Assembly (NCBI GenBank): GCA_026389335.1 | Contig: JAPLIB010000012.1 | Coordinates: forward strand, 1-64,000 | Source: Cyanobacteriota bacterium | GTDB taxonomy: Bacteria; Cyanobacteriota; Cyanobacteriia; PCC-6307; Cyanobiaceae | Direction: 5' to 3' | Length of the DNA: 64,000 nucleotides | Shown: positions 1 to 64,000 of the stretch, piece by piece | How the letters are laid out: each line of letters starts with the position of its first letter | Position numbering within the stretch: position 1 is the first letter of the stretch | Notes under the pieces: model-generated | Databases searched by the model: none | Seen by the model: the letters and a program-made list of their open reading frames with translations, nothing else | What the model was told of the DNA's origin: nothing | Translations under genes and position numbers: made by a program

Positions 1-126
1 GCCATGTACCGCTCCTTGATCCGCAACGACAGAGGGGCGGGCATCGCGGGACTCCTGACCGAAATCGGAGCCCTGTTGTCGCGTCCTGAGACCCGCCTAT
101 GTAGTTGCGCAGTCCCGCCTATCTAA
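1..126 (+). CDS. C-terminal end of an unidentified protein (partial)
   Basis: A reading frame open from the first base ends at TAA 124-126 and gives about 41 residues ending CSCAVPPI. It has no recognisable motif. It converges on the sulfotransferase pseudogene, with the two stop codons overlapping. The upstream part lies outside the window, so it may be the tail of another glycan-island gene or chance reading. Confidence 0.3.
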   Translation, partial: AMYRSLIRNDRGAGIAGLLTEIGALLSRPETRLCSCAVPPI

Positions 127-853
127 TCGTCGCCGAACAGCAAGGGAAGTTGTGTGCAGAGGGGATCTGCAATCAGTTGACGAGAAGAGTCTCCAAGAAC
201 CGCATTGAAGCAAAGCGCCAAATAACGCTCTGCCTCACTAAGTGATCGGTTCACACATATTATGGGCGGGGCTTCAAGCAAAGCAGGGGAAATGTCTATA
301 GCCATTGCGAATGCTTCAAGCAAGTGATCCGAATAACGACTATAATTAACTATCCTGACACGACATCCTGCATGCTCAGCCGCAATAACAAACGCAGTAC
401 TTGCCTCGGCATCCAATACCCTGAGAGATGCTCCGACAAATTTGTAGTACAGCCCGAACGCTTGACCTTCTGACCATAAACAGATAAGGCATGAGCCAGA
501 AAGTCGCGAGTGAAAAGTACCAGCGTCAAATCAAATTGAGCCTGCAGAGTCGTCAAGGTCCCAAGATCCTGAACGATTCGCTCAAAAAGCCACTCACTCG
601 AAAACAAGAGCCGAGTGGCTTTAGGCATCTGCTCGGCAAGTTGAACGATCGTGTCCACAAAAGCGACGGCAGAGCCGAGATTACCGCTGGTGATGCAGCC
701 CAGTCGCGCCCCAGCAAGAGACCTCAGCTCCGGATACTCAATTCCCGCCTGGCGTAGTGATCCAACACTGAGCGCCAGACTAGACTGAAGATAACTTGAG
801 CCAGTCTTTCCATGGCCGATGTGAAGAATTACCTGCTGACGCGAAGATGCCAT
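123..853 (-). pseudogene. Sulfotransferase-like gene broken by a one-base frameshift
   Basis: The N-terminal frame (ATG at 853) encodes a PAPS-binding motif near residues 11-21 (HIGHGKTGSSYLQ), typical of cytosolic/Golgi-like sulfotransferases, and continues to about position 420. From there family-like sequence continues in another frame, including a VRIVNYSR segment and an NRSLSEAE segment, down to TAG at 123. One extra base near 414-420 would restore a single protein of about 243 residues. It lies on the same strand as the four leftward genes upstream, about 240 bp beyond the dual-GT2 gene, and would be their last member. Sulfotransferases move sulfate from PAPS to a sugar or other acceptor. 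A sequencing error cannot be excluded. Confidence 0.65.
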
Positions 854-1092
854 GACAAGATGCAGGAAGGATAGAATAAGGAACTCTCCTTTTGGCCTTT
901 TAGGGGTGCCATTTCTCAGTAGGCATGAGATTTCATGTCCAGCAAAATGTCAACTGCATTCAATAAGGCAGCAAACTCAAACCCAATGCAAGCCAAACAC
1001 GATCCACCATAGCAGTTTGTGCCAACCAGAACACAGCGAAACACGCAGCCATTCTTCGAAACGAAGAAGTACCGGCATCATGAGTCGCTTCC

Positions 1093-2826
1093 CTAGACTT
1101 GAAACGGGTCGTTCCCCCACCACTCGGGCCACTTGTCCTGCAGATAGCGGCTGCTCTCCTGCCAGTCCCGCAGCCGTTCCGACTGTTGCACATTGCGGCG
1201 CGATGCGAAGAGTTCGTGATTGAGTTCGGCGAAGGGGGTCACGACGACCCAGAAACCGGCCTTGCGTACAGCGAAACAGAAATCGACGTCGTTATAGGCC
1301 ACCGGCAGGGCTTCGTCGAATCCACCCACCGCCACCAACACGTCGCGTCGCGTCACCAGACAGCCGCCGTTGACCGCTGACACCTCATGCACCGCTTGCA
1401 ATCGCACGGCATCCTGCCTGGAGAGAGGCTCCCGCCAGCCGTCGCCGATCAGGCGCGGCCAGGGCGGATCGACCCGGATCCCGAGGTGCTGAATCCGACC
1501 GTCCGGATAGCGAAGCAACGGCGCAACGGCCCCGACCTCCGGCTGCACAGCCAGTCCGACCAGTTCCTTGAGCCAGTCACGATGTGTGATCTCGATGTCG
1601 TTATTCAGAAAACAAAGAATGTCGCCATGGGCCGCCCATGCCCCCTGATTGCACAACGCCGAGAAGTTGAACGGTGAGTCCACCCGCAACACCTGGACGT
1701 TCGGTCGCCCACCCAGGTCCGATAGGTAGGCCATGGTGTCGGGCTCGACGCTGCCGTTGTCCAGAATGATCAGTTCGATGGCCGGGTAGTCGGTCTGCTC
1801 ATGCAGCCCGGTCACGCACCGCTCCAGCAACTTCAGCTTGTCGCGGGTGGGAACGATCACGCTCACCAGTGGATTCTGCGGGAGCGTGTAGGTCATGCGA
1901 TGGAAGCCAGTCCAACCGGGAATCGGCTCGCCCGTGGCGACGATGCCACGGCGACACAGATGGGCTTCAACAGCTCGCTGGGACTGCTGAATCAGAAGGG
2001 CGCTTTTCGCAGGATCGACCGCTACAGCCCGCTGATCGAGCCCTCGGTGATAGAGAACCCGCCGGATGTGATGAACCTCTCCGGGCTGCACCTGCTCGGT
2101 GACCTGCAGCAGGAGATCGTACTCAAGGCTCGTGTCGTAGCAAGACCGCTGATTGTTCAACCGGCTCCAGAGATCGAATCGGATAAACCACGGCCGGCCG
2201 ATGTAGTTGTGGCTACGCAGTAGGTGCGGGCTCCAGGCAGGCTTGAACCGCGGTTGCATGCGGCGACCAAAGCGGCCCAACCCGTCTTCATCGCCGTACA
2301 ACAGTTTCAGGCCTGGATTCACGCTGATGGCCTGAACCACCCGGTACAAAGCGCCGCGGGCGAGGGCGTCTTGCGGCTGCAGCCAGACGATGAACGTTTC
2401 CGTGGCCGAGACAGGAGACGGTGCCGCCATCACGACATCACCGGCGCCAAGCTCCACGACCACCCGAGGATTCCGCTCCTGATATCGCATGAGTTCCTTG
2501 AGCACCGCAGGCGTTGCCGAAACATCAACGTCGATGCACAACTGCCAGTGCGGATACCGCTGAGCTAGGACCGACTCCACTGCGCGCCGCAGCTGCCGCG
2601 CCGACGCCGTCGACACGCTCATGCGGATTGAGATCAGCGGCTGGCGGACCAAGTGCTGTTGTTCGCGCTGCATGAAGCTTTCGAGCCGCGTGCAGGCCCA
2701 TTCGGACCCGACGACATAGTCGTAGGACAGCTGCTGCAGGCGGCGGTGGACGCGGTGCATGATCGCCGACAGCCGGCGAAGCATTGGAAGGCCGCCGCAT
2801 TGCATCGGCGGATCTCGCCGCATCAT
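1093..2826 (-). CDS. Two-domain GT2 glycosyltransferase
   Basis: A 577-residue protein with two GT2 (GT-A fold) modules. The first, about residues 62-265, is divergent and has YGDEDG at 177-182 in the DXD position. The second, about 318-555, is canonical: VSVIVPTRDK at 321-330, ILDNGS at 354-359 and FLNND at 406-410. This architecture is common in rhamnan/O-antigen extension enzymes (RgpE/RgpF-like), so a cytoplasmic role adding sugars to a growing glycan is likely; donor and acceptor are unknown. The ATG at 2826 is chosen because it overlaps the upstream GT4 stop (ATGATGA arrangement), and the longer reading frame upstream is only the antisense-like frame of that gene. Confidence 0.85.
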   Translation of the reverse strand: MMRRDPPMQCGGLPMLRRLSAIMHRVHRRLQQLSYDYVVGSEWACTRLESFMQREQQHLVRQPLISIRMSVSTASARQLRRAVESVLAQRYPHWQLCIDVDVSATPAVLKELMRYQERNPRVVVELGAGDVVMAAPSPVSATETFIVWLQPQDALARGALYRVVQAISVNPGLKLLYGDEDGLGRFGRRMQPRFKPAWSPHLLRSHNYIGRPWFIRFDLWSRLNNQRSCYDTSLEYDLLLQVTEQVQPGEVHHIRRVLYHRGLDQRAVAVDPAKSALLIQQSQRAVEAHLCRRGIVATGEPIPGWTGFHRMTYTLPQNPLVSVIVPTRDKLKLLERCVTGLHEQTDYPAIELIILDNGSVEPDTMAYLSDLGGRPNVQVLRVDSPFNFSALCNQGAWAAHGDILCFLNNDIEITHRDWLKELVGLAVQPEVGAVAPLLRYPDGRIQHLGIRVDPPWPRLIGDGWREPLSRQDAVRLQAVHEVSAVNGGCLVTRRDVLVAVGGFDEALPVAYNDVDFCFAVRKAGFWVVVTPFAELNHELFASRRNVQQSERLRDWQESSRYLQDKWPEWWGNDPFQV

Positions 2827-4049
2827 TCGGGGTCCGGATCCGGTGGGACGGCAGGCTGCAACCTGGGCAGGAGACGGACATAGCGCTCCAGAACCGGCGG
2901 CGGCAGCTGGGCCGTCCAGCGGAGCGGAGGCCGTGCCAACGTCGACCGGGGCCGCGGCAAGGCATGGTCGCCACGCTCCAGATCGGCCAACAGCGAGACA
3001 TAGTCTCGCGACATGGCGACGTAGGTGAACAGGTTGCGGGTCCGGGCGACGCCGGCGCGGCTCAACTTCTGCCAGCGATCCGGGGTGGTCAGCGTGGCGA
3101 TCTGTTCGGCGAAGTTGTCGGCGTTCTTGATCTCTGCCAACAGGCCAGTCTCGCCTGCGTCGATCGCGAAGTCGAAGACGCCCTGGAGTCGTGAAGCCAC
3201 TGGAACGCAGCCGTTGGCCTGAGCCTCCAGCAACACGAGCCCCAGACCCTCGCCATAGCTCGACGTCAGCAGCAGGACATGGTGCTGCCGGTAGGTCTCG
3301 TAGAGCCCCGTCTGCTCCGGCACGTCGGGAAAGTCGACCAGGTGTGCCACGCCCGCCGCACGGCACGCCTCCACCAACGGCTCATGATCGGGGCCATGGC
3401 CGCAGACCGTGAGCGTGACCTCGACGCCGCGACGTCGACAGCACACCAGAATCGCCGGCAACATGAGAACATTCTTGCGACCGGCCAGACGGCCCACAAA
3501 GAGCAGCCGCAGTGGCTTGCCGTGGGGCAATCGGGTCGCCAGTTCTTTGTCGGTCGGATGCGGCACGCCGGTGGTCAACAGTCGTACGGCTTTGCCCGGC
3601 ACGCGCGCGTGGATTTCGTCCATCAGACGTGGGCTTTCTGCCACGGCGACATTCCAGGCTGCCGCACTGTTGACGAGCGGGTCATACGCAAACAGGCGAT
3701 CGGTTCCGACGATCGGCACGATTGCGGTCGCATCGGGCAGTCGGTGGAGAAAATCCGCCAGATGCCGGGGTGGCACGCCCAGGCAGACGAAGACGACGTC
3801 GAACCCGGCCCGCTGAAACAACCGGCCGATGTTGGCCAAGTCCCGGGCCTTGCTGTCCCAGCGTCCGGGCCGCGTGTGCATGTAGGCCATCCCCCGGGGA
3901 AGGTGGGCCAGTTCGTGGGGCTGCGAGCGCATGCCTGCCACCAACGTGATTTCATGCCCGGCCGCCATCAGCATCTGACCCAGCTGGGTCGCGAAGTGGC
4001 TCGTGCCGTCGCGGGGCTGAACCTTGTTGAGACAGATGGCGATCTTCAT
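2823..4049 (-). CDS. GT4-family glycosyltransferase
   Basis: A 408-residue GT-B protein. It starts MKIAICLNKV, with the N-terminal acceptor domain to about residue 170, and the donor domain opens with LLFVGRLAGRKN at 182-193. The retaining GT4 EX7E element is E267 to E275 in YGEGLGLVLLEAQ. GT4 enzymes transfer sugars from nucleotide-sugar donors in the cytoplasm. It overlaps the downstream GT2 gene by 4 bp and lies 27 bp after a sulfotransferase, in a leftward operon. It resembles the GT4 at 5033-6307 in layout and motifs, so the two may be paralogues. Confidence 0.87.
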   Translation of the reverse strand: MKIAICLNKVQPRDGTSHFATQLGQMLMAAGHEITLVAGMRSQPHELAHLPRGMAYMHTRPGRWDSKARDLANIGRLFQRAGFDVVFVCLGVPPRHLADFLHRLPDATAIVPIVGTDRLFAYDPLVNSAAAWNVAVAESPRLMDEIHARVPGKAVRLLTTGVPHPTDKELATRLPHGKPLRLLFVGRLAGRKNVLMLPAILVCCRRRGVEVTLTVCGHGPDHEPLVEACRAAGVAHLVDFPDVPEQTGLYETYRQHHVLLLTSSYGEGLGLVLLEAQANGCVPVASRLQGVFDFAIDAGETGLLAEIKNADNFAEQIATLTTPDRWQKLSRAGVARTRNLFTYVAMSRDYVSLLADLERGDHALPRPRSTLARPPLRWTAQLPPPVLERYVRLLPRLQPAVPPDPDPE

Positions 4050-4076
4050 TCGATGATCTTCGCTGACGTGGCAGGC

Positions 4077-5000
4077 TCACGATCTTCGCGCGGCTCCCGA
4101 CCGGTCATTCTTCAACCAGTGCGAGAGGTCGCGGCCGATCAATGACTGGAGCTTGAGGATGTCCTCCCGATAGCCTTCGGTCAGTTCTCTCCATAGTGCC
4201 GGTGGTATCGGCGGCAGCGGCATCTGGTTCCAGCGGTCCAACTGCAACCGAAAGGACGCTGGCAGCACACGATGCAGCCGTTGGCCGAAGCGCCCCGGAC
4301 GGGCAAGGAGACGGTGCAGCCGCTGGCTCCGATAACGGTGAGTCACATTCCGCCGCTCGACATCGACCGGCACGTTCTCATCCACATTCAGGAAGCGGAA
4401 AATGCTCCGCAGGGTGCCGGCTGGATCAGCATTCCACTCCTCGAAGAGATAGACGCGGATCTGCTCATGGGGAAAGGTGTCGTAATAGGGCTTGAGGTTG
4501 GTACCATAAAAACCGTTCAACCGATGCCGGAAATCGGGTGTGTCGTTGGATTCAATCCGCGCCGGCTCGGCAGCGAGCGCTTCCTCAAAGCTGGCCAGCG
4601 GCTCGAAGTCGCGGGCACGGTAGAAGTTGTAAGCAGAATAGGCCCGCTCCGCCGGCTGGCGCAGCAACGCGATGAGCTTGGCATCCGGAATACGGTCGCG
4701 GATGCGGGCTGCGGTCTGCTCCGGAAAGTAACTGCTCAGATAGATCGCAGAGGCTTCGCCGATCGCCCGCTTGCCGTTGGCCTCGGCAAAAAGCTGCAGG
4801 TAGGTGTCCCAGTCGTAGACCAGCCGATTGGTATAGCGAGGCCCGGGCAATCGATATCCAGGCAGCCTGCCGCCCGTGATGAAAAAAAACGGCTCTTTGT
4901 TCGCGCTCAAGAAGATGTCCGGATGCTGCCCTAGCGCGTGATACAACGCGTCTGTACCACACTTCTGGGCACCGATGATCAGGAAGTTGGGCTGAGGCAT
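4077..5000 (-). CDS. Sulfotransferase (PAPS-dependent, heparan-sulfotransferase-like)
   Basis: A 307-residue protein with the 5'-phosphosulfate loop at residues 10-20 (GAQKCGTDALY) and the 3'-phosphate motif around R114-S122 (RQPAERAYSAYN), both standard for sulfotransferases acting on carbohydrate. KEPFFF near 35-40 matches the substrate-side region of the NDST-like group. It probably adds sulfate to a sugar of the locus glycan in the cytoplasm. It sits between two GT4 genes in the leftward operon, with gaps of 27 and 32 bp. The start is the first ATG, directly ahead of the conserved motif. Confidence 0.88.
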   Translation of the reverse strand: MPQPNFLIIGAQKCGTDALYHALGQHPDIFLSANKEPFFFITGGRLPGYRLPGPRYTNRLVYDWDTYLQLFAEANGKRAIGEASAIYLSSYFPEQTAARIRDRIPDAKLIALLRQPAERAYSAYNFYRARDFEPLASFEEALAAEPARIESNDTPDFRHRLNGFYGTNLKPYYDTFPHEQIRVYLFEEWNADPAGTLRSIFRFLNVDENVPVDVERRNVTHRYRSQRLHRLLARPGRFGQRLHRVLPASFRLQLDRWNQMPLPPIPPALWRELTEGYREDILKLQSLIGRDLSHWLKNDRSGAARRS

Positions 5001-5032
5001 AGGACTTGCATTGACACGAGGTTGTTTCGTCG

Positions 5033-6307
5033 TCAGCCCAGCTTCGGCTGATCACGGCTGAAGAGTTTCATTCGCCGGATCGTGCGGATCGCCTTGTTCT
5101 TGCGCCGGCGGAGTTCGCGGACCGTCTTGACCGGAAGACAACGCAAGACCGCCCCGGGGAGATGATCCAACCAGATGAACGGCACGTCGGCCAGCGACCG
5201 CGACTGTGCATAGGGGCGGGAGATCGGATGCGCTCCTTGGGCCAGCGACGCCAACAGGGATTCATACTGCTCCCCCATGGCAGAGAGCGAGAAGAGCCGT
5301 TCGGTGTGAGTCACCGCAGCATCGCTGTGCCGTTGCCAGACGTCGCGATCGAGCATGTCCGCGATCTGATCGACACACTCCTCGATATTGCCCAATGCCA
5401 TCAGCCGCCCCGTCACCCGGTCCTCGACCGCGACATCGGTGATACCCGGCAGCATCGTCACCACCGGCACGCAGCCATTGGCCTGGGCCTCCAGAACGAC
5501 CAGGGGCATGCCTTCGGTGTTGGTCGGAAAGACGAAGACGTGATGATCCCGCATGGCTGCGGCGATCGCCGAGGGCGGCTGCATGCCCATCATCGTCGCC
5601 ATCTGCCCCAAGCCCTCTCTGACGAAGAGACGGGCCAGTCGCCGTCGATCAGGGCCGTCGCCGATGACCGACAGCGTCACCGGCAGGCCGCGGGCCCGGC
5701 AGGCCGCCAGGATCTGCGGGAGACGGAAAACACCCTTATGCGAGTCGATCAATCGCCCGACGAAGAGCAGCCGCAGGGGCAGTTCCCATTCCCGGCGTGA
5801 TTGCCGTTCTGTCGCGGTGGCAAGTTCGATGCCGTTGTCGATGCCGATCACGGACTTGGCCGGGAATCGAGCCGCAGCGCCTTCGCGAACCTTGGGACTG
5901 ACGCCCACCGCACAGTTCCAGGCCCGCACATCCATCTCCGCCAGGTCATACAATTCCCTCCAGTCGCCATGGAGCACATAGACGACGGCGATGGCGTCGT
6001 TCAGCAAATGGCACGCATACTGCGCGAGCCGATTGAACCCGCTCACATTCACGAACACCACGTCATACCGCCGGCTGTTCCAGGAGTCGGCCACCAGCCT
6101 GACGCGGTGGATGAAACTGTCATTGCGATTCAACGTTGGGCAGTCGGCGGAGATGCCCAGGTGGGGCAACTCGGACCACCATTCGCCCTTCCGTTCGGCC
6201 CAGACGGTGACGTCGTGACCGGCGGCCACCAAATGACGACCGAGGTTCATCATGAACTTCGGCCCACCACCTGGAGACATCTCATCGAGCGAGAGTAGTA
6301 TTTTCAT
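5033..6307 (-). CDS. GT4-family glycosyltransferase
   Basis: A 424-residue GT-B enzyme. The N-terminus MKILLSLDEMSPGGG is the usual GT4 opening, LLFVGRLIDSHKG at about 180-192 starts the donor domain, and E265/E273 in NTEGMPLVVLEAQANG form the EX7E pair. It is the first gene of the leftward operon. Only 77 bp separate it from the rightward acyltransferase remnant at 6385, so a divergent promoter is expected there. Donor sugar unknown. The C-terminal 50 residues are basic (RRRKNKAIRTIRR), which may favour membrane association; this is inference. Confidence 0.87.
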   Translation of the reverse strand: MKILLSLDEMSPGGGPKFMMNLGRHLVAAGHDVTVWAERKGEWWSELPHLGISADCPTLNRNDSFIHRVRLVADSWNSRRYDVVFVNVSGFNRLAQYACHLLNDAIAVVYVLHGDWRELYDLAEMDVRAWNCAVGVSPKVREGAAARFPAKSVIGIDNGIELATATERQSRREWELPLRLLFVGRLIDSHKGVFRLPQILAACRARGLPVTLSVIGDGPDRRRLARLFVREGLGQMATMMGMQPPSAIAAAMRDHHVFVFPTNTEGMPLVVLEAQANGCVPVVTMLPGITDVAVEDRVTGRLMALGNIEECVDQIADMLDRDVWQRHSDAAVTHTERLFSLSAMGEQYESLLASLAQGAHPISRPYAQSRSLADVPFIWLDHLPGAVLRCLPVKTVRELRRRKNKAIRTIRRMKLFSRDQPKLG

Positions 6308-6384
6308 GAAAAGAAGGGTCCATCTGACTCCTTCGCAGGTGCCGCATTGGACGAGCCCCGTGCAAACGAAGACGGCACAAAATC

Positions 6385-6670
6385 ATGGCTCACGAACAGC
6401 TTCAGCGGCCCCGGCTCGACTTTCTGCATGGTGTCCGCGGCTTGTTGGCGTTGACAGTGGTCCTCTTTCATCTTGTACCAAGCCTCGGGATCGACCGTTC
6501 CCGCCCGGTGATTGCACTGCTCATGGCTCCAATCATGCATGGCCATCTGGCAGTGCCGGCCTTTCTGGCCCTGTCCGGTTTTCTGCTGGCGATGCCGGTG
6601 GTGCTTCAAAACGAACGACTGCCGGGGGGCCTGCTCAGTGCGAGCATCGTCTGGTTGGCGTTGTCACACC
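6385..6670 (+). pseudogene. Remnant of an acyltransferase-3 (OafA/WecH-like) membrane protein
   Basis: About 95 residues resemble the N-terminus of the acyltransferase-3 family: LDFLHGVRGLLALTVVLFH with the family's conserved His, then LAVPAFLALSGFLLAM as the next membrane segment. Intact members have about 350-650 residues and 10 membrane helices. Here the similarity stops near 6670 and the frame runs on to 6939 as low-quality sequence that merges with the next gene. This looks like a deletion remnant left at the divergent point of the island. Members move acetyl or other acyl groups onto glycans. Confidence 0.6.
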
Positions 6671-6946
6671 CGAGCGTTGCCAGGCCCCATCGCGAACCAG
6701 CAAGGCGTCGCGCCACGCCAGCCGTCAGTGGAAAAGCCAGCCATGAGCGTTGTCCAGTTTTCAACCCCTCTAATACTACTCCGATGCAGTCGTTTGCGAG
6801 ACGTCCCAAACAGGAACGATGCCTTTCGACCTCGTCCGAGCTGCCGCGAAACATGAATATTTTTGCCTGGCTACGCCGTAATCGTGCAGGATCGATCCCC
6901 GGCCGAAGACCCGCTAGCCATTCCGGCCGCGCTTTATGAAACCCAC

Positions 6947-7639
6947 ATGACGCCACAGCGGTATGTGGTCATGCACATCCCCAAGACGGCCGGCACTACG
7001 CTGCGAAAGATCTTGGTCGAAGCATTCCCCGGTGATGTCTTTCCCTCGACTGGGTCCGTGTCCGCGAACAACGGGGAGTACCCGAGGTTCGCCGAATTGC
7101 AGAATCAACGGGAGCTGGTCGGCAGACACCAGTTCGTCATGGGCCATTACATGCTTCCCCAATTACTACGATTATTCCCCGATCGACAAATCATCACCAT
7201 CCTTCGGGAGCCCTTTGCGCGAACAGTCTCAGTCATCGGGCACTATTGGCGTGTCCACAGAATCCTTCCAGAGGCGTTCTTGAAGGATGACAGGCTTATC
7301 AGCAACCAGATTGTCGACCAGCAGACCCGTTTTCTGGCTGGACAGCCCCCCGACTGGACCGGCGAGTATTCCGAAGACATGGTCCAGCAAGCTCTGCATA
7401 ACCTCGATCGTATAAAGATCGTCGGGATTCAGGAACGCTTTCCGCAGTTCATCGCTCGGGTTGCCAGAGAAGTCAACCTGCCAGCACAGACCAACCTTGA
7501 CCGGCGGGACAATGCAGGCAGGCCAAACCTGGTGAGCCAGTTGACCCCCTACGCCGAACAGCTTCGTGAACGCATCGCGGGCGATTTGGAGCTCTACCGT
7601 CAGGTCTGTTTCCGGACGGGAAGCGAGCAAGTGCCATGA
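6947..7639 (+). CDS. Sulfotransferase family 2-like protein
   Basis: A 230-residue protein with the PAPS loop at the extreme N-terminus (VVMHIPKTAGTT, residues 7-18) and the second motif ILREPFARTVS at 85-95. The HIPKTAGT form is typical of the Sulfotransfer_2 group, which includes carbohydrate 2-O- and 6-O-sulfotransferases. ATG 6947 is chosen because the conserved motif begins six residues later; an in-frame TTG at 6863 would add 28 unconserved residues. The stop overlaps the next sulfotransferase start (ATGA), so the two are probably translationally coupled and may sulfate different positions of one glycan. Confidence 0.85.
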   Translation: MTPQRYVVMHIPKTAGTTLRKILVEAFPGDVFPSTGSVSANNGEYPRFAELQNQRELVGRHQFVMGHYMLPQLLRLFPDRQIITILREPFARTVSVIGHYWRVHRILPEAFLKDDRLISNQIVDQQTRFLAGQPPDWTGEYSEDMVQQALHNLDRIKIVGIQERFPQFIARVAREVNLPAQTNLDRRDNAGRPNLVSQLTPYAEQLRERIAGDLELYRQVCFRTGSEQVP

Positions 7640-8619
7640 GGGCACCTTCCAATACTGCCTTCACGGCGAAGCCCGGCGATATCCCCTTCCGCACCAGCGA
7701 ACCGTTGCCCCCTACCAGCCCTGTTTTCATCGTCGGCGTCCCCCGCAGCGGCACCAGCCGGCTCTACCTCGCCCTTCAGGCCCACGAGCGCTTCAAACCC
7801 AACCGCAGCCCCGACGGCTTCGACCTCACCGAATCGCGGGTGTTCCTCGCCCCGGCGAGCATTCGTGAGCGGCACGGCAAAGCCTGGGATTACCTGCTGC
7901 ATGACGCCGAAGCACAGGCCTCACTCGTCCACTCACTGCCCGCAGCTTGGGCGGGCGGATTGACAGCCCAGGCCGTGTTGGGCCCCATAACCGACCGCAG
8001 CCGCCGGGCGCGTGCCCTGGCGTGGCGGCTCGGCCGCAACGACGCCGCCATGCGGACCTATTTCACGCATGCCCTCCGCGCCCGCGGTGCGGAGCGGATC
8101 GTCGAGAAGACACCCGACCACATCCATCGCCTCCCGGAAATCCTCTCCGCATTCCCCGACGCACGGATCCTCTGCATGATCCGCCATCCCCTCGACGTCT
8201 ACAGCTCCTATCGCCGCCGGCTCAGCGTCGCCCTGCAGACGGAACCGGCCGACGCGCCGAGCGTCCGCTGGCTGCAGAGCGTTGGGCCACCGGCGTTCTG
8301 CCGGGCCTATCAGGCGACGATCTTCCATGCACGACGCCTCGCCACCCACCTGTTGCTGATTCGCTACGAGGATTTCACCGCCGCACCGCAGAACACGTTC
8401 CAGAAAATCTGCTGCTTCATCGGCGAGTCGTTCGAGCCACACTGTGTGGAGCAACGCACGCCAGGACTGGACTTCTGGCGACAGGATCCACTGTTGGCCG
8501 GGCCAATCAAGAAGAATGACAAACTCTGGTCGGATTACATCGACCACTCCGTGGGTCGCGGCATCGAAGACCATCTGGCCAAAATCATGCGACATCTTGG
8601 TTATCAGCGTTACACATAA
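7636..8619 (+). CDS. Sulfotransferase
   Basis: A 327-residue PAPS-dependent sulfotransferase. FIVGVPRSGTS at 31-41 is the 5'-phosphosulfate loop, VEKTPDHIHRLP at about 156-167 is the characteristic following segment, and MIRHPLDVYSS at 181-191 binds the 3'-phosphate. It belongs to the broad Sulfotransfer_1/3 group that acts on sugars and small molecules. It starts inside the stop of the preceding sulfotransferase. A 76-bp gap containing AAGGAGA at 8638-8644 precedes the next gene. Confidence 0.87.
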   Translation: MRAPSNTAFTAKPGDIPFRTSEPLPPTSPVFIVGVPRSGTSRLYLALQAHERFKPNRSPDGFDLTESRVFLAPASIRERHGKAWDYLLHDAEAQASLVHSLPAAWAGGLTAQAVLGPITDRSRRARALAWRLGRNDAAMRTYFTHALRARGAERIVEKTPDHIHRLPEILSAFPDARILCMIRHPLDVYSSYRRRLSVALQTEPADAPSVRWLQSVGPPAFCRAYQATIFHARRLATHLLLIRYEDFTAAPQNTFQKICCFIGESFEPHCVEQRTPGLDFWRQDPLLAGPIKKNDKLWSDYIDHSVGRGIEDHLAKIMRHLGYQRYT

Positions 8620-8695
8620 AGCTGCACATAGAACATCAAGGAGACGCGCCATTTTCTGTTAACCAGAGACCAGCCACGGCAAGGCCGCTTGCCCC

Positions 8696-9571
8696 TTGCC
8701 CGTTCAGCCGCCTATCTTTGCTCTGCCGTACCCTCTAGCCACCTCGGAGCGGCGCCTCAGGCTCAGCGCTCGCAGCGAGACCGCCATCCGAGCCCCACAC
8801 CACATCGTGACACTCCTGCTCGGCGTTCCCGTCTATCGCAGATACGACCTGCTGGCCAAGCTGATTAAGTCGGCACTGGCCGGCACCATGGTGCCGGATC
8901 GGATCGTGGTGGTCGACAATGGCTGCAGCTTCAACGCGCAGTACCGCGGCCCGATGGAGCGGGTGGAGGTGATCCGACACGGCACCAACGAGGGCTGTGC
9001 GGCCGGGTGGAACCGAATCCTGAAGGCCGCGACAGATTCCAAAGACGAGATCATCCTCGCCAACGACGACATCGTCCTTCGGTGCGACGGCATCGAAATT
9101 ATGATTCGGCAGTTGCGTTCCGACAATGGCAAGTCGGTCGTTCGTGGTCATGGGTTTTCGCTGTTCTGCCTCTCGCAACAGACATGGCGCCGGGTCGGCA
9201 TGTTCGACGAACGATTCTGGCCCGCCTACTTGGAGGACAAAGATTACAAATATCGACTCTCGCTGGCATCGGTACCGTTGCCACCCAAGGTGGCTGCCGC
9301 GTCGCGACATTCATCGAGCGCGTCGCTGAACACCTTTAGCCCGCTCGAACGTATCCAGTTCAACCTTCGCTACACCCTCAACCGTCTTTATTACGTCTCA
9401 AAATGGGGTGCCATACCCGGCAGAGAACGTCACAAAAACCATTCATCGCCTTCAAGAAACGACGCCATCTCAATCTGGAGGAACGCTACACGCTCGCTAT
9501 GCAGACCGTCAGCGACATCCACGAGCATGTCCCCGTGTTACGCGATCTGGCCTCCCAGGTCGAACACGTGA
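8696..9571 (+). CDS. GT2 glycosyltransferase, frame lost near its C-terminus
   Basis: A GT2 protein: LLLGVPVYRRYDLLAKLI, then IVVVDNG and an ILANDDI segment as DXD region, and FDERFWPAYLEDKDY as the acceptor loop. The GT2 core ends near YYVSKWGAIPG at about position 9420, where homologues typically finish with a KWGG-PG-E-PF-like tail. After an A5 run at 9434-9438 the frame yields non-family sequence to 9571, while the methyltransferase continues in another frame. Inserting one A gives HKKPF and joins the two, so this may be one GT2-methyltransferase gene. The TTG at 8696 is uncertain; GTG at 8807 lies just before the conserved region. Confidence 0.75.
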   Translation: MPVQPPIFALPYPLATSERRLRLSARSETAIRAPHHIVTLLLGVPVYRRYDLLAKLIKSALAGTMVPDRIVVVDNGCSFNAQYRGPMERVEVIRHGTNEGCAAGWNRILKAATDSKDEIILANDDIVLRCDGIEIMIRQLRSDNGKSVVRGHGFSLFCLSQQTWRRVGMFDERFWPAYLEDKDYKYRLSLASVPLPPKVAAASRHSSSASLNTFSPLERIQFNLRYTLNRLYYVSKWGAIPGRERHKNHSSPSRNDAISIWRNATRSLCRPSATSTSMSPCYAIWPPRSNT

Positions 9572-10026
9572 CCGAGTTCGGCGTCCGTCACGGAATCTCC
9601 ACCACGGCACTGCTCGCTGCCCAGCCCACCATGTTTCAGAGCTACGACATTCATCCTCGTGCCATCGCCGCCAGCCTCGCCCCCCTGGCCGGCCGCACCG
9701 ACTTCCATTTCACGGTTGGCGACACAAAGACTCTCGACATTGAGGAGACCGATCTACTCTTCATCGACACCCTCCACACCTACGACCAACTCAAGGCAGA
9801 ATTGGCTCGTCATGCCATGAAGGCACGTCGCTGGATCGTTCTCCACGACACAACCACGTTCGCAACCAAGGGACAAGAGTCTGACCCACATGGCCTCTGG
9901 CCAGCCGTGGAAGAGTTGCTCGCCGAAGGAACGTTCGTACTCAAAGAACGACGCGAGAACAATAACGGGCTCACCATCCTGGAACGCGCCTATCCGCTCA
10001 TGGCCGCCCAGACACCCAGCCCATGA
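9403..10026 (+). CDS. Class I SAM-dependent methyltransferase
   Basis: About 207 residues with a SAM-binding core: HVTEFGVRHGISTTALL is motif I (the E-G-x-x-x-G-x-S/T pattern of this group), MFQSYDIHP carries the acidic residue binding the ribose, and LLFIDTLHTYDQLKAEL plus WIVLHDTT are later motifs. It resembles glycan or cephalosporin-type (CmcI-like) methyltransferases found among glycosyltransferases. It probably O-methylates a sugar. The ATG at 9403 lies within the upstream GT2 and the first 20 residues are poorly conserved, consistent with a frame error fusing or splitting the two. Its stop overlaps the next GT2 start. Confidence 0.75.
   Translation: MGCHTRQRTSQKPFIAFKKRRHLNLEERYTLAMQTVSDIHEHVPVLRDLASQVEHVTEFGVRHGISTTALLAAQPTMFQSYDIHPRAIAASLAPLAGRTDFHFTVGDTKTLDIEETDLLFIDTLHTYDQLKAELARHAMKARRWIVLHDTTTFATKGQESDPHGLWPAVEELLAEGTFVLKERRENNNGLTILERAYPLMAAQTPSP
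9434..9438. repeat. A5 run at the GT2/methyltransferase frame break
   Basis: Five adenines between CAC and CCATTC. A sixth A would change the reading from HKNHSS to HKKPF and place the GT2 in frame with the methyltransferase. The run is short for a slippage site, so an assembly or sequencing error or a true mutation is as likely as phase variation. Confidence 0.5.
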
Positions 10027-10952
10027 ACGCCCGTGTGACCGTCATCATCCTCAACTGGAATGGCAAGGAGGACACGCTGAGCTGCCTGTCAAGCCTGAAG
10101 GAACAGACGGTACCCCTTGATCTCGTCGTCGTCGACAACGGCTCGGAAGATGGCTCCGAAGCCGCGATTCACCAGGCTTATCCAGAGATCACGGTGCTGC
10201 AGACAGGCCTCAATCTAGGATATACGGGCGGCAACAATGCCGGTATTCGCCATGCGTTGGCAACGGGAGCCACCCATCTCTTCGTGATCAACAACGACAT
10301 CATGCTGGCGCCCGACTGCGTCGCCGCGCTGGTGGCCGACAGCGTGGCCCATCCAAACGCCGCCGCCATCGCGCCGAAGTCCCTCTATCAATCACAGCCC
10401 GACACGATTTATTTCGCCGGCGGCCAACTGCTGAAAACTGGTTCCGCCGTGCATGTGGGCCTCGGCCAGCCCGATGGCCCGGACTATGACCGCGCCGGAT
10501 GCACCGACTGGATCACCGGCTGTGCGCTGTTGGTAACCCGACAAGCCTTCGAGCGCATCGGCCTATTCGACAACCGATATTTCCTGTTGTTCGAGGATGT
10601 GGACTGGAGCCTGCGCGCACGCGAAGCAGGCATGCCCCTGCGCTACGTGCCAACGGCACGGCTCTGGCACGCCGGTTCCAAGACTTTCGGTGGCAAGCGG
10701 GGAAAGGCTTATCAGTATTACTTCGCCCGCAATGGTCTATTATTACTTGAACAGCACTCCTCACTTCTGCTGCTAGTGCCACGAGCAATTCTGTTCCTAT
10801 GGGAGTCATGGGCTAGGGTCTATCGACTGGGGCGGACACCGCAGGAGCAAACCGAACTCTTTCGGGCGACAATACTGGGAATCAAGGATTATCTGCGACG
10901 GCGATTCGGGCCAGGAAGCATGACTCCGCCCGTTCCGCAGAGAGATACGTAG
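10023..10952 (+). CDS. GT2 glycosyltransferase (WbbL/rhamnosyltransferase-like)
   Basis: A 309-residue GT2 enzyme. VTVIILNWNGKEDTLSCL at 5-22 and VVVDNGSEDGS at 35-45 form the nucleotide-sugar site, NND at 90-92 is the DXD equivalent, and ITGCALLVTR and FLLFEDVDWSLRARE lie in the acceptor half. This pattern is typical of rhamnosyltransferases such as WbbL. The C-terminus has a hydrophobic stretch (LLLLVPRAILFLWE), which suggests peripheral membrane contact. It starts in the stop of the methyltransferase (ATGA) and its own stop overlaps the GTG of the next gene (TAGTG), so the genes form one tight operon. Confidence 0.87.
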   Translation: MNARVTVIILNWNGKEDTLSCLSSLKEQTVPLDLVVVDNGSEDGSEAAIHQAYPEITVLQTGLNLGYTGGNNAGIRHALATGATHLFVINNDIMLAPDCVAALVADSVAHPNAAAIAPKSLYQSQPDTIYFAGGQLLKTGSAVHVGLGQPDGPDYDRAGCTDWITGCALLVTRQAFERIGLFDNRYFLLFEDVDWSLRAREAGMPLRYVPTARLWHAGSKTFGGKRGKAYQYYFARNGLLLLEQHSSLLLLVPRAILFLWESWARVYRLGRTPQEQTELFRATILGIKDYLRRRFGPGSMTPPVPQRDT

Positions 10953-11926
10953 TGAATACGGCAGCCCCTCTGTTCGCCTGCTTCGGCCACCACAAATGCG
11001 CCACGCAGTGGATCACGGCCATGCTGGCCGATATCTGCGAGCTGACACACCTGCGGATGTTCGAGGTATCCAGGACAGAGGATTGGGACTTCGCCGACCT
11101 CCATGCGCTCGTCCGCTGTTTCAGACCCGACATGCTGGTTTACTCCAATGCCGAAATCGGCCAAGTGAAGACCCTCGGCCGGCTACGTGGCTTTCATGTG
11201 GTGCGAGATCCGAGAGACTTGATTGTGTCTGCCTATTATTCGCACTTTCACTCCCACAGCCTCGAGACATGGCCGGGGCTGGCTGAGCATCGCAAACGCC
11301 TACAGGCAACCGACAAATCTGCGGGGCTTCTGCTGGAAATGGACTTCAGCCGGCGGGTCCTCGCCGACATCGGCGACTGGGATTATGCCCAGCCCGACGT
11401 GCTCGAACTCCGCATGGAAGATCTGATTGCGTCACCCTCGGTGTATGTCTCGAAGATTGTGGAGCATCTGGGACTCACACACCTGCCCCCGAGCACCTAC
11501 GGGGAGCGTCTCGGCGGACTCATCGGCATCCTCTTCTCCCGTATACAACGCCTGATGCGACGACGCCTTCCACGCCTTGTAGCCCCACCCTCCACAGGGC
11601 CACAAGCAACCAACATTCGCGCCGCAAAGCGAGCAGCTGGGCCCGATCCCTATCGCTATTACCCACTGGACATGTCCTGGAGACATGGCCTTCGGCCCCG
11701 AAGCCTGGCCCTTGAAGACGTGCCCATAATCGTAGAGCGACACAGCTTTGCGAACAAAGCCGGTGGTCGCGACCGCGGCGTCGAAGACGCCCACAATCAC
11801 TACCGCAAGGGACTCGCCGGCGATTGGCGAAACCATTTCGAGCCTATCCACATCGACTATTTCAAGCGCAACTACAATCGCATGCTGCTTTCACTGGGAT
11901 ACGAGGCAGATCCACACTGGGGGTAA
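10952..11926 (+). CDS. Sulfotransferase domain protein
   Basis: A 324-residue sulfotransferase. FACFGHHKCATQWI at 8-21 is the PAPS loop (G-H-H-K-C-A-T in place of the usual P-K-S-G-T), and VVRDPRDLIVSAYYSH at 83-98 is the 3'-phosphate motif. A Lys-rich middle and a C-terminal HYRKGLAGDWRNHF segment match the PF00685-type KxGxxGDWKN signature, which is well preserved. GTG start at 10952 overlaps the preceding stop. It is expected to sulfate a sugar or lipid-linked intermediate; acceptor unknown. Confidence 0.87.
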   Translation: MNTAAPLFACFGHHKCATQWITAMLADICELTHLRMFEVSRTEDWDFADLHALVRCFRPDMLVYSNAEIGQVKTLGRLRGFHVVRDPRDLIVSAYYSHFHSHSLETWPGLAEHRKRLQATDKSAGLLLEMDFSRRVLADIGDWDYAQPDVLELRMEDLIASPSVYVSKIVEHLGLTHLPPSTYGERLGGLIGILFSRIQRLMRRRLPRLVAPPSTGPQATNIRAAKRAAGPDPYRYYPLDMSWRHGLRPRSLALEDVPIIVERHSFANKAGGRDRGVEDAHNHYRKGLAGDWRNHFEPIHIDYFKRNYNRMLLSLGYEADPHWG

Positions 11927-11994
11927 ATCACGCGCGTCGTATGTCGCTCAAAGCGCACAGCAACAATCGAGAGCTTACCCGCAGCGATTCACCC

Positions 11995-13170
11995 ATGCCA
12001 TCCATTGTTTTCGTCGCCCGCCCCTTCCCTTCCGATATCGGACCGGGCGGCAAGCATCGCACCTACCAGATCGAGCACGATCTCAAGGTGGGCTTTGGTG
12101 CCGACTGCGTGCACACGTTGAGCCTGATGGAATGGCAAAGTAGGCATCCCGGCAAGAAGGAAGCGTCGACAAAAGCCGCGCAGCTCACCCGCAGGATTGT
12201 GCGGCGCATCAGCGATTGCCTGGACAATCCGCTCGGCGTCCTGCACGGCACCGGCTACGGTGCACCGACATTTACGCCGCGGGGTTTGATCCGGGACTAC
12301 CGGACGTTGCTCGAGCGATTGCCTCGGCCGATTATCACCGTGATCGATGACGCCAGGTTCAGCGGGATCGTGACGATCGCCAAGCAATTGAACGTACCGG
12401 TCATCGCCTGTACGCACAATCTCGAGTCCCTCGATCTCGCTGCAGCTGACACCCACGGATCGTGGGGCCTGCGCACCCATCTGGTCGATCTCGCCAACGA
12501 ATTGGAACTGCTGCAACGCTGCGATGGCCGGATGTTCATTTCAAAGGTGGAAACCGCTCTGGTGAGTGGCCTGGCCATGGAGGCCGAGCACTATCCCTAT
12601 CAGCCGGTCGGTGCCATCCGCACCCGCTTGGAGGCGATTCGCCAGGCCCGACTGCAATCCGAGCCGGATAGCAGCCTGTTTCTGCTACTCGGCAGTGCCA
12701 TGCACGGAACCACGCGTCGTGCGTTCGAATGGTTCCTGAACCAGGCACGCAGGCATGGCCTGCCGCAGGGGATACGACTGAAGCTGGCAGGTATGGATAC
12801 CGACAAGCTCGACCTCCGCGGGACGACCGGGATCGAGACCCTGGGGTGGGTCAGCCAGTCAACCCTCGACCGTTTGCTGGTCGCGGCACGAGCGGTCGTC
12901 GTTCCGCAGTTCAGCGGCTTCGGCGCCGTCACCCGGCTCGTCGAGCTTTCCTGTGCCGGCGTTCCGGCGCTGGTCCCCGCCCATCCCACGCGGGCGATCG
13001 ACGTTCCACCGGGAGTTCATGTGCTCGGAGAGTCGTGGTCTGATTGGCACGCCCTACTGAATGATCTCAGGCGGGGGGGGCGTCAGAGTGAGTGGGATTA
13101 CCAGGCCTGGGAAGCAACCCAGCCGCAACCGTTGCACAGCTATCTCTCCCGCTGGATCCTTGAAGCGTGA
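11995..13170 (+). CDS. GT-B glycosyltransferase (GT4-like)
   Basis: About 391 residues. The N-terminal IVFVARPFPSDIGPGGK and the THNLESLD segment at 140-147 are typical of sugar transferases that carry the THN/EALD-type motif. The C-terminal donor domain has LLGSAMHGT, GIETLGWVS and VPQFSGFGAVTRLVELSCAGVPAL, a degenerate EX7E region in which the first Glu is not evident. ATG 11995 is chosen because conservation starts there; an in-frame ATG at 11941 would add 18 residues. It follows the sulfotransferase by 68 bp on the same strand. Confidence 0.75.
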   Translation: MPSIVFVARPFPSDIGPGGKHRTYQIEHDLKVGFGADCVHTLSLMEWQSRHPGKKEASTKAAQLTRRIVRRISDCLDNPLGVLHGTGYGAPTFTPRGLIRDYRTLLERLPRPIITVIDDARFSGIVTIAKQLNVPVIACTHNLESLDLAAADTHGSWGLRTHLVDLANELELLQRCDGRMFISKVETALVSGLAMEAEHYPYQPVGAIRTRLEAIRQARLQSEPDSSLFLLLGSAMHGTTRRAFEWFLNQARRHGLPQGIRLKLAGMDTDKLDLRGTTGIETLGWVSQSTLDRLLVAARAVVVPQFSGFGAVTRLVELSCAGVPALVPAHPTRAIDVPPGVHVLGESWSDWHALLNDLRRGGRQSEWDYQAWEATQPQPLHSYLSRWILEA

Positions 13171-13177
13171 CACCACC

Positions 13178-14128
13178 ATGACAGCACCGCAGCCATTGAT
13201 CACCGTCATCTTCATCGATGGCTCGTTCCGCGAACGCTTTCATGCCATCGACTCATTTACCAATCAAACTCTCGCTCCAGAGCAGTTTGAAATCATCTGG
13301 GTGGAGCACTCAGACGAGGTAAACCCTGCGCTCGCAGAAAAAATAGCCCACCATCCCAACCTCCGGATCATCACGCTGAACCGGAAGGGCTCATACCATT
13401 CCGCCTACTGTCGCAATGCGGGGGTGCGGGCCAGTCGCGGCGAGCTGATCGTCTATGCCGATGGTGATGTGGTTGCGGAGCCAACGTTACTGCAATCCCT
13501 GTGGGATGAACATCAGAAAACAGACGATCTGGTCATGTTTCTCTATCGCCACGACGAGCCACAATCGGTCCATCGCGACGACTGGGACCTCGCCCATCTG
13601 AGAACACATTCGAAGGTCGGAAACACCACAAACTACGGCGCCTGCATGAGCGTTCGCAAGAAGTGGATCATCGCAATCAACGGGTGGGAACAACACCCAG
13701 CTTTCGGGTCCCATGTCAATGCCCATGGCACAGATATGTACATCCGGTTCAAGAATCTCGGGTTGGCAGTAAAGTGGAATCCACACATTCGCCTTTATCA
13801 TCCTTGGCATCCCCACACGGATGTGGGCTCCTTTGCTTATGTAGTGCAATCCGCCTTCAGCAGCTACCGGGCCAGAAAGCTAACCACGGTTGCCTATGAT
13901 GGCCTGGAGCCGGCCAGAACAACCCCTATACCGGCAGAGCTGAACGCTGAGATCAAACCCCTGATGAGACGACTAGCACTCAGTCGCTATGGCTTCTTGG
14001 GAAGAATTCGTTCTGCCATGTTGGCAGTAGGGCGGAAGACAGGGCACGTACAGCGACACGCGACGGCGCCTGCACACGAGCTCAGGGAATTCACTAACAA
14101 GAACAAGCAGGGACCAGATCGGGCATGA
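13178..14128 (+). CDS. GT2 glycosyltransferase
   Basis: A 316-residue GT2 protein: ITVIFIDGSFRERFHAIDSF at the N-terminus, NRKGSYHSAYCRNAGVRAS and LIVYADGDVVAEPTLL (the acidic DGD as DXD), then INGWEQHPAFGSHVNAHGTDMYIRF in the acceptor region. This GT2 subclass often transfers to polysaccharide repeat units. The ATG at 13178 follows the previous stop by 7 bp; the frame open upstream of it lies inside the preceding gene and is not used. The stop overlaps the acyltransferase start (ATGATC at 14125). Confidence 0.82.
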   Translation: MTAPQPLITVIFIDGSFRERFHAIDSFTNQTLAPEQFEIIWVEHSDEVNPALAEKIAHHPNLRIITLNRKGSYHSAYCRNAGVRASRGELIVYADGDVVAEPTLLQSLWDEHQKTDDLVMFLYRHDEPQSVHRDDWDLAHLRTHSKVGNTTNYGACMSVRKKWIIAINGWEQHPAFGSHVNAHGTDMYIRFKNLGLAVKWNPHIRLYHPWHPHTDVGSFAYVVQSAFSSYRARKLTTVAYDGLEPARTTPIPAELNAEIKPLMRRLALSRYGFLGRIRSAMLAVGRKTGHVQRHATAPAHELREFTNKNKQGPDRA

Positions 14129-15591
14129 TCAGCAGAGCCACGCACACATATCGCGCTGACATCGACGGGCTAAGAGCCCTCGCTGTCGCATTGGTATTGC
14201 TATTTCACGGCACGACGATTTGCCCCGGCGGATTTATCGGTGTTGACATATTTTTCGTGATTTCGGGATTCCTGATCACCAGACTTTTGCTTGACGAGCA
14301 GCCGCACGGGGGTATCCACCTTGTCAATTTTTGGCTCCGTCGCCTTCGTCGACTGCTCCCCGCGGCAACGCTGATGATGCTCGCCACGCTCACCGCAGGC
14401 TTCATCATAATGTTCGCCAACGACTATGAGGCATTAGCAAAGTCGGCTGCAGCTCAGCAGTTGTTTGTTTCCAACGTCTACTTCTGGCGGCAGTCGGGAT
14501 ATTTCGACAGCAGCGCCGACTTCAAACCCTTGTTGCACACATGGTCACTCGCGGTCGAGGAGCAGTTCTACGTCGCGTACCCACTCCTGCTCATGCTCTT
14601 GGGCCGGCTACCACGTCAGAGGATGGTCGGTGCGTTGCTGATGATGACTGGATTCTCTTTCGGAATCAGTGAATGGGCGGTTCGCGCCTACCCATCGGCA
14701 GCCTTCTTCCTCCTGCCAATGCGGGCCTGGGAGATTCTGGTTGGTGGCCTGCTCAGCGTTACACCCATCCCCCGCCGCTGTCCTGTGCTGTTCGCCAACG
14801 TGCTGGCTGGGATAGGCCTTCTCGGGATTCTGGTGGCAGCCTTGGCATTCAGGAAGGAAATGCCATTTCCGGGCTGCGCAGCACTACTGCCCTGTGTCGG
14901 CACGGCCCTGCTGATCTACGCCAACTCGTGGACAAAAACATGGGTGGGACGCGTTCTGGAGACACCGCCAGTGGTCTTCGTTGGCCTGATCTCCTATTCC
15001 CTCTATCTCTGGCACTGGCCCCTGCTGAGCTTTCTGGCGTACCTTCGTTGTGGCGGGCCATCAGATGAGACGTCCAGGGGCATCGCCTTGGTCGCGAGTT
15101 TTGTCCTGGCCGTGGTGTCGTGGAGGTATGTAGAACTACCGTTTCGCAGGAAGGACGTTCTTCCCGGAACGAGAGGCCTGTTGATCACCGCGTTCGCAGC
15201 AGTAGCTATACTCATGATATCGTCCCTGGCGATTGTCAGGCTTCGAGGCCTGCCTCAGAGGATCAGCGAACAGGCAAATTCCTACGCGAATTCCAAGGCT
15301 ACGAGCAGACTCAAAAGCCGGCAGTTGCGGCTCCGCGAGATCACGATCAAACAGGCTACGGAAGGCAGGCTACCGGTTTTGGGCGCGAAGGCTGCCCACT
15401 CGACGCTTCTCATTTGGGGTGACAGCCACGCCGTGGCGCTTCTTCCTGGGATAGATGCTGCCTGTAAGACTCGCGAGATTCGGTGTCTTCAGGCAACTCA
15501 TTCGGCTACGGCACCAATCATCAATTTTTTTTTCAACGACGAAGTTCGGCCTGAACGAGCGGGCACCGGCCTTCAATCAAGCAGTGATTAA
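14125..15591 (+). CDS. Acyltransferase-3/SGNH O-acyltransferase, N-terminal part (frame lost at T9)
   Basis: The first 470 residues form an OafA-like acyltransferase: ADIDGLRALAV at 11-21, H28 in VLLFHGTT, GGFIGVDIFFVISGFLIT, the HTWSLAVEEQFY segment, and about ten membrane helices to residue 375. A periplasmic SGNH domain follows, with WGDSHA containing D433-S434-H435 (block I). At a run of nine T (15525-15533) the frame turns to non-family sequence and stops at 15591. The remaining SGNH domain is encoded one frame over. Removing one T gives a normal-length protein of about 651 residues. Such enzymes acylate sugars on the outer face of the inner membrane. Confidence 0.85.
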   Translation: MISRATHTYRADIDGLRALAVALVLLFHGTTICPGGFIGVDIFFVISGFLITRLLLDEQPHGGIHLVNFWLRRLRRLLPAATLMMLATLTAGFIIMFANDYEALAKSAAAQQLFVSNVYFWRQSGYFDSSADFKPLLHTWSLAVEEQFYVAYPLLLMLLGRLPRQRMVGALLMMTGFSFGISEWAVRAYPSAAFFLLPMRAWEILVGGLLSVTPIPRRCPVLFANVLAGIGLLGILVAALAFRKEMPFPGCAALLPCVGTALLIYANSWTKTWVGRVLETPPVVFVGLISYSLYLWHWPLLSFLAYLRCGGPSDETSRGIALVASFVLAVVSWRYVELPFRRKDVLPGTRGLLITAFAAVAILMISSLAIVRLRGLPQRISEQANSYANSKATSRLKSRQLRLREITIKQATEGRLPVLGAKAAHSTLLIWGDSHAVALLPGIDAACKTREIRCLQATHSATAPIINFFFNDEVRPERAGTGLQSSSD

Positions 15592-16081
15592 CTTTGCCTT
15601 AGCCAAGCGCGTCGACATTGTCTTTCTCGTCGGGCGATGGAATATCTACTGCCATGAGTCAAACTTCGAGTCTGACCTTCATAGAACCATCACGAAGCTT
15701 TCCGACGCACATATCCGTGTCGTCATCATTCGTGACATCGCAGAATTCCGGTATGGCAATCCGACACTACAACTCGCCATGGCAGCCAACCTCGGCAGAG
15801 ATGTGACAAGGGTTGGTGTGCCGTTCGCCGACCATGTGAGAGCCGGCAAACGCTGCAATGCAATCTTCGACCGACTTACCGGCGGCAACGTCTCTGTCTT
15901 CGATCCAGCCACAGCGTTTGTAGACAAGACGGGCCTCTGGAGGGCGGAGTATGGCGGTGCATCAATGTACATAGATGCTCATCACCTTTCAGTCGCCGGG
16001 AGTCTTCGGCTGCAGTCGCTTTTCGAGGCGTTGTTCGACCGCCTCCTTTCTCCCGCTGAGCAGCGAGAAGACGCCCCATGA
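15455..16081 (+). CDS. Acyltransferase-3/SGNH O-acyltransferase, C-terminal SGNH part
   Basis: From about 15533 this frame continues the SGNH domain of the preceding gene: NERAPAFNQAVINFALAKRVDIVFLVGRWNIYC, then VVIIRDIAEF, and near the end YIDAHHLSVAGS, which supplies the catalytic Asp and His (block V, D-x-x-H). The nucleophilic Ser lies in the other frame, so neither half alone can be an active SGNH enzyme. The first 26 residues of this frame are not family-like. Independent translation is unlikely; it should be read as part of the 14125-16081 gene. Confidence 0.75.
   Translation: MLPVRLARFGVFRQLIRLRHQSSIFFSTTKFGLNERAPAFNQAVINFALAKRVDIVFLVGRWNIYCHESNFESDLHRTITKLSDAHIRVVIIRDIAEFRYGNPTLQLAMAANLGRDVTRVGVPFADHVRAGKRCNAIFDRLTGGNVSVFDPATAFVDKTGLWRAEYGGASMYIDAHHLSVAGSLRLQSLFEALFDRLLSPAEQREDAP
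15525..15533. repeat. T9 homopolymer inside the SGNH acyltransferase
   Basis: Nine consecutive T within AATTTTTTTTTCAACG. The run coincides exactly with the place where family similarity changes frame. Eight T would give one continuous reading. Runs of this length are prone to polymerase and transcriptional slippage and also to sequencing error. Confidence 0.85.
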
Positions 16082-17379
16082 CCAGTCGGCTGGCAAACGA
16101 TTCTTGGGGCCGCAGACGCACAAGTGAACTGATGCGAGTGGGCCTCGACCTCACCGCCACGGAAGCGGGATTCAAACTCCACGCCTGCCGTGGCATTGGC
16201 CGTTACGCAGCGGAACTGGGAAACCGCCTGCTCGCTGATTCCTGCCCGCGACACCACCCGGATGTGACGATCGCCCCCTTCCGCCAGACAGCACTGCAGC
16301 TGCCCGGCTGGCTGGAATCAGGTGTGAGACTTCTGGGTGTGCACCGCCATGTGGCCCGTCAACACCTGCTGTTTTCGGGGGTGTTCACCAACACGCTGGC
16401 TGAGCAGTTCGACATGCTGCATTTCATGTCCCAGCTCGACACCCCCGCATGGTGTGCGGTTCCCTATTGCGTGACGGTCCACGACGTCATTCCGCTGGTG
16501 GTGGCCGATCGCCAACGCTCGACGGGTCCCCTCTGGGCGCGGTGGCGGCGACAACTGAGCCTCAAACTTGAGCTCAAGGGAATCGCAGGGGCCGCGCACG
16601 TGGTGACCGTCAGCTACTCCAGTGCCCGCGATATCGCGCGACTCACGACCGTGGCGGCCGAGAACATCTCGGTGGTCTACAACGGCGTGGGACCCGAATT
16701 CTTCGCCCCACCGCGGAAGCCAGCGCACCAGATTCGGGCAGAGCTGCAACTTCCGGCTGACAGGGATCTGATCCTGTATGTCGGCGGAATTGACCCTCGC
16801 AAGAACGTCAGTGGGCTGATCTCCATTTTCGAGAAAACCAGCCGGCGTGCCCTCGAAGGCACTGGGCAGACAACCACAGTCGGAAACCAGAAGCGTCCCG
16901 AGCTGGTCATCGTCGGCGACCTCAAAGCAGATTCAAGTTACCGGAAGTTTCAGAACCTGATGGTTGCTTCGTCGATGCGGACCGCGATCCATGAAGTCGG
17001 TTATCTATCCGACGAGGATCTCCGCTCGCTCCTGGGAACCACAGCCGTCTTCGCCTTCCCCAGCCTCTACGAGGGGTTTGGACTTCCGCCATTGGAAGCC
17101 TGCGCAGCGGGCGTGCCGGTCGTGAGTTCGAACCGTTCGTGCCTACCCGAAATTCTGGCGGACGGAGCGATCTTGTGCGATCCAGACGATCACGAGACCT
17201 TTGCCGCGAACCTCTGGGGCATCCTCTCGAATTCCGACCACGCCCGGGCCGTTAGCCGCCGGGGTATCGAACGGGCCCGCAACTTCACCTGGGATCAAAC
17301 GGCCGAGGGCACGCTGGCCGTCTACGAACGCCTGGCGAGACAGGGGACGCTGCGACGCCGGTCCATGTCGACCAGCTGA
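16078..17379 (+). CDS. GT4-family glycosyltransferase
   Basis: A 433-residue GT4 enzyme. Conserved MRVGLDLTATEAGF begins at residue 19; ACRGIGRYAAEL, YCVTVHDVIPLV and HVVTVSYSSARDIA lie in the N-domain; ILYVGGIDPRKN starts the donor domain; FPSLYEGFGLPPLEACAAG has the EX7E pair. This mannosyltransferase-like subclass is common in capsule and O-antigen loci. ATG 16078 overlaps the acyltransferase stop (ATGA); ATG 16132 is the start favoured by family alignment. It is the last gene of the rightward series before two convergent leftward genes, with only 3 bp to the next stop. Confidence 0.86.
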   Translation: MTSRLANDSWGRRRTSELMRVGLDLTATEAGFKLHACRGIGRYAAELGNRLLADSCPRHHPDVTIAPFRQTALQLPGWLESGVRLLGVHRHVARQHLLFSGVFTNTLAEQFDMLHFMSQLDTPAWCAVPYCVTVHDVIPLVVADRQRSTGPLWARWRRQLSLKLELKGIAGAAHVVTVSYSSARDIARLTTVAAENISVVYNGVGPEFFAPPRKPAHQIRAELQLPADRDLILYVGGIDPRKNVSGLISIFEKTSRRALEGTGQTTTVGNQKRPELVIVGDLKADSSYRKFQNLMVASSMRTAIHEVGYLSDEDLRSLLGTTAVFAFPSLYEGFGLPPLEACAAGVPVVSSNRSCLPEILADGAILCDPDDHETFAANLWGILSNSDHARAVSRRGIERARNFTWDQTAEGTLAVYERLARQGTLRRRSMSTS

Positions 17380-17382
17380 TCG

Positions 17383-18537
17383 TCAGCTGGACAGAACCCG
17401 GCGGTAGAAGTCGAGATGCTGGCGTGCGATCAGCGCAGGCGAATGGTTTACGGCATAGCGGCTGGCCTGCTGGCCCATGGATTGACGGCGGTTCGCATCG
17501 GCCAGCAGCGTTTCAATCTGGCGGGCGCAGTCGAGCGGATCTTCGCTGGCGAAGAAGGCGAGCGTGTCGGGCACCCGGTCATTGATTTCCCGATTCAGGG
17601 GCAGATCAGAAGCCAGGACGGCAGCGCCACGAGCCAAGGCCTGCACCAGCGATCCCGAACCGTTCGTGGTGCGAAACGGTGCCACCACAAGATCCGATTC
17701 CTGAAAGAGCCGGGAGATGTCTGCTTCAGGAACGAATCCGGTCACCTCAACGCGATCCTGAAGTCCGAGCTCCGCGATCCTTCGCTGACAACGCTCATGA
17801 TAGCCACTGTTCATCGGGTGGCCTACGCCGCCCGCCAACCGCAGAAGAACCGGAGGCCGCACATGCCGCATGGCCTCGATAACCACATCCTGCCCTTTCT
17901 CGGGGCAAAAGTAACCAAACACGGTGATTCTCGACACGGTATGGAGCCGCCGCCGCTCACCGGCCGGCAAGGAGATTTCCGGGACGACATGAGGGATCGC
18001 CGCCACTGCCGACAAACCGCATCCCTGGAGGCACGCCACTTGCAACGCCGAATGTGCAATCACACCGTCGAATCGTCCCCATGTCCCTTCACGCCAGGAG
18101 CGTCGTAACCACGGAAGCACCGTGGCGTTGGCCATCCGATTCTGCAGGCCACACCAGCCCTGTCCGCGGGTTTCCAACCGATACCCATCCGGCAGCACCT
18201 TGTGGGCCGTGGCAACGATAGAAGTACCACGTGGCACGGCCTGGCGAAGGCGCCGAAGCCACCGAGGCAAAACGTCCAGGAACAGATTCGTACCACCAAA
18301 GAGCCCATATTCGTGCTGCACATGCACCAGTTGAGGCTGCAGATCCCTGACTACCGAAATCGCGTCCGCGCTTTCACCAAGGGCTGTCTGCAGGAGCATC
18401 AGCGGCTCGAACAGCCCATCGGCACGGGCCGCCTCGGCCACGACCGGCCAAAGCAGGCGTGAGTAGGAGGCAATCCCGCCCTGCAATTCCGGGGTAATCC
18501 ACAACACTCGAATTGAAGGTGAAAGCCTAGCGTTCAT
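17383..18537 (-). CDS. GT4-like glycosyltransferase
   Basis: A 384-residue GT-B protein: RVLWITPELQGGIASYSRLL at the N-terminus, HVQHEYGLFGG in the acceptor domain, ITVFGYFCPEKGQDVVIEAM opening the donor domain, and DLVVAPFRTTNGSGSLVQALARG, where the usual EX7E glutamates are replaced, so the donor contacts may differ. It overlaps the GT32 gene upstream by 4 bp (ATGA), forming a two-gene leftward unit inserted between rightward genes. Substrate unknown. Confidence 0.8.
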   Translation of the reverse strand: MNARLSPSIRVLWITPELQGGIASYSRLLWPVVAEAARADGLFEPLMLLQTALGESADAISVVRDLQPQLVHVQHEYGLFGGTNLFLDVLPRWLRRLRQAVPRGTSIVATAHKVLPDGYRLETRGQGWCGLQNRMANATVLPWLRRSWREGTWGRFDGVIAHSALQVACLQGCGLSAVAAIPHVVPEISLPAGERRRLHTVSRITVFGYFCPEKGQDVVIEAMRHVRPPVLLRLAGGVGHPMNSGYHERCQRRIAELGLQDRVEVTGFVPEADISRLFQESDLVVAPFRTTNGSGSLVQALARGAAVLASDLPLNREINDRVPDTLAFFASEDPLDCARQIETLLADANRRQSMGQQASRYAVNHSPALIARQHLDFYRRVLSS

Positions 18538-19274
18538 GAGAGGCAGTGTTGGACAATCACGCGACCACGGTTCGCCAGCCTTGCCAACGGCGTCCGCCAG
18601 GAGTTGTCATAATGATGGATACCGTAGGCTCCCAGAGCTTTAGCAATCCTGCGTCGATGCTCGGTAATTCGCTGTGTGGGCATTGAGGGATAAAGGATCT
18701 CGTACGGCAACACGATCACATCACCGTCATCCCTGAGACAGCCCTCAACATGGTCATCCAAGATAGCAATCGCCATCCGAATGACGTAACGGGTATGGCG
18801 CTCGAAGGCTCTGCGAGGGCGATAAGCTTCTACCATACCGTGCATGATTTCGAGCCACAACGGGTGACCCGGAGGCGACGCCATCAGGGCATTGATGACG
18901 TAATCGCGTCCCCTGATCGGCCAGCCGATACCTCCCCGCTCACGGCCGACGATCACTCGCGATATATCGAACAGATCATCCAACGGACGGATGACTTCAT
19001 AATCAAGGTCCGCGTAGACCCCCCCATGGCGGTGCAGATAGGCCAACCGCACCAGATCCACCTTCAGAATTGCGGGAGTCAATCGTCGATAGTGGTCGAC
19101 AAATTCAGGATAATGCTCAGCGATCAGTGACTCATTCGCTTCATCATCCCAGAATCGGTACTCCCATTCAGGGTGATATTGCAGCCAGGACTCCTGATAT
19201 CGGCGCAGACGCTGCGGAATGGCACTCGACTTCCAGGTCTGATGGATGATCTTGGGGATCACAGGAGATGGCAC
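18534..19274 (-). CDS. GT32-family glycosyltransferase (Gly_transf_sug DXD)
   Basis: A 246-residue protein. IPKIIHQTWK at 6-15 and the HRHGGVYADLDYE segment with D89/D91 as DXD are diagnostic of GT32, the family of Och1, capsular polysaccharide and mannosyl-inositol-phosphoceramide synthases. WEYRFWDDEANESLI at 37-51 matches the family's N-terminal half. It likely adds one sugar as a branch or cap. Start ATG 19274 lies six codons before the first motif. It shares a 129-bp divergent interval with the GT4 at 19404. Confidence 0.87.
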   Translation of the reverse strand: MPSPVIPKIIHQTWKSSAIPQRLRRYQESWLQYHPEWEYRFWDDEANESLIAEHYPEFVDHYRRLTPAILKVDLVRLAYLHRHGGVYADLDYEVIRPLDDLFDISRVIVGRERGGIGWPIRGRDYVINALMASPPGHPLWLEIMHGMVEAYRPRRAFERHTRYVIRMAIAILDDHVEGCLRDDGDVIVLPYEILYPSMPTQRITEHRRRIAKALGAYGIHHYDNSWRTPLARLANRGRVIVQHCLS

Positions 19275-19403
19275 TCTTTACCGAGGTACATCCGAATCAA
19301 CACGTTTGGAACAATGGATACCTGGGGTTGCTCTCCGTAGACGGATGAGCAACGATATTGGCTTACATTACCATGGTGTCCCGAGGCTTGGACACGCCAC
19401 GCC

Positions 19404-20705
19404 ATGAGCCATGCCGATTCCTGCACGACGACGCCCCCCCCTCTCGCCGGCATGAATGTGATCGGACACATCACCGGGGCCATGGGGCTTGGTGTGTCCG
19501 TCAGAAACACGATCACCATGCTTGCGGCCAACCACCAGGCCCTCACGGCAATCGACATCAATGTGCACGGCAAACAGTCGGGTACCGATGACACATACGC
19601 GCACCTCCTGACAACTCCGCCGACGGCGCCCCAACCGATCAACCTCTTCCATCTCAACGTGAAGGAGCTGCTCAAGCTCCTTCACGCGCGGCCATCGTGG
19701 CTCGACGTGATGCGGCGTGTCAACGCGATCGTGCCGTTCTGGGAATTGCCACGACTGCCGGTCATTCCCGATTGGGCCGGGGTACTCGGGGCCATGGATG
19801 TCGTCCTCGCGCCCAGCCGATTTATTCTCGCTTCAATTGAGCGATCTGCCCCGGCAGTCCGTGCCGTGCACTATCCCCAAGCTGTCTTTCTGCCGCCAGA
19901 CATCACCACAAATCGCGATGCTTTCGGGCTGCCACAGGACGCCGTGCTGTTCTACATGAGCCTCGACGTGACAAGTGACCTCACACGCAAGAACCCCGCA
20001 GCCGTGATGGCTGCATTTCGGGCGGCATTCGCCCCCGAAGAACGGGTGTTTCTCGTCGTCAAGCTCGGCCAGACTCGCAGCGACTACGCCTGGGCTGACG
20101 CCTCTGGGCTGCAGGCTGAACTTGCGAGCATGCCCAATACGGTGGTCATTGACCGGCACCTGAGCTACACGGAGACCCTCTCCCTGAATGCTGCCTGCGA
20201 CGTCTATGTGTCACTCCATCGTGCGGAGGGACTGGGGCTCAACCTGCTGGAGGCCATGTCACTGGGCAGGCCGGTGATCGCCACGGCGTGGTCCGGCAAC
20301 ATGGACTTCATGACCCCCGCAGACGCTTGCCTCGTTGGCCATGATCTCGTGCCGGTGCGGGCAAGCCATTACGACTACCGACCGGAGGCCATCGGCGCGG
20401 GCCAGGTCTGGGCCGAGCCGAGCATCACGGAGGCCGCCACCTGGATGCGCCGACTTGCCGATGACGAGTCGCTCAGGCGCCGAATCGGTGCCGCGGCAAG
20501 CGTCGCGATGGACGCTCGGCGGGCTCAGGTGCTTGAAGGGCACATACTGGCCGACCTCGCCAAGGCAACGGCGGCCCTGGCGTCAACGCCCAACCCTGCC
20601 GCTCGCCGGAAGCGATTGCGCAGGCTCCGTCAACCATTCACGAAATGGGCGTGGCAGTCAGCCACCCGCACGGCGCGCCGCCTCAGCACGAGAATGTCGC
20701 GCTGA
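19404..20705 (+). CDS. GT4-family glycosyltransferase
   Basis: A 433-residue GT4 protein. GMNVIGHITGAMGLGVSVRN is a typical opening for enzymes acting on repeat units, INLFHLNVKELLKLL follows, ALNSIFPLE-type segments are absent, and HRAEGLGLNLLEAMSLGRPVI carries the EX7E pair. DLTRKNPAAVMAAFRAAF matches the donor-side helix of this group. The last 30 residues are Arg-rich. It is the rightmost gene of the island and ends about 300 bp before the leftward ABC exporter. Confidence 0.84.
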   Translation: MSHADSCTTTPPPLAGMNVIGHITGAMGLGVSVRNTITMLAANHQALTAIDINVHGKQSGTDDTYAHLLTTPPTAPQPINLFHLNVKELLKLLHARPSWLDVMRRVNAIVPFWELPRLPVIPDWAGVLGAMDVVLAPSRFILASIERSAPAVRAVHYPQAVFLPPDITTNRDAFGLPQDAVLFYMSLDVTSDLTRKNPAAVMAAFRAAFAPEERVFLVVKLGQTRSDYAWADASGLQAELASMPNTVVIDRHLSYTETLSLNAACDVYVSLHRAEGLGLNLLEAMSLGRPVIATAWSGNMDFMTPADACLVGHDLVPVRASHYDYRPEAIGAGQVWAEPSITEAATWMRRLADDESLRRRIGAAASVAMDARRAQVLEGHILADLAKATAALASTPNPAARRKRLRRLRQPFTKWAWQSATRTARRLSTRMSR

Positions 20706-21000
20706 CCGCAGCCCGATCCGCTTCACCCTGTGTCGCCGGGCCGCAAGAGTTCCCTCACGATCGTGTCCAGGGCATCCGTCACCTTCCTCCCCCTCTGCCG
20801 ACTCCACGGGGGCGTGTCGCAAGGTTGCCGCCGCTGCGCCGCTTAAGTGATAGTCATTAATCTCAAGTCTTCCACCCTCAGATAACCTCGCAGACCTGAA
20901 TGGGTGTTCCCAACAATTCAAGCTGTTCCCAACCATCGCGACCAAAACGCCCTCACCCTGTCTTCACCCAGCCAGCTCCGAGCCTCTTCCGCGGGGCGCC
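20706..21000. other. Convergent intergenic boundary of the glycan island
   Basis: About 295 bp between a rightward GT4 and the leftward ABC exporter. No gene, strong hairpin or direct repeat is visible. An AT-richer patch around 20845-20880 interrupts otherwise GC-rich sequence. Protein style changes across it, from mixed codon use in the island to strongly CTG/GCC-biased use in the exporter. Confidence 0.5.
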
Positions 21001-22884
21001 CTACCTGCACGGCAAAGGCTTCCGCTGCCCATCCCATAGCGCCGCGTAGCACCCCCCCAGCTCCAGCAGCTCCCCATGGCGGCCCCGCTCCACAATGCGA
21101 CCCTGCTGCAGCACCAAGATCTGATCGGCGTGCACCACCGAGCTGAGCCGATGGGCCACCGTGAGCACGGTGCGCCCCTTGGCAAAGCGATCCACGGCCT
21201 GCAGAATGCGTGCCTCGCTGGGGCTGTCGAGAGCGCTGGTGGCCTCATCAAGGATCAACAGCTCCGGATTCTTTAGCAGGGCCCTGGCCAGGGAGAGCCG
21301 CTGGCGCTGGCCACCGCTCAACCGGAAGCCCCGCTCGCCGATCACCGTGTCATAACCTTCGGGCAAAGCCTCGATGAAGCCCGCCGCATCGGCAGCGACG
21401 GCAGCAACGCTGATGGCCGCTTCCCCCGCATCCGGCAGCGCAAAGGCGATGTTCTCGCGGATACTGCCACTGAGCAGCAGGACGTCCTGGCTCACCACAC
21501 CCAGCTTCTGCTGCCAGCTGTCCAGATTGATCCGCTGCAGATCCAGCCCATCCACCACAATCCGGCCGCGGCTGGGACTGATCAGCCCCACCAGCAAGTC
21601 CACCAGGCTGGATTTACCGGCACCTGATTCCCCCACCAACGCCACCGTGCTGCCCACGGGGATCTCTAGATCGATGCCGAGCAAGGCCTTCAGCTGCCTT
21701 TCCGGGTAGGTGAGCTCCACCCCTTCCAGGCGAATGCCCTGCTCAAGGCCTGTGAAGGGCACGCCTCCCTGGCGGCGGAACTGCTTGTCGGCAGGATCAA
21801 GCAACTCTTCCACCTGCTGCATCGAGCCGCTGATTTCGGTGAGGCGATTCAAAGAGCCGCTGATCCGGGCCAGGCGCAGGTTGAGACGCTGCAGCACCAG
21901 GACGAAGGTCACCAGGTTAGGCACCAACAGGGCACCATTGCCACCAAAGAGGTGCCAGCTCAGCAGGCCGATCCCGGCCGCCGCGAGGACCGGCAGCAGG
22001 TCGCTGATCGGTTCCGGCATCATCACCAGGCGGGTCATCTGTCGCATGCGCACCTCCTGCAGCACGGCTCGCTGCTCCAGTCGCTCAAGGGCCGCAGTGA
22101 TTCCTGCCGTGCTGTGCAGCAGCCGCAGGATCTGAATGTCTTCGGTGATGCCCGAGACCAGCCGCCGGCGCACCTCGGCCAGCTGTCGTGAAATTATGCG
22201 GATGCTGGGTCGCAGTTGGCGCTGCACCAGGGCCAGGGCCAGGGCCATGGCGATCACAACCAGCGACAACCAGGGGGAGAGCAGCAGCAGCATCACCACC
22301 AGGTAGACACCCACCAGCAGCAGGTTGGTGAACACTTGTGCCCCTTCCTGCAACTGGGTCTGCACGGTCATTGGGGCCAACGTGGCCCGGTTGGCCAGAT
22401 CTCCCACGCTGTAGCGGCTGGCACAGCCATAGCTGAGACTGAGCAGATGGCGATGAATCGCAGGAGACACCCGTCGCTGACAGCGGGCGGCAAACCAGCC
22501 GGCCGAAACGCCGTTGCCATAGCGAGCCAGGCTCATCAACGTCTGCAGTCCCACCGCGCTAGCCAGCAACAGCCCGAACTGCGACCCTGCCGGCCGGGCG
22601 CTCAGCACCTGGCCCAGGGGCGCCAGAAGCCCCGGCAAGGTGAGTACCACAGCGGCGCCTCCACCACTCAGCAGGCGGGCCGCCTGATAGATCACCGCGA
22701 AGGTGAGCCCTTCGCTCAAAGCAAGCACCAGGCTGAAGAGCAGATTCGCCGCCAACAGCGGCCAGGCCTGCTGAGCCGTTTGGCGGATCAGTCTGGCCAG
22801 AGCCGTACGGGGCAGACCTGCTCCGAAACGCATAATCAGGCGATGGATCAGGCGACTTAAGACGAAGCGAAAACGACGGTGCAT
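21001..22884 (-). CDS. MsbA/PglK-type ABC exporter (fused membrane and ATPase domains)
   Basis: A 627-residue half-transporter. A six-helix type IV membrane domain spans about residues 40-330, including an N-terminal hydrophobic LLAANLLFSLVLALSEGL. The nucleotide-binding domain has Walker A GESGAGKSS at about 418-426, the signature LSGGQRQRLSLARALL, Walker B LLILDEATSALD and the H-loop VAHRLSS. Homodimers of this class move lipids, lipid-linked oligosaccharides (PglK) or peptides. The position 6 bp after a UDP-galactopyranose-mutase-like gene and next to a glycan island supports flipping of a lipid-linked glycan; that is inference. Confidence 0.88.
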   Translation of the reverse strand: MHRRFRFVLSRLIHRLIMRFGAGLPRTALARLIRQTAQQAWPLLAANLLFSLVLALSEGLTFAVIYQAARLLSGGGAAVVLTLPGLLAPLGQVLSARPAGSQFGLLLASAVGLQTLMSLARYGNGVSAGWFAARCQRRVSPAIHRHLLSLSYGCASRYSVGDLANRATLAPMTVQTQLQEGAQVFTNLLLVGVYLVVMLLLLSPWLSLVVIAMALALALVQRQLRPSIRIISRQLAEVRRRLVSGITEDIQILRLLHSTAGITAALERLEQRAVLQEVRMRQMTRLVMMPEPISDLLPVLAAAGIGLLSWHLFGGNGALLVPNLVTFVLVLQRLNLRLARISGSLNRLTEISGSMQQVEELLDPADKQFRRQGGVPFTGLEQGIRLEGVELTYPERQLKALLGIDLEIPVGSTVALVGESGAGKSSLVDLLVGLISPSRGRIVVDGLDLQRINLDSWQQKLGVVSQDVLLLSGSIRENIAFALPDAGEAAISVAAVAADAAGFIEALPEGYDTVIGERGFRLSGGQRQRLSLARALLKNPELLILDEATSALDSPSEARILQAVDRFAKGRTVLTVAHRLSSVVHADQILVLQQGRIVERGRHGELLELGGCYAALWDGQRKPLPCR

Positions 22885-22890
22885 GCGGGC

Positions 22891-24447
22891 TCAGAACCCA
22901 CGACTCTTGACGAGTTGCTGATCTGCGACCTCTGCGGAGCCAGTAACGGCCCGTTCCTCGATGTAGTCCGCATCTTGGTTCACCCGCCAGACGTCATAGA
23001 GCTCTTGCCCGGCCAGGATATTGCGGGCCGTGAGCATGGCTGTCATCATTGAATGGTCTTGATTATTATATTGATGCATGCCATTGCGGCCCACCACATG
23101 CAGCCCCGGGCAATGCTCGCTGAGGGCTGTGCGAATGATCATTCGTCGTTCTGTGTAGTCATCGTCGTATACCGGATAGGCCTTGGGCTGGCGCACCACA
23201 GCGCCATCGATCACCTCGCCCTCCTGGGCCAACCCCAGGCTGAGGAGTTCCCGGGTGGCCAGGCGGATCAACTCAGCATCGCTACTCGTCCAGAGCTGGT
23301 CGGTCTGGCTGCAGAAGTATTCCATTCCGTAGCAGACCATGCTGGGGTCAGGCACCATTTCGGGTGACCAGTTGCTGAAGTTCTGGATACGTCCTACCCG
23401 CAGCTGGGGGTCATGAATATACAGCCAGTTATCAGGGAAGCTATTGCTGGATTTGAGAATCAGCGCCACCGTGAGGAAATCCCGGTAGCGCAGGTCGCTG
23501 GCGGCCTCCAGTGCTGCGGTTGGAAGACTGGGCTCCAGGTTGCGCACCAGCCAACCCAAAGGCGCGGAACTGATCAGCCGATCCACTTCCTGGAAGCGCT
23601 CGGAGCCATCGGCCAGGGCCAGCTTCACCCTCCAGCGCCCTGAACTGGTAAGGGACAGCCCCTGCACGCGCGTTCCCATGTGGAGGTGACCTCCCTGCTC
23701 CCGGATCTTCGCCGCGGCCGCCTCCCAGAGCATGCCGGGCCCATGGCGCGGGTAGCGGAAGGACGTGATCAGGGACTTGATCACATCGCTGCGCCCCACT
23801 TCGCCAGCCCTGGGGGTCTGGCGTCGAGGCCGCAGAGCCGCCCGGGCCGCCTTGAGAAGCGAGAGCCCCTTGATCCGCTGGGCAGCCCAGTCGGCGGAGA
23901 TTTCACGGCACGGCATACCCCACACCTTCTCGGTATAGCTCTTGAAGAACATCCGATAAAGGCGTCCGCCGAACTTGCGCGTCACCCAGTCTTCAAGGTT
24001 ATCGGGATTGGAGCTGGTGCTCAGCTTGGCCTTGAAGTAGGAGGCCACGGTGAGCAGCGATTGACGCTTACCCAGATTTCCGACCACTTCAGCAAGATCA
24101 AGTGGATAGGAATAAAATTTGCCATCATAATAAATGCGGGAAAGCCGCTCGCACTCCAGCATGTCGTGAGGCAGGATCTGGCTCCAGAGATCCTCCACCT
24201 CCCTGGATTTGGAGAAGAAACGGTGGCCGCCGATGTCAAAGCGAAAGCCCCCATACACCTCGGTGCGCGAGATCCCCCCCACATAGTGCGGATCGGCCTC
24301 CCAGACATTCACATCCAAATCAGCCCCACTGAGCAGGTAGGCCGCTGTAAGACCAGCAGGACCAGCGCCGATCACACCGATTGCGAGTTGCTGTTGCCGC
24401 CCCTCTGTGAGCACGGAGAACAGATCAATTTTGCGTAAGTATCGCAT
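22891..24447 (-). CDS. FAD/NAD(P)-dependent oxidoreductase, UDP-galactopyranose-mutase-like
   Basis: About 518 residues. [17 protein letters not shown] is the FAD Rossmann loop, followed by [42 protein letters not shown] and a C-terminal [18 protein letters not shown] flavin-contact segment. These are features of the large UGM-like/amine-oxidase-like proteins commonly found in polysaccharide loci. A role in nucleotide-sugar isomerisation or desaturation is plausible, but true UGM activity is not shown. ATG 24447 is chosen near the conserved region; a GTG at 24522 with GGGAG five bases upstream could add 25 residues. Co-transcribed with the ABC exporter. Confidence 0.82.
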
Positions 24448-25162
24448 GGCCGCGGATTGACGATGGCGCCGACCTTGGCCCCAGTTCGCCTGCCCAGCGG
24501 CCACCTCAAACCAGGGAATCACCTTCGCTCCCTACCCGCCGCCATGACAGCTGACGCCCTCGCCCTGCCCGCCGATAACGGCCACAGCACAATCTGCAGA
24601 TTCTTTTTTTGATCACAAAACAGAAAGATAACCGCCACTCTTAAATTCCAGTACAAATCATGGGCGAGATCCCGCGAAGAGCCGTTATTACTTCTGAAAA
24701 GTCTTCCGCCAGGCTCGGCCAGCTTTCGGCACGAGCTTGCCCCAAGCCGCCCAGGGCGAACCCGACGGAACCAGTACAGCTGAAAAGCTGTGGATCAGCT
24801 GCAGCGCAACCCACCTGGCGACCTGAGCAAGCAACCCGAAGCCTGGATGGGCCTTGCCCTGCCAGCACGACCAAGCCAACGACTCGGGCGTCAGTGGTCA
24901 GCAGATATTGACGCCTGCCCTCCATCAGCGACGCAAACGCAGGCCCATAGCCTCGCCAATCACCTGAATCCGCGCCGAACGCCGAGTCCGCTCAGGCAGC
25001 TCACATATGGTTCATTTCAATCAACGTCCAGGCGCGGGGCCAGCGCCTCTTGCGCGCCTGCCAGCGCGGGCCAGGCACCCAAACAGCCCCAACTCTTGAC
25101 AATGGAAAGTCTGGATCACCTGGGCCAGCCCGGTCCCTGACCTTGAATGACTCCGACTGGCT
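24448..25162. other. Divergent intergenic region without a convincing gene
   Basis: About 700 bp between the leftward flavoenzyme and the rightward MoxR gene. A T-rich run (TTCTTTTTTT) lies at 24600-24610. Short open frames on both strands have no family character. Promoters for both flanking operons are expected here, but no clear -35/-10 pair stands out. Confidence 0.45.
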
Positions 25163-26161
25163 TTGCCCTCTCCACGTCCTGGCGGCCCCTCTACACCGAT
25201 CGCCCCCTGCCCGACCCACCAGACCGTGTCCCGGCCCACCGCCAATACCGCCGCCACCGCCAGCCTCGATCGGGTGATCGCCGCGATCAGCCAGGTGCTG
25301 CTGGGCAAGGACAACCAGGTGCGGCTCGCCGTGGCCTGCCTCCTGGCCCGCGGCCATCTGCTGATCGAAGATCTGCCCGGCGTCGGCAAGACCACCCTGG
25401 CCGAAGCCCTGGCCCGCAGCTTCGGACTGGCCTTCAAGCGCGTCAGCTTCACCAGCGACCTGCTGCCCGCCGACCTCACCGGCATCAATGTCTTCGATCC
25501 AAGCAGTGGTCGCTTCGAATTCCAGAGCGGCCCTTTGTTCAGCCAGGTGCTGCTGGCCGATGAAATCAACCGAGCCTCCCCTCGCACCCAGAGCGCCCTG
25601 CTGGAGGCGATGGCCGCCGGAAGGGTGAGCGTGGACGGCGTCAGCCATCCTCTGCCGTCGCCCTTTCTGGTGATCGCCACCCAGAACGGCCTCGACCAGG
25701 GGGGCACCTCACCCCTGCCGGAATCCCAGCTCGATCGTTTTCTGATGCGCCTGCAACTGGGCTTCCCCCAGCGCCAGGCGGAGGCCGCCCTGCTGCGGGG
25801 CGAGGGCCTGCGGCCGGAGGCACTCGATACCCAGCTGCAAGCCACCGACCTGCTGCGTCTGCAGGATCAGGCTGCCGGTCTCCACACCAGCGACAGCCTG
25901 ATCGCCTACGTGCTCGACCTGCTGGCCCTCAGCCGCGAAGCCAGCCAGCCGGGGCTGCCGCTCTCGCCCCGGGCCGGCCTCGGCCTGCTGGCCGCCGCCC
26001 GCGGCTGGGCCCTGCTGGCAGGCCGGGATCATGTGGTGCCCGACGACGTGCTGGCGGTGCTGGCGGCGGTGTGCGAACACCGGCTCGACGGCGGCCAGTG
26101 CGGCGCCTCTCCAGGGGAGCGCAGCCGCTTGCTGCAGGCGGGGGTGGATGGAATTCGGTAA
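25163..26161 (+). CDS. MoxR-family AAA+ ATPase
   Basis: About 332 residues. Walker A is DLPGVGKTT near 70-78, Walker B with sensor is LLADEINRASPRTQSALLEAM from about 130, followed by FLVIATQNGLDQGGTSPLPESQLDRF, a MoxR hallmark. MoxR ATPases act as chaperones for the assembly or activation of partner complexes, usually with DUF58/VWA proteins. Here DUF58 and a transglutaminase-like membrane protein follow directly, the classic MoxR-DUF58-TgpA set. The TTG start at 25163 is doubtful; GTG 25226 lies closer to the conserved domain. Confidence 0.88.
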   Translation: MPSPRPGGPSTPIAPCPTHQTVSRPTANTAATASLDRVIAAISQVLLGKDNQVRLAVACLLARGHLLIEDLPGVGKTTLAEALARSFGLAFKRVSFTSDLLPADLTGINVFDPSSGRFEFQSGPLFSQVLLADEINRASPRTQSALLEAMAAGRVSVDGVSHPLPSPFLVIATQNGLDQGGTSPLPESQLDRFLMRLQLGFPQRQAEAALLRGEGLRPEALDTQLQATDLLRLQDQAAGLHTSDSLIAYVLDLLALSREASQPGLPLSPRAGLGLLAAARGWALLAGRDHVVPDDVLAVLAAVCEHRLDGGQCGASPGERSRLLQAGVDGIR

Positions 26162-27077
26162 ACCCCAGGTGGGCGAGCGCTTGCGGCTGGGGCTGCGCAA
26201 CCTCTACATCGTGCCGACCCGCTTCGGCTGGTTCTGGCTGGCAGGGCTGGTGCTGCTGCAGGTGGTGGCCATCCAACTGCAGAGCAATGGCCCCTTGTTG
26301 CTCAGCTTCCTGATGCTGGGGCTGGTCCTGCTGGCCCTGCATCTCACCCACTTCAACCTCCAGGGCCTGGAGCTGGCTGCCGCCGATCCCCAGCCGGGCC
26401 ATGCCCACACCGGCCTGGCCTATCCGCTGCGCCTCCACTGCCCGGGCCGCTGCGAGGGGTTGCGCTGGCGCTTCGGCCAGGAACCGCTGGGGCCGGTGCT
26501 GACCCTGGCCGCCGGCGAACATCAGCTGAACGTGCCCTGGACCCCGAGGCGAAGGGGGCTGCAACGGCCCGGCATCCTGCGCCTGCAGACCACCGCCCCC
26601 CTGGGCTTGTTCATCTGCTGGTCGCGCTGGGAGCCGACCGTGCCCCAACTGGTCTATCCGGCGCGGCGGCCGGGACCGGTGCTGACCCTGCCCCAGGCCA
26701 GCGCGGACGAGCCGAGCTCAACGGCCCCGGTGGATCGCCAGGAAGGCAGCGAGGAATGGCGCGATCTGTCACCCCATCGCCCCGAGGATGGATCCTCCCG
26801 GGTGGCCTGGAAGCTGGTGGCCCAGGGACGGGGCCGTTACGCCAAGCGCTTCAACGACCCGAGCCAGGCCACCCCATGGCTGGCTCCCGATCCAACGGTG
26901 CCGTTCGAGCGAGCCCTGGAGCACCTCAGTGAACAGATCTGCCGGCTGCACGGCCGTGGCGACAGCTACGGCCTGGTACTGGGCAGCGAACGAATCCCAG
27001 CGGGCCGCGGCCTGGCCCAGCGGCAGCGCTGCCTGGCGGCCCTGGCCCGCTGCCGCACCGATCCAGGCGGCCGCTGA
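26148..27077 (+). CDS. DUF58 membrane protein
   Basis: A 309-residue protein starting MEFGKPQVGERL, with two membrane helices at about 28-45 and 50-68, then a cytoplasmic region containing the DUF58 signature SEEWRDLSPHRPEDGSSRVAWKLVAQ (R-x-Y/L-P-x-D-x-x-R-x-I-x-W pattern). The C-terminal VWA-like part is short and lacks an evident MIDAS motif. ATG 26148 overlaps the moxR end by 14 bp, suggesting coupling. It works with MoxR, perhaps as a membrane receptor; the exact role is unknown in the family. Confidence 0.82.
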   Translation: MEFGKPQVGERLRLGLRNLYIVPTRFGWFWLAGLVLLQVVAIQLQSNGPLLLSFLMLGLVLLALHLTHFNLQGLELAAADPQPGHAHTGLAYPLRLHCPGRCEGLRWRFGQEPLGPVLTLAAGEHQLNVPWTPRRRGLQRPGILRLQTTAPLGLFICWSRWEPTVPQLVYPARRPGPVLTLPQASADEPSSTAPVDRQEGSEEWRDLSPHRPEDGSSRVAWKLVAQGRGRYAKRFNDPSQATPWLAPDPTVPFERALEHLSEQICRLHGRGDSYGLVLGSERIPAGRGLAQRQRCLAALARCRTDPGGR

Positions 27078-27191
27078 GCCACCGCCTCCGACCCCGATTC
27101 CCCTGCGACGCTGGCTTCCCATCCGTCTGCTCACGGTTCCAGCGCACTGTTTCAGCGCACTGCTTCAGCCCGTCGCCCTCGCCTGATCGCT

Positions 27192-29039
27192 ATGGCCCCT
27201 GCCCGCCGCCGATCCCGCCCGCCCCGCCTCGGTGGCGCCACGGCCCCACTGCAAGCGCTGGCGATGGCCCTGCTCGCCATCGGCCTGACGGGACTGCAGC
27301 CCAACCTGCTGCTGGGGGCGATGGCCATCGGCCTGGGGGCCCTCACCGCCCTGAAGCTGTGGGAAGCGCGCAGCCTGGCCGAACACCGGCTCGTCAGCCT
27401 GCTGCAGCTGGTCTGCGCCGGTCTGCTGGCCTCGATGCGACCGGAACTGGGCCCGAGCCTGCTGCAGGCTGCAGCGATCCTGCTGGCGCTAGCCGGCCTG
27501 CTGGCCCTGGAACTGGACGCAGGGCTGGGCTGGCAGGTGTTGCTGCGGCGCAGTGCCCAGGTGCTGGCGGCGGCCCTGCCCCTGGCGTTGGTGCTGTTCC
27601 TGCTGGTGCCGCGACTCAGCCCCTTCAGTGCCATACCCAGCCAGCGGGGCTCGACGGCCATGGTGGGCCTGAGCGACAGCCTCGAACCGGGCAGCATCGC
27701 CGAACTGGTGGGCAATGCCAGCCCGGCAGCGCGGGTTGCTTTTGCTGGCGGCCAGCCGCCAGCTACCGAGCAGCGCTACTGGCGCGTGCTGGTGCACGAC
27801 CGCTTCGATGGCCAGCGCTGGACCAGCTCGACGGCACCAGCAGCGGAGCCGAACGACCCGCGCCAGCGCAGCGACAGCACGCCAGCCGCAGCGGGCGCCA
27901 CCCAGCTGTGGCTGACTGAACCCAGCAGCCTGGTGGCCGTGCCCTGGAGTGGCCGCGGCCGGCCCCTGAGCCAGGAGCTGCTGGCCGATGCCGGTGGCGA
28001 GCTGCTGCACCGGGGCCCGAGCGATCAGCGCCGGGTGTATGCGATCGCCGACGACGACAGCGTCAACCCCTGGCAACAGCAGCCCCCCAGCCCGGCTGAT
28101 CTCGGCCTGCCACGGGGCCAGAACCCCCGGCTTGAAGCCCTGGCAGCCCGCTGGGCCGCCCTGCCGGTACCGATCCAGCGCCTGGAGGCCGCCCAGCGCT
28201 GGTTCGACAGCCAAAACTTCAGCTACAGCACCAACCCCGGCACCCTGCCCCGGCAAGCCCCGCTCGATGCCTTTCTGTTTGAGCGCCGCCAGGGCTTCTG
28301 CGGTCACTACGCCAGCAGCTTCACGGCCCTGATGCGGGCGGCCGGGGTTCCGGCCCGGGTGGTGAGCGGCTACCGAGGGGGGCGCTGGGTGCAGGCGATC
28401 GGCGGCAACAGCTACCTGGATCTGCGCCAGGCTGATGCCCACGCCTGGAGCGAGGTGTGGCTGCCCGGCGAAGGCTGGCGGCTGGTGGATCCGAGCCGTT
28501 GGATCGCCAGCGGCGGCCCGGGCCTGGACGCTGACCAGGCCCGCTCGGGGGCGATGGGGTGGCTGCAACAGGAGTGGCTGCAACAACAGTGGTGGGGCCT
28601 GGACATCGGCTGGACGCGCCTGTGGCTGGGCTACGACCGTCAGAGCCAGCAGGCGCTACTGCAGCGGCTGCTGGGCGACCAGCTGCAGTGGCTGGGGGCC
28701 TTGGTGCTGCTGGTCCTAGGCCTCTGTCTGGCGGTAAGCCTGGCGGCGCTGAGCTGGCTGCAGCGCCGCAGTGAGGGGGATGCTCCCCGGCGGGCCCTGG
28801 AGGCCATCCTGCACCAGCTGGCCTGGGCAGGCCTGGGCCCGGAGCCGGGTGAAACCCTGCCCGCCTTTGCCGCTCGGGTGGAGCAACGCTGGCCGCAGCT
28901 GGTCCCGGAGCTGGAGCGCTTCGTGGATCTCTACCAGCAGCGGCGCTACGGCCCGCCATCCCGCCCCGACCGCGCCGATCGGGAGCTGCGGCACAGTCGG
29001 CGCCAGCTCCAGCACCGGATCCAGCGGCTGCCGCGCTGA
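27192..29039 (+). CDS. TgpA-like membrane transglutaminase
   Basis: A 615-residue protein with about five N-terminal membrane helices (residues 18-145, DUF3488 type), an extracytoplasmic transglutaminase-core domain, a further helix at about 500-520 (LGALVLLVLGLCLAVSLAAL) and a C-terminal cytoplasmic tail. The catalytic triad is complete: C370 in GFCGHYA, H417 in DAHAWSEVW and D433 in LVDPSRW. Family members (Pseudomonas TgpA) are transglutaminase-fold membrane proteins with peptide/peptidoglycan-linked roles; the cyanobacterial substrate is unknown. It completes the MoxR-DUF58 unit, 114 bp downstream of DUF58. Confidence 0.88.
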   Translation: MAPARRRSRPPRLGGATAPLQALAMALLAIGLTGLQPNLLLGAMAIGLGALTALKLWEARSLAEHRLVSLLQLVCAGLLASMRPELGPSLLQAAAILLALAGLLALELDAGLGWQVLLRRSAQVLAAALPLALVLFLLVPRLSPFSAIPSQRGSTAMVGLSDSLEPGSIAELVGNASPAARVAFAGGQPPATEQRYWRVLVHDRFDGQRWTSSTAPAAEPNDPRQRSDSTPAAAGATQLWLTEPSSLVAVPWSGRGRPLSQELLADAGGELLHRGPSDQRRVYAIADDDSVNPWQQQPPSPADLGLPRGQNPRLEALAARWAALPVPIQRLEAAQRWFDSQNFSYSTNPGTLPRQAPLDAFLFERRQGFCGHYASSFTALMRAAGVPARVVSGYRGGRWVQAIGGNSYLDLRQADAHAWSEVWLPGEGWRLVDPSRWIASGGPGLDADQARSGAMGWLQQEWLQQQWWGLDIGWTRLWLGYDRQSQQALLQRLLGDQLQWLGALVLLVLGLCLAVSLAALSWLQRRSEGDAPRRALEAILHQLAWAGLGPEPGETLPAFAARVEQRWPQLVPELERFVDLYQQRRYGPPSRPDRADRELRHSRRQLQHRIQRLPR

Positions 29040-29276
29040 GCCATGAGGCCCCAAGCCCAGTACAACGGTGGAGATCTGTGCGCGATGGCGATGCCCGCCC
29101 CGATCCGAGCGACCCAGAATGCCCCCACCGGCAGAAGCGCCGCCGGCAGGACCGCAGCCTCGAGACACACGGTTCAGGGGGACAGGAGCCCCAGGGATAG
29201 GGTCCCAACGGCTATGGCCCCGAGGGGCACCGCACCGACGGCCCTGAAGTGCCCAGCGCCAACTGGCAGCCCGGCG

Positions 29277-30125
29277 GTGAACCAGCTGGCAGCCCGGCCA
29301 TGCCGAAGCGACAGACCCAGAAACCTGAGGCGGTTCGCCATCGCCCTTGGGGGCCTCGCCTCTGTGCTCGCCCTCGGCTCCCTACCGGCCAGGGCAGCCA
29401 ACACCGACCAGCTCATGCAATTGCTGGCCCAGGGCTCCTGCCCCAACTGCAAACTGCAGGATGCCGATCTGGTTCACGCCAGCCTGCGGGACGCCAACCT
29501 CAGCGGCGCCCAGCTGCAGCGGGCCAATCTCAGCGGTGCCCAGCTCGATGGCGCCAGGCTCGGCGGCGCCGATCTGAGTTTCACCAGCCTGCAAGGGGCC
29601 TCGTTGCGCGGCGCCGACCTGCGCGGCGCCCGGCTGGAGGGCACGGACCTGCGCGCCAGCGACCTCAGCGGTGCCCGGCTCGATCCCGGCGCCCTCTCCC
29701 GCAGCCACTGGGAGAAGGCCAGAGGCATCGCCAACGGCAGCCTCGGCTACGCCGATCTGCACAATGCCGGCGTGGAGGCGGCCCTGGCCGGCAACGCCCC
29801 CGCCGCCGAACAGCTGTTCGGCGAAGCCCTGCGCCAGCGGCCCGAGGCTGCGCTCAGCTGGCTGGCTCGGGGCATGAGCCGCAAGGAGCAGGGCAAGGAC
29901 GGCCTGGCGGCCCAGGATTTCGGCTACGCAGCCACGCTTTATGCCCAGAGCGGCGATGCGTTCACCGCCGAAAAACTGCGCCAGGCTTCTGAAGAGCTGC
30001 TTGATGCACCGAAAAAGAACAAGGGCGGTAACGGCATGGGTTCCCAGATGCTCAGCGGCACCATGAGCGCCATTCAGGTCCTGGCGCCGCTGGCCGTTAA
30101 ATTTCTGGCGCCGCTGGCCTTCTGA
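29277..30125 (+). CDS. Secreted pentapeptide-repeat protein
   Basis: About 282 residues. A signal peptide (RNLRRFAIALGGLASVLALGSLPARA, shown here only by position near residues 17-42) is followed by a CPNC motif and a run of A(D/N)LxG pentapeptides forming an Rfr beta-helix. A helical TPR-like segment (AALAGNAPAAEQLFGEALRQ) and a C-terminal hydrophobic tail (LAPLAVKFLAPLAF) follow. Pentapeptide proteins are abundant in cyanobacteria and often thylakoid-lumenal or periplasmic. GTG 29277 is chosen because residues upstream to 29043 look non-coding; ATG 29214 is an alternative. Confidence 0.78.
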   Translation: MNQLAARPCRSDRPRNLRRFAIALGGLASVLALGSLPARAANTDQLMQLLAQGSCPNCKLQDADLVHASLRDANLSGAQLQRANLSGAQLDGARLGGADLSFTSLQGASLRGADLRGARLEGTDLRASDLSGARLDPGALSRSHWEKARGIANGSLGYADLHNAGVEAALAGNAPAAEQLFGEALRQRPEAALSWLARGMSRKEQGKDGLAAQDFGYAATLYAQSGDAFTAEKLRQASEELLDAPKKNKGGNGMGSQMLSGTMSAIQVLAPLAVKFLAPLAF

Positions 30126-30152
30126 ACTGAGCCAAATTCAAGGGAGGCAATC

Positions 30153-32405
30153 TCAGGGGTTGCTGCCACCCAGCAGGCGACGAGCATCACTACTGGAAGG
30201 CTGATAGCCATAGCCAAAGGTGCCGCCTTCGTTGTCGTCGATGATGTGGGGGGTCACCAGGATCACCAGTTCATTCTTAGTGCGCGTACCACTGGTGGAA
30301 CGGAAGAACTGACCGATCAACGGCATGTCGCCCAGAATCGGCCATTTGTTCACCCCCTGGGAGTTGAAATCAGAGATCACACCCGTGAGGATCAAGGTCT
30401 GGCCATCCCTTACGCGGACCGAACCAGTATCCAGCCGTCGAATGCTCAGAATATTGATCGGGCCACAACCCTGGACATCCTGCTGGTCAGTGACAGCGGA
30501 CACCGAAGGAGAGAGGTTAAAGGTTACAAAACCATTGTCATCGATTTTGTTAACCCTGGCACCGAAGGTCAGGCCCGAAGTACTGAACTGGGGCTCACAG
30601 GCGTTGCCATTGCCCTGGGTTCCCGTTGTCACGGTGTAATCGGTGATCACCTGGGTGCCGACGGTGACGAACGACTCGTTCGAGCGCTTCCTGCCAATGG
30701 TGGCACTGCTGAACACCGATTCAGCCGCCCCACCCGCCGAGGTTGACGACGTGGTCGTGACCTCGCCGCCGCCACTGATCTCGCCGGGATTATCGGTAAG
30801 GATGAGCGTGGGCGAGGCCAGCAGCTTGGTGGATTGGGACTGAATCGTGGCCTTCAGCACGTCAAAGAACTGATCCTTGGGATACTGAAGCCCTGGATTG
30901 GCAATCGGGCCGACGAGAGTATCCAGACCCAGCCGCGTCGAAGGCGGCAGATACTGCCCCCAGGCACCGGCGAGATTACCTTGGTCGTTCACAATAAAAT
31001 TGTTACCGTATCGAAAGGCGAAACTATTGGCAATCGAAGAATCATTCTGCAGGCTCACATCTAGAATCTTCACGGAGAGAGCCACCTGCCGTTGGCGCAG
31101 ATCCAGCTGCTTGAGATACTGCTCCGCGATGGCCACCACCTGGGGCGGACCCACCAAGGTGATCGTTGCCAACCGGGTGTCGGTGGTGCCGATCAGGCCC
31201 CGCAGCGGGCCCACCCCAGAGCCATAGGCCTCCACCGTGGTGGAGGTGCTGGCCTGAGTTGTGGCCGCATTGGGGGCACCGGCGACAGCATTGTTCACAG
31301 AAGTCCCCTCCGTGACTGCCGTGGTGATGGTGTTGGTCTTGGTGACAGTGGCACCGAGATTGGCAAGATAATCAGCAGCAGAAGTTGCTGAAACCTGATT
31401 GAGCCGATAAACCTTCGACATCGTGGAGCCGAAACCCTTATCGAGCACATTCGGCCCAACCACGATCATATTCCCATCCCGACGGCCCTGCAAACCCGCC
31501 GAAAGCAAGGCAGTGTTAAAGGCCCTGGAAAAGCTTTCATTGCGGAATGCAATCGTCACCTTGCGGCTCGACGTCGACCCCACCAATTCCTTCACGTCGC
31601 AATCAATACCACCCGGCCTTGTTGAACCCGGATTTTTGCAATCCTCCACATACACGAATCCATAGCCGCCCAAATCGCTGAGTCGCATCAATACATCCTT
31701 GACCGGTGCATTGCGCAACGTCATTGTCACCGGCGGACCACTGACATTGACAAAACTGGGATTGGTGAGCAACATCGTGCCCACCGCCATGTCCCCCACC
31801 GGCGGTGCCATCGCCCGTGCCTGCAGGGGCGGCACGAACGAGCTCTGGGGAACCCGGCCCGGCTGGTTCAGGTCGGGGCGCGCTGTCTGCAGACTCGCCT
31901 GGTTCGGGGCTGCGAAACTCAGGATCAGATCGCGGCCATCGGCGCTCACCACCGGCCGCCCCACCGGGTAGCCCGGCACCGGTGTCACCTGCAGGCGGTA
32001 GGTGCTGCCCGAACCATCCAGGCTCACGGCCTGGAACCCCACCTCCGGCAGGCTGAAGCGCTGGGGCCCGCGGCGCAGGCCATTCGGTGCCGCAGTGAGC
32101 AGCAGGGCCTCCCAGCTAGATCCACGGGTGGTCTGCTGCAGCTGGGGCGCAGTTCCCACCCCTTCCAGCACCAGCTCCACCGCATCACTCAGGCGGCGTA
32201 GCTTGAGCTCAATTGAGCCCCCCACCGGGATGGTCAGCGGCGCGAGCGCCGGACTGCCGGTCCGGGCCGGCAGCCCGGCGGGGCCGTAGGGAGAGGTGGG
32301 CTGGGCCACTGCCGGCAGCAGGACAGTCTCAAGGGCAGCGAAAGTGGCAACGGCCAGAAGTCGATTGAGCCAGCAACTTCTAACCACGCTTGCCTTCACC
32401 ATCAA
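30153..32405 (-). CDS. pilQ: Type IV pilus secretin PilQ
   Basis: A 750-residue outer-membrane secretin. A signal peptide (to PAVAQ, about residue 34) is followed by an AMIN-like domain at about 60-190, an STN/N0 domain (VTMTLRNAPVKDVLMRL), N1 repeats, and a secretin core ending in KWPILGDMPLIGQFF plus TKNELVILVTPHII, the family signature. It forms the gated pore through which the pilus exits. Last gene of the pilMNOQ series; convergent with the pentapeptide gene 27 bp away. Confidence 0.92.
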   Translation of the reverse strand: MMVKASVVRSCWLNRLLAVATFAALETVLLPAVAQPTSPYGPAGLPARTGSPALAPLTIPVGGSIELKLRRLSDAVELVLEGVGTAPQLQQTTRGSSWEALLLTAAPNGLRRGPQRFSLPEVGFQAVSLDGSGSTYRLQVTPVPGYPVGRPVVSADGRDLILSFAAPNQASLQTARPDLNQPGRVPQSSFVPPLQARAMAPPVGDMAVGTMLLTNPSFVNVSGPPVTMTLRNAPVKDVLMRLSDLGGYGFVYVEDCKNPGSTRPGGIDCDVKELVGSTSSRKVTIAFRNESFSRAFNTALLSAGLQGRRDGNMIVVGPNVLDKGFGSTMSKVYRLNQVSATSAADYLANLGATVTKTNTITTAVTEGTSVNNAVAGAPNAATTQASTSTTVEAYGSGVGPLRGLIGTTDTRLATITLVGPPQVVAIAEQYLKQLDLRQRQVALSVKILDVSLQNDSSIANSFAFRYGNNFIVNDQGNLAGAWGQYLPPSTRLGLDTLVGPIANPGLQYPKDQFFDVLKATIQSQSTKLLASPTLILTDNPGEISGGGEVTTTSSTSAGGAAESVFSSATIGRKRSNESFVTVGTQVITDYTVTTGTQGNGNACEPQFSTSGLTFGARVNKIDDNGFVTFNLSPSVSAVTDQQDVQGCGPINILSIRRLDTGSVRVRDGQTLILTGVISDFNSQGVNKWPILGDMPLIGQFFRSTSGTRTKNELVILVTPHIIDDNEGGTFGYGYQPSSSDARRLLGGSNP

Positions 32406-32451
32406 GTCGGCCGCATGCTATCCAGTTCAGGCTGTGAGAACCAGCGTTATC

Positions 32452-33222
32452 TCACAGTTCAGGGGTTGGCCGGCTGGACCGTGCCGGCGGGAGCCCCCCA
32501 GGGGATGCCAGAGCCCGCCTGGACCTGCTGCCAGGCGGGCGGCCGTACAGGCTGAAGCCGATGGTCATCGTCACCGGCGGAACTGGCGCAGGCCGCTTGA
32601 GGTCCGTACTGACAGGGTCCTTGAGATCAAGCTTGAGGCCGCTCTGCTCCACCAGCACACTCAACGACTCAAGGCGTTCCAACAGCTTCAACAGCTGGGG
32701 ATAGGGCCCCTTGGCCAGAATCTGCATGCCGTTGCGCTGCAATCCCTCAGCTTCAAGTGGATCGGGCTGGGCCTCCGTAGCAGCGGGACTGCCTGGAGCA
32801 GGTGCGGCGGTGGGGCTGCCTGGGGCAGGCGGACGAGGCACCACAGCAGCAGCTGCCTGGGGTTGGTAGAGGTCAAGCTGCACGCCAGCCACTTTCGCCT
32901 CCCGATCCAGCATGGCCAGGAAGGTGGAGACATCACCGCTGCCGATGATCAGGTTGATGAGTCTGTCCTTCTGGGCAAGGGAGCGCGCCTCCAGCTTGTC
33001 CTGACTGACCAGCTGCAGCCGCATCAAGCCAACCTGGCCCTGCAGATCCTGAAGGTCCCCCAGGCGTTTGCTATCGGCCTGAAGCGCCGACCACAGCGGC
33101 ACTAGAACGGCGGCCCCCAGCAGCAGCGTCAGCAGAGAGATGGCCGCGGCCGGCAGTCCGAACCACAACAGCCGCAGTTTCTGGGGTGACAGCCGGGTGG
33201 AGTTGGCCTGGAGATTGGTCAT
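32452..33222 (-). CDS. pilO: Type IV pilus inner-membrane protein PilO
   Basis: A 256-residue bitopic protein: a short cytoplasmic part, a membrane helix (LPAAAISLLTLLLGAAVLVP, about 24-43), a coiled-coil with LQDLQGQVGLMRLQL, and a periplasmic ferredoxin-like fold interrupted by an Ala/Pro-rich insertion (about 128-155). It pairs with PilN to link PilM to the secretin. The start overlaps the pilN stop by 4 bp. Divergent in sequence; assignment rests on topology and gene order. Confidence 0.85.
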   Translation of the reverse strand: MTNLQANSTRLSPQKLRLLWFGLPAAAISLLTLLLGAAVLVPLWSALQADSKRLGDLQDLQGQVGLMRLQLVSQDKLEARSLAQKDRLINLIIGSGDVSTFLAMLDREAKVAGVQLDLYQPQAAAAVVPRPPAPGSPTAAPAPGSPAATEAQPDPLEAEGLQRNGMQILAKGPYPQLLKLLERLESLSVLVEQSGLKLDLKDPVSTDLKRPAPVPPVTMTIGFSLYGRPPGSRSRRALASPGGLPPARSSRPTPEL

Positions 33223-34016
33223 GGCAACAACCCCTGCCGCTGCAGCAGCTCCAGGCGCCGGGCCAGGCCACCGGAGCCCAGCTGGCGCAGAACCTGCAAC
33301 TGTCGGTTGGGCTCTAGCTGGGCGAAAGGGGCGGAGAGCTCGAAGGTCACCGGTGGCCTGACGCCCACCGGCAGACTCGCCTCCGGCGCTTTGCGTTCCA
33401 CCTTGGTCAAGCTGATGGCCCTGGAATCCAGCAACGGCGAGTTCTGCAACTCAAGCTGCAGGGCATTGATGCGTTCAAACGCCTGCGGATCGAAGGTCTG
33501 CCCCCGCAACACCAAGGCTGAGCCAGCCGCATCTACCGTCAGCAACTGGATCCCCACCGGCATGCGGATCTGCAGCTCCTTCATCAGGGCCGAGCTACTG
33601 CGCACACCGGTGAGGGAACTCACCAGCTGCTTGTTGATCTTGCTGATCTGCTGGAGCCGGGCCTTGCGACTACCCAACTGCTGGCGCAGCTGGCTCGCCT
33701 GCGCTTCCACCGCCTGGAGCTGTCCCATCTGGGCCTTCACCATTTGATGGCGCAGAAAGACCAGGCCGGTGAGGCCCGACACCAGGCCGAAGACGATGGA
33801 CCCGAGCACGGTGCCCTGCACCAGCAGGCGCCGACGATCCGCCAGCGCCACGGTGATCGGCTCCTGGCCAATCTGGCGGCGGCGCTCCCGCAACAGATCC
33901 AGCCCAGGGGCGAAAGCCGCCGGCGGCAGCTCCGAACCACCGGCCCCGAGGGGAGACGACCCCTTGCCGGCAAAGGACAGTCCTTTGAAGGAGGGCCAGG
34001 GCAAAGGGGTTCTCAC
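33219..34016 (-). CDS. pilN: Type IV pilus inner-membrane protein PilN
   Basis: About 265 residues with a cytoplasmic N-terminus, a membrane helix (LGSIVFGLVSGLTGLVFL) at about 75-93, a coiled-coil (QAVEAQASQLRQQLGSRKARL split over 100-120) and a periplasmic domain (GIQLLTVDAAGSALVLRG). GTG 34016 is chosen because it shares a base with the pilM stop (TAGTG); the 20 codons open upstream lie within pilM. It forms the alignment complex with PilM and PilO. Confidence 0.85.
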   Translation of the reverse strand: MRTPLPWPSFKGLSFAGKGSSPLGAGGSELPPAAFAPGLDLLRERRRQIGQEPITVALADRRRLLVQGTVLGSIVFGLVSGLTGLVFLRHQMVKAQMGQLQAVEAQASQLRQQLGSRKARLQQISKINKQLVSSLTGVRSSSALMKELQIRMPVGIQLLTVDAAGSALVLRGQTFDPQAFERINALQLELQNSPLLDSRAISLTKVERKAPEASLPVGVRPPVTFELSAPFAQLEPNRQLQVLRQLGSGGLARRLELLQRQGLLP

Positions 34017-34906
34017 TAGAGCAATCCCCTCTGGGCCGCCAGCCCCTGCAGCAACAACGAGCCATAGGGCTCCCATTGCAGCGGCCGTGCGGTCTCCCCC
34101 AGGGCCCCCTCCACCAGCTCCTGGCCGAAAAACTCGGCGGTGATCAACAGCCGCAGGCTGCGCAGGTCAGGCTGTTGACGCTGGTAAAAAACCAGACAGC
34201 GCTTCAGTTCAGCAAGGAGATCCTCCCCAGCCATCGGCAAGGAGCGCTCGAACACCGGCAGGCCTCGGTGAAAGAGGTAGAGCTTGCATTCGAAATCCTC
34301 CGGCACTAACAGCACCACCAACCGATCGGGCGGAGCCGCCTCCAACTCAGCAGCGAGGGCCGCCAGCAGGCAGCTCTGGGCGGGAGCCAGCCGGTCGAGC
34401 TTGGCCCCGGCCAGGGAGAACACCTCGATCCAGCCATCCACCAACTTGCGCGGGGCGGCCACCAGCAACATCTGGGGTGGAGAACCCGGCACGGCCTGGA
34501 GATCCAGGTAGGCCTCCTCCAGGCTGAAGGGCAGATTGAGCTCGGGATCGAGGCGCCGCAACTGAGCCTCCGGATCCGCTGGCATCTCGCCATCGTCCCA
34601 GACGATCACGCGCCAGTGGGCCGCCTCGTAGGGCAACACGGCTTGCACATAGGCGTCCTGCTGGTTTTCGTTCACCAGCAGATCACCGATCAGATCACCC
34701 AGGGGCTCCCGCTCCAGGGGCATGCCCTCCCGGCAGGTGAGCGCGGGCAGGGGGGCCTCCAGGCTCACGGGCAGGGGGGCGTCATCCCTGAACACCTGCC
34801 CACGCAGGAAGTTGTCCTGCAGCTCAATCAAAACCTGCTGGGGGAACATCTGGGCCTTGAGCGGCCGCAGACGATCCTGCAGATCCTCCAATAACCCGGA
34901 AAACAC
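34016..34906 (-). CDS. pilM: Type IV pilus actin-like protein PilM (divergent, short)
   Basis: A 296-residue protein in the pilM position. It resembles the divergent picocyanobacterial PilM/GspL-like proteins: QVLIELQDNFLRG near the N-terminus, LVAAPRKLVDGWIEVFSLAGAKLDRLAPAQ in the middle and a C-terminal LLITAEFFGQELVEGAL. Canonical PilM has about 350 residues and clear actin-like phosphate loops, which are hard to see here. It would bind PilN on the cytoplasmic face. It lies 37 bp after pyrD. Confidence 0.75.
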   Translation of the reverse strand: MFSGLLEDLQDRLRPLKAQMFPQQVLIELQDNFLRGQVFRDDAPLPVSLEAPLPALTCREGMPLEREPLGDLIGDLLVNENQQDAYVQAVLPYEAAHWRVIVWDDGEMPADPEAQLRRLDPELNLPFSLEEAYLDLQAVPGSPPQMLLVAAPRKLVDGWIEVFSLAGAKLDRLAPAQSCLLAALAAELEAAPPDRLVVLLVPEDFECKLYLFHRGLPVFERSLPMAGEDLLAELKRCLVFYQRQQPDLRSLRLLITAEFFGQELVEGALGETARPLQWEPYGSLLLQGLAAQRGLL

Positions 34907-34943
34907 CTAACACCCGATCCTTTTTTACAACGCTACCGAGTTT

Positions 34944-36185
34944 TCAGCGCCAGGGCAGCCCCGAGCCAACCGCTTCCGCAAGCGTGCGCAAGCCGTGGCG
35001 ATCCAGTTGCTGGATCAGTCCCTCCAGGATGCGGGGAACCAGCTCGGGACCCCCATAGATCCAGCCGGTGTACACCTGCACCAGGGAGGCTCCGGCCGTG
35101 ATCCGCTCCCAGGCAATCGGGGCCGAATCGATGCCGCCCACACCGATCAACGGCAGCGCCGGCCCGGCGGTGGCCCGCAGGCGGCGCAGCACTTCCAGGG
35201 CCCGGCCTCGTAACGGCCGGCCACTCAGCCCTCCCGCCTCCTCCGCCAGGGTGCGCCCGGTGGCGGCGAGGCGGCGGTCAGCGAGACCAAGCCGATCCTG
35301 GCTGGTGTTGACGGCGATGATGCCGGCCAACCCTTCCTCATAGGCCAGGCGGGCGATCGCATCGATGGCGTCGTCCTCGAGGTCGGGGGCGATCTTGACC
35401 AGCAGCGGCGGGCAGGCCGGCAGGCGCCGCAGGCGCTCCACCAGGCGCCGCAACAGGCTCTCCTCCTGCAGATCCCGCAGACCGGGGGTATTGGGGGAGC
35501 TGACGTTGACCACGGCGTAGTCGGCCAGGGGGGCCAGCAGCTCCAGCGAGGAGGCGTAGTCGTCGGGGGCCAGGTCCAGGGAGGTGAGCCGCGACTTGCC
35601 GAAGTTGAGCCCCAGCACCGCCGGCCGCTGGCCCGGTGGCGGCAGCCGCTGTTGCTCGAGGATCCGCTTCACGCCCCGGGCGCCTTCGTTGTTGAAGCCC
35701 ATGCGGTTGAGGGCCGCCCGCTCCGCCGCCAGGCGAAACAGGCGCGGTCGGGGATTCCCGGGCTGGGCCTGCCAGGTGATCGTGCCCAGCTCGGCAAAAC
35801 CGAAGCCGAAGCGATCCCAGAGGCCGGCGGCCACACCGTTCTTGTCGAAGCCGGCTGCCAGGCCCAGGGGATTAGCGAAACGACAGCCGAAGAGGGTCTG
35901 CTGCAGGCGTGGATCACGGCGTTGCAGTTCGCCGGCCAGCCCTTCAAGCGTGCCGCTCACCAGCGGCCAGTGCCGCCGCAGGGAGGCCTGGGCCAGCACC
36001 AACAGCGTGGCCCGACTGAGCTGCTCAGCGTCGGTACCCTCGTCCTGCAGCAGCAGGGGCCCAACAAAGCGCCGGTAAAGCGCGCCCGTGCGACCGCTGG
36101 ACTCCACCTGGACTGTGGGGGGGCCTGAACCGCTGGGGTCCGCTGCCGCTGTGAGGTCGTCCTGATCCATCTCCACCCGACTCAC
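34944..36185 (-). CDS. pyrD: Dihydroorotate dehydrogenase (quinone), class 2
   Basis: A 413-residue enzyme oxidising dihydroorotate to orotate in pyrimidine synthesis, with electrons passed to membrane quinone. [13 protein letters not shown] and NRMGFNNEG bind [17 protein letters not shown] carries the class 2 catalytic Ser; VKIAPDL, VNTSQDR and IGVGGIDS complete the barrel. The N-terminal [12 protein letters not shown] and following helices are the membrane-facing part of class 2 enzymes. GTG 36185 overlaps the rnhA stop (GTGA); the first 30 residues are a weakly conserved extension. Confidence 0.93.
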
Positions 36186-37138
36186 TGCCGCAACTCCAAT
36201 CCTCCCGCGTCCCGTACCAGGCGCCAGCGGCCCTGGCCGAGGGGCACCACCGTCCAGTCCCGCCAGGGCCAGGCCTGCTCGCGGGACTCGAGGCTGCGCA
36301 AGGGCAATTCCACCAGTTGGGCCAGTTCCACCAGGGTGAGCGCGAAGCCCCCCGCCGCCAGGCGCTCGGCCAGCTCCAGCCGGCTGAGCAGCTTGCCCAG
36401 GGCCTCCGGCGCCAGCTCGCTGGGGGCAGCGACCGCAGCTTCGCTCTCCAGAACCACGGTCCTGGCAGCAGCGGTCCTGGCTGCAGCGGTCATGGCAGCA
36501 GCGGTCATGGCAGCAGCGGTCCTGGCGGCTGGGGTACTGGCGGCGGTGGTCTTGGCGCCTGATTTCGTTGCGACTGAGGCCTTCAACACCGGAGTCTTCA
36601 AGCCTGAGGCCATCAGCACCGGGGCCTCCTGGGCCGGCAGTGGCAGGGCCGGCTCGGCAGGCCCCTCCAGCGCCAGACGCGGCCGCTGACCGCGGGAAAA
36701 GGCCACCGCGATGACATCACAGCGGTCGTTGTCGGGATCACCGCTGTGGCCGCGCACATGCACCAGCGAGAGATCCGGCAGGCGAGCCCGATCCAACCGC
36801 TCCCAGAGGTCGCGGTTGAGCACCTGGCCGCCGGAGGCGGTGCGCCAGCCCTTGCGCTTCCAGCCCGCCAGCCACTTCTGCAAGCCGTCGATCAGGTAGC
36901 GACTGTCGGTGCGGATCACCAGATCAGGATGCCGCGGCAGATCGCGCAGGTTGTCCAGCAGGGCGAGGGCGGCCGTCAGCTCCATGCGGTTGTTGGTGGT
37001 GGCGGGATCGGCACCCCCGAGTTCCCGCTGGGAGCCATCCTCGAAGCGCAGCAAAGCCCCCCAGCCCCCGGGCCCCGGGTTGCCGCTGCAGGCCCCATCA
37101 CAGGCGGCAGCCACTACGCGCAACGGCTGATCGACCAT
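36182..37138 (-). CDS. rnhA: Ribonuclease HI with a long C-terminal extension
   Basis: A 318-residue protein. The RNase H domain at 6-150 has all acidic residues in place: D14 in [16 protein letters not shown]53 in [11 protein letters not shown]78 in RTDSRYL and the last Asp in [11 protein letters not shown]. It degrades RNA in RNA-DNA hybrids. A low-complexity linker (about 165-235) contains [10 protein letters not shown] pentads made by a 15-bp minisatellite, followed by a conserved-looking C-terminal helical domain. ATG 37138 has AGGGGGG upstream (AAGGGGGGCC) and begins just before the domain; upstream codons are not family-like. Confidence 0.9.
36459..36563. repeat. 15-bp minisatellite inside rnhA
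   Basis: Seven tandem 15-bp units starting GGTCCTGGCAGCAGC, the first five nearly identical and the last two decayed. The unit length keeps the frame, adding the pentad AAA(R/M)T per copy to the linker of RnhA. Copy number is likely variable between strains. Confidence 0.85.
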
Positions 37139-37211
37139 TGGCCCCCCTTGTCGGCTTCGGTTAAATGGGCCTCCCCTATCCGGGAAGACCCGGGGCCGAG
37201 GACGCCTGAAC

Positions 37212-37988
37212 ATGAAGCGAACCTACCTGGCCCTGACGGGGCTACTCCTGGCCGGCACCGCCCTTGCGGCGGCCCTGCCGCCCGGCTCCCTGCCTCTGGC
37301 CCGGGCCGATGTCCTGTTCGACAGCCGCCCTGTGGAGGCGGCCAACTTCGCGATCCTGGCCCGACCGGTGGGCGATGACGACTGGAACCTGCTGGTGCTG
37401 GAGCAACTGCGCCGGCGGCCCACCTGCTGGCAACAGCGCCCCGATGGCCTGGTAGATCCCAGCCTCAACCGCTTCGACTTCACGGGAATCTGCGGCCGCT
37501 ACCTGGACAGCAACGGCTATTCGCTGCGCATCAATCGCGACGATCTGGCCGGCAGCTGGCGCCTGCGCCTGGTGCAACGGGGCCCCACCCTGTACCTCCA
37601 GGCCAGCTCGGTGGCCTCACCCACCGAACTGGTGGTGGGCCGGGCGGAAGTGGCTCGCCGCGATCGCGATGGCTTTGTCGCCCTGCAGCTGGATCCCGGC
37701 TGGGAACTGCAACGCCGCAGCTTCGGCAACCAGGCCCTCAGCCACATCTATTTCGCCAACGACACCAGCCTCCCCCAGCTGATCGCCCAGGCGGCCGGCG
37801 AATTGCTGAAGCCACCGCCGGCGCCCCCGGCGACAGCAGTGGCGCCACAGCTGGCCCGTCGCTCCCTCCTCAGCCGCAACTGGCGCCAGGGGAGCAACGG
37901 CGGCTCTGCCAGCAGCGACGCGCTCACGCCACTGCTGGCAGAGCCCGGTCGCACCATCGCCCTGCAGGTGATTCCCTTCAAGGACTGA
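37212..37988 (+). CDS. DUF3747 secreted protein
   Basis: A 258-residue protein with a signal peptide (cleavage near residue 32, LARADV), then a conserved core: [53 protein letters not shown] and LYLQASS. This matches the cyanobacterial DUF3747 family of unknown function. The C-terminus is Ala/Pro-rich. It is divergently transcribed from rnhA with 73 bp between, so promoters overlap. Confidence 0.85.
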
Positions 37989-38059
37989 GGCGACAGCAGC
38001 GACCAGGGGCCAGTTGGATTGCCGGCCGCCTCCCCCTGTCCACCTCCCGAAGCATCCCG

Positions 38060-38065
38060 TAAGAT
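38060..38065 (+). promoter_or_regulatory. -10 element of the candidate sRNA
   Basis: TAAGAT, a good match to the sigma70-type TATAAT, lies about 6-7 bases before the start of the structured transcript. No clear -35 box is visible, as is usual in many cyanobacterial promoters. Confidence 0.55.
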
Positions 38066-38071
38066 TCACTC

Positions 38072-38165
38072 GTGAGGAGTGAGGAACGCCCTTTCAGGGT
38101 CGAAACGAGGACAGACTCCTGGAAACGTTCCACTTTTAAGCCCTGCCTTCGGCGGGGCTTTTTTT
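38072..38165 (+). ncRNA. Candidate Yfr2-like (cyano-1) small RNA
   Basis: A free-standing unit of about 94 nt: a -10 box, a first hairpin (CACTC-GTGAG-GAGTG at 38068-38082), a second stem (GCCCTTTCAGGGT), an unpaired ACTCCTGGAAACGTTCC segment and a strong terminator. The CTCCTGGAAACG motif is, from memory, the conserved loop of the Yfr2/cyano-1 sRNA family of picocyanobacteria, which are abundant regulators paired with Yfr1. Family identity is not verified; the sRNA architecture itself is clear. Confidence 0.65.
38139..38165 (+). terminator. Rho-independent terminator of the sRNA
   Basis: Stem AGCCCTGCC / GGCGGGGCT with a TTC loop, followed by seven T. Confidence 0.92.
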
Positions 38166-38542
38166 ATGGCTGGCTTGCATGGACGCCCCTCGATCGCCAG
38201 ACAGCAGGCGCGGGCCCTACCGCTGACGCGGAGATTCCATCCGGAAGCAGGCTGAGACAGCCGCGCATGAATCTCGACTTCCTGGCTCGACCAGATCTTC
38301 GGCACAGCCATTGATCTCGAACTCCAGGGAGGCCTGAGATGCAGTCCGGCTGAGATCAACAGGAGACCACTCTGACGTTCGCCTGGAGCGTGGGCGGGCT
38401 TTTCGCTCAGAACCGGCTGGAGGCACCACGCACCCTGGGGATCAGCCGCAGGATTGGCGCCAGCTCTGACTCGGTGGGGCAGGCTCACGGGACAGCTGGG
38501 CCATCCCGGCGTCCGTGGTCCATGGCCCCGGAGCGCCCCAGC
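38166..38542. other. Intergenic stretch between sRNA and rplL terminator
   Basis: About 375 bp with no supportable gene. Short open frames are present but show no conserved character. Confidence 0.5.
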
Positions 38543-38570
38543 AAAAAGCCGGTCCCAACAGGGACCGGCC
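38543..38570 (-). terminator. Terminator of the rplJL operon
   Basis: On the minus strand: GCCGGTCCC-TGTT-GGGACCGGC followed by TTTTTGC, about 66 bp after the rplL stop. Confidence 0.9.
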
Positions 38571-38635
38571 AGGGGAGCCCGCCTGGGGGCAGGCTCCGAG
38601 CGGGCGACAGGTTGGGCCGGAGCCCAACCTGGTGA

Positions 38636-39016
38636 TCACTTGATCGTGACTTTGCCGCCGACTTCTTCGAGTGTTTTCTGCAGAGCTTCGGCCTCGGACT
38701 TGGCAATGCCTTCCTTGACCGCCTTGGGGGCGGCTTCGACCAGGGCCTTGGCTTCGCCCAGACCGAGGCCGGTGGCCTCGCGGACGGCCTTGAGCACCTT
38801 GATCTTGGCGGCGGGGTCGAAGCTCTCGAGAATGACGTCGAATTCGGTCTGCTCTTCCACCGCCTCAACGGCGGCAGGAGCGGCGGCCATCACCACGCCG
38901 GCGGAAGCCGCAGCGGAAACGCCGAAAGCCTCTTCAATCTGCTTGACGAGCTCGGAAGCTTCCAGCAGGGAAAGAGTCTTCAGCTGCTCGAGAATGGTGT
39001 CAGTGGTAGCGGACAT
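38636..39016 (-). CDS. rplL: 50S ribosomal protein L7/L12
   Basis: A 126-residue stalk protein. The N-terminal dimerisation helix ([26 protein letters not shown], by position 8-33) and an Ala-rich hinge are followed by the C-terminal factor-binding domain with [22 protein letters not shown] and [12 protein letters not shown]. It recruits translation GTPases. It follows rplJ by 61 bp in the usual operon and is followed by a clear terminator. Confidence 0.97.
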
Positions 39017-39077
39017 GGTTGTGAATCAGCAACAGATCGGGTGGTTGGACGGTCGGGATGACAGTCGGAGGAGCGGC

Positions 39078-39605
39078 TCAGCCTTCGCCGGATTCGGCGT
39101 GCTGCTTGAGCGCCCTGGCAAGGCCGGAAGGAACTTCGTTGATGCCCACAGCCAGCTGGGTGGCCACGGCATTGATCGCACCGGCGATCTGGGCCATGAG
39201 CACCTCCTTGGAGGGCAGGTCCCCGATGGCCTGGATGTCGGTCTGGGAGAGGAGTTTGCCTTCGAAAAGGCCCCCCTTCATTTCCGACTTCTTGGTGTCC
39301 TTCTGGAAGGACTGCACGGCCTTCACCGCACCGCCCACATCCCCTTTGACAAGGATGAACGCGTTGGTGCCGGTGAGCAGGGAATCGAGTTCCGACCAGG
39401 TGCTGTCGCCATCAATGGCCCGGCGCATCAAGGTGTTCTTGGTCACCTTGCAGACGCCGTTGGCGGCCCGGAGACGGATCCGAAGATCGGTCATCTCCTT
39501 GATGGACAGACCCTTGTAATCAAGGACCAGCGCCATTTCGGCTTCACCGAGGAGCCCTTTGAGCTCTTCGACGATCTGTTGCTTGTTCTCCAGCGTGCGG
39601 CCCAT
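39078..39605 (-). CDS. rplJ: 50S ribosomal protein L10
   Basis: A 175-residue protein anchoring L7/L12 to the stalk base. [19 protein letters not shown] begins the conserved region, with [20 protein letters not shown] and the C-terminal helix that binds L12 dimers. ATG 39605 is chosen by family alignment; codons upstream fall in the leader hairpin. The ATG sits directly after a 9-bp GC stem, so initiation may be controlled by structure. Confidence 0.96.
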
Positions 39606-39750
39606 GGGAGGGGGGTCACCCCCTCCCGGGCCAAAACCTGTCGCGTGCACCTCGGCAGGACTTACACCGCTGGAGCGACGGAATGGATCCGGCGCCGATT
39701 CAGAGATGACCTGCTGTCTTGGGTAGGGCGCGAGCCCATCTGGCCGAAGC
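39606..39750 (-). promoter_or_regulatory. L10 leader of the rplJL operon
   Basis: Minus-strand 5' leader preceded by TAGGAT (39757-39762) as a likely -10. It contains GACAGCAGG and, further on, GTCCTGCCGAGGTGC, the sequence typical of bacterial L10 leaders bound by the L10(L12)4 complex. It ends with GGGAGGGGG/CCCCCTCCC (39606-39627) next to the rplJ ATG, sequestering the purine-rich ribosome-binding site. Autogenous translational control is expected from the family. Confidence 0.78.
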
Positions 39751-39970
39751 CAGATCAGATATCCTACATCACGCCCTGCTGAAGCAAGCCGTGACTGAGC
39801 AAGCCGAGGCGGAGCAGGAAGCCGCCTGTGAGCCGGTGGGGTGCGGCCAGCCCACCGGCTCCCCTGTCAGCTCGCTGGAGCTGGCGGCCTGCTCCGATCA
39901 GCCTCACCTGGCTCGCTGACCACATCACGGCGCTGGGGGCGCGGAATGCCCCATCGCCCGCCTGACCGAC

Positions 39971-39999
39971 ACAACAAAGCCCCCGCTGCTGCGGGGGCT
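39971..39999 (-). terminator. Terminator/attenuator after rplA
   Basis: Minus-strand stem AGCCCCCGC-AGCA-GCGGGGGCT followed by TTGTTGTG. The T-tract is imperfect, so partial read-through into rplJ is possible. The remaining bases to rplA hold nothing else recognisable. Confidence 0.75.
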
Positions 40000-40058
40000 G
40001 GCTGACCCAAACTGGACCCCGGGCCGCAAGTCGGCTCAGGGCGGCTCAGACCACAGGA

Positions 40059-40766
40059 TCAACCGTCCTGCTTGATGTCCTGCAGGGCGGTGAAGTCCAC
40101 CTGAACGGAGGGCCCCATGGTGGAGGTGACATACAGGCTCCTCCAATAGCGGCCTTTGGCGCCGCTGGGCTTCTGGCGATCGATGGTTTCCTGCAGGGCC
40201 TTGAGGTTGTCGAGCAGCTTGGCCGCATCGAAGCTGGCCTTACCGAAGCGCACGTGCACAATGCCGGCGCGGTCGGCCCGGAACTCGAGCTTGCCCGCCT
40301 TGAACTCGTTGATGGCACCAGCCAGGTCGGTGGTGACGGTGCCGGCCTTGGGGTTGGGCATCAGGCCGCGGGGACCGAGCACCCGGCCGAGCTTGGCCAC
40401 CTTCGGCATCATGTCCGGGGTGGCGATCAGCAGGTCGAAATCCATCGCCCCACCAGCGATCTGATCCACCAGCTCCTCATCACCGGCCAGGTCGGCGCCG
40501 GCGGCCTTGGCCTCGGCCACCTTCTCGCCCCGGGCGATCACGGCGATGCGGATGGTCTGGCCGGTGCCGTGGGGCAGGGCCACGGTGGTGCGCAGCTGCT
40601 GGTCGGTGTACTTGGGATCGATGCCGAGGCGCACGTGGGCCTCCATCGTTTCATCGAAACGGGCATTGGCGTTGGCCTTGATCAGCTCGATCGCCTCGGT
40701 GGGCTCGTAGCTGCGGTCTTCGACCTTGGCGGCAATCGCCGTGTAGCGCTTGGAAATTCTGGGCAT
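40059..40766 (-). CDS. rplA: 50S ribosomal protein L1
   Basis: A 235-residue protein of the L1 stalk, binding 23S rRNA and helping E-site tRNA release. [16 protein letters not shown] starts the conserved sequence; [30 protein letters not shown] is spread over the signature region and [12 protein letters not shown]-like residues end it ([15 protein letters not shown]). Start ATG 40766 by family length. It follows rplK by 125 bp. L1 normally represses its own operon. Confidence 0.97.
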
Positions 40767-40891
40767 GGCGGGAATGGGGTACAGGCGACCGGATGGTCTC
40801 CCCCGATGGGGTGAATCAGGTGGAAGCGGAACCATCACGGAACCCGTGGGCGCCGTGGTGGGGATGGAGCAGAGCGACCTGGTGGCGCAGC

Positions 40892-41317
40892 TCAGTCGTT
40901 GACGGCGACGCCCATGTTGCGGGCGGTGCCTTCAATGATGCGCATGGCCGACTCGACGCTGCTGCAGTTGAGATCAGGCAGCTTGGTCTTGGCGATCTCC
41001 TCGAGCTGGGCCCGACTGATCGCACCGACCGATCCCTTGGCGGAGGTGGCGGCACCCTTATCGATGCCGGCCGCCTTGGAGATCAGCACCGAGGCGGGCG
41101 GTGTCTTGGTGATGAAGGTGAAGCTGCGGTCTTCAAAGACCGAGATCTCCACCGGAATCACATAGCCGGCCTTGTCCTGGGTGCGGGCGTTGTATTCCTT
41201 ACAGAACGCCATGATGTTGACCCCGTGCTGGCCGAGGGCAGGACCCACCGGCGGCGCGGGGTTGGCTTTGCCGGCATTGAGGGCCAGCTTGATCACGGCT
41301 ACGACTTTCTTGGCCAT
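40892..41317 (-). CDS. rplK: 50S ribosomal protein L11
   Basis: A 141-residue protein of the GTPase-associated centre. [35 protein letters not shown] and [14 protein letters not shown] are diagnostic, and the C-terminal RNA-binding domain ends [13 protein letters not shown] 41317 gives the exact family length; eight codons upstream are not conserved. It binds the thiostrepton/stringent-response region of 23S rRNA. Confidence 0.97.
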
Positions 41318-41529
41318 CGGCTGGGCTGAGAAGACGCACACCCTTGCGGAGGTGCGGGACGGGAAAGCTCCGGCTAAGGAGCGTGGACGGATTTCCCTGA
41401 GGGGGGAACAGGCGACCGTACACCCCGGCGGGATGGACGGTGGACGCTGCGTCCTGAGGGGAGCCTGCGGATCACCCCGCCCGAGGGGAGGTGTGGGCTG
41501 GTGAAGATCCCGGGGGTCTGCACCACAAG

Positions 41530-41554
41530 GGCCGTCCTCCGCAGGGAGACGGCC
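41530..41554 (-). terminator. Hairpin between nusG and rplK
   Basis: GGCCGTC...GACGGCC stem with a GC-rich interior, 14 bp after the nusG stop. No T-tract follows, so it may be an RNA-processing or pausing element rather than a full terminator. The remaining 210 bp to rplK likely holds the rplKA promoter. Confidence 0.45.
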
Positions 41555-41567
41555 GCAGCAACGCCGA

Positions 41568-42272
41568 TCAGTTCTGTTTGCTGATCTGGGAGAACTCGAG
41601 CTCCACCGGGGTTTCCCGGCCGAAGATCGACAGCAGGGCCTTGAGCTTGCTGCGCTCGCCGGACACTTCGATCACCTCGCCCTGGAAGTCCTTGAACGGA
41701 CCAGCCGTGACCAGGATCTGATCGCCTTCGGCCAGGTCGACCTTGACCACAGGCTTTTTCTCAGCGGCCCGCTTGAAGATGCGACCCACCTCATCGCGAC
41801 TCAGGGGCCGGGGCTTGATGTGGCCGCGGGCCTTGCCGGTGGCCCGACGATCCTCCGCCCCGACGAAGTTGATGACGTTGGGAGTACTGCGCACGGCCAT
41901 CATCGTGTCCTCATCGAGGACCATCCGCACCAACACGTATCCCGGGAACACCTTCTCCTCGATCGACTGGCGGCTGCCATCCTTTTTGAGCTTCATCCCC
42001 GGGGTCTGGGGGATTTCAATCTCGAGGATGCGGCTGTCAACGCCAAGGGTGACGGCCCGCTGCTCCAGGGTGGCCTTCACCTTCTTCTCACAGCTGGAGG
42101 CCACCTGCACCGCATACCAGCGGGCCACCTGGGGCTTCTCCTGCGCCGCAGGGGGCTCGGCCGCGCCTGCATCGAGCACAGGGGCTGGGTCCAAGGCCTC
42201 GGCAGGGGGCAGCTCCAGGCCCTCCTGAACATCCAGATCGCTTTCAGGCACGGCACTCACGGAAGGAAACAT
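41568..42272 (-). CDS. nusG: Transcription termination/antitermination factor NusG
   Basis: A 234-residue NusG. An Ala/Pro/Glu-rich 50-residue N-terminal tail precedes the NGN domain ([39 protein letters not shown]) and the KOW domain ([20 protein letters not shown]). It binds RNA polymerase and couples it to ribosomes or Rho/S10 partners. ATG 42272 shares a base with the secE stop (TGATG), so the two are coupled. Confidence 0.95.
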
Positions 42273-42571
42273 CAACTGAACACCTGCAGGGAGACCCAGC
42301 GGTAGAAGCGATCGAGAGCGGCGATCGCCGCCGCCGACAGCCCCACCATCAAAATCACAGCAATCGACTCACTGAAGAGCTGCTGACGGCTGGGCCAGAC
42401 CACCTTGCGCAACTCGGCGAGGATGGCCGCAATGAAGCCACCAACCACCGGCGCCTCAGGCGCGGACTCCGGCTCGGCGACGGCACTCTCGCTGACAGGA
42501 CCGGTGACACCGGTGATGCCGGCACGTTCGGCGTCGCTCTGGGTGGATCCGGAAGGGGTGATCTGGGCCAC
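42272..42571 (-). CDS. secE: Preprotein translocase subunit SecE
   Basis: About 99 residues. The conserved part is FIAAILAELRKVVWPSRQQL followed by a single membrane helix (IAVILMVGLSAAAIAALDRFY), the minimal SecE. The N-terminal 45 residues are an Ala/Ser/Pro-rich extension of unclear length: GTG 42571 is used here and GTG 42649 would be longer. SecE stabilises SecY in the plasma and thylakoid membranes. Confidence 0.88.
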   Translation of the reverse strand: MAQITPSGSTQSDAERAGITGVTGPVSESAVAEPESAPEAPVVGGFIAAILAELRKVVWPSRQQLFSESIAVILMVGLSAAAIAALDRFYRWVSLQVFS

Positions 42572-42579
42572 GGTTGAGG

Positions 42580-42597
42580 TGCCACTGCGAAGTGGCA
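42580..42597. repeat. Small hairpin upstream of secE
   Basis: TGCCACT-GCGA-AGTGGCA, a perfect 7-bp inverted repeat just ahead of the GTG at 42571. If that start is used, the hairpin lies over the ribosome-binding region; if GTG 42649 is used, it lies inside the coding sequence. Confidence 0.6.
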
Positions 42598-42675
42598 AAG
42601 CCACGGAGGGGAGTTCCGTCGAGGCCCTCAGGCTTCGACAAACGATCACCCTACCGGACGTGCCTGCGGCTCACC

Positions 42676-42717
42676 CTCCAGGACAGCGCCAGGTACGGGG
42701 CTGGCGCTGTCCTGGAG
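42676..42717. repeat. 17-bp perfect inverted repeat between clpB and secE
   Basis: CTCCAGGACAGCGCCAG and its exact reverse complement, separated by eight bases. A very stable hairpin in either transcript. No T-tract on either side, so it is not a canonical intrinsic terminator; it could block clpB read-through, protect a 3' end or be a processing site. Confidence 0.85.
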
Positions 42718-42845
42718 ACGACGGAACAACCCCGCAGCAGACCTGACCAGGGCTCTGCCGGCCGTAGAGAGCGCCGCTGAACACAGGCTTGCCGGGCGGC
42801 GAAGGGACGCGCAACCAGGACCGAGACAGGGTTTTCAGCCTTCTC

Positions 42846-45659
42846 CTAGAAGGGCAGGAAGCTGAGCTCGCCCCCTGCCGCCTCAGCCGCCGTCACCCGC
42901 ACGCCGCGGGCGCCGCTGAAGTGGTCCGCCAGCAGTTCGGTGGCCAGGGGGTTCTCGATGCGCCGGCGCAGCACCCGCCGCAGTGGCCGCGCCCCGTACT
43001 CGGGCTCGTAGCCCTGCTCCGCCAGGGCCGAAACCACCGCTTCCTCCACCACGAACTCCAGCTGCTGTTCACGCAGCAGGGTGGCCAGTTCGGCCAGCTG
43101 CAGCCGCACAATGCGCTGCAGTTCGGCGGGCCCCAGGGGCCGGAAGCGAATCACCTCATCGATGCGATTGAGGAACTCGGGCCGGAACTGGCGTGAGAGG
43201 GCCTGCTCCACCGCCTGCTCCAACTCGGCCTCCTCAAGGCTGCCGCGGGCCCGATCGAGGATGGCGCGGCTGGCCAGATTGCTGGTCATGATCACCACCG
43301 TGTGGCGGAAATCGACGGTGCGGCCCTGGGAATCGGTGAGGCGGCCGTCATCGAGCACCTGCAGCAGCAGGTTGAACACCTCGGGATGGGCCTTCTCCAC
43401 CTCATCGAGCAGCAGCACCGCATAGGGCCGGCGCCGCACCGCCTCGGTGAGCTGGCCGCCTTCCTCGTAGCCCACGTAGCCCGGCGGCGCCCCCACCAGC
43501 CGCGCCACGGCATTGCGCTCCATGAACTCGCTCATGTCCAGGCGCACCAGGGCCTCCTCCTCATCGAACAGGGCCGCCGCCAGCGCCTTGGCCAGCTCGG
43601 TCTTGCCGACGCCAGTGGGCCCCAGGAACAGGAACGAGCCCACGGGCCGGGTGGGAGCCTGCATGCCGGCCCGGGCCCGGCGGATCGCCGCCGCAACCGC
43701 CGCCACCGCCTCAGGCTGGCCGATCACCCGCTCCCCCAGGCGCAGCTCCAGATCGAGCAGCTTCTGCCGCTCGCCGGCCAGCAGCCGCTGCACCGGGATG
43801 CCGGTCCAGCGGGCCACCACATCGGCAATGTCACCCTCCTCCACCTGCTCGCGCAGCATCGGCTCCGCCTCCATCAGGGCCTCCAGCTCCAGACGCCGCT
43901 GCTGCAACCCATGCAGCTGGTCGTATTCGAGCCGGGCCGCCTCCTCGAGATCAGCATCGCGCTCGGCCTCGGCGATGGCATGGCGCAGGTCTTCGTCCTG
44001 CTGCAACAGCTCCCGCAGCTCGGCCAGCCGCTCCCGCTCCCCGGCCCAGCGCGCCTGCAGCCCCTCCAGCTCCTCGTGGGCCAGACGGCGCTGCTCCTGC
44101 AGCTGCAGCCGCTCCGCCACCGGGGCCGTCTCGGCCGCCAGCAAGGCCAGCTCGACGCGCCGCAAGGTCGCCTCGGCGGCCTCCACCAGCTGGGGCTTGG
44201 AGGTGACCTCCATCTTCAGCTGGGCCGCCGCCTCATCGACCAGGTCGATCGCCGAATCCGGCAGGCAGCGATCGACGATGTAGCGGGCCGCCAGCCGGGC
44301 TGCCGCCGTCAGGGCGCCATCGGTGATCGTGACGCCGTGGTGCAACTCGTAGCGCTCCTTCAGGCCCCGCAGGATCTGCACGCAGGTGTCCTGGTCGGGC
44401 TCGCGGATCAGCACCTGCTGGAAGCGGCGCTCCAGGGCCGGATCCTTTTCAATGCTGCGGCGGTAATCCTCGGGAGTGGTGGCGCCGATGCAGCGCAGAT
44501 CGCCCCGGGCCAGGGCCGGCTTGAGAATGCTGGCGGCATCGGGTCCGGAGCGCTCGCCCGCCACCACGTTGTGCAGTTCATCGATGAACAGCACCACCCC
44601 ACCGCGCTGACCAGGCGCATCGCCACCACTGCCATCGGCCTGGCGCACCTCCTCGAGCACACCCCGCAGCCGTTCCTCGAACTGGCCGCGAAACTTGGCG
44701 CCGGCGATCAGGGCACCGAGGTCGAGGGCCACCAGCCGCAGGCCCCGCAGGGCATCGGGCACCTCGCCAGCAACGATGCGCTGGGCCAGCGATTCGGCCA
44801 CGGCCGTCTTGCCGACGCCGGGCTCGCCGATCAGCACCGGATTGTTCTTGCTGCGGCGCGACAGCACCTGGATCAGGCGTCGGATTTCTGTATCGCGGCC
44901 AACCACCGGATCGAGGCTGCCGTCGCGGGCAGCGGCGGTGAGATCACGGCCGAAGCGCTCCAGCGCCGAGCGCTCACCCCCCGCCTCAGCCCCGTCCTCC
45001 CGTTCCAGGCGCAGCCCGGGCTCGGCGGCCGGCCCAGCGGCACGCTGCCGATCCGCGCCCAGCGCTGGCCCTGCCCCCCCAGCCAGCTCGATGGGACGCT
45101 GACCCGCCCCAGACCCTGGGGCACCGGGAAGCACGGGCCTGCCCCCCCCGGCACCGGCAGATACCGACCGGGCCGGGGCCACCGGCAAGCCCCCAGGAGC
45201 CGCCGCCACCGGTGCGGAACGCCACTGGCGCAGCAGCAGATCCTCGCTGAGGCCCTCCTCCGCCAGCAACCGGGCCGCAATACGGCGATCGGCGAGCAAC
45301 GCCAGCAACAGGTGCGGCACATCCAGCAACCGTGAGCCCCAGGCGGCGCGGCGGCGATCGGCGGCCTCCAGCAGATCCTCCAGCGCATCGCCGATGTAAA
45401 GGGTGCTGCCCAACCCCTCGGGCTGCTCCGCGCAGAAGCCCTCGAGCCGATCCAGCAAGCGATCGCCATCGAGCGGCAGTGGCTCGATCCAGCTGGCATA
45501 GCGAGCGTCCCGCAGCAGGGTGAGCAGCAGATGCTCCACATCCATGGCCCCATGGCGCCAGCGCCGGGCCAGGTCCTGGCTGGCGAGCAGCAGCTCCCAG
45601 GCCTGATCGCTGAAGCGATCCGGATCCGTGGTGAGGCTGACCGTGGAGCTGGAGGTCAC
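42846..45659 (-). CDS. clpB: ClpB-type AAA+ disaggregase (ClpB2-like)
   Basis: A 937-residue Hsp100. The N-domain ([19 protein letters not shown]) is followed by a Gly/Pro/Ala-rich linker of about 85 residues, NBD1 (Walker [10 protein letters not shown] near 278, FIDELHNVV), a short M-domain coiled coil, [10 protein letters not shown], and NBD2 (Walker [10 protein letters not shown] near 682, [23 protein letters not shown]). It lacks a ClpP-binding loop evident in ClpC. The position beside secE is typical of picocyanobacteria. GTG 45659 is chosen because the longer frame overlaps gloA. Confidence 0.9.
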
Positions 45660-45696
45660 GCGGAAACAGGCAGTGGGGCATGGAGTCAGGCCGGAC

Positions 45697-46134
45697 TCAG
45701 GCCGCAGCCGCGGCCGAACCCGTGGGGGCAGCGGCATCGCCTCGGGAGGATCGTTCGATCAGCTCGATGCGATAGCCGTCGGGATCCTCCACAAAGGCAA
45801 TCATCGAGGAGCCGCCCTTGACCGGACCGGGTTCGCGCACCACCTTGCCGCCCTTGGAGCGGATCGTCTCGCAGGTAGCGACGATGTCCTCACAGCTCAC
45901 GGCCAGATGGCCGAAGGCCGTGCCCAGCTCGTAGTGATCAGTGTCCCAGTTGTGGGTGAGCTCCAGCACCGCCGTGTCGCTCTCATCGCCGTAACCCACA
46001 AAGGCCAGGGTGTAGCGGTACTGGGTGTTGTCGCCACGGCGCAACAGCCGCATCCCCAGCAGCTCGGTGTAGAAGGCAATCGAACGCTCCAGATCGCCGA
46101 CGCGCAGCATGGTGTGCAGGAATCTCATGGTCAT
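45697..46134 (-). CDS. gloA: Lactoylglutathione lyase (glyoxalase I)
   Basis: A 145-residue VOC-fold enzyme converting methylglyoxal-glutathione hemithioacetal to lactoylglutathione. [46 protein letters not shown] and [13 protein letters not shown] contain the metal ligands (His, Glu, His, Glu). A poly-Ala tail ends the protein. ATG 46134 (MTM) or 46128 is the start; upstream codons to 46698 are non-coding in character. clpB follows by 37 bp. Confidence 0.93.
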
Positions 46135-48002
<1,868 letters not shown>

Positions 48003-48095
48003 GCAGCGCCTGGTAAGGGCCCTGACCAGATGCAGGAGTTCGCCCAAACCATGGACGTCGATCCCAGCCAGGCCGGCAGCTGAGCCGACTCCTGA

Positions 48096-49946
48096 TCACG
48101 CCAGGCCTTCAACCCCTGATCGGAGGTGGGCGCTCCCAAGACCTGCACAAAAACTCTGCCATTGGGAAGCCTGCCGGATCGGCAAGCTTCCCCAGAGCTC
48201 GATCTGCTGCAGCCCCTGGGCCACCGGCAGACCGGAGAGTAGGAATTCCCGCCAATCCAGCAAAAAAAGCAGGCCCAGCAGGCTGCGATTCATCAGCGGT
48301 TGCCGCGGGTGGCTATAGGGAATCACCGTCCATTGACAGCTGAGAGTCTCCACATCCACAAGGCTGGCCAGCCGACGGGGGAAGGCCAGGGCGTAGCCGG
48401 GCGACGCCTCCAATGCCTGCTCAATCCAAGACCGGCTGGGCCAATCAGCCTCAGCGACACAGATCACCACCCGCAAGGGGATATGGCAGATCTGCTCCGG
48501 CGGCAACAAGCGATCCACCAATGTGGCGCCCCAGCGGGGGTTCAGGGTCTGGATCGCATTGAGTTCAATCAACATGGTGCCTCCCAGCTGCAGAGGCCTG
48601 GTGATATCGGTACTGATGATATCCACGCCAACATTCGAGATTCCCAGTGTTTCCGCAATCGCCACAGCCATCTGGACCAGACTGGGATGGACGCGATCCA
48701 GCCACTCACTGTAAACCCAATTCGAACGATTCTCCAGATCAGCACTAAGCACCACCCTCGTGCCAACCGGCAAGACGCCCTCAGGGACAAAGCCCTGACT
48801 CGCAATTAGCCCCAAGACAGCATCATTCAATTCAACAGGCCTTGAAATATATTCTTCAGCTCCATCAAGCAGTCGCAGGCTATTAGCCTGATCCAACAAT
48901 TGAGCCACCGTTCCACTCCCATCCCCAATCAAGAATGGCGGCTCAAGCCGCAAGACTCGCACCAGCTGGCTGGCGATCACAACCATCCGATGGTAGGCAC
49001 CCTCAACGTGCTGCTCCACCAAAAGCTCGGAATCCGTGTGCGCCTTTGCCCGCAGCAAAGCCTGCTGGAGCCCCTCCAAATTCGTGATGCCAATGGTGAC
49101 TCCTCGCCCCTGCTCAGCATCACAAGGCTTGACGACGCAGGGATAGCCAATGCTCTTGACAGTGGACTGAATAAGAACCTGACTTGATGACAATGGAAGC
49201 CGACACTGGCGTGGAACCGGGAAACCCAGCCTAGAAAGGACTTGATTAGTATAAGCTTTCTGCCGACAGATATGAGCAGCAAAAAAAGAATCAGAATCGC
49301 AGGCAGTTGAACAAACCAAACGAGAGAAATGTCCCGTACCAAGCTGCAGAATCGGCCACTCAGTCACTCCCGCAGCCAACTGCCATACCGCCAAGTCTCG
49401 CTGATGGGCATAACTGACCACGGCATTGGTCAGGGCGTGACGGCTCAGATAGCCGGCCAGGCGAGCAAGCTTCTGCACTTCGGCAGCCAAATGAGCCCGG
49501 ATCAACGCAGAGGCGTCGTCACGAATCTCCAGCGTCCAAACCAATATCCGCACCGCCAACTGCAGAGAGGTGCCCACCAGATCATGGTGAGGCCCTCGCA
49601 ACAGGTGGCTTTCAATATCGGGCCGAAAAGCAGAAGGAACAACACAAGAGTCCAGCTGGACGGGAGCGATCAACCGCTCGGTTAGCTGTGCACATAACAG
49701 GGAAAGGCTCACCTCATATCCACCCTCACCATTGGCGATAGCAGGCTCAAACTTCGCAAGATCCAGCTCTGGGAAGAGCTCGTCCAGTCGCTTGACGAGC
49801 CCTGAACAAGGCAGCAAAGGCAAGGCGATGCCAGCGGGACCCTGCACCACAAGATCAACTAACCAGCCAGGCCCCATACCTGAAAGCGAAGGCCCATGAA
49901 GCTCGCGCACCTGGCGATAAGCCCAGGTGCATAAAGGCAATACCAC
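48096..49946 (-). CDS. Cyanophycin-synthetase-like ATP-grasp protein without Mur-ligase domain
   Basis: A 616-residue protein. Residues 12-200 resemble the N-domain of CphA (VRELHGPS, IANGEGGYEVS). The ATP-grasp fold at about 200-485 follows CphA order: LQLGTG at 200-205, KAYTNQVLSRLGFPVPR, VVKPCDAEQGRGVTIGI at 271-287, LLVEQHVEGAYHRMVVI and GVDIIS...LIELNA with E461/N463 as metal ligands. CphA adds Asp and Arg to cyanophycin and continues with a Mur-ligase half of about 390 residues; here a 130-residue tail without a GTNGKTT loop replaces it. It may ligate amino acids or short peptides; substrate unknown. Codon use is more AT-tolerant than its neighbours. Confidence 0.8.
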   Translation of the reverse strand: MVLPLCTWAYRQVRELHGPSLSGMGPGWLVDLVVQGPAGIALPLLPCSGLVKRLDELFPELDLAKFEPAIANGEGGYEVSLSLLCAQLTERLIAPVQLDSCVVPSAFRPDIESHLLRGPHHDLVGTSLQLAVRILVWTLEIRDDASALIRAHLAAEVQKLARLAGYLSRHALTNAVVSYAHQRDLAVWQLAAGVTEWPILQLGTGHFSRLVCSTACDSDSFFAAHICRQKAYTNQVLSRLGFPVPRQCRLPLSSSQVLIQSTVKSIGYPCVVKPCDAEQGRGVTIGITNLEGLQQALLRAKAHTDSELLVEQHVEGAYHRMVVIASQLVRVLRLEPPFLIGDGSGTVAQLLDQANSLRLLDGAEEYISRPVELNDAVLGLIASQGFVPEGVLPVGTRVVLSADLENRSNWVYSEWLDRVHPSLVQMAVAIAETLGISNVGVDIISTDITRPLQLGGTMLIELNAIQTLNPRWGATLVDRLLPPEQICHIPLRVVICVAEADWPSRSWIEQALEASPGYALAFPRRLASLVDVETLSCQWTVIPYSHPRQPLMNRSLLGLLFLLDWREFLLSGLPVAQGLQQIELWGSLPIRQASQWQSFCAGLGSAHLRSGVEGLA

Positions 49947-50263
49947 CAGATCAAAAGCACAGGAACAAGTCGTTCATGCCGAAAGCAGTCTCGTTCACCA
50001 ACGCAAACGCCACTTCGGCACTTCATAAACCTCCAATCTCTCCAGCCAAGCTCCTAGCCTACTGACCGGGTCACCCCGACCTTGAGGGCGGAGTTAGCAA
50101 CGCTGGCACATGTCCTGAGCCTCAGCGCAAGATCACGCAATCCACTCAGAATGCAGACGAATACTCTCAACCAAGAAAATGCACATTGCGAGAGTGCAAT
50201 GTGCCTTAAATCCTGACAATCAAGAATTCAGAGCCAAGAATATTCCGCCCAGATTCACTGACC
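49947..50263. other. AT-richer intergenic region upstream of the ATP-grasp gene
   Basis: About 317 bp. No gene supported. A short palindromic GGGTCACCCCGACC-like element lies near 50069-50083. The ATP-grasp promoter is expected here, or it may be read through from the small ORF upstream. Confidence 0.45.
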
Positions 50264-50464
50264 CTACAACAGGCTCGGGCCATTCCAGGCGATGCTCACC
50301 TGGTCCTCGATTTTTGCGCCAAGCTCTTCAAGGCTAAGCAGGCAGGAACCAGAGACCTCCTCAACGGCGTGCAGAGCAGGAATCGGGACGAAGCTGGCAA
50401 AATCAGGGCCGCCGGCTTGCTTTACTACCGGAGAGAGTACAGCTTGCATTTCTAAAACCAGCAC
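50264..50464 (-). CDS. Small ORF of 66 residues, unknown function
   Basis: GTG 50464 (or ATG 50449, 61 residues) to TAG 50264. The sequence has an MQAVLSPVVKQAGGPDFASF N-terminal part, a single Cys, an acidic SLEELGAKIED segment and a short hydrophobic end. No family recognised. It is coded with plausible codon use, lies on the same strand as the ATP-grasp gene 317 bp downstream and next to a GT1 pseudogene. It could be an independent small protein, a peptide substrate of the ATP-grasp enzyme, or chance. Confidence 0.45.
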   Translation of the reverse strand: MLVLEMQAVLSPVVKQAGGPDFASFVPIPALHAVEEVSGSCLLSLEELGAKIEDQVSIAWNGPSLL

Positions 50465-50500
50465 AAAACAAATCTATTTGAAACCGAAAACCAAGATTTG

Positions 50501-51593
50501 TCAACAGACTTTTTGCAGATGTTTAACGGCCAGGTCAATGCCTTGGAGAGCGGCCGCGTAGGTGGTGGCCGGCAGAATCGCCCCGGCGGCAGGCGGCTGG
50601 CACAGCAGGGCGGCAACCTGCTCGGGATCGAAACGATGGGGAGGGACGGCCCAGCCCAGGCCCTGCTCCAGCGCCAGCCGAGCATTGAGGAACTGGTCAT
50701 TGCCGAAAGGTTCGATCACCAGCTGACATCCACCATCATTGGCGGCGGCCAAAGTTCCCATCCCGCCATGGATGAAGGCCATACACAGCGCTGGAGGGAT
50801 CCAACTCGCGGAAGGCCCAACCCTTCACCAGGATCAAGGATTGGCCCAGCAGTTCAGCCACCCGCAGATGATTCTCCAGCACCAGAACTGGATCCACCAG
50901 CGGTTGACTGCTGAAAGCCAGCCCAAGCGGCGTCCGGTGGTAGTCAGTATTGCCAAAGAGGATCTTCGAAGCACCAGAAACCGGTTCGGATCCAGTCGAG
51001 CTGGGGATAGTCGGCAGGCACGAATTTCTCAGGCACCGCGTGGAGGCGCAGCAACGGCGGTAGATCGTCGCGGTCGTCGCGGCTGCCCAGCAGCTGCTGC
51101 CGCAACGCTGCATCCAGCTGATCCAGCCCCACCGCCCAGGGATGGGGCTCCCTGCGGGAAGCCTTCAGGCGCTCGTAATCAATCATGGAACCGCTGTTGA
51201 GCCCCACCTCCACCCAGCGGCAGCCGCTCACCCGGGCGACCAGAGACAGCAGCGGCAGGTTGCGGGTACCGATCAGCACGTCCTCCGACCTGAGAAGCGC
51301 CAGCAGAGAGAGGATCTGGGCCGTGATGCGCTGGCGATATAGCGCTCATTCCAGACCACCAGCTCAGGCGGCTGCAGCCAATGATCCCAATGGGATGGTC
51401 TGGTGGCGGCCTCCCCCGGTCCCACCTTCTCCCCAAAGGGGATCACCTTGAGCGCAGCCCGACTGGCCAGCGCCTGCATGGCGGGATTACAGGCAAGCCG
51501 CACATCAAAGCCTTGGCGCTGCAGGGCACAACCAAGGCCCATCAGGGGCAGATGATCGCCGAGAGGGCATGGGGTGGCCGGCAGCGCGGTCAT
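50501..51593 (-). pseudogene. GT1-type (MGT/UGT-like) glycosyltransferase with several frameshifts
   Basis: Four overlapping frames together read as one GT1 protein. N-terminus: GDHLPLMGLGCALQRQGFDVRLACNP. Middle: SRDDRDDLPPLLRLHAVPEKFVPADYP, then LGLAFSSQPLVDP and LILVKGWAF. C-terminus: FIHGGMGTLAAANDGG and EPFGNDQFLNARLALEQGLGW, the UDP-sugar-binding HGG...NDQ region. At least three frame changes occur, near 51275, 50950-51100 and 50740-50790. Intact members have about 400 residues. Multiple lesions favour true decay rather than a single sequencing error. Confidence 0.8.
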
Positions 51594-52123
51594 CGGCGGC
51601 AGGCCCGGGCCATCGAGATCGGCCTGGACACCGCCAAGACGACGGCGCTGGCACTGGCGGCCAAGAACCGCTCAGCAGCGATCCAGGGGAGACCAGGCCT
51701 GGAGCCGCGACAACAACGTGGGAGCGCCTGGGGGATCCAGGCTTCAGGGAGCTGGTCTGTCCAGACGGCTCAGGAGCCGGTTGCCTATCAACCGTTCCGA
51801 GCGCAAGACCCAACTCGCTCCGTGCCAATCGCCAACACCGTCTCAGGCGTACCTGCCCCCCAGCCTCACTTCAGACACGCCTGGAGCGCGCGGGTGTTTG
51901 CAGCACGTAAGAGTGGGTCGAACCAACAGGCCATTGACCGGTTCACTGCCTTCGCCTTTCGATTCCGGCCTGAACGCCTGAGCAACGCTGCAGATCCGGC
52001 GGAATCGCCTCAGCCCTGGCCAGTTGCTGAATCAAGAGAGCTGACGTCGTGCCGCGGTGCTCAGACGCGCAACTCAGCCCTGGGGGAGACCCGCAAACCA
52101 GGCCGCGACGAACCGGCCCTCGA
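51594..52123. other. Gene-free stretch between ABC1 kinase and GT1 pseudogene
   Basis: About 530 bp. Long open frames on the plus strand are present but have no family character. It may be the decayed flank of the GT1 pseudogene. Confidence 0.45.
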
Positions 52124-53800
52124 TCACTCCCCCTTGATCCCCGGCATCTGATCCAGGCGACCATCGCGCTTGAGGCGGCCCTGGGACTTCATCCAGCCCA
52201 GTCCCACCGGCAGAGCCAGCAGCAGGGGCACGGCGGTGAGGGCCGGACGATTGCTGGCCGCCAGCAGGGAGGCGGCCACCGCCAGGCCCCCCAGCAGAAA
52301 GGATTGGCCAGCCGCCTGCTGGGCCAGGGCCAGGCGCCGCAGCAGGCGATCGGTTTCCCCCGCGCGGATCTGCACCTGCAGATCCCCCTGCTCTATGCGC
52401 GCCAGGCTTTCATCCAACCGGCGCGGAATCCCCAGGGCGCGGCTGCCCACCTCGGCCGCCTGGCGCGAAATTTCATTGAACAGATCGTTGGGGCCGTTAC
52501 CGCTGGCGGTCATAAGGGGCAGCAGGTAAGGGCGGGCGATCGCCATCAGGCTAAAGCCGGGATCAAGGCTGCGGCCCACCCCTTCAAAAGTGGAGAGCGC
52601 CCGCATCACAAAAATCAGCTCGGGCGGCAGCCGAAAGGGCTGGCCGTACACCAAGTCGTAAAGATCAGACGAGAGCTTGCCCAACACATTGGCGCTGAAC
52701 GGGGGGGTGAGGGCCTCATTGAGCATCAGCCGCACCAGGCGGCGCACCGGGCCGGTTTCAATGTCGGTGGCGATCACACCGGCCTGCTGCAACTCTTCCA
52801 CCAGCGCAGCGGCATCCCGGCTGGCCGCCGCCCGCACCATGCGACCGATGCGGCTGCGCAGGCGCTCGGAAATCTGCCCCATCATGCCGAAGTCGTAATA
52901 GATGAGGGCCCCATCGGCGGCCACGGCGAGATTGCCGGGATGGGGATCGGCGTGGAAGAAGCCGAAACGCACCAACTGCTGCAGATAACTGGCAGCGCCC
53001 TTTTCAGCCACCGCCGAGGGATTGATTCCCGCCGCCAGCAGGGCCGCCCGATCGGTGATCTTGATGCCCGGGAGGTAGTCGAGGCACAGCACCCGCCGGG
53101 AGCTGAGCTCCCAGATCACGGCCGGAATGCGGATGCCGTTGTCGTCGAGAAACTGCTGGCGGAAGCGGGCGGCATGTTCGGCTTCCAGGCGGAAATCCAG
53201 CTCCCGCAGCAACACCCTGCGGCACTCCTTGGCGATGCCCACCCAGTCGCGGCCCTGGCCCCAGCGGGGATGGCGCTGAATCGCCGCCGCCACCTGCTGC
53301 AGCACCTCCAGATCCAGGCGGAACAGGCGCTCTAGGCCAGGGCGCTGCACCTTGAACACCACCTGGCGGCCGCTGCGCAAGCTGGCGCGATGCACCTGGG
53401 CCAGGCTGGCCGAACCCAGGGGCAGGGCTTCGAGATCGATGATCTCAGCGCAACGATCGCCGAGCTCAGCCTCCAGGATCGCCTGCACCACGGCGAAGGG
53501 GAAGGCTGGCACCTGGTCCTGCAGATGGGCCAGCTCCTCGACCACATCGGCCGGCAACACATCGGGCCGGGCCGAGAGCAACTGGCCCAGCTTGATGAAG
53601 GCCGAACCCAGCGCCAGGAATTCAGCCGTCAGCCAACGGGCGGTGCGGCGCTGACGCTCAGCGCGCTTTTCTGAGCTGTAGCCACCGGCATAACTCCAGC
53701 GGCGGCCATCCCACCACAGCCCCAGCATCAGCCGCAGGGCCAGCCGCCAGATCCGCAGAGACCGACTCAGACGCACCAACCAGGAGGACGAGGCGATCAA
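52124..53800 (-). CDS. ABC1/ADCK (UbiB-like) atypical kinase
   Basis: A 558-residue protein of the UbiB/ABC1 family. FIKLGQLLSARPDVLP carries the family KxGQ motif; LEALPLGSASLAQVHRA is the Ala-rich nucleotide loop; VVFKVQRPG the catalytic Lys; RFGFFHADPHPGN the catalytic region and DFGMMG the metal-binding motif. Two C-terminal membrane helices follow (about 500-540). These proteins support quinone/plastoquinone metabolism in membranes. TTG 53800 overlaps the upstream stop (TTGA), so it is coupled to the small gene at 53797. Confidence 0.92.
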   Translation of the reverse strand: MIASSSWLVRLSRSLRIWRLALRLMLGLWWDGRRWSYAGGYSSEKRAERQRRTARWLTAEFLALGSAFIKLGQLLSARPDVLPADVVEELAHLQDQVPAFPFAVVQAILEAELGDRCAEIIDLEALPLGSASLAQVHRASLRSGRQVVFKVQRPGLERLFRLDLEVLQQVAAAIQRHPRWGQGRDWVGIAKECRRVLLRELDFRLEAEHAARFRQQFLDDNGIRIPAVIWELSSRRVLCLDYLPGIKITDRAALLAAGINPSAVAEKGAASYLQQLVRFGFFHADPHPGNLAVAADGALIYYDFGMMGQISERLRSRIGRMVRAAASRDAAALVEELQQAGVIATDIETGPVRRLVRLMLNEALTPPFSANVLGKLSSDLYDLVYGQPFRLPPELIFVMRALSTFEGVGRSLDPGFSLMAIARPYLLPLMTASGNGPNDLFNEISRQAAEVGSRALGIPRRLDESLARIEQGDLQVQIRAGETDRLLRRLALAQQAAGQSFLLGGLAVAASLLAASNRPALTAVPLLLALPVGLGWMKSQGRLKRDGRLDQMPGIKGE

Positions 53801-54129
53801 GAGACGGGACGCTCCAGCCGGCGAGCCAGATCGGCCACCTGGGCACGCAGGGCATCGATCTGCTCCTGGGGGTCGGTGCTGACGGTGCGCGCCGCAGAAC
53901 GGCTCCAGGACACGGGCACCGCAGCCTCCTCAGCGCTGGCCTCGCCGCGCTCCAGCCGTTCAGCCTCCAGCTCCACCTCTTCCCAGAACAGCTGCCACTC
54001 CTGCTGCAGCCGAGCCGGAGCGTCCTGGGCCAGTACCGCCAGACCGGCGGCGGTGTCCACCAGTCCACTGCCCACCCGAGCGGCCAGTCGGCCGAGAGCG
54101 GCCTGGAGCAGGGACTGGGGCGCGCTCAT
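53797..54129 (-). CDS. Small conserved-type protein upstream of the ABC1 kinase
   Basis: A 110-residue acidic protein without a recognised domain. The N-terminal half is helical (LLQAALGRLAARVGSGLVDT), the middle EEVELEAERLERGEAS is highly charged, and the C-terminal QIDALRAQVADLARRLER is a short coiled coil. Its layout recalls phasin-like or accessory scaffold proteins, but no function is claimed. It overlaps the kinase start by 4 bp and is probably its partner. Confidence 0.7.
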   Translation of the reverse strand: MSAPQSLLQAALGRLAARVGSGLVDTAAGLAVLAQDAPARLQQEWQLFWEEVELEAERLERGEASAEEAAVPVSWSRSAARTVSTDPQEQIDALRAQVADLARRLERPVS

Positions 54130-54164
54130 CGGCTGGCCGGAAGATTCAGAGAACTGTGCCAGAT

Positions 54165-54728
54165 CTAGGGAGTTGTCGGCGGACTGGCGGCTGGGGCCTC
54201 GGCCGTGGGGGCCGCCGGTGCGGGCGCGGCGGGCGGAAGCGGCGGCGTGATCAGCGGCGACGGAACGGGCACGGACTCCTGGGCAGGCGCAGGCGCGGGC
54301 GACGCGACGGAGTCCTGGTTGTCCGCTGGCGAGGCGTCGAGCTGCTGAAAATCCGCCTCATTCTGCTGCTGCTGTGCCTGCTCGCGGTCCGCCATCTCCG
54401 CCTGGCGCTTGCCCAGTTCGGCCGCATCGCGCTGCTGCTGGCGCTCCAGTTCCAGCAGATCAAGATCGCCGCGGATCTGGTCCTGACGATCGCCGTACTG
54501 CTTCCTGAGGCTGTCGAGCTCGGTGCCGGGGAAGGACTGGACGCCGAAGCGCTGCATGTCCCGCCAGACACCCACCACCGACAGATCGAGCAGCCTCATG
54601 GTGAGGCCATAGCCCAGGCCGAAACAGAGGCCGAGGCCCAGCGCTCGGCGCCAACTCCAGGGCCTCCGGCCTGGCAGCCGGCGGCGCTGCTGGGGCTGGA
54701 TGGTGCTGGCGGACGGGGACTGGGGCAT
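54165..54728 (-). CDS. Single-pass membrane protein with coiled coil and Ala/Pro tail
   Basis: About 187 residues. A basic N-terminus (QQRRRLPGRRPWSWRR) precedes one membrane helix (ALGLGLCFGLGYGL, about 35-50), a DUF-like MRLLDLSVVGVWRDM segment, a Glu/Gln-rich coiled coil and a Pro/Ala-rich C-terminus. Positive-inside rule predicts a cytoplasmic N-terminus. ATG 54728 precedes the charged region; upstream codons look non-coding. It precedes the small gene and the ABC1 kinase by 35 bp on the same strand. Unknown function. Confidence 0.65.
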   Translation of the reverse strand: MPQSPSASTIQPQQRRRLPGRRPWSWRRALGLGLCFGLGYGLTMRLLDLSVVGVWRDMQRFGVQSFPGTELDSLRKQYGDRQDQIRGDLDLLELERQQQRDAAELGKRQAEMADREQAQQQQNEADFQQLDASPADNQDSVASPAPAPAQESVPVPSPLITPPLPPAAPAPAAPTAEAPAASPPTTP

Positions 54729-56029
54729 TAGGGCGGTAAGCGATTTGGCAGCCGATCTCGTACTGCCATTGTCTCCCTTGGGAGGCGCTGGCGGCCCCCA
54801 TTGCGCGTCCGCTCCCTGGCAAGGCGAGGGGGGATCAAGAGGAAAGTCGGTGACATTCAGCCGAGATGACGGCCATGAGGGAGATCGCACTGGCGAGCTG
54901 GGCTTTTCTTCAACCGTTTGGCTTGAGGACAGCCGACGACGCTCCAGGTAGGCGCCGGGAACGATTCAGCGATCGAGCGAGCCTCACGGGAACGACAACG
55001 CCAGAGACTCGATGAATTGGAATCGCCATTTGCGCCTATCACTCATCGCAACAATCTGCGATTGCCCAATCCTGAGCCCGCCAAATCCAATTACCACCGG
55101 TTGACAACTTTTGCGCCTTGATTACCATGGGCAGAAATCCTAAAGAAGCCATTCATGGCCATTCTGGCCCTTGCTTTTACTCTGGTGTTTCCTTAATTCT
55201 CCCCTAAAGTGGCTTGCTCGCCTAATCAGCACGAAGGGCCTCTCGCCCCATCCACCAAAGCCAACACCTCCCAGGATTCCAGCGGGACAACACAAGCGGC
55301 GACCACCGCCACTACCACCGCCACTTCCGCCGTTTGCATGACCCAAGCGAGAAGAAGGCGATGGCCCCAAAAGAACACTATCCTCGGGAAGGACAACGTT
55401 ACAACCGACCCCTATCTATCTGACCATTAAATTCATTATACCGATCATAACGGACTAAATACGGATCGTAGAATTACGATCGCCGAAGTCAACGAAAGCA
55501 TTCTACACGCTTACTGCCATCTTAGCCACGCCAGAAGAAGCTTCTACATCTCCAGCACCTCTCGATGGACAAACTTCTCCACCGGTAAGATCATTGAAGA
55601 CATTATCCAGGACTTCCAGATAGGGAGAAAGAAGCCTGCCCATGGATTACTGCACAAAATGACCGAAGATCTTTTCCTATCATAGCAATCTTGCCCTACC
55701 TTGACAAGGGCAACAAAAGGCCGATGATCGACGAGAGAAATGTGATCATTGACACCCATAGGACCCTTTACCCAGGCCCCGGATTGAGCGACAGGATGAT
55801 CAATGATGGCGCCAATGAAATAACGCCTTCCTCCAAGGCAAAATACAAACAACTTGTCACATAGCTGTCAGGCATGGATCTCGAGATCCAAACTCTTGTA
55901 GCTGGCGCGGCCATGCGTCTTTTCGCCGCCCGCAAAGCTCTCAACTCAATCCAGAAGGAAGGATTGAAAGAGCTAAGCGAGAAGCTCAATGTCAATCTTT
56001 GAACGTTATTGTTCCGCTGAGACCTTACT
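54729..56029. other. AT-richer, gene-poor region with decayed open frames
   Basis: About 1.3 kb of lower GC than its surroundings from 55000 on. From about 55430 to 56000 the plus strand contains fragments in changing frames that read as plausible protein (for example KIIEDIIQDFQIGRKK near 55587-55640 and SDRMINDGANEITPSSKAKY near 55790-55850), with no start codons or known domain. This suggests one or more degraded genes. Opposite-strand frames also exist, so strand and identity remain open. Confidence 0.4.
55874..56002 (+). CDS. Short ORF, possible remnant
   Basis: ATG 55874 to TGA 56002, 42 residues, Ala- and Lys-rich amphipathic helices (AAMRLFAARKALNSI, KELSEKLNVNL). It follows fragmented plus-strand coding-like sequence in the same frame after a stop at 55862-55864, so it may be the C-terminal end of a broken gene rather than an independent one. 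Convergent with argJ, 27 bp away. Confidence 0.3.
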   Translation: MDLEIQTLVAGAAMRLFAARKALNSIQKEGLKELSEKLNVNL

Positions 56030-57298
56030 TCAGGTGGTGTAATCGGCGTTAATGCGCACGTATTGATCCGACAGATCGCAACCCCAGGCCAGGCCGCTGC
56101 CGCTGCCCGCCCCCACCCGCAAGCGGATGGCCACGGTGTCGCCGCTGACGGGATCGGCACTGAGATAGGTGCCGGCGGCGCGATCCTTCATGTACTGCGA
56201 GGCCGCCGAGCGATCGAAAGGCAGGGGCTGGCCGGCCGCCATCAGCTGGTGCGCCCCCAGCCAGAGGGCCACCGCTTCAAGCGCGAAGGGCACCCCGGCC
56301 CGACCGGCGGAGGCCACGATGCGGCCCCAGTTGGGATCGCGGCCATGGATGGCGCACTTCACCAGCGAGGAGCCGCAGACCGTGCGGGCAATGGCGCGGG
56401 CGGCGGCGTCATCAACCGCCCCCTCCACCCGCACTTCGATCAGGCAGGTGGCCCCTTCACCATCACGGGCGATCGCCCGGGCCAGATGCTGCGACACCGC
56501 CGCCAGGCCGATCTCCAGAGCGGGCCAGTGCTCGGGGCTCAGGGGCTCGCCGGCTGCAAACGCCAGGAACGTGTCATTGGTGCTGGTGTCGCCGTCCACC
56601 GTGATCGCATTGAAGGAACAGTCCACGGCGCGCTTCACCATCGCCTGCCAGACATCGGCCGGCACACCGGCATCGCAGCTCAGATAGCCCAGCATCGTCG
56701 CCATGTCCGGGTGGATCATCCCCGAACCCTTGGCCATGCCGCCGATCCGCACCTTGCGGCCGCCCAGATCAGCCTCGAGGGCGATCTGCTTGACCACCAG
56801 ATCGGTGGTGAGAATCGCCCGGGCCGCCGCCTCGCCGCCCTCACTCGCCAGGGCCGCCAGCAGCGGATCCAGGCCCGCGATCAGGATCTCGATCGGAATC
56901 GGCACACCGATCACGCCAGTGGAGCAGATCAGCACCTCCTCCACATCCAGTCCCAGCCGTTGGGCCAGCTCCGCCGTGGCCTTGAGGCTGTCGATCAGGC
57001 CGCGCTCACCGGTGCAGGCATTGGCCTGGCCAGAGTTGGTGAGCACGGCCCGGGCCTGGCCGCCGCTGGCCGCCAGCCGCTCGGCGCAGAGATCGACGCA
57101 GGCGGCCCGCACCCGGTTGAGGGTGAAGCTGCCGGCGCAGACCGCCCCTGCGGGTGCCAGCAGCAAGGAGAGATCCGGATTGCCGCTGGCTTTCAGGCCA
57201 GCCGTGATGCCGGCGGCCTGGAAGCCAGCCGGGGCCGTGATGCCACCGGCGATGGGATGCCAATCAGACACAGGGGGGAAAGCGCTCAAGAGCGGCAC
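56030..57298 (-). CDS. argJ: Bifunctional ornithine acetyltransferase/N-acetylglutamate synthase
   Basis: A 422-residue enzyme of the cyclic arginine pathway, moving acetyl from N-acetylornithine to glutamate (and possibly acetyl-CoA to glutamate). LTNSGQANACTG, CSTGVIGVPIPI and GMAKGSGMIHPDMATML are diagnostic. Autocleavage occurs between A200 and T201, with Thr as the nucleophile. HGRDPNWGRI and a C-terminal SDQYVRINADYTT (T being the usual terminal residue) complete it. Confidence 0.96.
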   Translation of the reverse strand: MPLLSAFPPVSDWHPIAGGITAPAGFQAAGITAGLKASGNPDLSLLLAPAGAVCAGSFTLNRVRAACVDLCAERLAASGGQARAVLTNSGQANACTGERGLIDSLKATAELAQRLGLDVEEVLICSTGVIGVPIPIEILIAGLDPLLAALASEGGEAAARAILTTDLVVKQIALEADLGGRKVRIGGMAKGSGMIHPDMATMLGYLSCDAGVPADVWQAMVKRAVDCSFNAITVDGDTSTNDTFLAFAAGEPLSPEHWPALEIGLAAVSQHLARAIARDGEGATCLIEVRVEGAVDDAAARAIARTVCGSSLVKCAIHGRDPNWGRIVASAGRAGVPFALEAVALWLGAHQLMAAGQPLPFDRSAASQYMKDRAAGTYLSADPVSGDTVAIRLRVGAGSGSGLAWGCDLSDQYVRINADYTT

Positions 57299-57308
57299 GA
57301 AGCTGCCC

Positions 57309-58394
57309 TCATCCTGCCGAGAAGGGGTCCGGCTCCTGGGCTGGACTGGACACCCGACGATGCTGACGCCGATCAGTGCTGCTCACCAGCACCGACAGCG
57401 GCAGCCGCAGTTCCACCGCCAGCCCTCCCAGCGACGACTGCCCCAGATGCAGCACCCCGCCATGGCGCCGGCAGAAGTGCTGGGCGATCGAGAGCCCCAG
57501 GCCCCGATGCTGGCTTTCCTGGCGATCATCCGCCCGCGGCAGATGCACCATCGACAGCAGCTCAGCCGAGCGCATGCCATGGCCGTGGTCCTCCACCAGG
57601 ATCAACAGGCCCTGGCGCTCCAGCTGGGCCGAGATCTGCACCGGCGCCTGGCCGTATTCGAGGGCGTTGTCGATCAGATTATTGAGCGTGCGCTGCAGGG
57701 AGCCCCGATCGAGCCGCACGATCAGCCGGGGGGTTCGCACCTCGACGCGACCATGGCCGTAGGTATCGGCGATGCGATGGCAGAGATCATCAAGCGCCAG
57801 CACCACCGCCCGGTTCTCCAGCGGTTCGTCATCCGACAGGGCAGCCAGCTGATCGCTGAGGTTACGCAGGGCCTCGATGTCACCGTGCAGCCCCTGAATC
57901 AGGCTGGCTTCCACGTCGCTGTCCAGTCGCAGCTGCTCCACCCGCAGGATCAGGCGCGTCAACGGTCCGCGCAGATCATGCACCAGCCCCCGCAGCAGGG
58001 ACTCGCGCGCCACCGCATTGCTGTTGAGTTGCTCCAGCAGGCGGTTGATGCGCAGGCTCAGCAGCCGCAACGGCGCGAACCCCTCCTCAGGCACCAGGTC
58101 AATGCGGGGCGCCGCCTGGTGGGGCAAACCGCGCACCAGGTGGGCCAGGGGCAGTTCCACCCAGCGGCGCAGGTAGGCCAGCAGCCCCAGCAGCAGCCCC
58201 AGCAGCACCACCAGGCCGCCCCACAACATCACCCAGGCCACCCCGGCGACAGGTTGCTCCAACAGCCACCATTCCAGCGGCCACAGCAGCAGGGCACTCA
58301 CCAGCGTGCCCAGCAGGGCGTGCTGCAGCAAGCGCCAGCGATCACCGCTGCTCAAGTGCAGAGGGCGCTCCTGCCGGCGCAGGATCAACGACAA
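57309..58394 (-). CDS. Sensor histidine kinase
   Basis: A 361-residue kinase with two membrane helices (about 24-43 and 53-74), a HAMP-like segment, the H-box with H139 (LVHDLRGPLTRL), an N-box LNNLIDNALEYG, a G1 box EDHGHGM and a G2 box RGLGLSIAQHF. The periplasmic loop between helices is only about 8 residues, so sensing is probably within the membrane or by partners. It overlaps the response-regulator gene by 10 bp, forming a two-component pair. Confidence 0.9.
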   Translation of the reverse strand: MSLILRRQERPLHLSSGDRWRLLQHALLGTLVSALLLWPLEWWLLEQPVAGVAWVMLWGGLVVLLGLLLGLLAYLRRWVELPLAHLVRGLPHQAAPRIDLVPEEGFAPLRLLSLRINRLLEQLNSNAVARESLLRGLVHDLRGPLTRLILRVEQLRLDSDVEASLIQGLHGDIEALRNLSDQLAALSDDEPLENRAVVLALDDLCHRIADTYGHGRVEVRTPRLIVRLDRGSLQRTLNNLIDNALEYGQAPVQISAQLERQGLLILVEDHGHGMRSAELLSMVHLPRADDRQESQHRGLGLSIAQHFCRRHGGVLHLGQSSLGGLAVELRLPLSVLVSSTDRRQHRRVSSPAQEPDPFSAG

Positions 58395-59152
58395 GGGGGG
58401 GTTTCCAGGTGGAGGCGAAAGCCCAGACCACGCACCGTTTCGATCCGCACCGTGCCCTCGGAGATTGACTCCAGCAGGCGCCGCAGCCGCGACAGGCGCA
58501 CATCCAGGCTGCGACTGGTGTTGGCATCCACCAGGCTGCCGCTGGCCAGCAGCAGATGATCCCGGCTGAGCACCTGATCGGGGGCCTGGCAGAAGGCCAG
58601 CAACAGGGCCACGGCACCGCGACTGACCGGATACTGCAAGCCATCAGCGCCGGTGAGCCGACACTGGGCCGGCTCGAACTGCAACCGTCCCATCGCGAAG
58701 GCACCCTCGAGCCGCTGGGCCTGGCGCCGCCTGGGATGTTGCAGCAGCAACTTCTCGATGCGCAGCTGCAGTTCCCTCGGCAGGAAGGGCTTGGCGAGGT
58801 AGTCGTCGGCACCCACCTCGAGGCCGCAGATGCGATCGGCAGGCGCCCCCAGGGCTGAGAGCATCAGCACCGGAAAACGCCAGCCCGCCTGGCGCAGATT
58901 GGCCAGTACATGGGTGCCGGACTTGTCAGGCAGCATCTGATCAAGCACCAGCAGATCGGGGGCGCCGCCATCGAGGGCCCCCAGCAGATCATCGGGACGA
59001 TGAAAGCTGCGGGGCCGCCAGCCCCTGGAGTTCAGGATCGGCTCCAGCAGGCGGCAGAGAGCCTTGTCGTCGTCTAGAAGCCAGATCTGGCAACCCAGCA
59101 GGCCATCGTGGCCCCTGGGCCCGGCAGCAGCAGGTTGATCGGAAGGCGACAT
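58385..59152 (-). CDS. OmpR-family response regulator
   Basis: A 255-residue regulator. Receiver domain: acidic D27-D28-D29, phosphoacceptor D71 in LVLDQMLPDKSG, the conserved S/T at about 99 (MLSALG) and K121 in AKPF. A C-terminal winged-helix DNA-binding domain (SRDHLLLASG, SRSLDVRLSRLRRLL, RTVRGLGFRL-like) follows. It precedes the sensor kinase and is divergent from the short ORF at 59297. Target genes unknown. Confidence 0.9.
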   Translation of the reverse strand: MSPSDQPAAAGPRGHDGLLGCQIWLLDDDKALCRLLEPILNSRGWRPRSFHRPDDLLGALDGGAPDLLVLDQMLPDKSGTHVLANLRQAGWRFPVLMLSALGAPADRICGLEVGADDYLAKPFLPRELQLRIEKLLLQHPRRRQAQRLEGAFAMGRLQFEPAQCRLTGADGLQYPVSRGAVALLLAFCQAPDQVLSRDHLLLASGSLVDANTSRSLDVRLSRLRRLLESISEGTVRIETVRGLGFRLHLETPPCR

Positions 59153-59296
59153 GAGCTGTCGCTCAATAGATCTCGATCTTCGCCCTTGATCTCGACGCCT
59201 GTCCAGTTTTGCCGCCCGCCCGTAACGCCCCGGCCAAACCCTTGGCCTCCCCTAACCTGAATCCAGACCTGCGACCGTCCCGCTGGGCCGGACGGC

Positions 59297-59446
59297 ATGC
59301 CGATGGACCATCTGTGGCAGGCGATCCGTCGCGAAGGCCAATGGGCCGTGTTCGTCAACGAAGGCCGCATCACCGACAGCTTCGGGCCGGGCCGGCACGT
59401 GCTGCTCAGCCGCACCCTGCGCCAGCTGTGGCGAGTCAGGGAGTAG
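59297..59446 (+). CDS. Small protein of 49 residues
   Basis: ATG 59297 to TAG 59446. The sequence is compact and protein-like: MDHLWQAIRREGQWAVFVNE, then GRITDSFGPGRHVLLSRTLR and a charged end. Codon use matches neighbours. The FVNEG...DSFGPGRHVL pattern recalls the start of SPFH-type domains, but the protein ends there, so this is only a resemblance. Its stop lies inside the first 14-bp repeat unit ahead of coaE. Confidence 0.6.
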   Translation: MPMDHLWQAIRREGQWAVFVNEGRITDSFGPGRHVLLSRTLRQLWRVRE

Positions 59447-59546
59447 CGATGAAACAGTGGCAGACAAACCGTGGCAGACAAGACGTGGCAGACAAGCCGT
59501 GGAAATGAAGACGTGGCAATGAAGACACGGCGATGAGAACGTGGCA

Positions 59547-59554
<8 letters not shown>
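59443..59554. repeat. 14-bp tandem array from the 59297 ORF stop into the coaE start
   Basis: Eight degenerate 14-bp units: 59443 (GTAGCGATGAAACA), 59457, 59471, 59485, 59499, 59513, 59527 and 59541 (GTGGCAATGAAACA). Middle units vary between GTGGCAGACAAACC and GTGGCAATGAAGAC. The first unit contains the TAG of the preceding ORF and the last contains the coaE start codons. Copy-number changes would alter spacing and leader sequence but not the coaE protein. Confidence 0.88.
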
Positions 59555-60341
<787 letters not shown>

Positions 60342-60797
60342 TCCTCCACGGACTCCCTGCCAGCAGGCGCAACGACTGCCAAGCCCCCAGAAGAGAGTGA
60401 CGACAACAGCCGGCAAGCAGCAGGACTGAGCGATTCGCCCGATCGGGTCAGGTCAGGTCAGACGGGCCAGCTGGCGGCGATGGCGAAGCACTCTGCAAGC
60501 CCCAGATCCATCCGGCCCGGGGATCTGGGGCAATCCGGGCCTCTCTGCTGTAACCAGAGGCGATCTTCACCTGTACTCATCAGCGAAGAAGCAACAACAA
60601 CGCCTGGTTCAGCAAGTCGGCCCCAGCGGCTTCAGATTGTGAATCGGATCGTGGAGCTTCAGATCAGAGTTGCCGCCGGCTGCCTGCAGCGGCTGGCCCA
60701 CGACGCAGCCGCGCGGCCAGTTCTGCCTGCCGCGGCGGATGGATTCCAGCTCCTCGACATGGGGCGGACCGCCAACAGTGCTGGCACCCCAGGTAGA
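60342..60797. other. Intergenic stretch downstream of coaE
   Basis: About 455 bp. A GCCCGATCGGGTC palindrome followed by short GGTCA repeats lies at 60437-60465; it may be part of the coaE 3' end. No gene is supported, although a plus-strand frame is open. Confidence 0.45.
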
Positions 60798-61199
60798 TCA
60801 GGCGGCTTTGATCCAATTGATCAGCGCCGGATAGTCGAGGACGAATCGGACTGCCAGCGAGACCAACATGATCGCCAGACTGGCAAACACGAGCCTCAAC
60901 TTTTTACTGGAAAGGTTCAGAAGAGCAAGATCATCGCCTTGGGTGCTGACAATTTTACGGAAGCCCTTGGCGGCCTGGCCAAGCTGATAAGCCGCGAAGA
61001 ATGCAGCCAATGTCACAAACGCATCATCAAGGGTTCGCACCATAAGGGCGACCTTGCCACTCGCGATCACATTGAAAAGGAACGACGCGTTGGCAATCCC
61101 ATAAACAACGAGGGCTAAAGCCGAAACAACACAGTATTTAGCAAGCGAACTGAAATGCTTGTTTTCAGCGCTGCCAAACTCAAATCGGGCCTCAGTCAC
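60798..61199 (-). CDS. Small membrane protein, unknown function
   Basis: About 133 residues with three hydrophobic helices: VVSALALVVYGIANASFLF, FVTLAAFFAAYQLGQ and LVFASLAIMLVSLAVRFVL. A basic loop (KGFRKIVS) sits between the second and third. GC content is lower than neighbouring genes. GTG 61199 is chosen because codons further upstream (to 61343) look non-coding. No family identified. Possibly accessory or acquired. Confidence 0.55.
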   Translation of the reverse strand: MTEARFEFGSAENKHFSSLAKYCVVSALALVVYGIANASFLFNVIASGKVALMVRTLDDAFVTLAAFFAAYQLGQAAKGFRKIVSTQGDDLALLNLSSKKLRLVFASLAIMLVSLAVRFVLDYPALINWIKAA

Positions 61200-61455
61200 C
61201 AGAAATTGCCATTTAGTGCGTTGAAATCTTAGCCCTCCTGCGTCGCTACCTGGAAATAGTAGCTTTATTTCACACTTGAAAATAAGCGCGCACCTGCCCG
61301 CCTCTGATGGCGTCTCTGGCCGGCCTGCACTGCAGCTGTTCACCCACTACGCAGGTCGGCCCTGGTGTTCGAATCGCCGAATCAGACGATGACGGCCTAA
61401 GGCCTTGGAGCGGGTGGAACACCAGGCTCAGTCGTTCCGGAGTGGAGGCAGCACC

Positions 61456-62979
61456 TCAACCGTTGAGCTGCTGAATCAGGATCTGGTTGGCCAGCTTGGG
61501 ATCGGCGCGGCCGCCGGTGCGCTTCATCAGCTGCCCGACAAAGAAGCCCTGCAGTTTCGTCTTGCCGCCACGGAAAGCCGCCACCTCATCGGGATGGGCC
61601 GCCAGCAGCTCTTCAACGATCGCCGTGATCGCCGCCGGATCACTGATCATGCCCAGGCCCTTGGCCGCCACGATCGCCTGGGCCGAGCCGCCCTGCTCCA
61701 GCAGTTCGGGCAGAATCTCCTTGGCGATCTTGCCGCTGATGGTGCCGTTTTCGATCAGGCCCACCAGCTCGGCCAGCTGGGCTGGCCGCAACGGCAGCAC
61801 GCCGTAATCCAGGCGGTTGGCATTCACATAGGCGGCGATATCGCCAGTGATCCAGTTGGCTATCGCCTTGGCGTCACCACCGGCGGCCACGGCCGCCTCG
61901 AAGTACTCCGCCATCGGCCGCTCATCGGTGAGCACGCGGGCGTCGTAGATGGAAAGGCCCAACACCTCCGCATAGCGATGACGCTTGGCGGCTGGCAGCT
62001 CCGGCAATTCCAGCCGCCAGGCTTCCCGCTGTGGAACGCTCACCTCAATTGGCCCGAGATCAGGATCGGGGAAGTAGCGATAGTCGCTGGCGCCCTCCTT
62101 ACTGCGCATGCTCTTGGTGAGCTGCTTGCTCTCATCCCAGAGGCGGGTTTCCTGCACCACCGGCTCACCGGCCTCGTAGGCCTTGATCTGGCGAGCGATT
62201 TCATAGTCGATCGCCTTCTGAATCGCCGAGAAGGAATTCATGTTCTTGATCTCCACCTTGGTGCCAAAGGGAGCGTCGGGCCCACGCCGCACCGAGATGT
62301 TCACATCGCAGCGCAGAGATCCTTCCTGCATGTTGCCATCGCTCACACCCAGATAGCGCATGATCCGGCGAATCTCCGAGGCGTATTCCGCCGCTTCGCG
62401 GCCAGTGCGCAGATCCGGCTTGGAGACAATCTCGGCCAGGGCCACCCCGGCGCGGTTGTAATCCACCAGCGAATGGCTGGAGCCGGCCAGGCGATCGCTG
62501 CCGGCATGCACCAGCTTGCCGGCGTCTTCCTCCATGTGCAGACGCTCGATGCCGATCGTCTTGAGGTAGGTGTCCTTGCCCTTCTCGGCCACCTCCACTT
62601 CGATCCAGCCATTCTCGGCGATCGGTTCGTCGTACTGGGAGATCTGATAGTTCTTGGGCAGATCAGGATAGAAGTACTGTTTGCGATCGAACTTACTGTG
62701 TTCAGCCACCTGCAGGTTCAGCGCCATGGCGGCCTTCACCGCATACTCGAGCACCTTCTGATTGAGCACCGGCAGGGTGCCCGGTAACCCGCAGACCACC
62801 GGATCAATGTGGGAGTTGGGATCGTCGCCGAAAGCCGTGGAGGCGCAGCTGAAGATTTTGCTGTCGGTGCCCAGCTGCACATGGGTTTCCAGGCCGATCA
62901 CCGGCTCCCAGGCGGCTTCACCGCTGGTGCTGGCTGGAGATGCGACTGCTGCTGTGACTGCTGCTGGAGCGCTGGCCAT
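61456..62979 (-). CDS. gatB: Aspartyl/glutamyl-tRNA amidotransferase subunit B
   Basis: A 507-residue protein that, with GatA and GatC, converts Glu-tRNA(Gln) to Gln-tRNA(Gln). EPVIGLETHVQLGT, FSCASTAFG, PGTLPVLN, RKQYFYPDLPKNYQISQYD, the HMEEDAGKL and DYNRAGVALAEIVSKPD signatures and a C-terminal YqeY-like helical tail (KLANQILIQQLNG) are present. ATG 62979 precedes an Ala-rich leader; the TTG four codons upstream is less likely. Confidence 0.96.
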   Translation of the reverse strand: MASAPAAVTAAVASPASTSGEAAWEPVIGLETHVQLGTDSKIFSCASTAFGDDPNSHIDPVVCGLPGTLPVLNQKVLEYAVKAAMALNLQVAEHSKFDRKQYFYPDLPKNYQISQYDEPIAENGWIEVEVAEKGKDTYLKTIGIERLHMEEDAGKLVHAGSDRLAGSSHSLVDYNRAGVALAEIVSKPDLRTGREAAEYASEIRRIMRYLGVSDGNMQEGSLRCDVNISVRRGPDAPFGTKVEIKNMNSFSAIQKAIDYEIARQIKAYEAGEPVVQETRLWDESKQLTKSMRSKEGASDYRYFPDPDLGPIEVSVPQREAWRLELPELPAAKRHRYAEVLGLSIYDARVLTDERPMAEYFEAAVAAGGDAKAIANWITGDIAAYVNANRLDYGVLPLRPAQLAELVGLIENGTISGKIAKEILPELLEQGGSAQAIVAAKGLGMISDPAAITAIVEELLAAHPDEVAAFRGGKTKLQGFFVGQLMKRTGGRADPKLANQILIQQLNG

Positions 62980-63178
62980 GGGGCGATTCAACGGCGAAGG
63001 GGATAGGGAGGGCGTTGGCGCGGTCGCGACGACGCTGGCACGACGAAGCCAACGGGCTGGGGCTGGATCCTAGGCAGGAGACTTACGGGCAAGGTCTGGA
63101 GCCACCAGCCCATCCCAGCGCAAGCGGCGGGCCGTTGGGCTGAAACACTGAAGGGGAACTTCCGTCCCCAATGCGGCC

Positions 63179-64000
63179 ATGACGGCTGCCGCCCCCCCGC
63201 TATCGGAACCCGTCCTGATCCTGGGCGGCGGCCTGATGGGCCTGGCCGTGGCCCACCAGCTGGCCCGCCGCGGTGTGGCGGTGTTGGTGCTGAGCCGCCG
63301 CCGCAGCGAGGCCGCCGGCTTCGTGGCCGCCGGCATGCTCGCCCCCCACGCCGAGGGCATCGGGGGTGCCCTGCTCGCTCTGGGGCAGGCCTCCCTGGAG
63401 CGCATCCCAGCCTGGGTGGCCGAGATCGAAGCCGACAGTGACCTGAGCTGCGGCTTGCGGCCCTGCGGCATCGTCGTGCCCTTCAGCACGGCCACCGAGC
63501 GAGACGCCTACCCCACAGCAGCCTGGGGCATGGCCCTGGAGCGGACCGCCCTGGAACGGGAGATTCCGGGCATCGGGCCGCGGTGGCGGGCGGGCCTGCT
63601 GTTCAAACAGGACGGCCAGATCGACAATCGCCGCCGGCTGATGCGGGCCCTGGAGCGGGCCTGTGTGCAGCGAGGTGTGCGCTTCGAGGAGGGCAGCGAG
63701 GTGCTGGAGCTGATCACGGCCTCGGGGGGAACCGCCGCGGCGGCAGCCGCCACCGCGGCGGCGGAACCAGAACCAACCTCTCCCGCTGGCGCCACTGCAG
63801 CAGCACCCGGGGCCAGCGTGGCTAAGCCGGCGACGGCCCCCGCGCCCAGGGCAGCGGCGCCTGGGGCTGCACTGGCACGGCCCGCACCCACTCCAGCCCC
63901 TGATCGGGACCGGCTCCACCAGCCGTTCGCGGGCAGCGCCTGCGCCCAGGGCAAAGACAGCCCAACCGGGCTTGCGCCAGAGTCCCCTGGCGCAGCGGGC
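63179..64000 (+). CDS. thiO: Glycine oxidase ThiO-like FAD protein (3' end outside the window)
   Basis: 274 residues present. The FAD loop is ILGGGLMGLAVAHQLARRG (from about residue 14), followed by AAGMLAPHAEG, a DAO-family hallmark, and LERACVQRGVRFEEGSEV. ThiO oxidises glycine to the imine used for the thiamine thiazole. From about residue 184 on an Ala/Pro/Glu-rich low-complexity stretch of at least 85 residues interrupts the domain; normal ThiO has no such segment. Divergent from gatB with 199 bp between. Confidence 0.88.
   Translation, partial: MTAAAPPLSEPVLILGGGLMGLAVAHQLARRGVAVLVLSRRRSEAAGFVAAGMLAPHAEGIGGALLALGQASLERIPAWVAEIEADSDLSCGLRPCGIVVPFSTATERDAYPTAAWGMALERTALEREIPGIGPRWRAGLLFKQDGQIDNRRRLMRALERACVQRGVRFEEGSEVLELITASGGTAAAAAATAAAEPEPTSPAGATAAAPGASVAKPATAPAPRAAAPGAALARPAPTPAPDRDRLHQPFAGSACAQGKDSPTGLAPESPGAAG

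Follow-up and report, generated by a model that had tools for sequence, protein, structure and literature searches.

A predicted CphA-derived ATP-grasp amide ligase with a truncated Mur core in cyanobacteria

Introduction

Cyanophycin synthetases are the closest described systems for the protein considered here. In an excerpt of PMC9427784, R323, N394, and R458 of CphA1 are described as contacting the incoming aspartate, with alanine mutants that are impaired. CphA2, which still makes cyanophycin, is said there to have neither the P-loop nor the M-domain lid module. CphA2 acts on dipeptides released by cyanophycinase, as stated in an excerpt of PMC10206079.

The window analyzed here is a 64,000-nucleotide stretch (positions 1 to 64,000 of contig JAPLIB010000012.1) from a cyanobacterium of the family Cyanobiaceae. 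Its minus strand carries an open frame of 616 codons (48096..49946) for a short CphA-like protein. From the sequence alone, the original prediction held that this protein follows the domain order of cyanophycin synthetase, that an unrelated tail replaces the Mur-ligase half, and that a different ligation should follow from the missing half. Sequence comparisons point to a combination of three features, namely a CphA2-like plan, a putatively altered amine site, and biosynthetic neighborhoods around the relatives of the gene. A search of open-license PMC papers, judged by their titles and the openings of their abstracts, found none on this family of short forms.

Results

The reading frame and its conservation

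The frame at 48096-49946 contains no stop codon over its 616 codons. An orthologue with 70% identity occurs in G017, a genome of the same genus, where it occupies the same gap between the enolase and ABC1-type kinase genes. The flanks whose ends are common to the two loci lie in the window at 46710..48002 (plus strand), which we take to be the enolase gene, and at 52124..53800 (minus strand), presumably that of the ABC1-type kinase. The start codon is probably TTG at 49940, which stands opposite the orthologue's ATG in the alignment, rather than GTG at 49946. Comparison of the two orthologues gave a dN/dS of 0.24-0.28 for the whole gene and 0.24-0.26 after codon 490, so the tail is also under purifying selection; the ratio averages the whole split between the window and G017, and a recent loss of function would not show in it. 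These values indicate that the frame is kept open by selection rather than by chance. The gene lies in an AT-rich patch (48500..50500) recognized from GC and GC3: the gene has 57.0% GC and a GC3 of 61.3%, compared to 63.8% GC for the window and a GC3 of 82-86% for four other window genes. Among 10 short-form genes listed together with the GC of their locus, GC was at least 5 points under that of the locus in 8, with G102 and G160 as the exceptions.

Family assignment and domain order

The best NCBIfam models were those of cyanophycin synthetase, PRK14016 (7.3e-55, residues 151-464) and TIGR02068 (2.7e-50), and both matches fell far under their curated cut-offs; the TIGR02068 score was 171.2 bits against a cut-off of 850. 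A canonical CphA1 from G110, used as a positive control, scored 1041 bits with TIGR02068. The best solved structures by sequence were CphA1 (4.7e-33) and then CphA2 (7ta5; 9.2e-24), and Pfam returned six partial ATP-grasp matches, two just over and four under their cut-offs. With CphA as the best-matching family and CphA1 and then CphA2 as the best structures, the predicted CphA domain order was borne out. The N-domain region (residues 1-150, limit approximate; 49497..49946, minus strand) was delimited by sequence and structure alignment, and the ATP-grasp (G) domain, which spans approximately residues 151-485 (48492..49496, minus strand), by matches to solved structures and by alignment. Inspection by eye of residues 1-150 did not find the HxxEH peptidase motif. 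Compared to CphA1, the window protein thus has the same domain order and the same ATP, Mg, and acyl-phosphate residues, but it lacks HxxEH, the P-loop, and the lid module, and its aspartate site is replaced.

Two other ATP-grasp ligases are more distant. N-acetylglutaminylglutamine synthetase (TIGR03103) makes a small dipeptide and has a related ATP-grasp core, but the window protein scored 102.3 bits against that model's cut-off of 569, and we know of no Mur remnant in that enzyme. The ATP-grasp module of the glutathione synthetase GshF/GshAB has a common fold with the window protein (3ln6; Z 21.3, 302 residues aligned), but its sequence scores were under those of CphA and no glutamate-cysteine ligase part was seen in the window protein.

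An AlphaFold2 model was built with the CphA1 rows of the alignment cut before the M domain, and a second model included the M segment. Residues 38-580 of the first model aligned with residues 30-613 of CphA1 (7wae_C; Z 24.3, rmsd 7.7, 476 residues), and residues 5-582 with residues 6-579 of CphA2 (7ta5; Z 22.0, rmsd 6.4, 505 residues). The latter alignment supports the N domain, with low model confidence in residues 1-50.

The tail as a remnant of the Mur core

The tail comprises residues 486-616 (48096..48491, minus strand). The Mur P-loop GTNGKT and a full M domain with its lid are absent from the window protein, and the tail had been regarded as unrelated to the Mur half. This was not borne out. 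When the tails of 20 short forms were compared using hhalign with an M-domain profile from 35 CphA1 proteins, they matched over 108 columns (probability 94%, P 9.8e-8), corresponding to columns 21-128 of the 463 in the M domain. The match scored 56.0, whereas the best of 200 column shuffles gave 21.6 and a reversed profile 13.2. An origin of the tail unrelated to the Mur half was ruled out by this comparison and, on the profile evidence, the tail is a degenerate, truncated early Mur-ligase core with neither P-loop nor lid module.

Smaller sets of tails gave less. The nine tails of the window group (group A) matched those of the other 11 short forms (96%, P 1e-8; 0 of 200 shuffles) and matched the CphA1 M domain directly over 49 columns only (54%, P 1.3e-4; 0 of 200 shuffles); with four or five tails alone, hhalign aligned only the linker. 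Because hhalign with group A alone did not find the M domain in the long CphA forms (0.3%), and all short tails together matched CphA2 tails weakly (33%, P 4.5e-4), the window tail is tied to the Mur core mainly through intermediate relatives. The structure models add little here. Ten-residue means of pLDDT in the tail were 29-77, and the two models agreed there only on a strand at 491-496, a helix at approximately 505-513, and a strand at 558-564 with the helix that follows it. Since tail confidence was low in both, the models agree with the profile result and indicate nothing beyond it. Of the two checks proposed for the tail, it was therefore the profile comparison that provided Mur-core homology, with which the predicted structure is consistent.

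A related loss was noted elsewhere. The 636-residue CphA1-like protein of L112 (Akkermansiaceae; L112:9368-11278) matches PRK14016 with 491 bits through position 567, and its end is recognizable by eye as a CphA1 segment without the P-loop, so that it bridges the short-form tails and the Mur core visibly. The rest of its early Mur core is readable, in what looks like an independent loss of the Mur site.

The window protein and CphA2 therefore share one plan: both have an N domain, an ATP-grasp domain, and a Mur core that stops short of the lid and has no P-loop, and both have a single active site. CphA2 proteins seen in this analysis have 629-666 residues, similar to the 616 of the window protein. 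Because CphA2 has this plan and still makes cyanophycin, the substrate cannot be told from the missing Mur half, and that part of the reasoning behind the predicted change of ligation fell away. The similar size, the same truncation, and the Z score against 7ta5 would suit an ordinary CphA2 that re-polymerizes β-Asp-Arg. The residues of the remaining site, the supply of dipeptide, and the partner genes of the relatives carry more weight.

Residues of the remaining active site

CphA1 residues named in the excerpt of PMC9427784 were mapped by alignment, together with S396, G398, and N452, which were chosen additionally by the analyst. Counts were made over 61 aligned proteins (27 CphA1, 8 CphA2, 7 long forms, and 19 short forms). 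L053 and L054, which have no tail and were first labeled CphA2, were left out of these counts, of the CphA2 tails, and of the G-domain tree. K220, K261, R309, D431, E450, and N452 of CphA1 are conserved in all 61 proteins, and correspond to K230, K273, R320, D442, E461, and N463 of the window protein. E461 and N463 thus align with CphA1 E450 and N452, which upholds their assignment as metal ligands in CphA order.

The aspartate-contacting positions are different. The window protein has L334, E405, and R407 at CphA1 R323, N394, and S396, and the G017 orthologue is identical there, whereas the three CphA1 residues are kept in 27/27 CphA1, 8/8 CphA2, and 7/7 long forms. N469 and T467 stand at R458 and G456; R458 is present in all 27 CphA1 proteins, and CphA2 has F, L, or Y at that position. 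Q279 at H267 is not diagnostic, as the canonical CphA1 of G110, whose gene adjoins that of a cyanophycinase, also has Q. With the ATP, Mg, and acyl-phosphate residues kept and R323, N394, and R458 replaced, the predicted site should still activate a carboxylate but take an amine other than aspartate. Within group A, R323, N394, and S396 are kept in the four (of nine) proteins encoded beside a methyltransferase gene, and different members therefore probably use different substrates.

Distribution and phylogeny

When 400 genomes of the window's family were searched with a profile (E 1e-20), 16 gave matches, this one included, representing 13 of 251 good genomes and 10 of 59 genera; as no more than three candidates were scored per genome, the gene total is a minimum. 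In 14 of these genomes, again including this one, the matches were assigned as short forms. Of the other two, G110 has the canonical CphA1 and the match in G100 belongs to no subgroup. The short-form family is thus patchily distributed in this cyanobacterial family. In a search of 386 genomes of the phylum, no match outside the window's family came near the scores of the window group. A few of these matches reach into the tail and may be additional short forms, for example G448:C1:204525-205718 (in a frame of 616 residues) and G460:C2:2103-3497 (in a frame of 733 residues). Among the 80 relatives listed out of 200, 75 frames have the P-loop pattern; the other five comprise the short L112 and L126 (607 residues), the longer L118 (749 residues), and L059 and L134, which look like wrong frames.

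Quick trees, which contain long branches, separated the window group, the other short forms, the long forms (seven rows, with the P-loop kept), CphA2, and CphA1. The nine rows of the window group were grouped with an SH-aLRT support of 100 among 61 whole proteins and 99 among 47 G domains. S_G223, which like the G100 match belongs to no subgroup, joined L053 and L054 on long branches in the whole-protein tree and was left out of the G-domain tree and the topology tests. In the G-domain tree a branch with support 92 had the 20 short forms used on one side; a topology uniting them with CphA2 was not rejected (p 0.482), so the Mur site could possibly have been lost once. A single clade of the window group and CphA2 was likewise not rejected (AU p 0.232), although the two are separate in the best trees. 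The phylogeny proposed earlier as a check therefore supported a distinct window group and did not establish its separation from CphA2.

No cyanophycinase was detected in the genome of the window, which is 99% complete, or in the 13 other genomes with short forms (G017 is 64% and G028 85% complete). Among the 16 genomes it was found only in G110 (C2), beside the canonical CphA1 (L171:9059-11656); 14 of the 15 other genomes were thus negative, and three of these are 62-85% complete. With none found, there is no evident supply of β-Asp-Arg for a CphA2 role. The tree alone is compatible with a true CphA2, and the unrejected single clade speaks for it, but R323, N394, and S396 are retained in every CphA2 and lost in the window protein. 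Together with the missing cyanophycinase, these residues disfavor a β-Asp-Arg polymerase, which we consider very improbable.

Partner genes of the subgroups

Gene neighborhoods were surveyed as the original prediction had suggested, and in most subgroups partner genes follow the subgroup. Group C has a P450, a TauD-type dioxygenase, and a small protein at 5/5 loci (C43 of the window's own genome, G028, G017, G101, and G199); in G017 only a fragment of the short form is present, close to the end of its contig, and it was placed in the group by its neighbors and tail rather than by the tree. The small protein has 164-180 residues where delimited, and the two copies scanned had no Pfam match. Two of these loci, L008 (C43) and L039 (G028:C93), are clusters of a long CphA form, TauD, P450, a 164-residue protein, and a short form. 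The G015 locus also carries a distant P450 (25%).

Group D has a GT1-type glycosyltransferase and a phosphodiesterase-like gene (a weak Pfam match) at 3/3 loci. At all three cyanobacterial group-B loci without a fusion, one of which has a split ligase gene, there is an HExxH β-hydroxylase-type protein (TIGR04267; 109.8 bits, cut-off 40). The HExxH gene occurs in 4 of the 16 genomes searched and, in three of the four, its sole copy adjoins the group-B gene; G223 is the exception. The split gene is the short CphA-like gene of L009 (C152 of the window's own genome), which is broken by a frame change and adjoins the only HExxH gene of that genome. Intact counterparts of the pair occur in G015 and G101, where the ligase gene overlaps the HExxH gene tail to tail. 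Group B also includes a fusion of 1114 residues (L041:4630-7974, G017:C455), in which an adenylate-forming domain (TIGR01733, 1.1e-55; PRK06187, 8.4e-59; both under their cut-offs) is joined to a short CphA-like protein. No partner of this kind was seen by eye for L126 from Novosphingobium.

Group A, that of the window, gave the weakest pattern. One methyltransferase family is present at 4/9 loci, overlapping the ligase gene or 33 bases from it at three, and an EryCIII-like glycosyltransferase is present at two, as an intact gene in G017 and a broken one in the window. No partner was recognized by eye at the other three (G102, G310, and G147). The survey thus found subgroup-specific partners, least clearly in the window's own group. 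Two further arrangements were observed. In G199, a PGA_cap (CapA-like) protein (L163:15086-16156, C69) directly follows a long CphA form in a cluster with methyltransferases and a DUF3326 protein. In G223, a stand-alone Mur ligase with PF08245 and PF02875 (L176:5109-6548, C54) lies near an outlying short CphA-like gene, an arrangement that looks like the two halves of CphA as separate genes.

The locus in the window and in G017

An intact EryCIII-like glycosyltransferase of 394 residues is encoded beside the G017 orthologue (L043:4689-5873). Its counterpart in the window is a remnant in several frames (50504..51593, minus strand). The G017 gap holds three glycosyltransferase genes in all, and the other two are absent from the gap in the window. 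These genes bear on a second reading, in which the ligase would couple an amine or an amino acid to a glycan carboxylate at the cell surface, such as that of a uronic acid, and the glycosyltransferases would form part of the pathway instead of tailoring its product. The three G017 genes fit this reading, as do the GT1-type glycosyltransferase and weak phosphodiesterase match of group D and the PGA_cap protein beside a long form in one cluster. The P450, TauD, methyltransferase, and HExxH partners found elsewhere fit small molecules better, however, and the gap in the window has neither of the two additional G017 glycosyltransferases; a role in glycan modification is considered unlikely.

Disruption is not confined to this gap. 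Frames are also disrupted at two other CphA-family loci of the window's genome, in the long form and the TauD gene at C43 and in the short form at C152, but not at C149. With the broken glycosyltransferase, these disruptions suggest that the pathway may be decaying in this genome and its product altered or lost, with assembly error as another possible cause. They also favor a reading of the window gene itself as a decaying or inactive remnant. The 616 stop-free codons, the retained ATP and Mg residues, and the low dN/dS of both gene and tail, an average over the whole split from G017, count against this, and we regard a remnant as rather improbable.

Discussion

Collectively, these results lead us to favor, with moderate confidence, a CphA-derived single-site ATP-grasp amide ligase that would make a small tailored amide or peptide. 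The predicted "different ligation" survives on other grounds than those first given, namely the replaced aspartate residues, the absence of a detected cyanophycinase, and the partner genes of the relatives. From the kept residues, the protein would use ATP-Mg to phosphorylate a carboxylate, as in the G domain of cyanophycin synthetase, and an amine would then attack the acyl phosphate to form an amide. The second, Mur-type site appears from profile comparison to be gone, with its core staying on as a truncated scaffold. The replaced residues and missing cyanophycinase suggest that the amine is probably neither aspartate nor β-Asp-Arg. Most subgroups carry their own tailoring partners, which makes a small tailored amide or peptide the probable product. 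In the window's subgroup it is probably glycosylated, judging from the intact glycosyltransferase beside the G017 orthologue; with that gene broken here, this genome may make a changed product or none.

More tentatively, small cyanobacteria could harbor a natural-product system of CphA-derived single-site ligases that make small amides or peptides without a ribosome or a peptide synthetase. Several of its loci would have a long CphA-like partner and one an adenylation-domain fusion, and tailoring modules (methyl, glycosyl, β-hydroxyl, and P450 oxidation) would be swapped by subgroup. There is also a possible annotation trap, since the short forms match "cyanophycin synthetase" models best, under their cut-offs, in genomes with no detected cyanophycinase. 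If the proposal is correct, the fold of a cyanophycin enzyme would have been turned from a storage-polymer machine into small-molecule amide ligases, by a route in which one site was lost and the amine pocket of the other was reshaped. It would also point to new metabolites in small cyanobacteria, and the P450 plus TauD, HExxH, and methyltransferase gene sets would offer a means of finding them.
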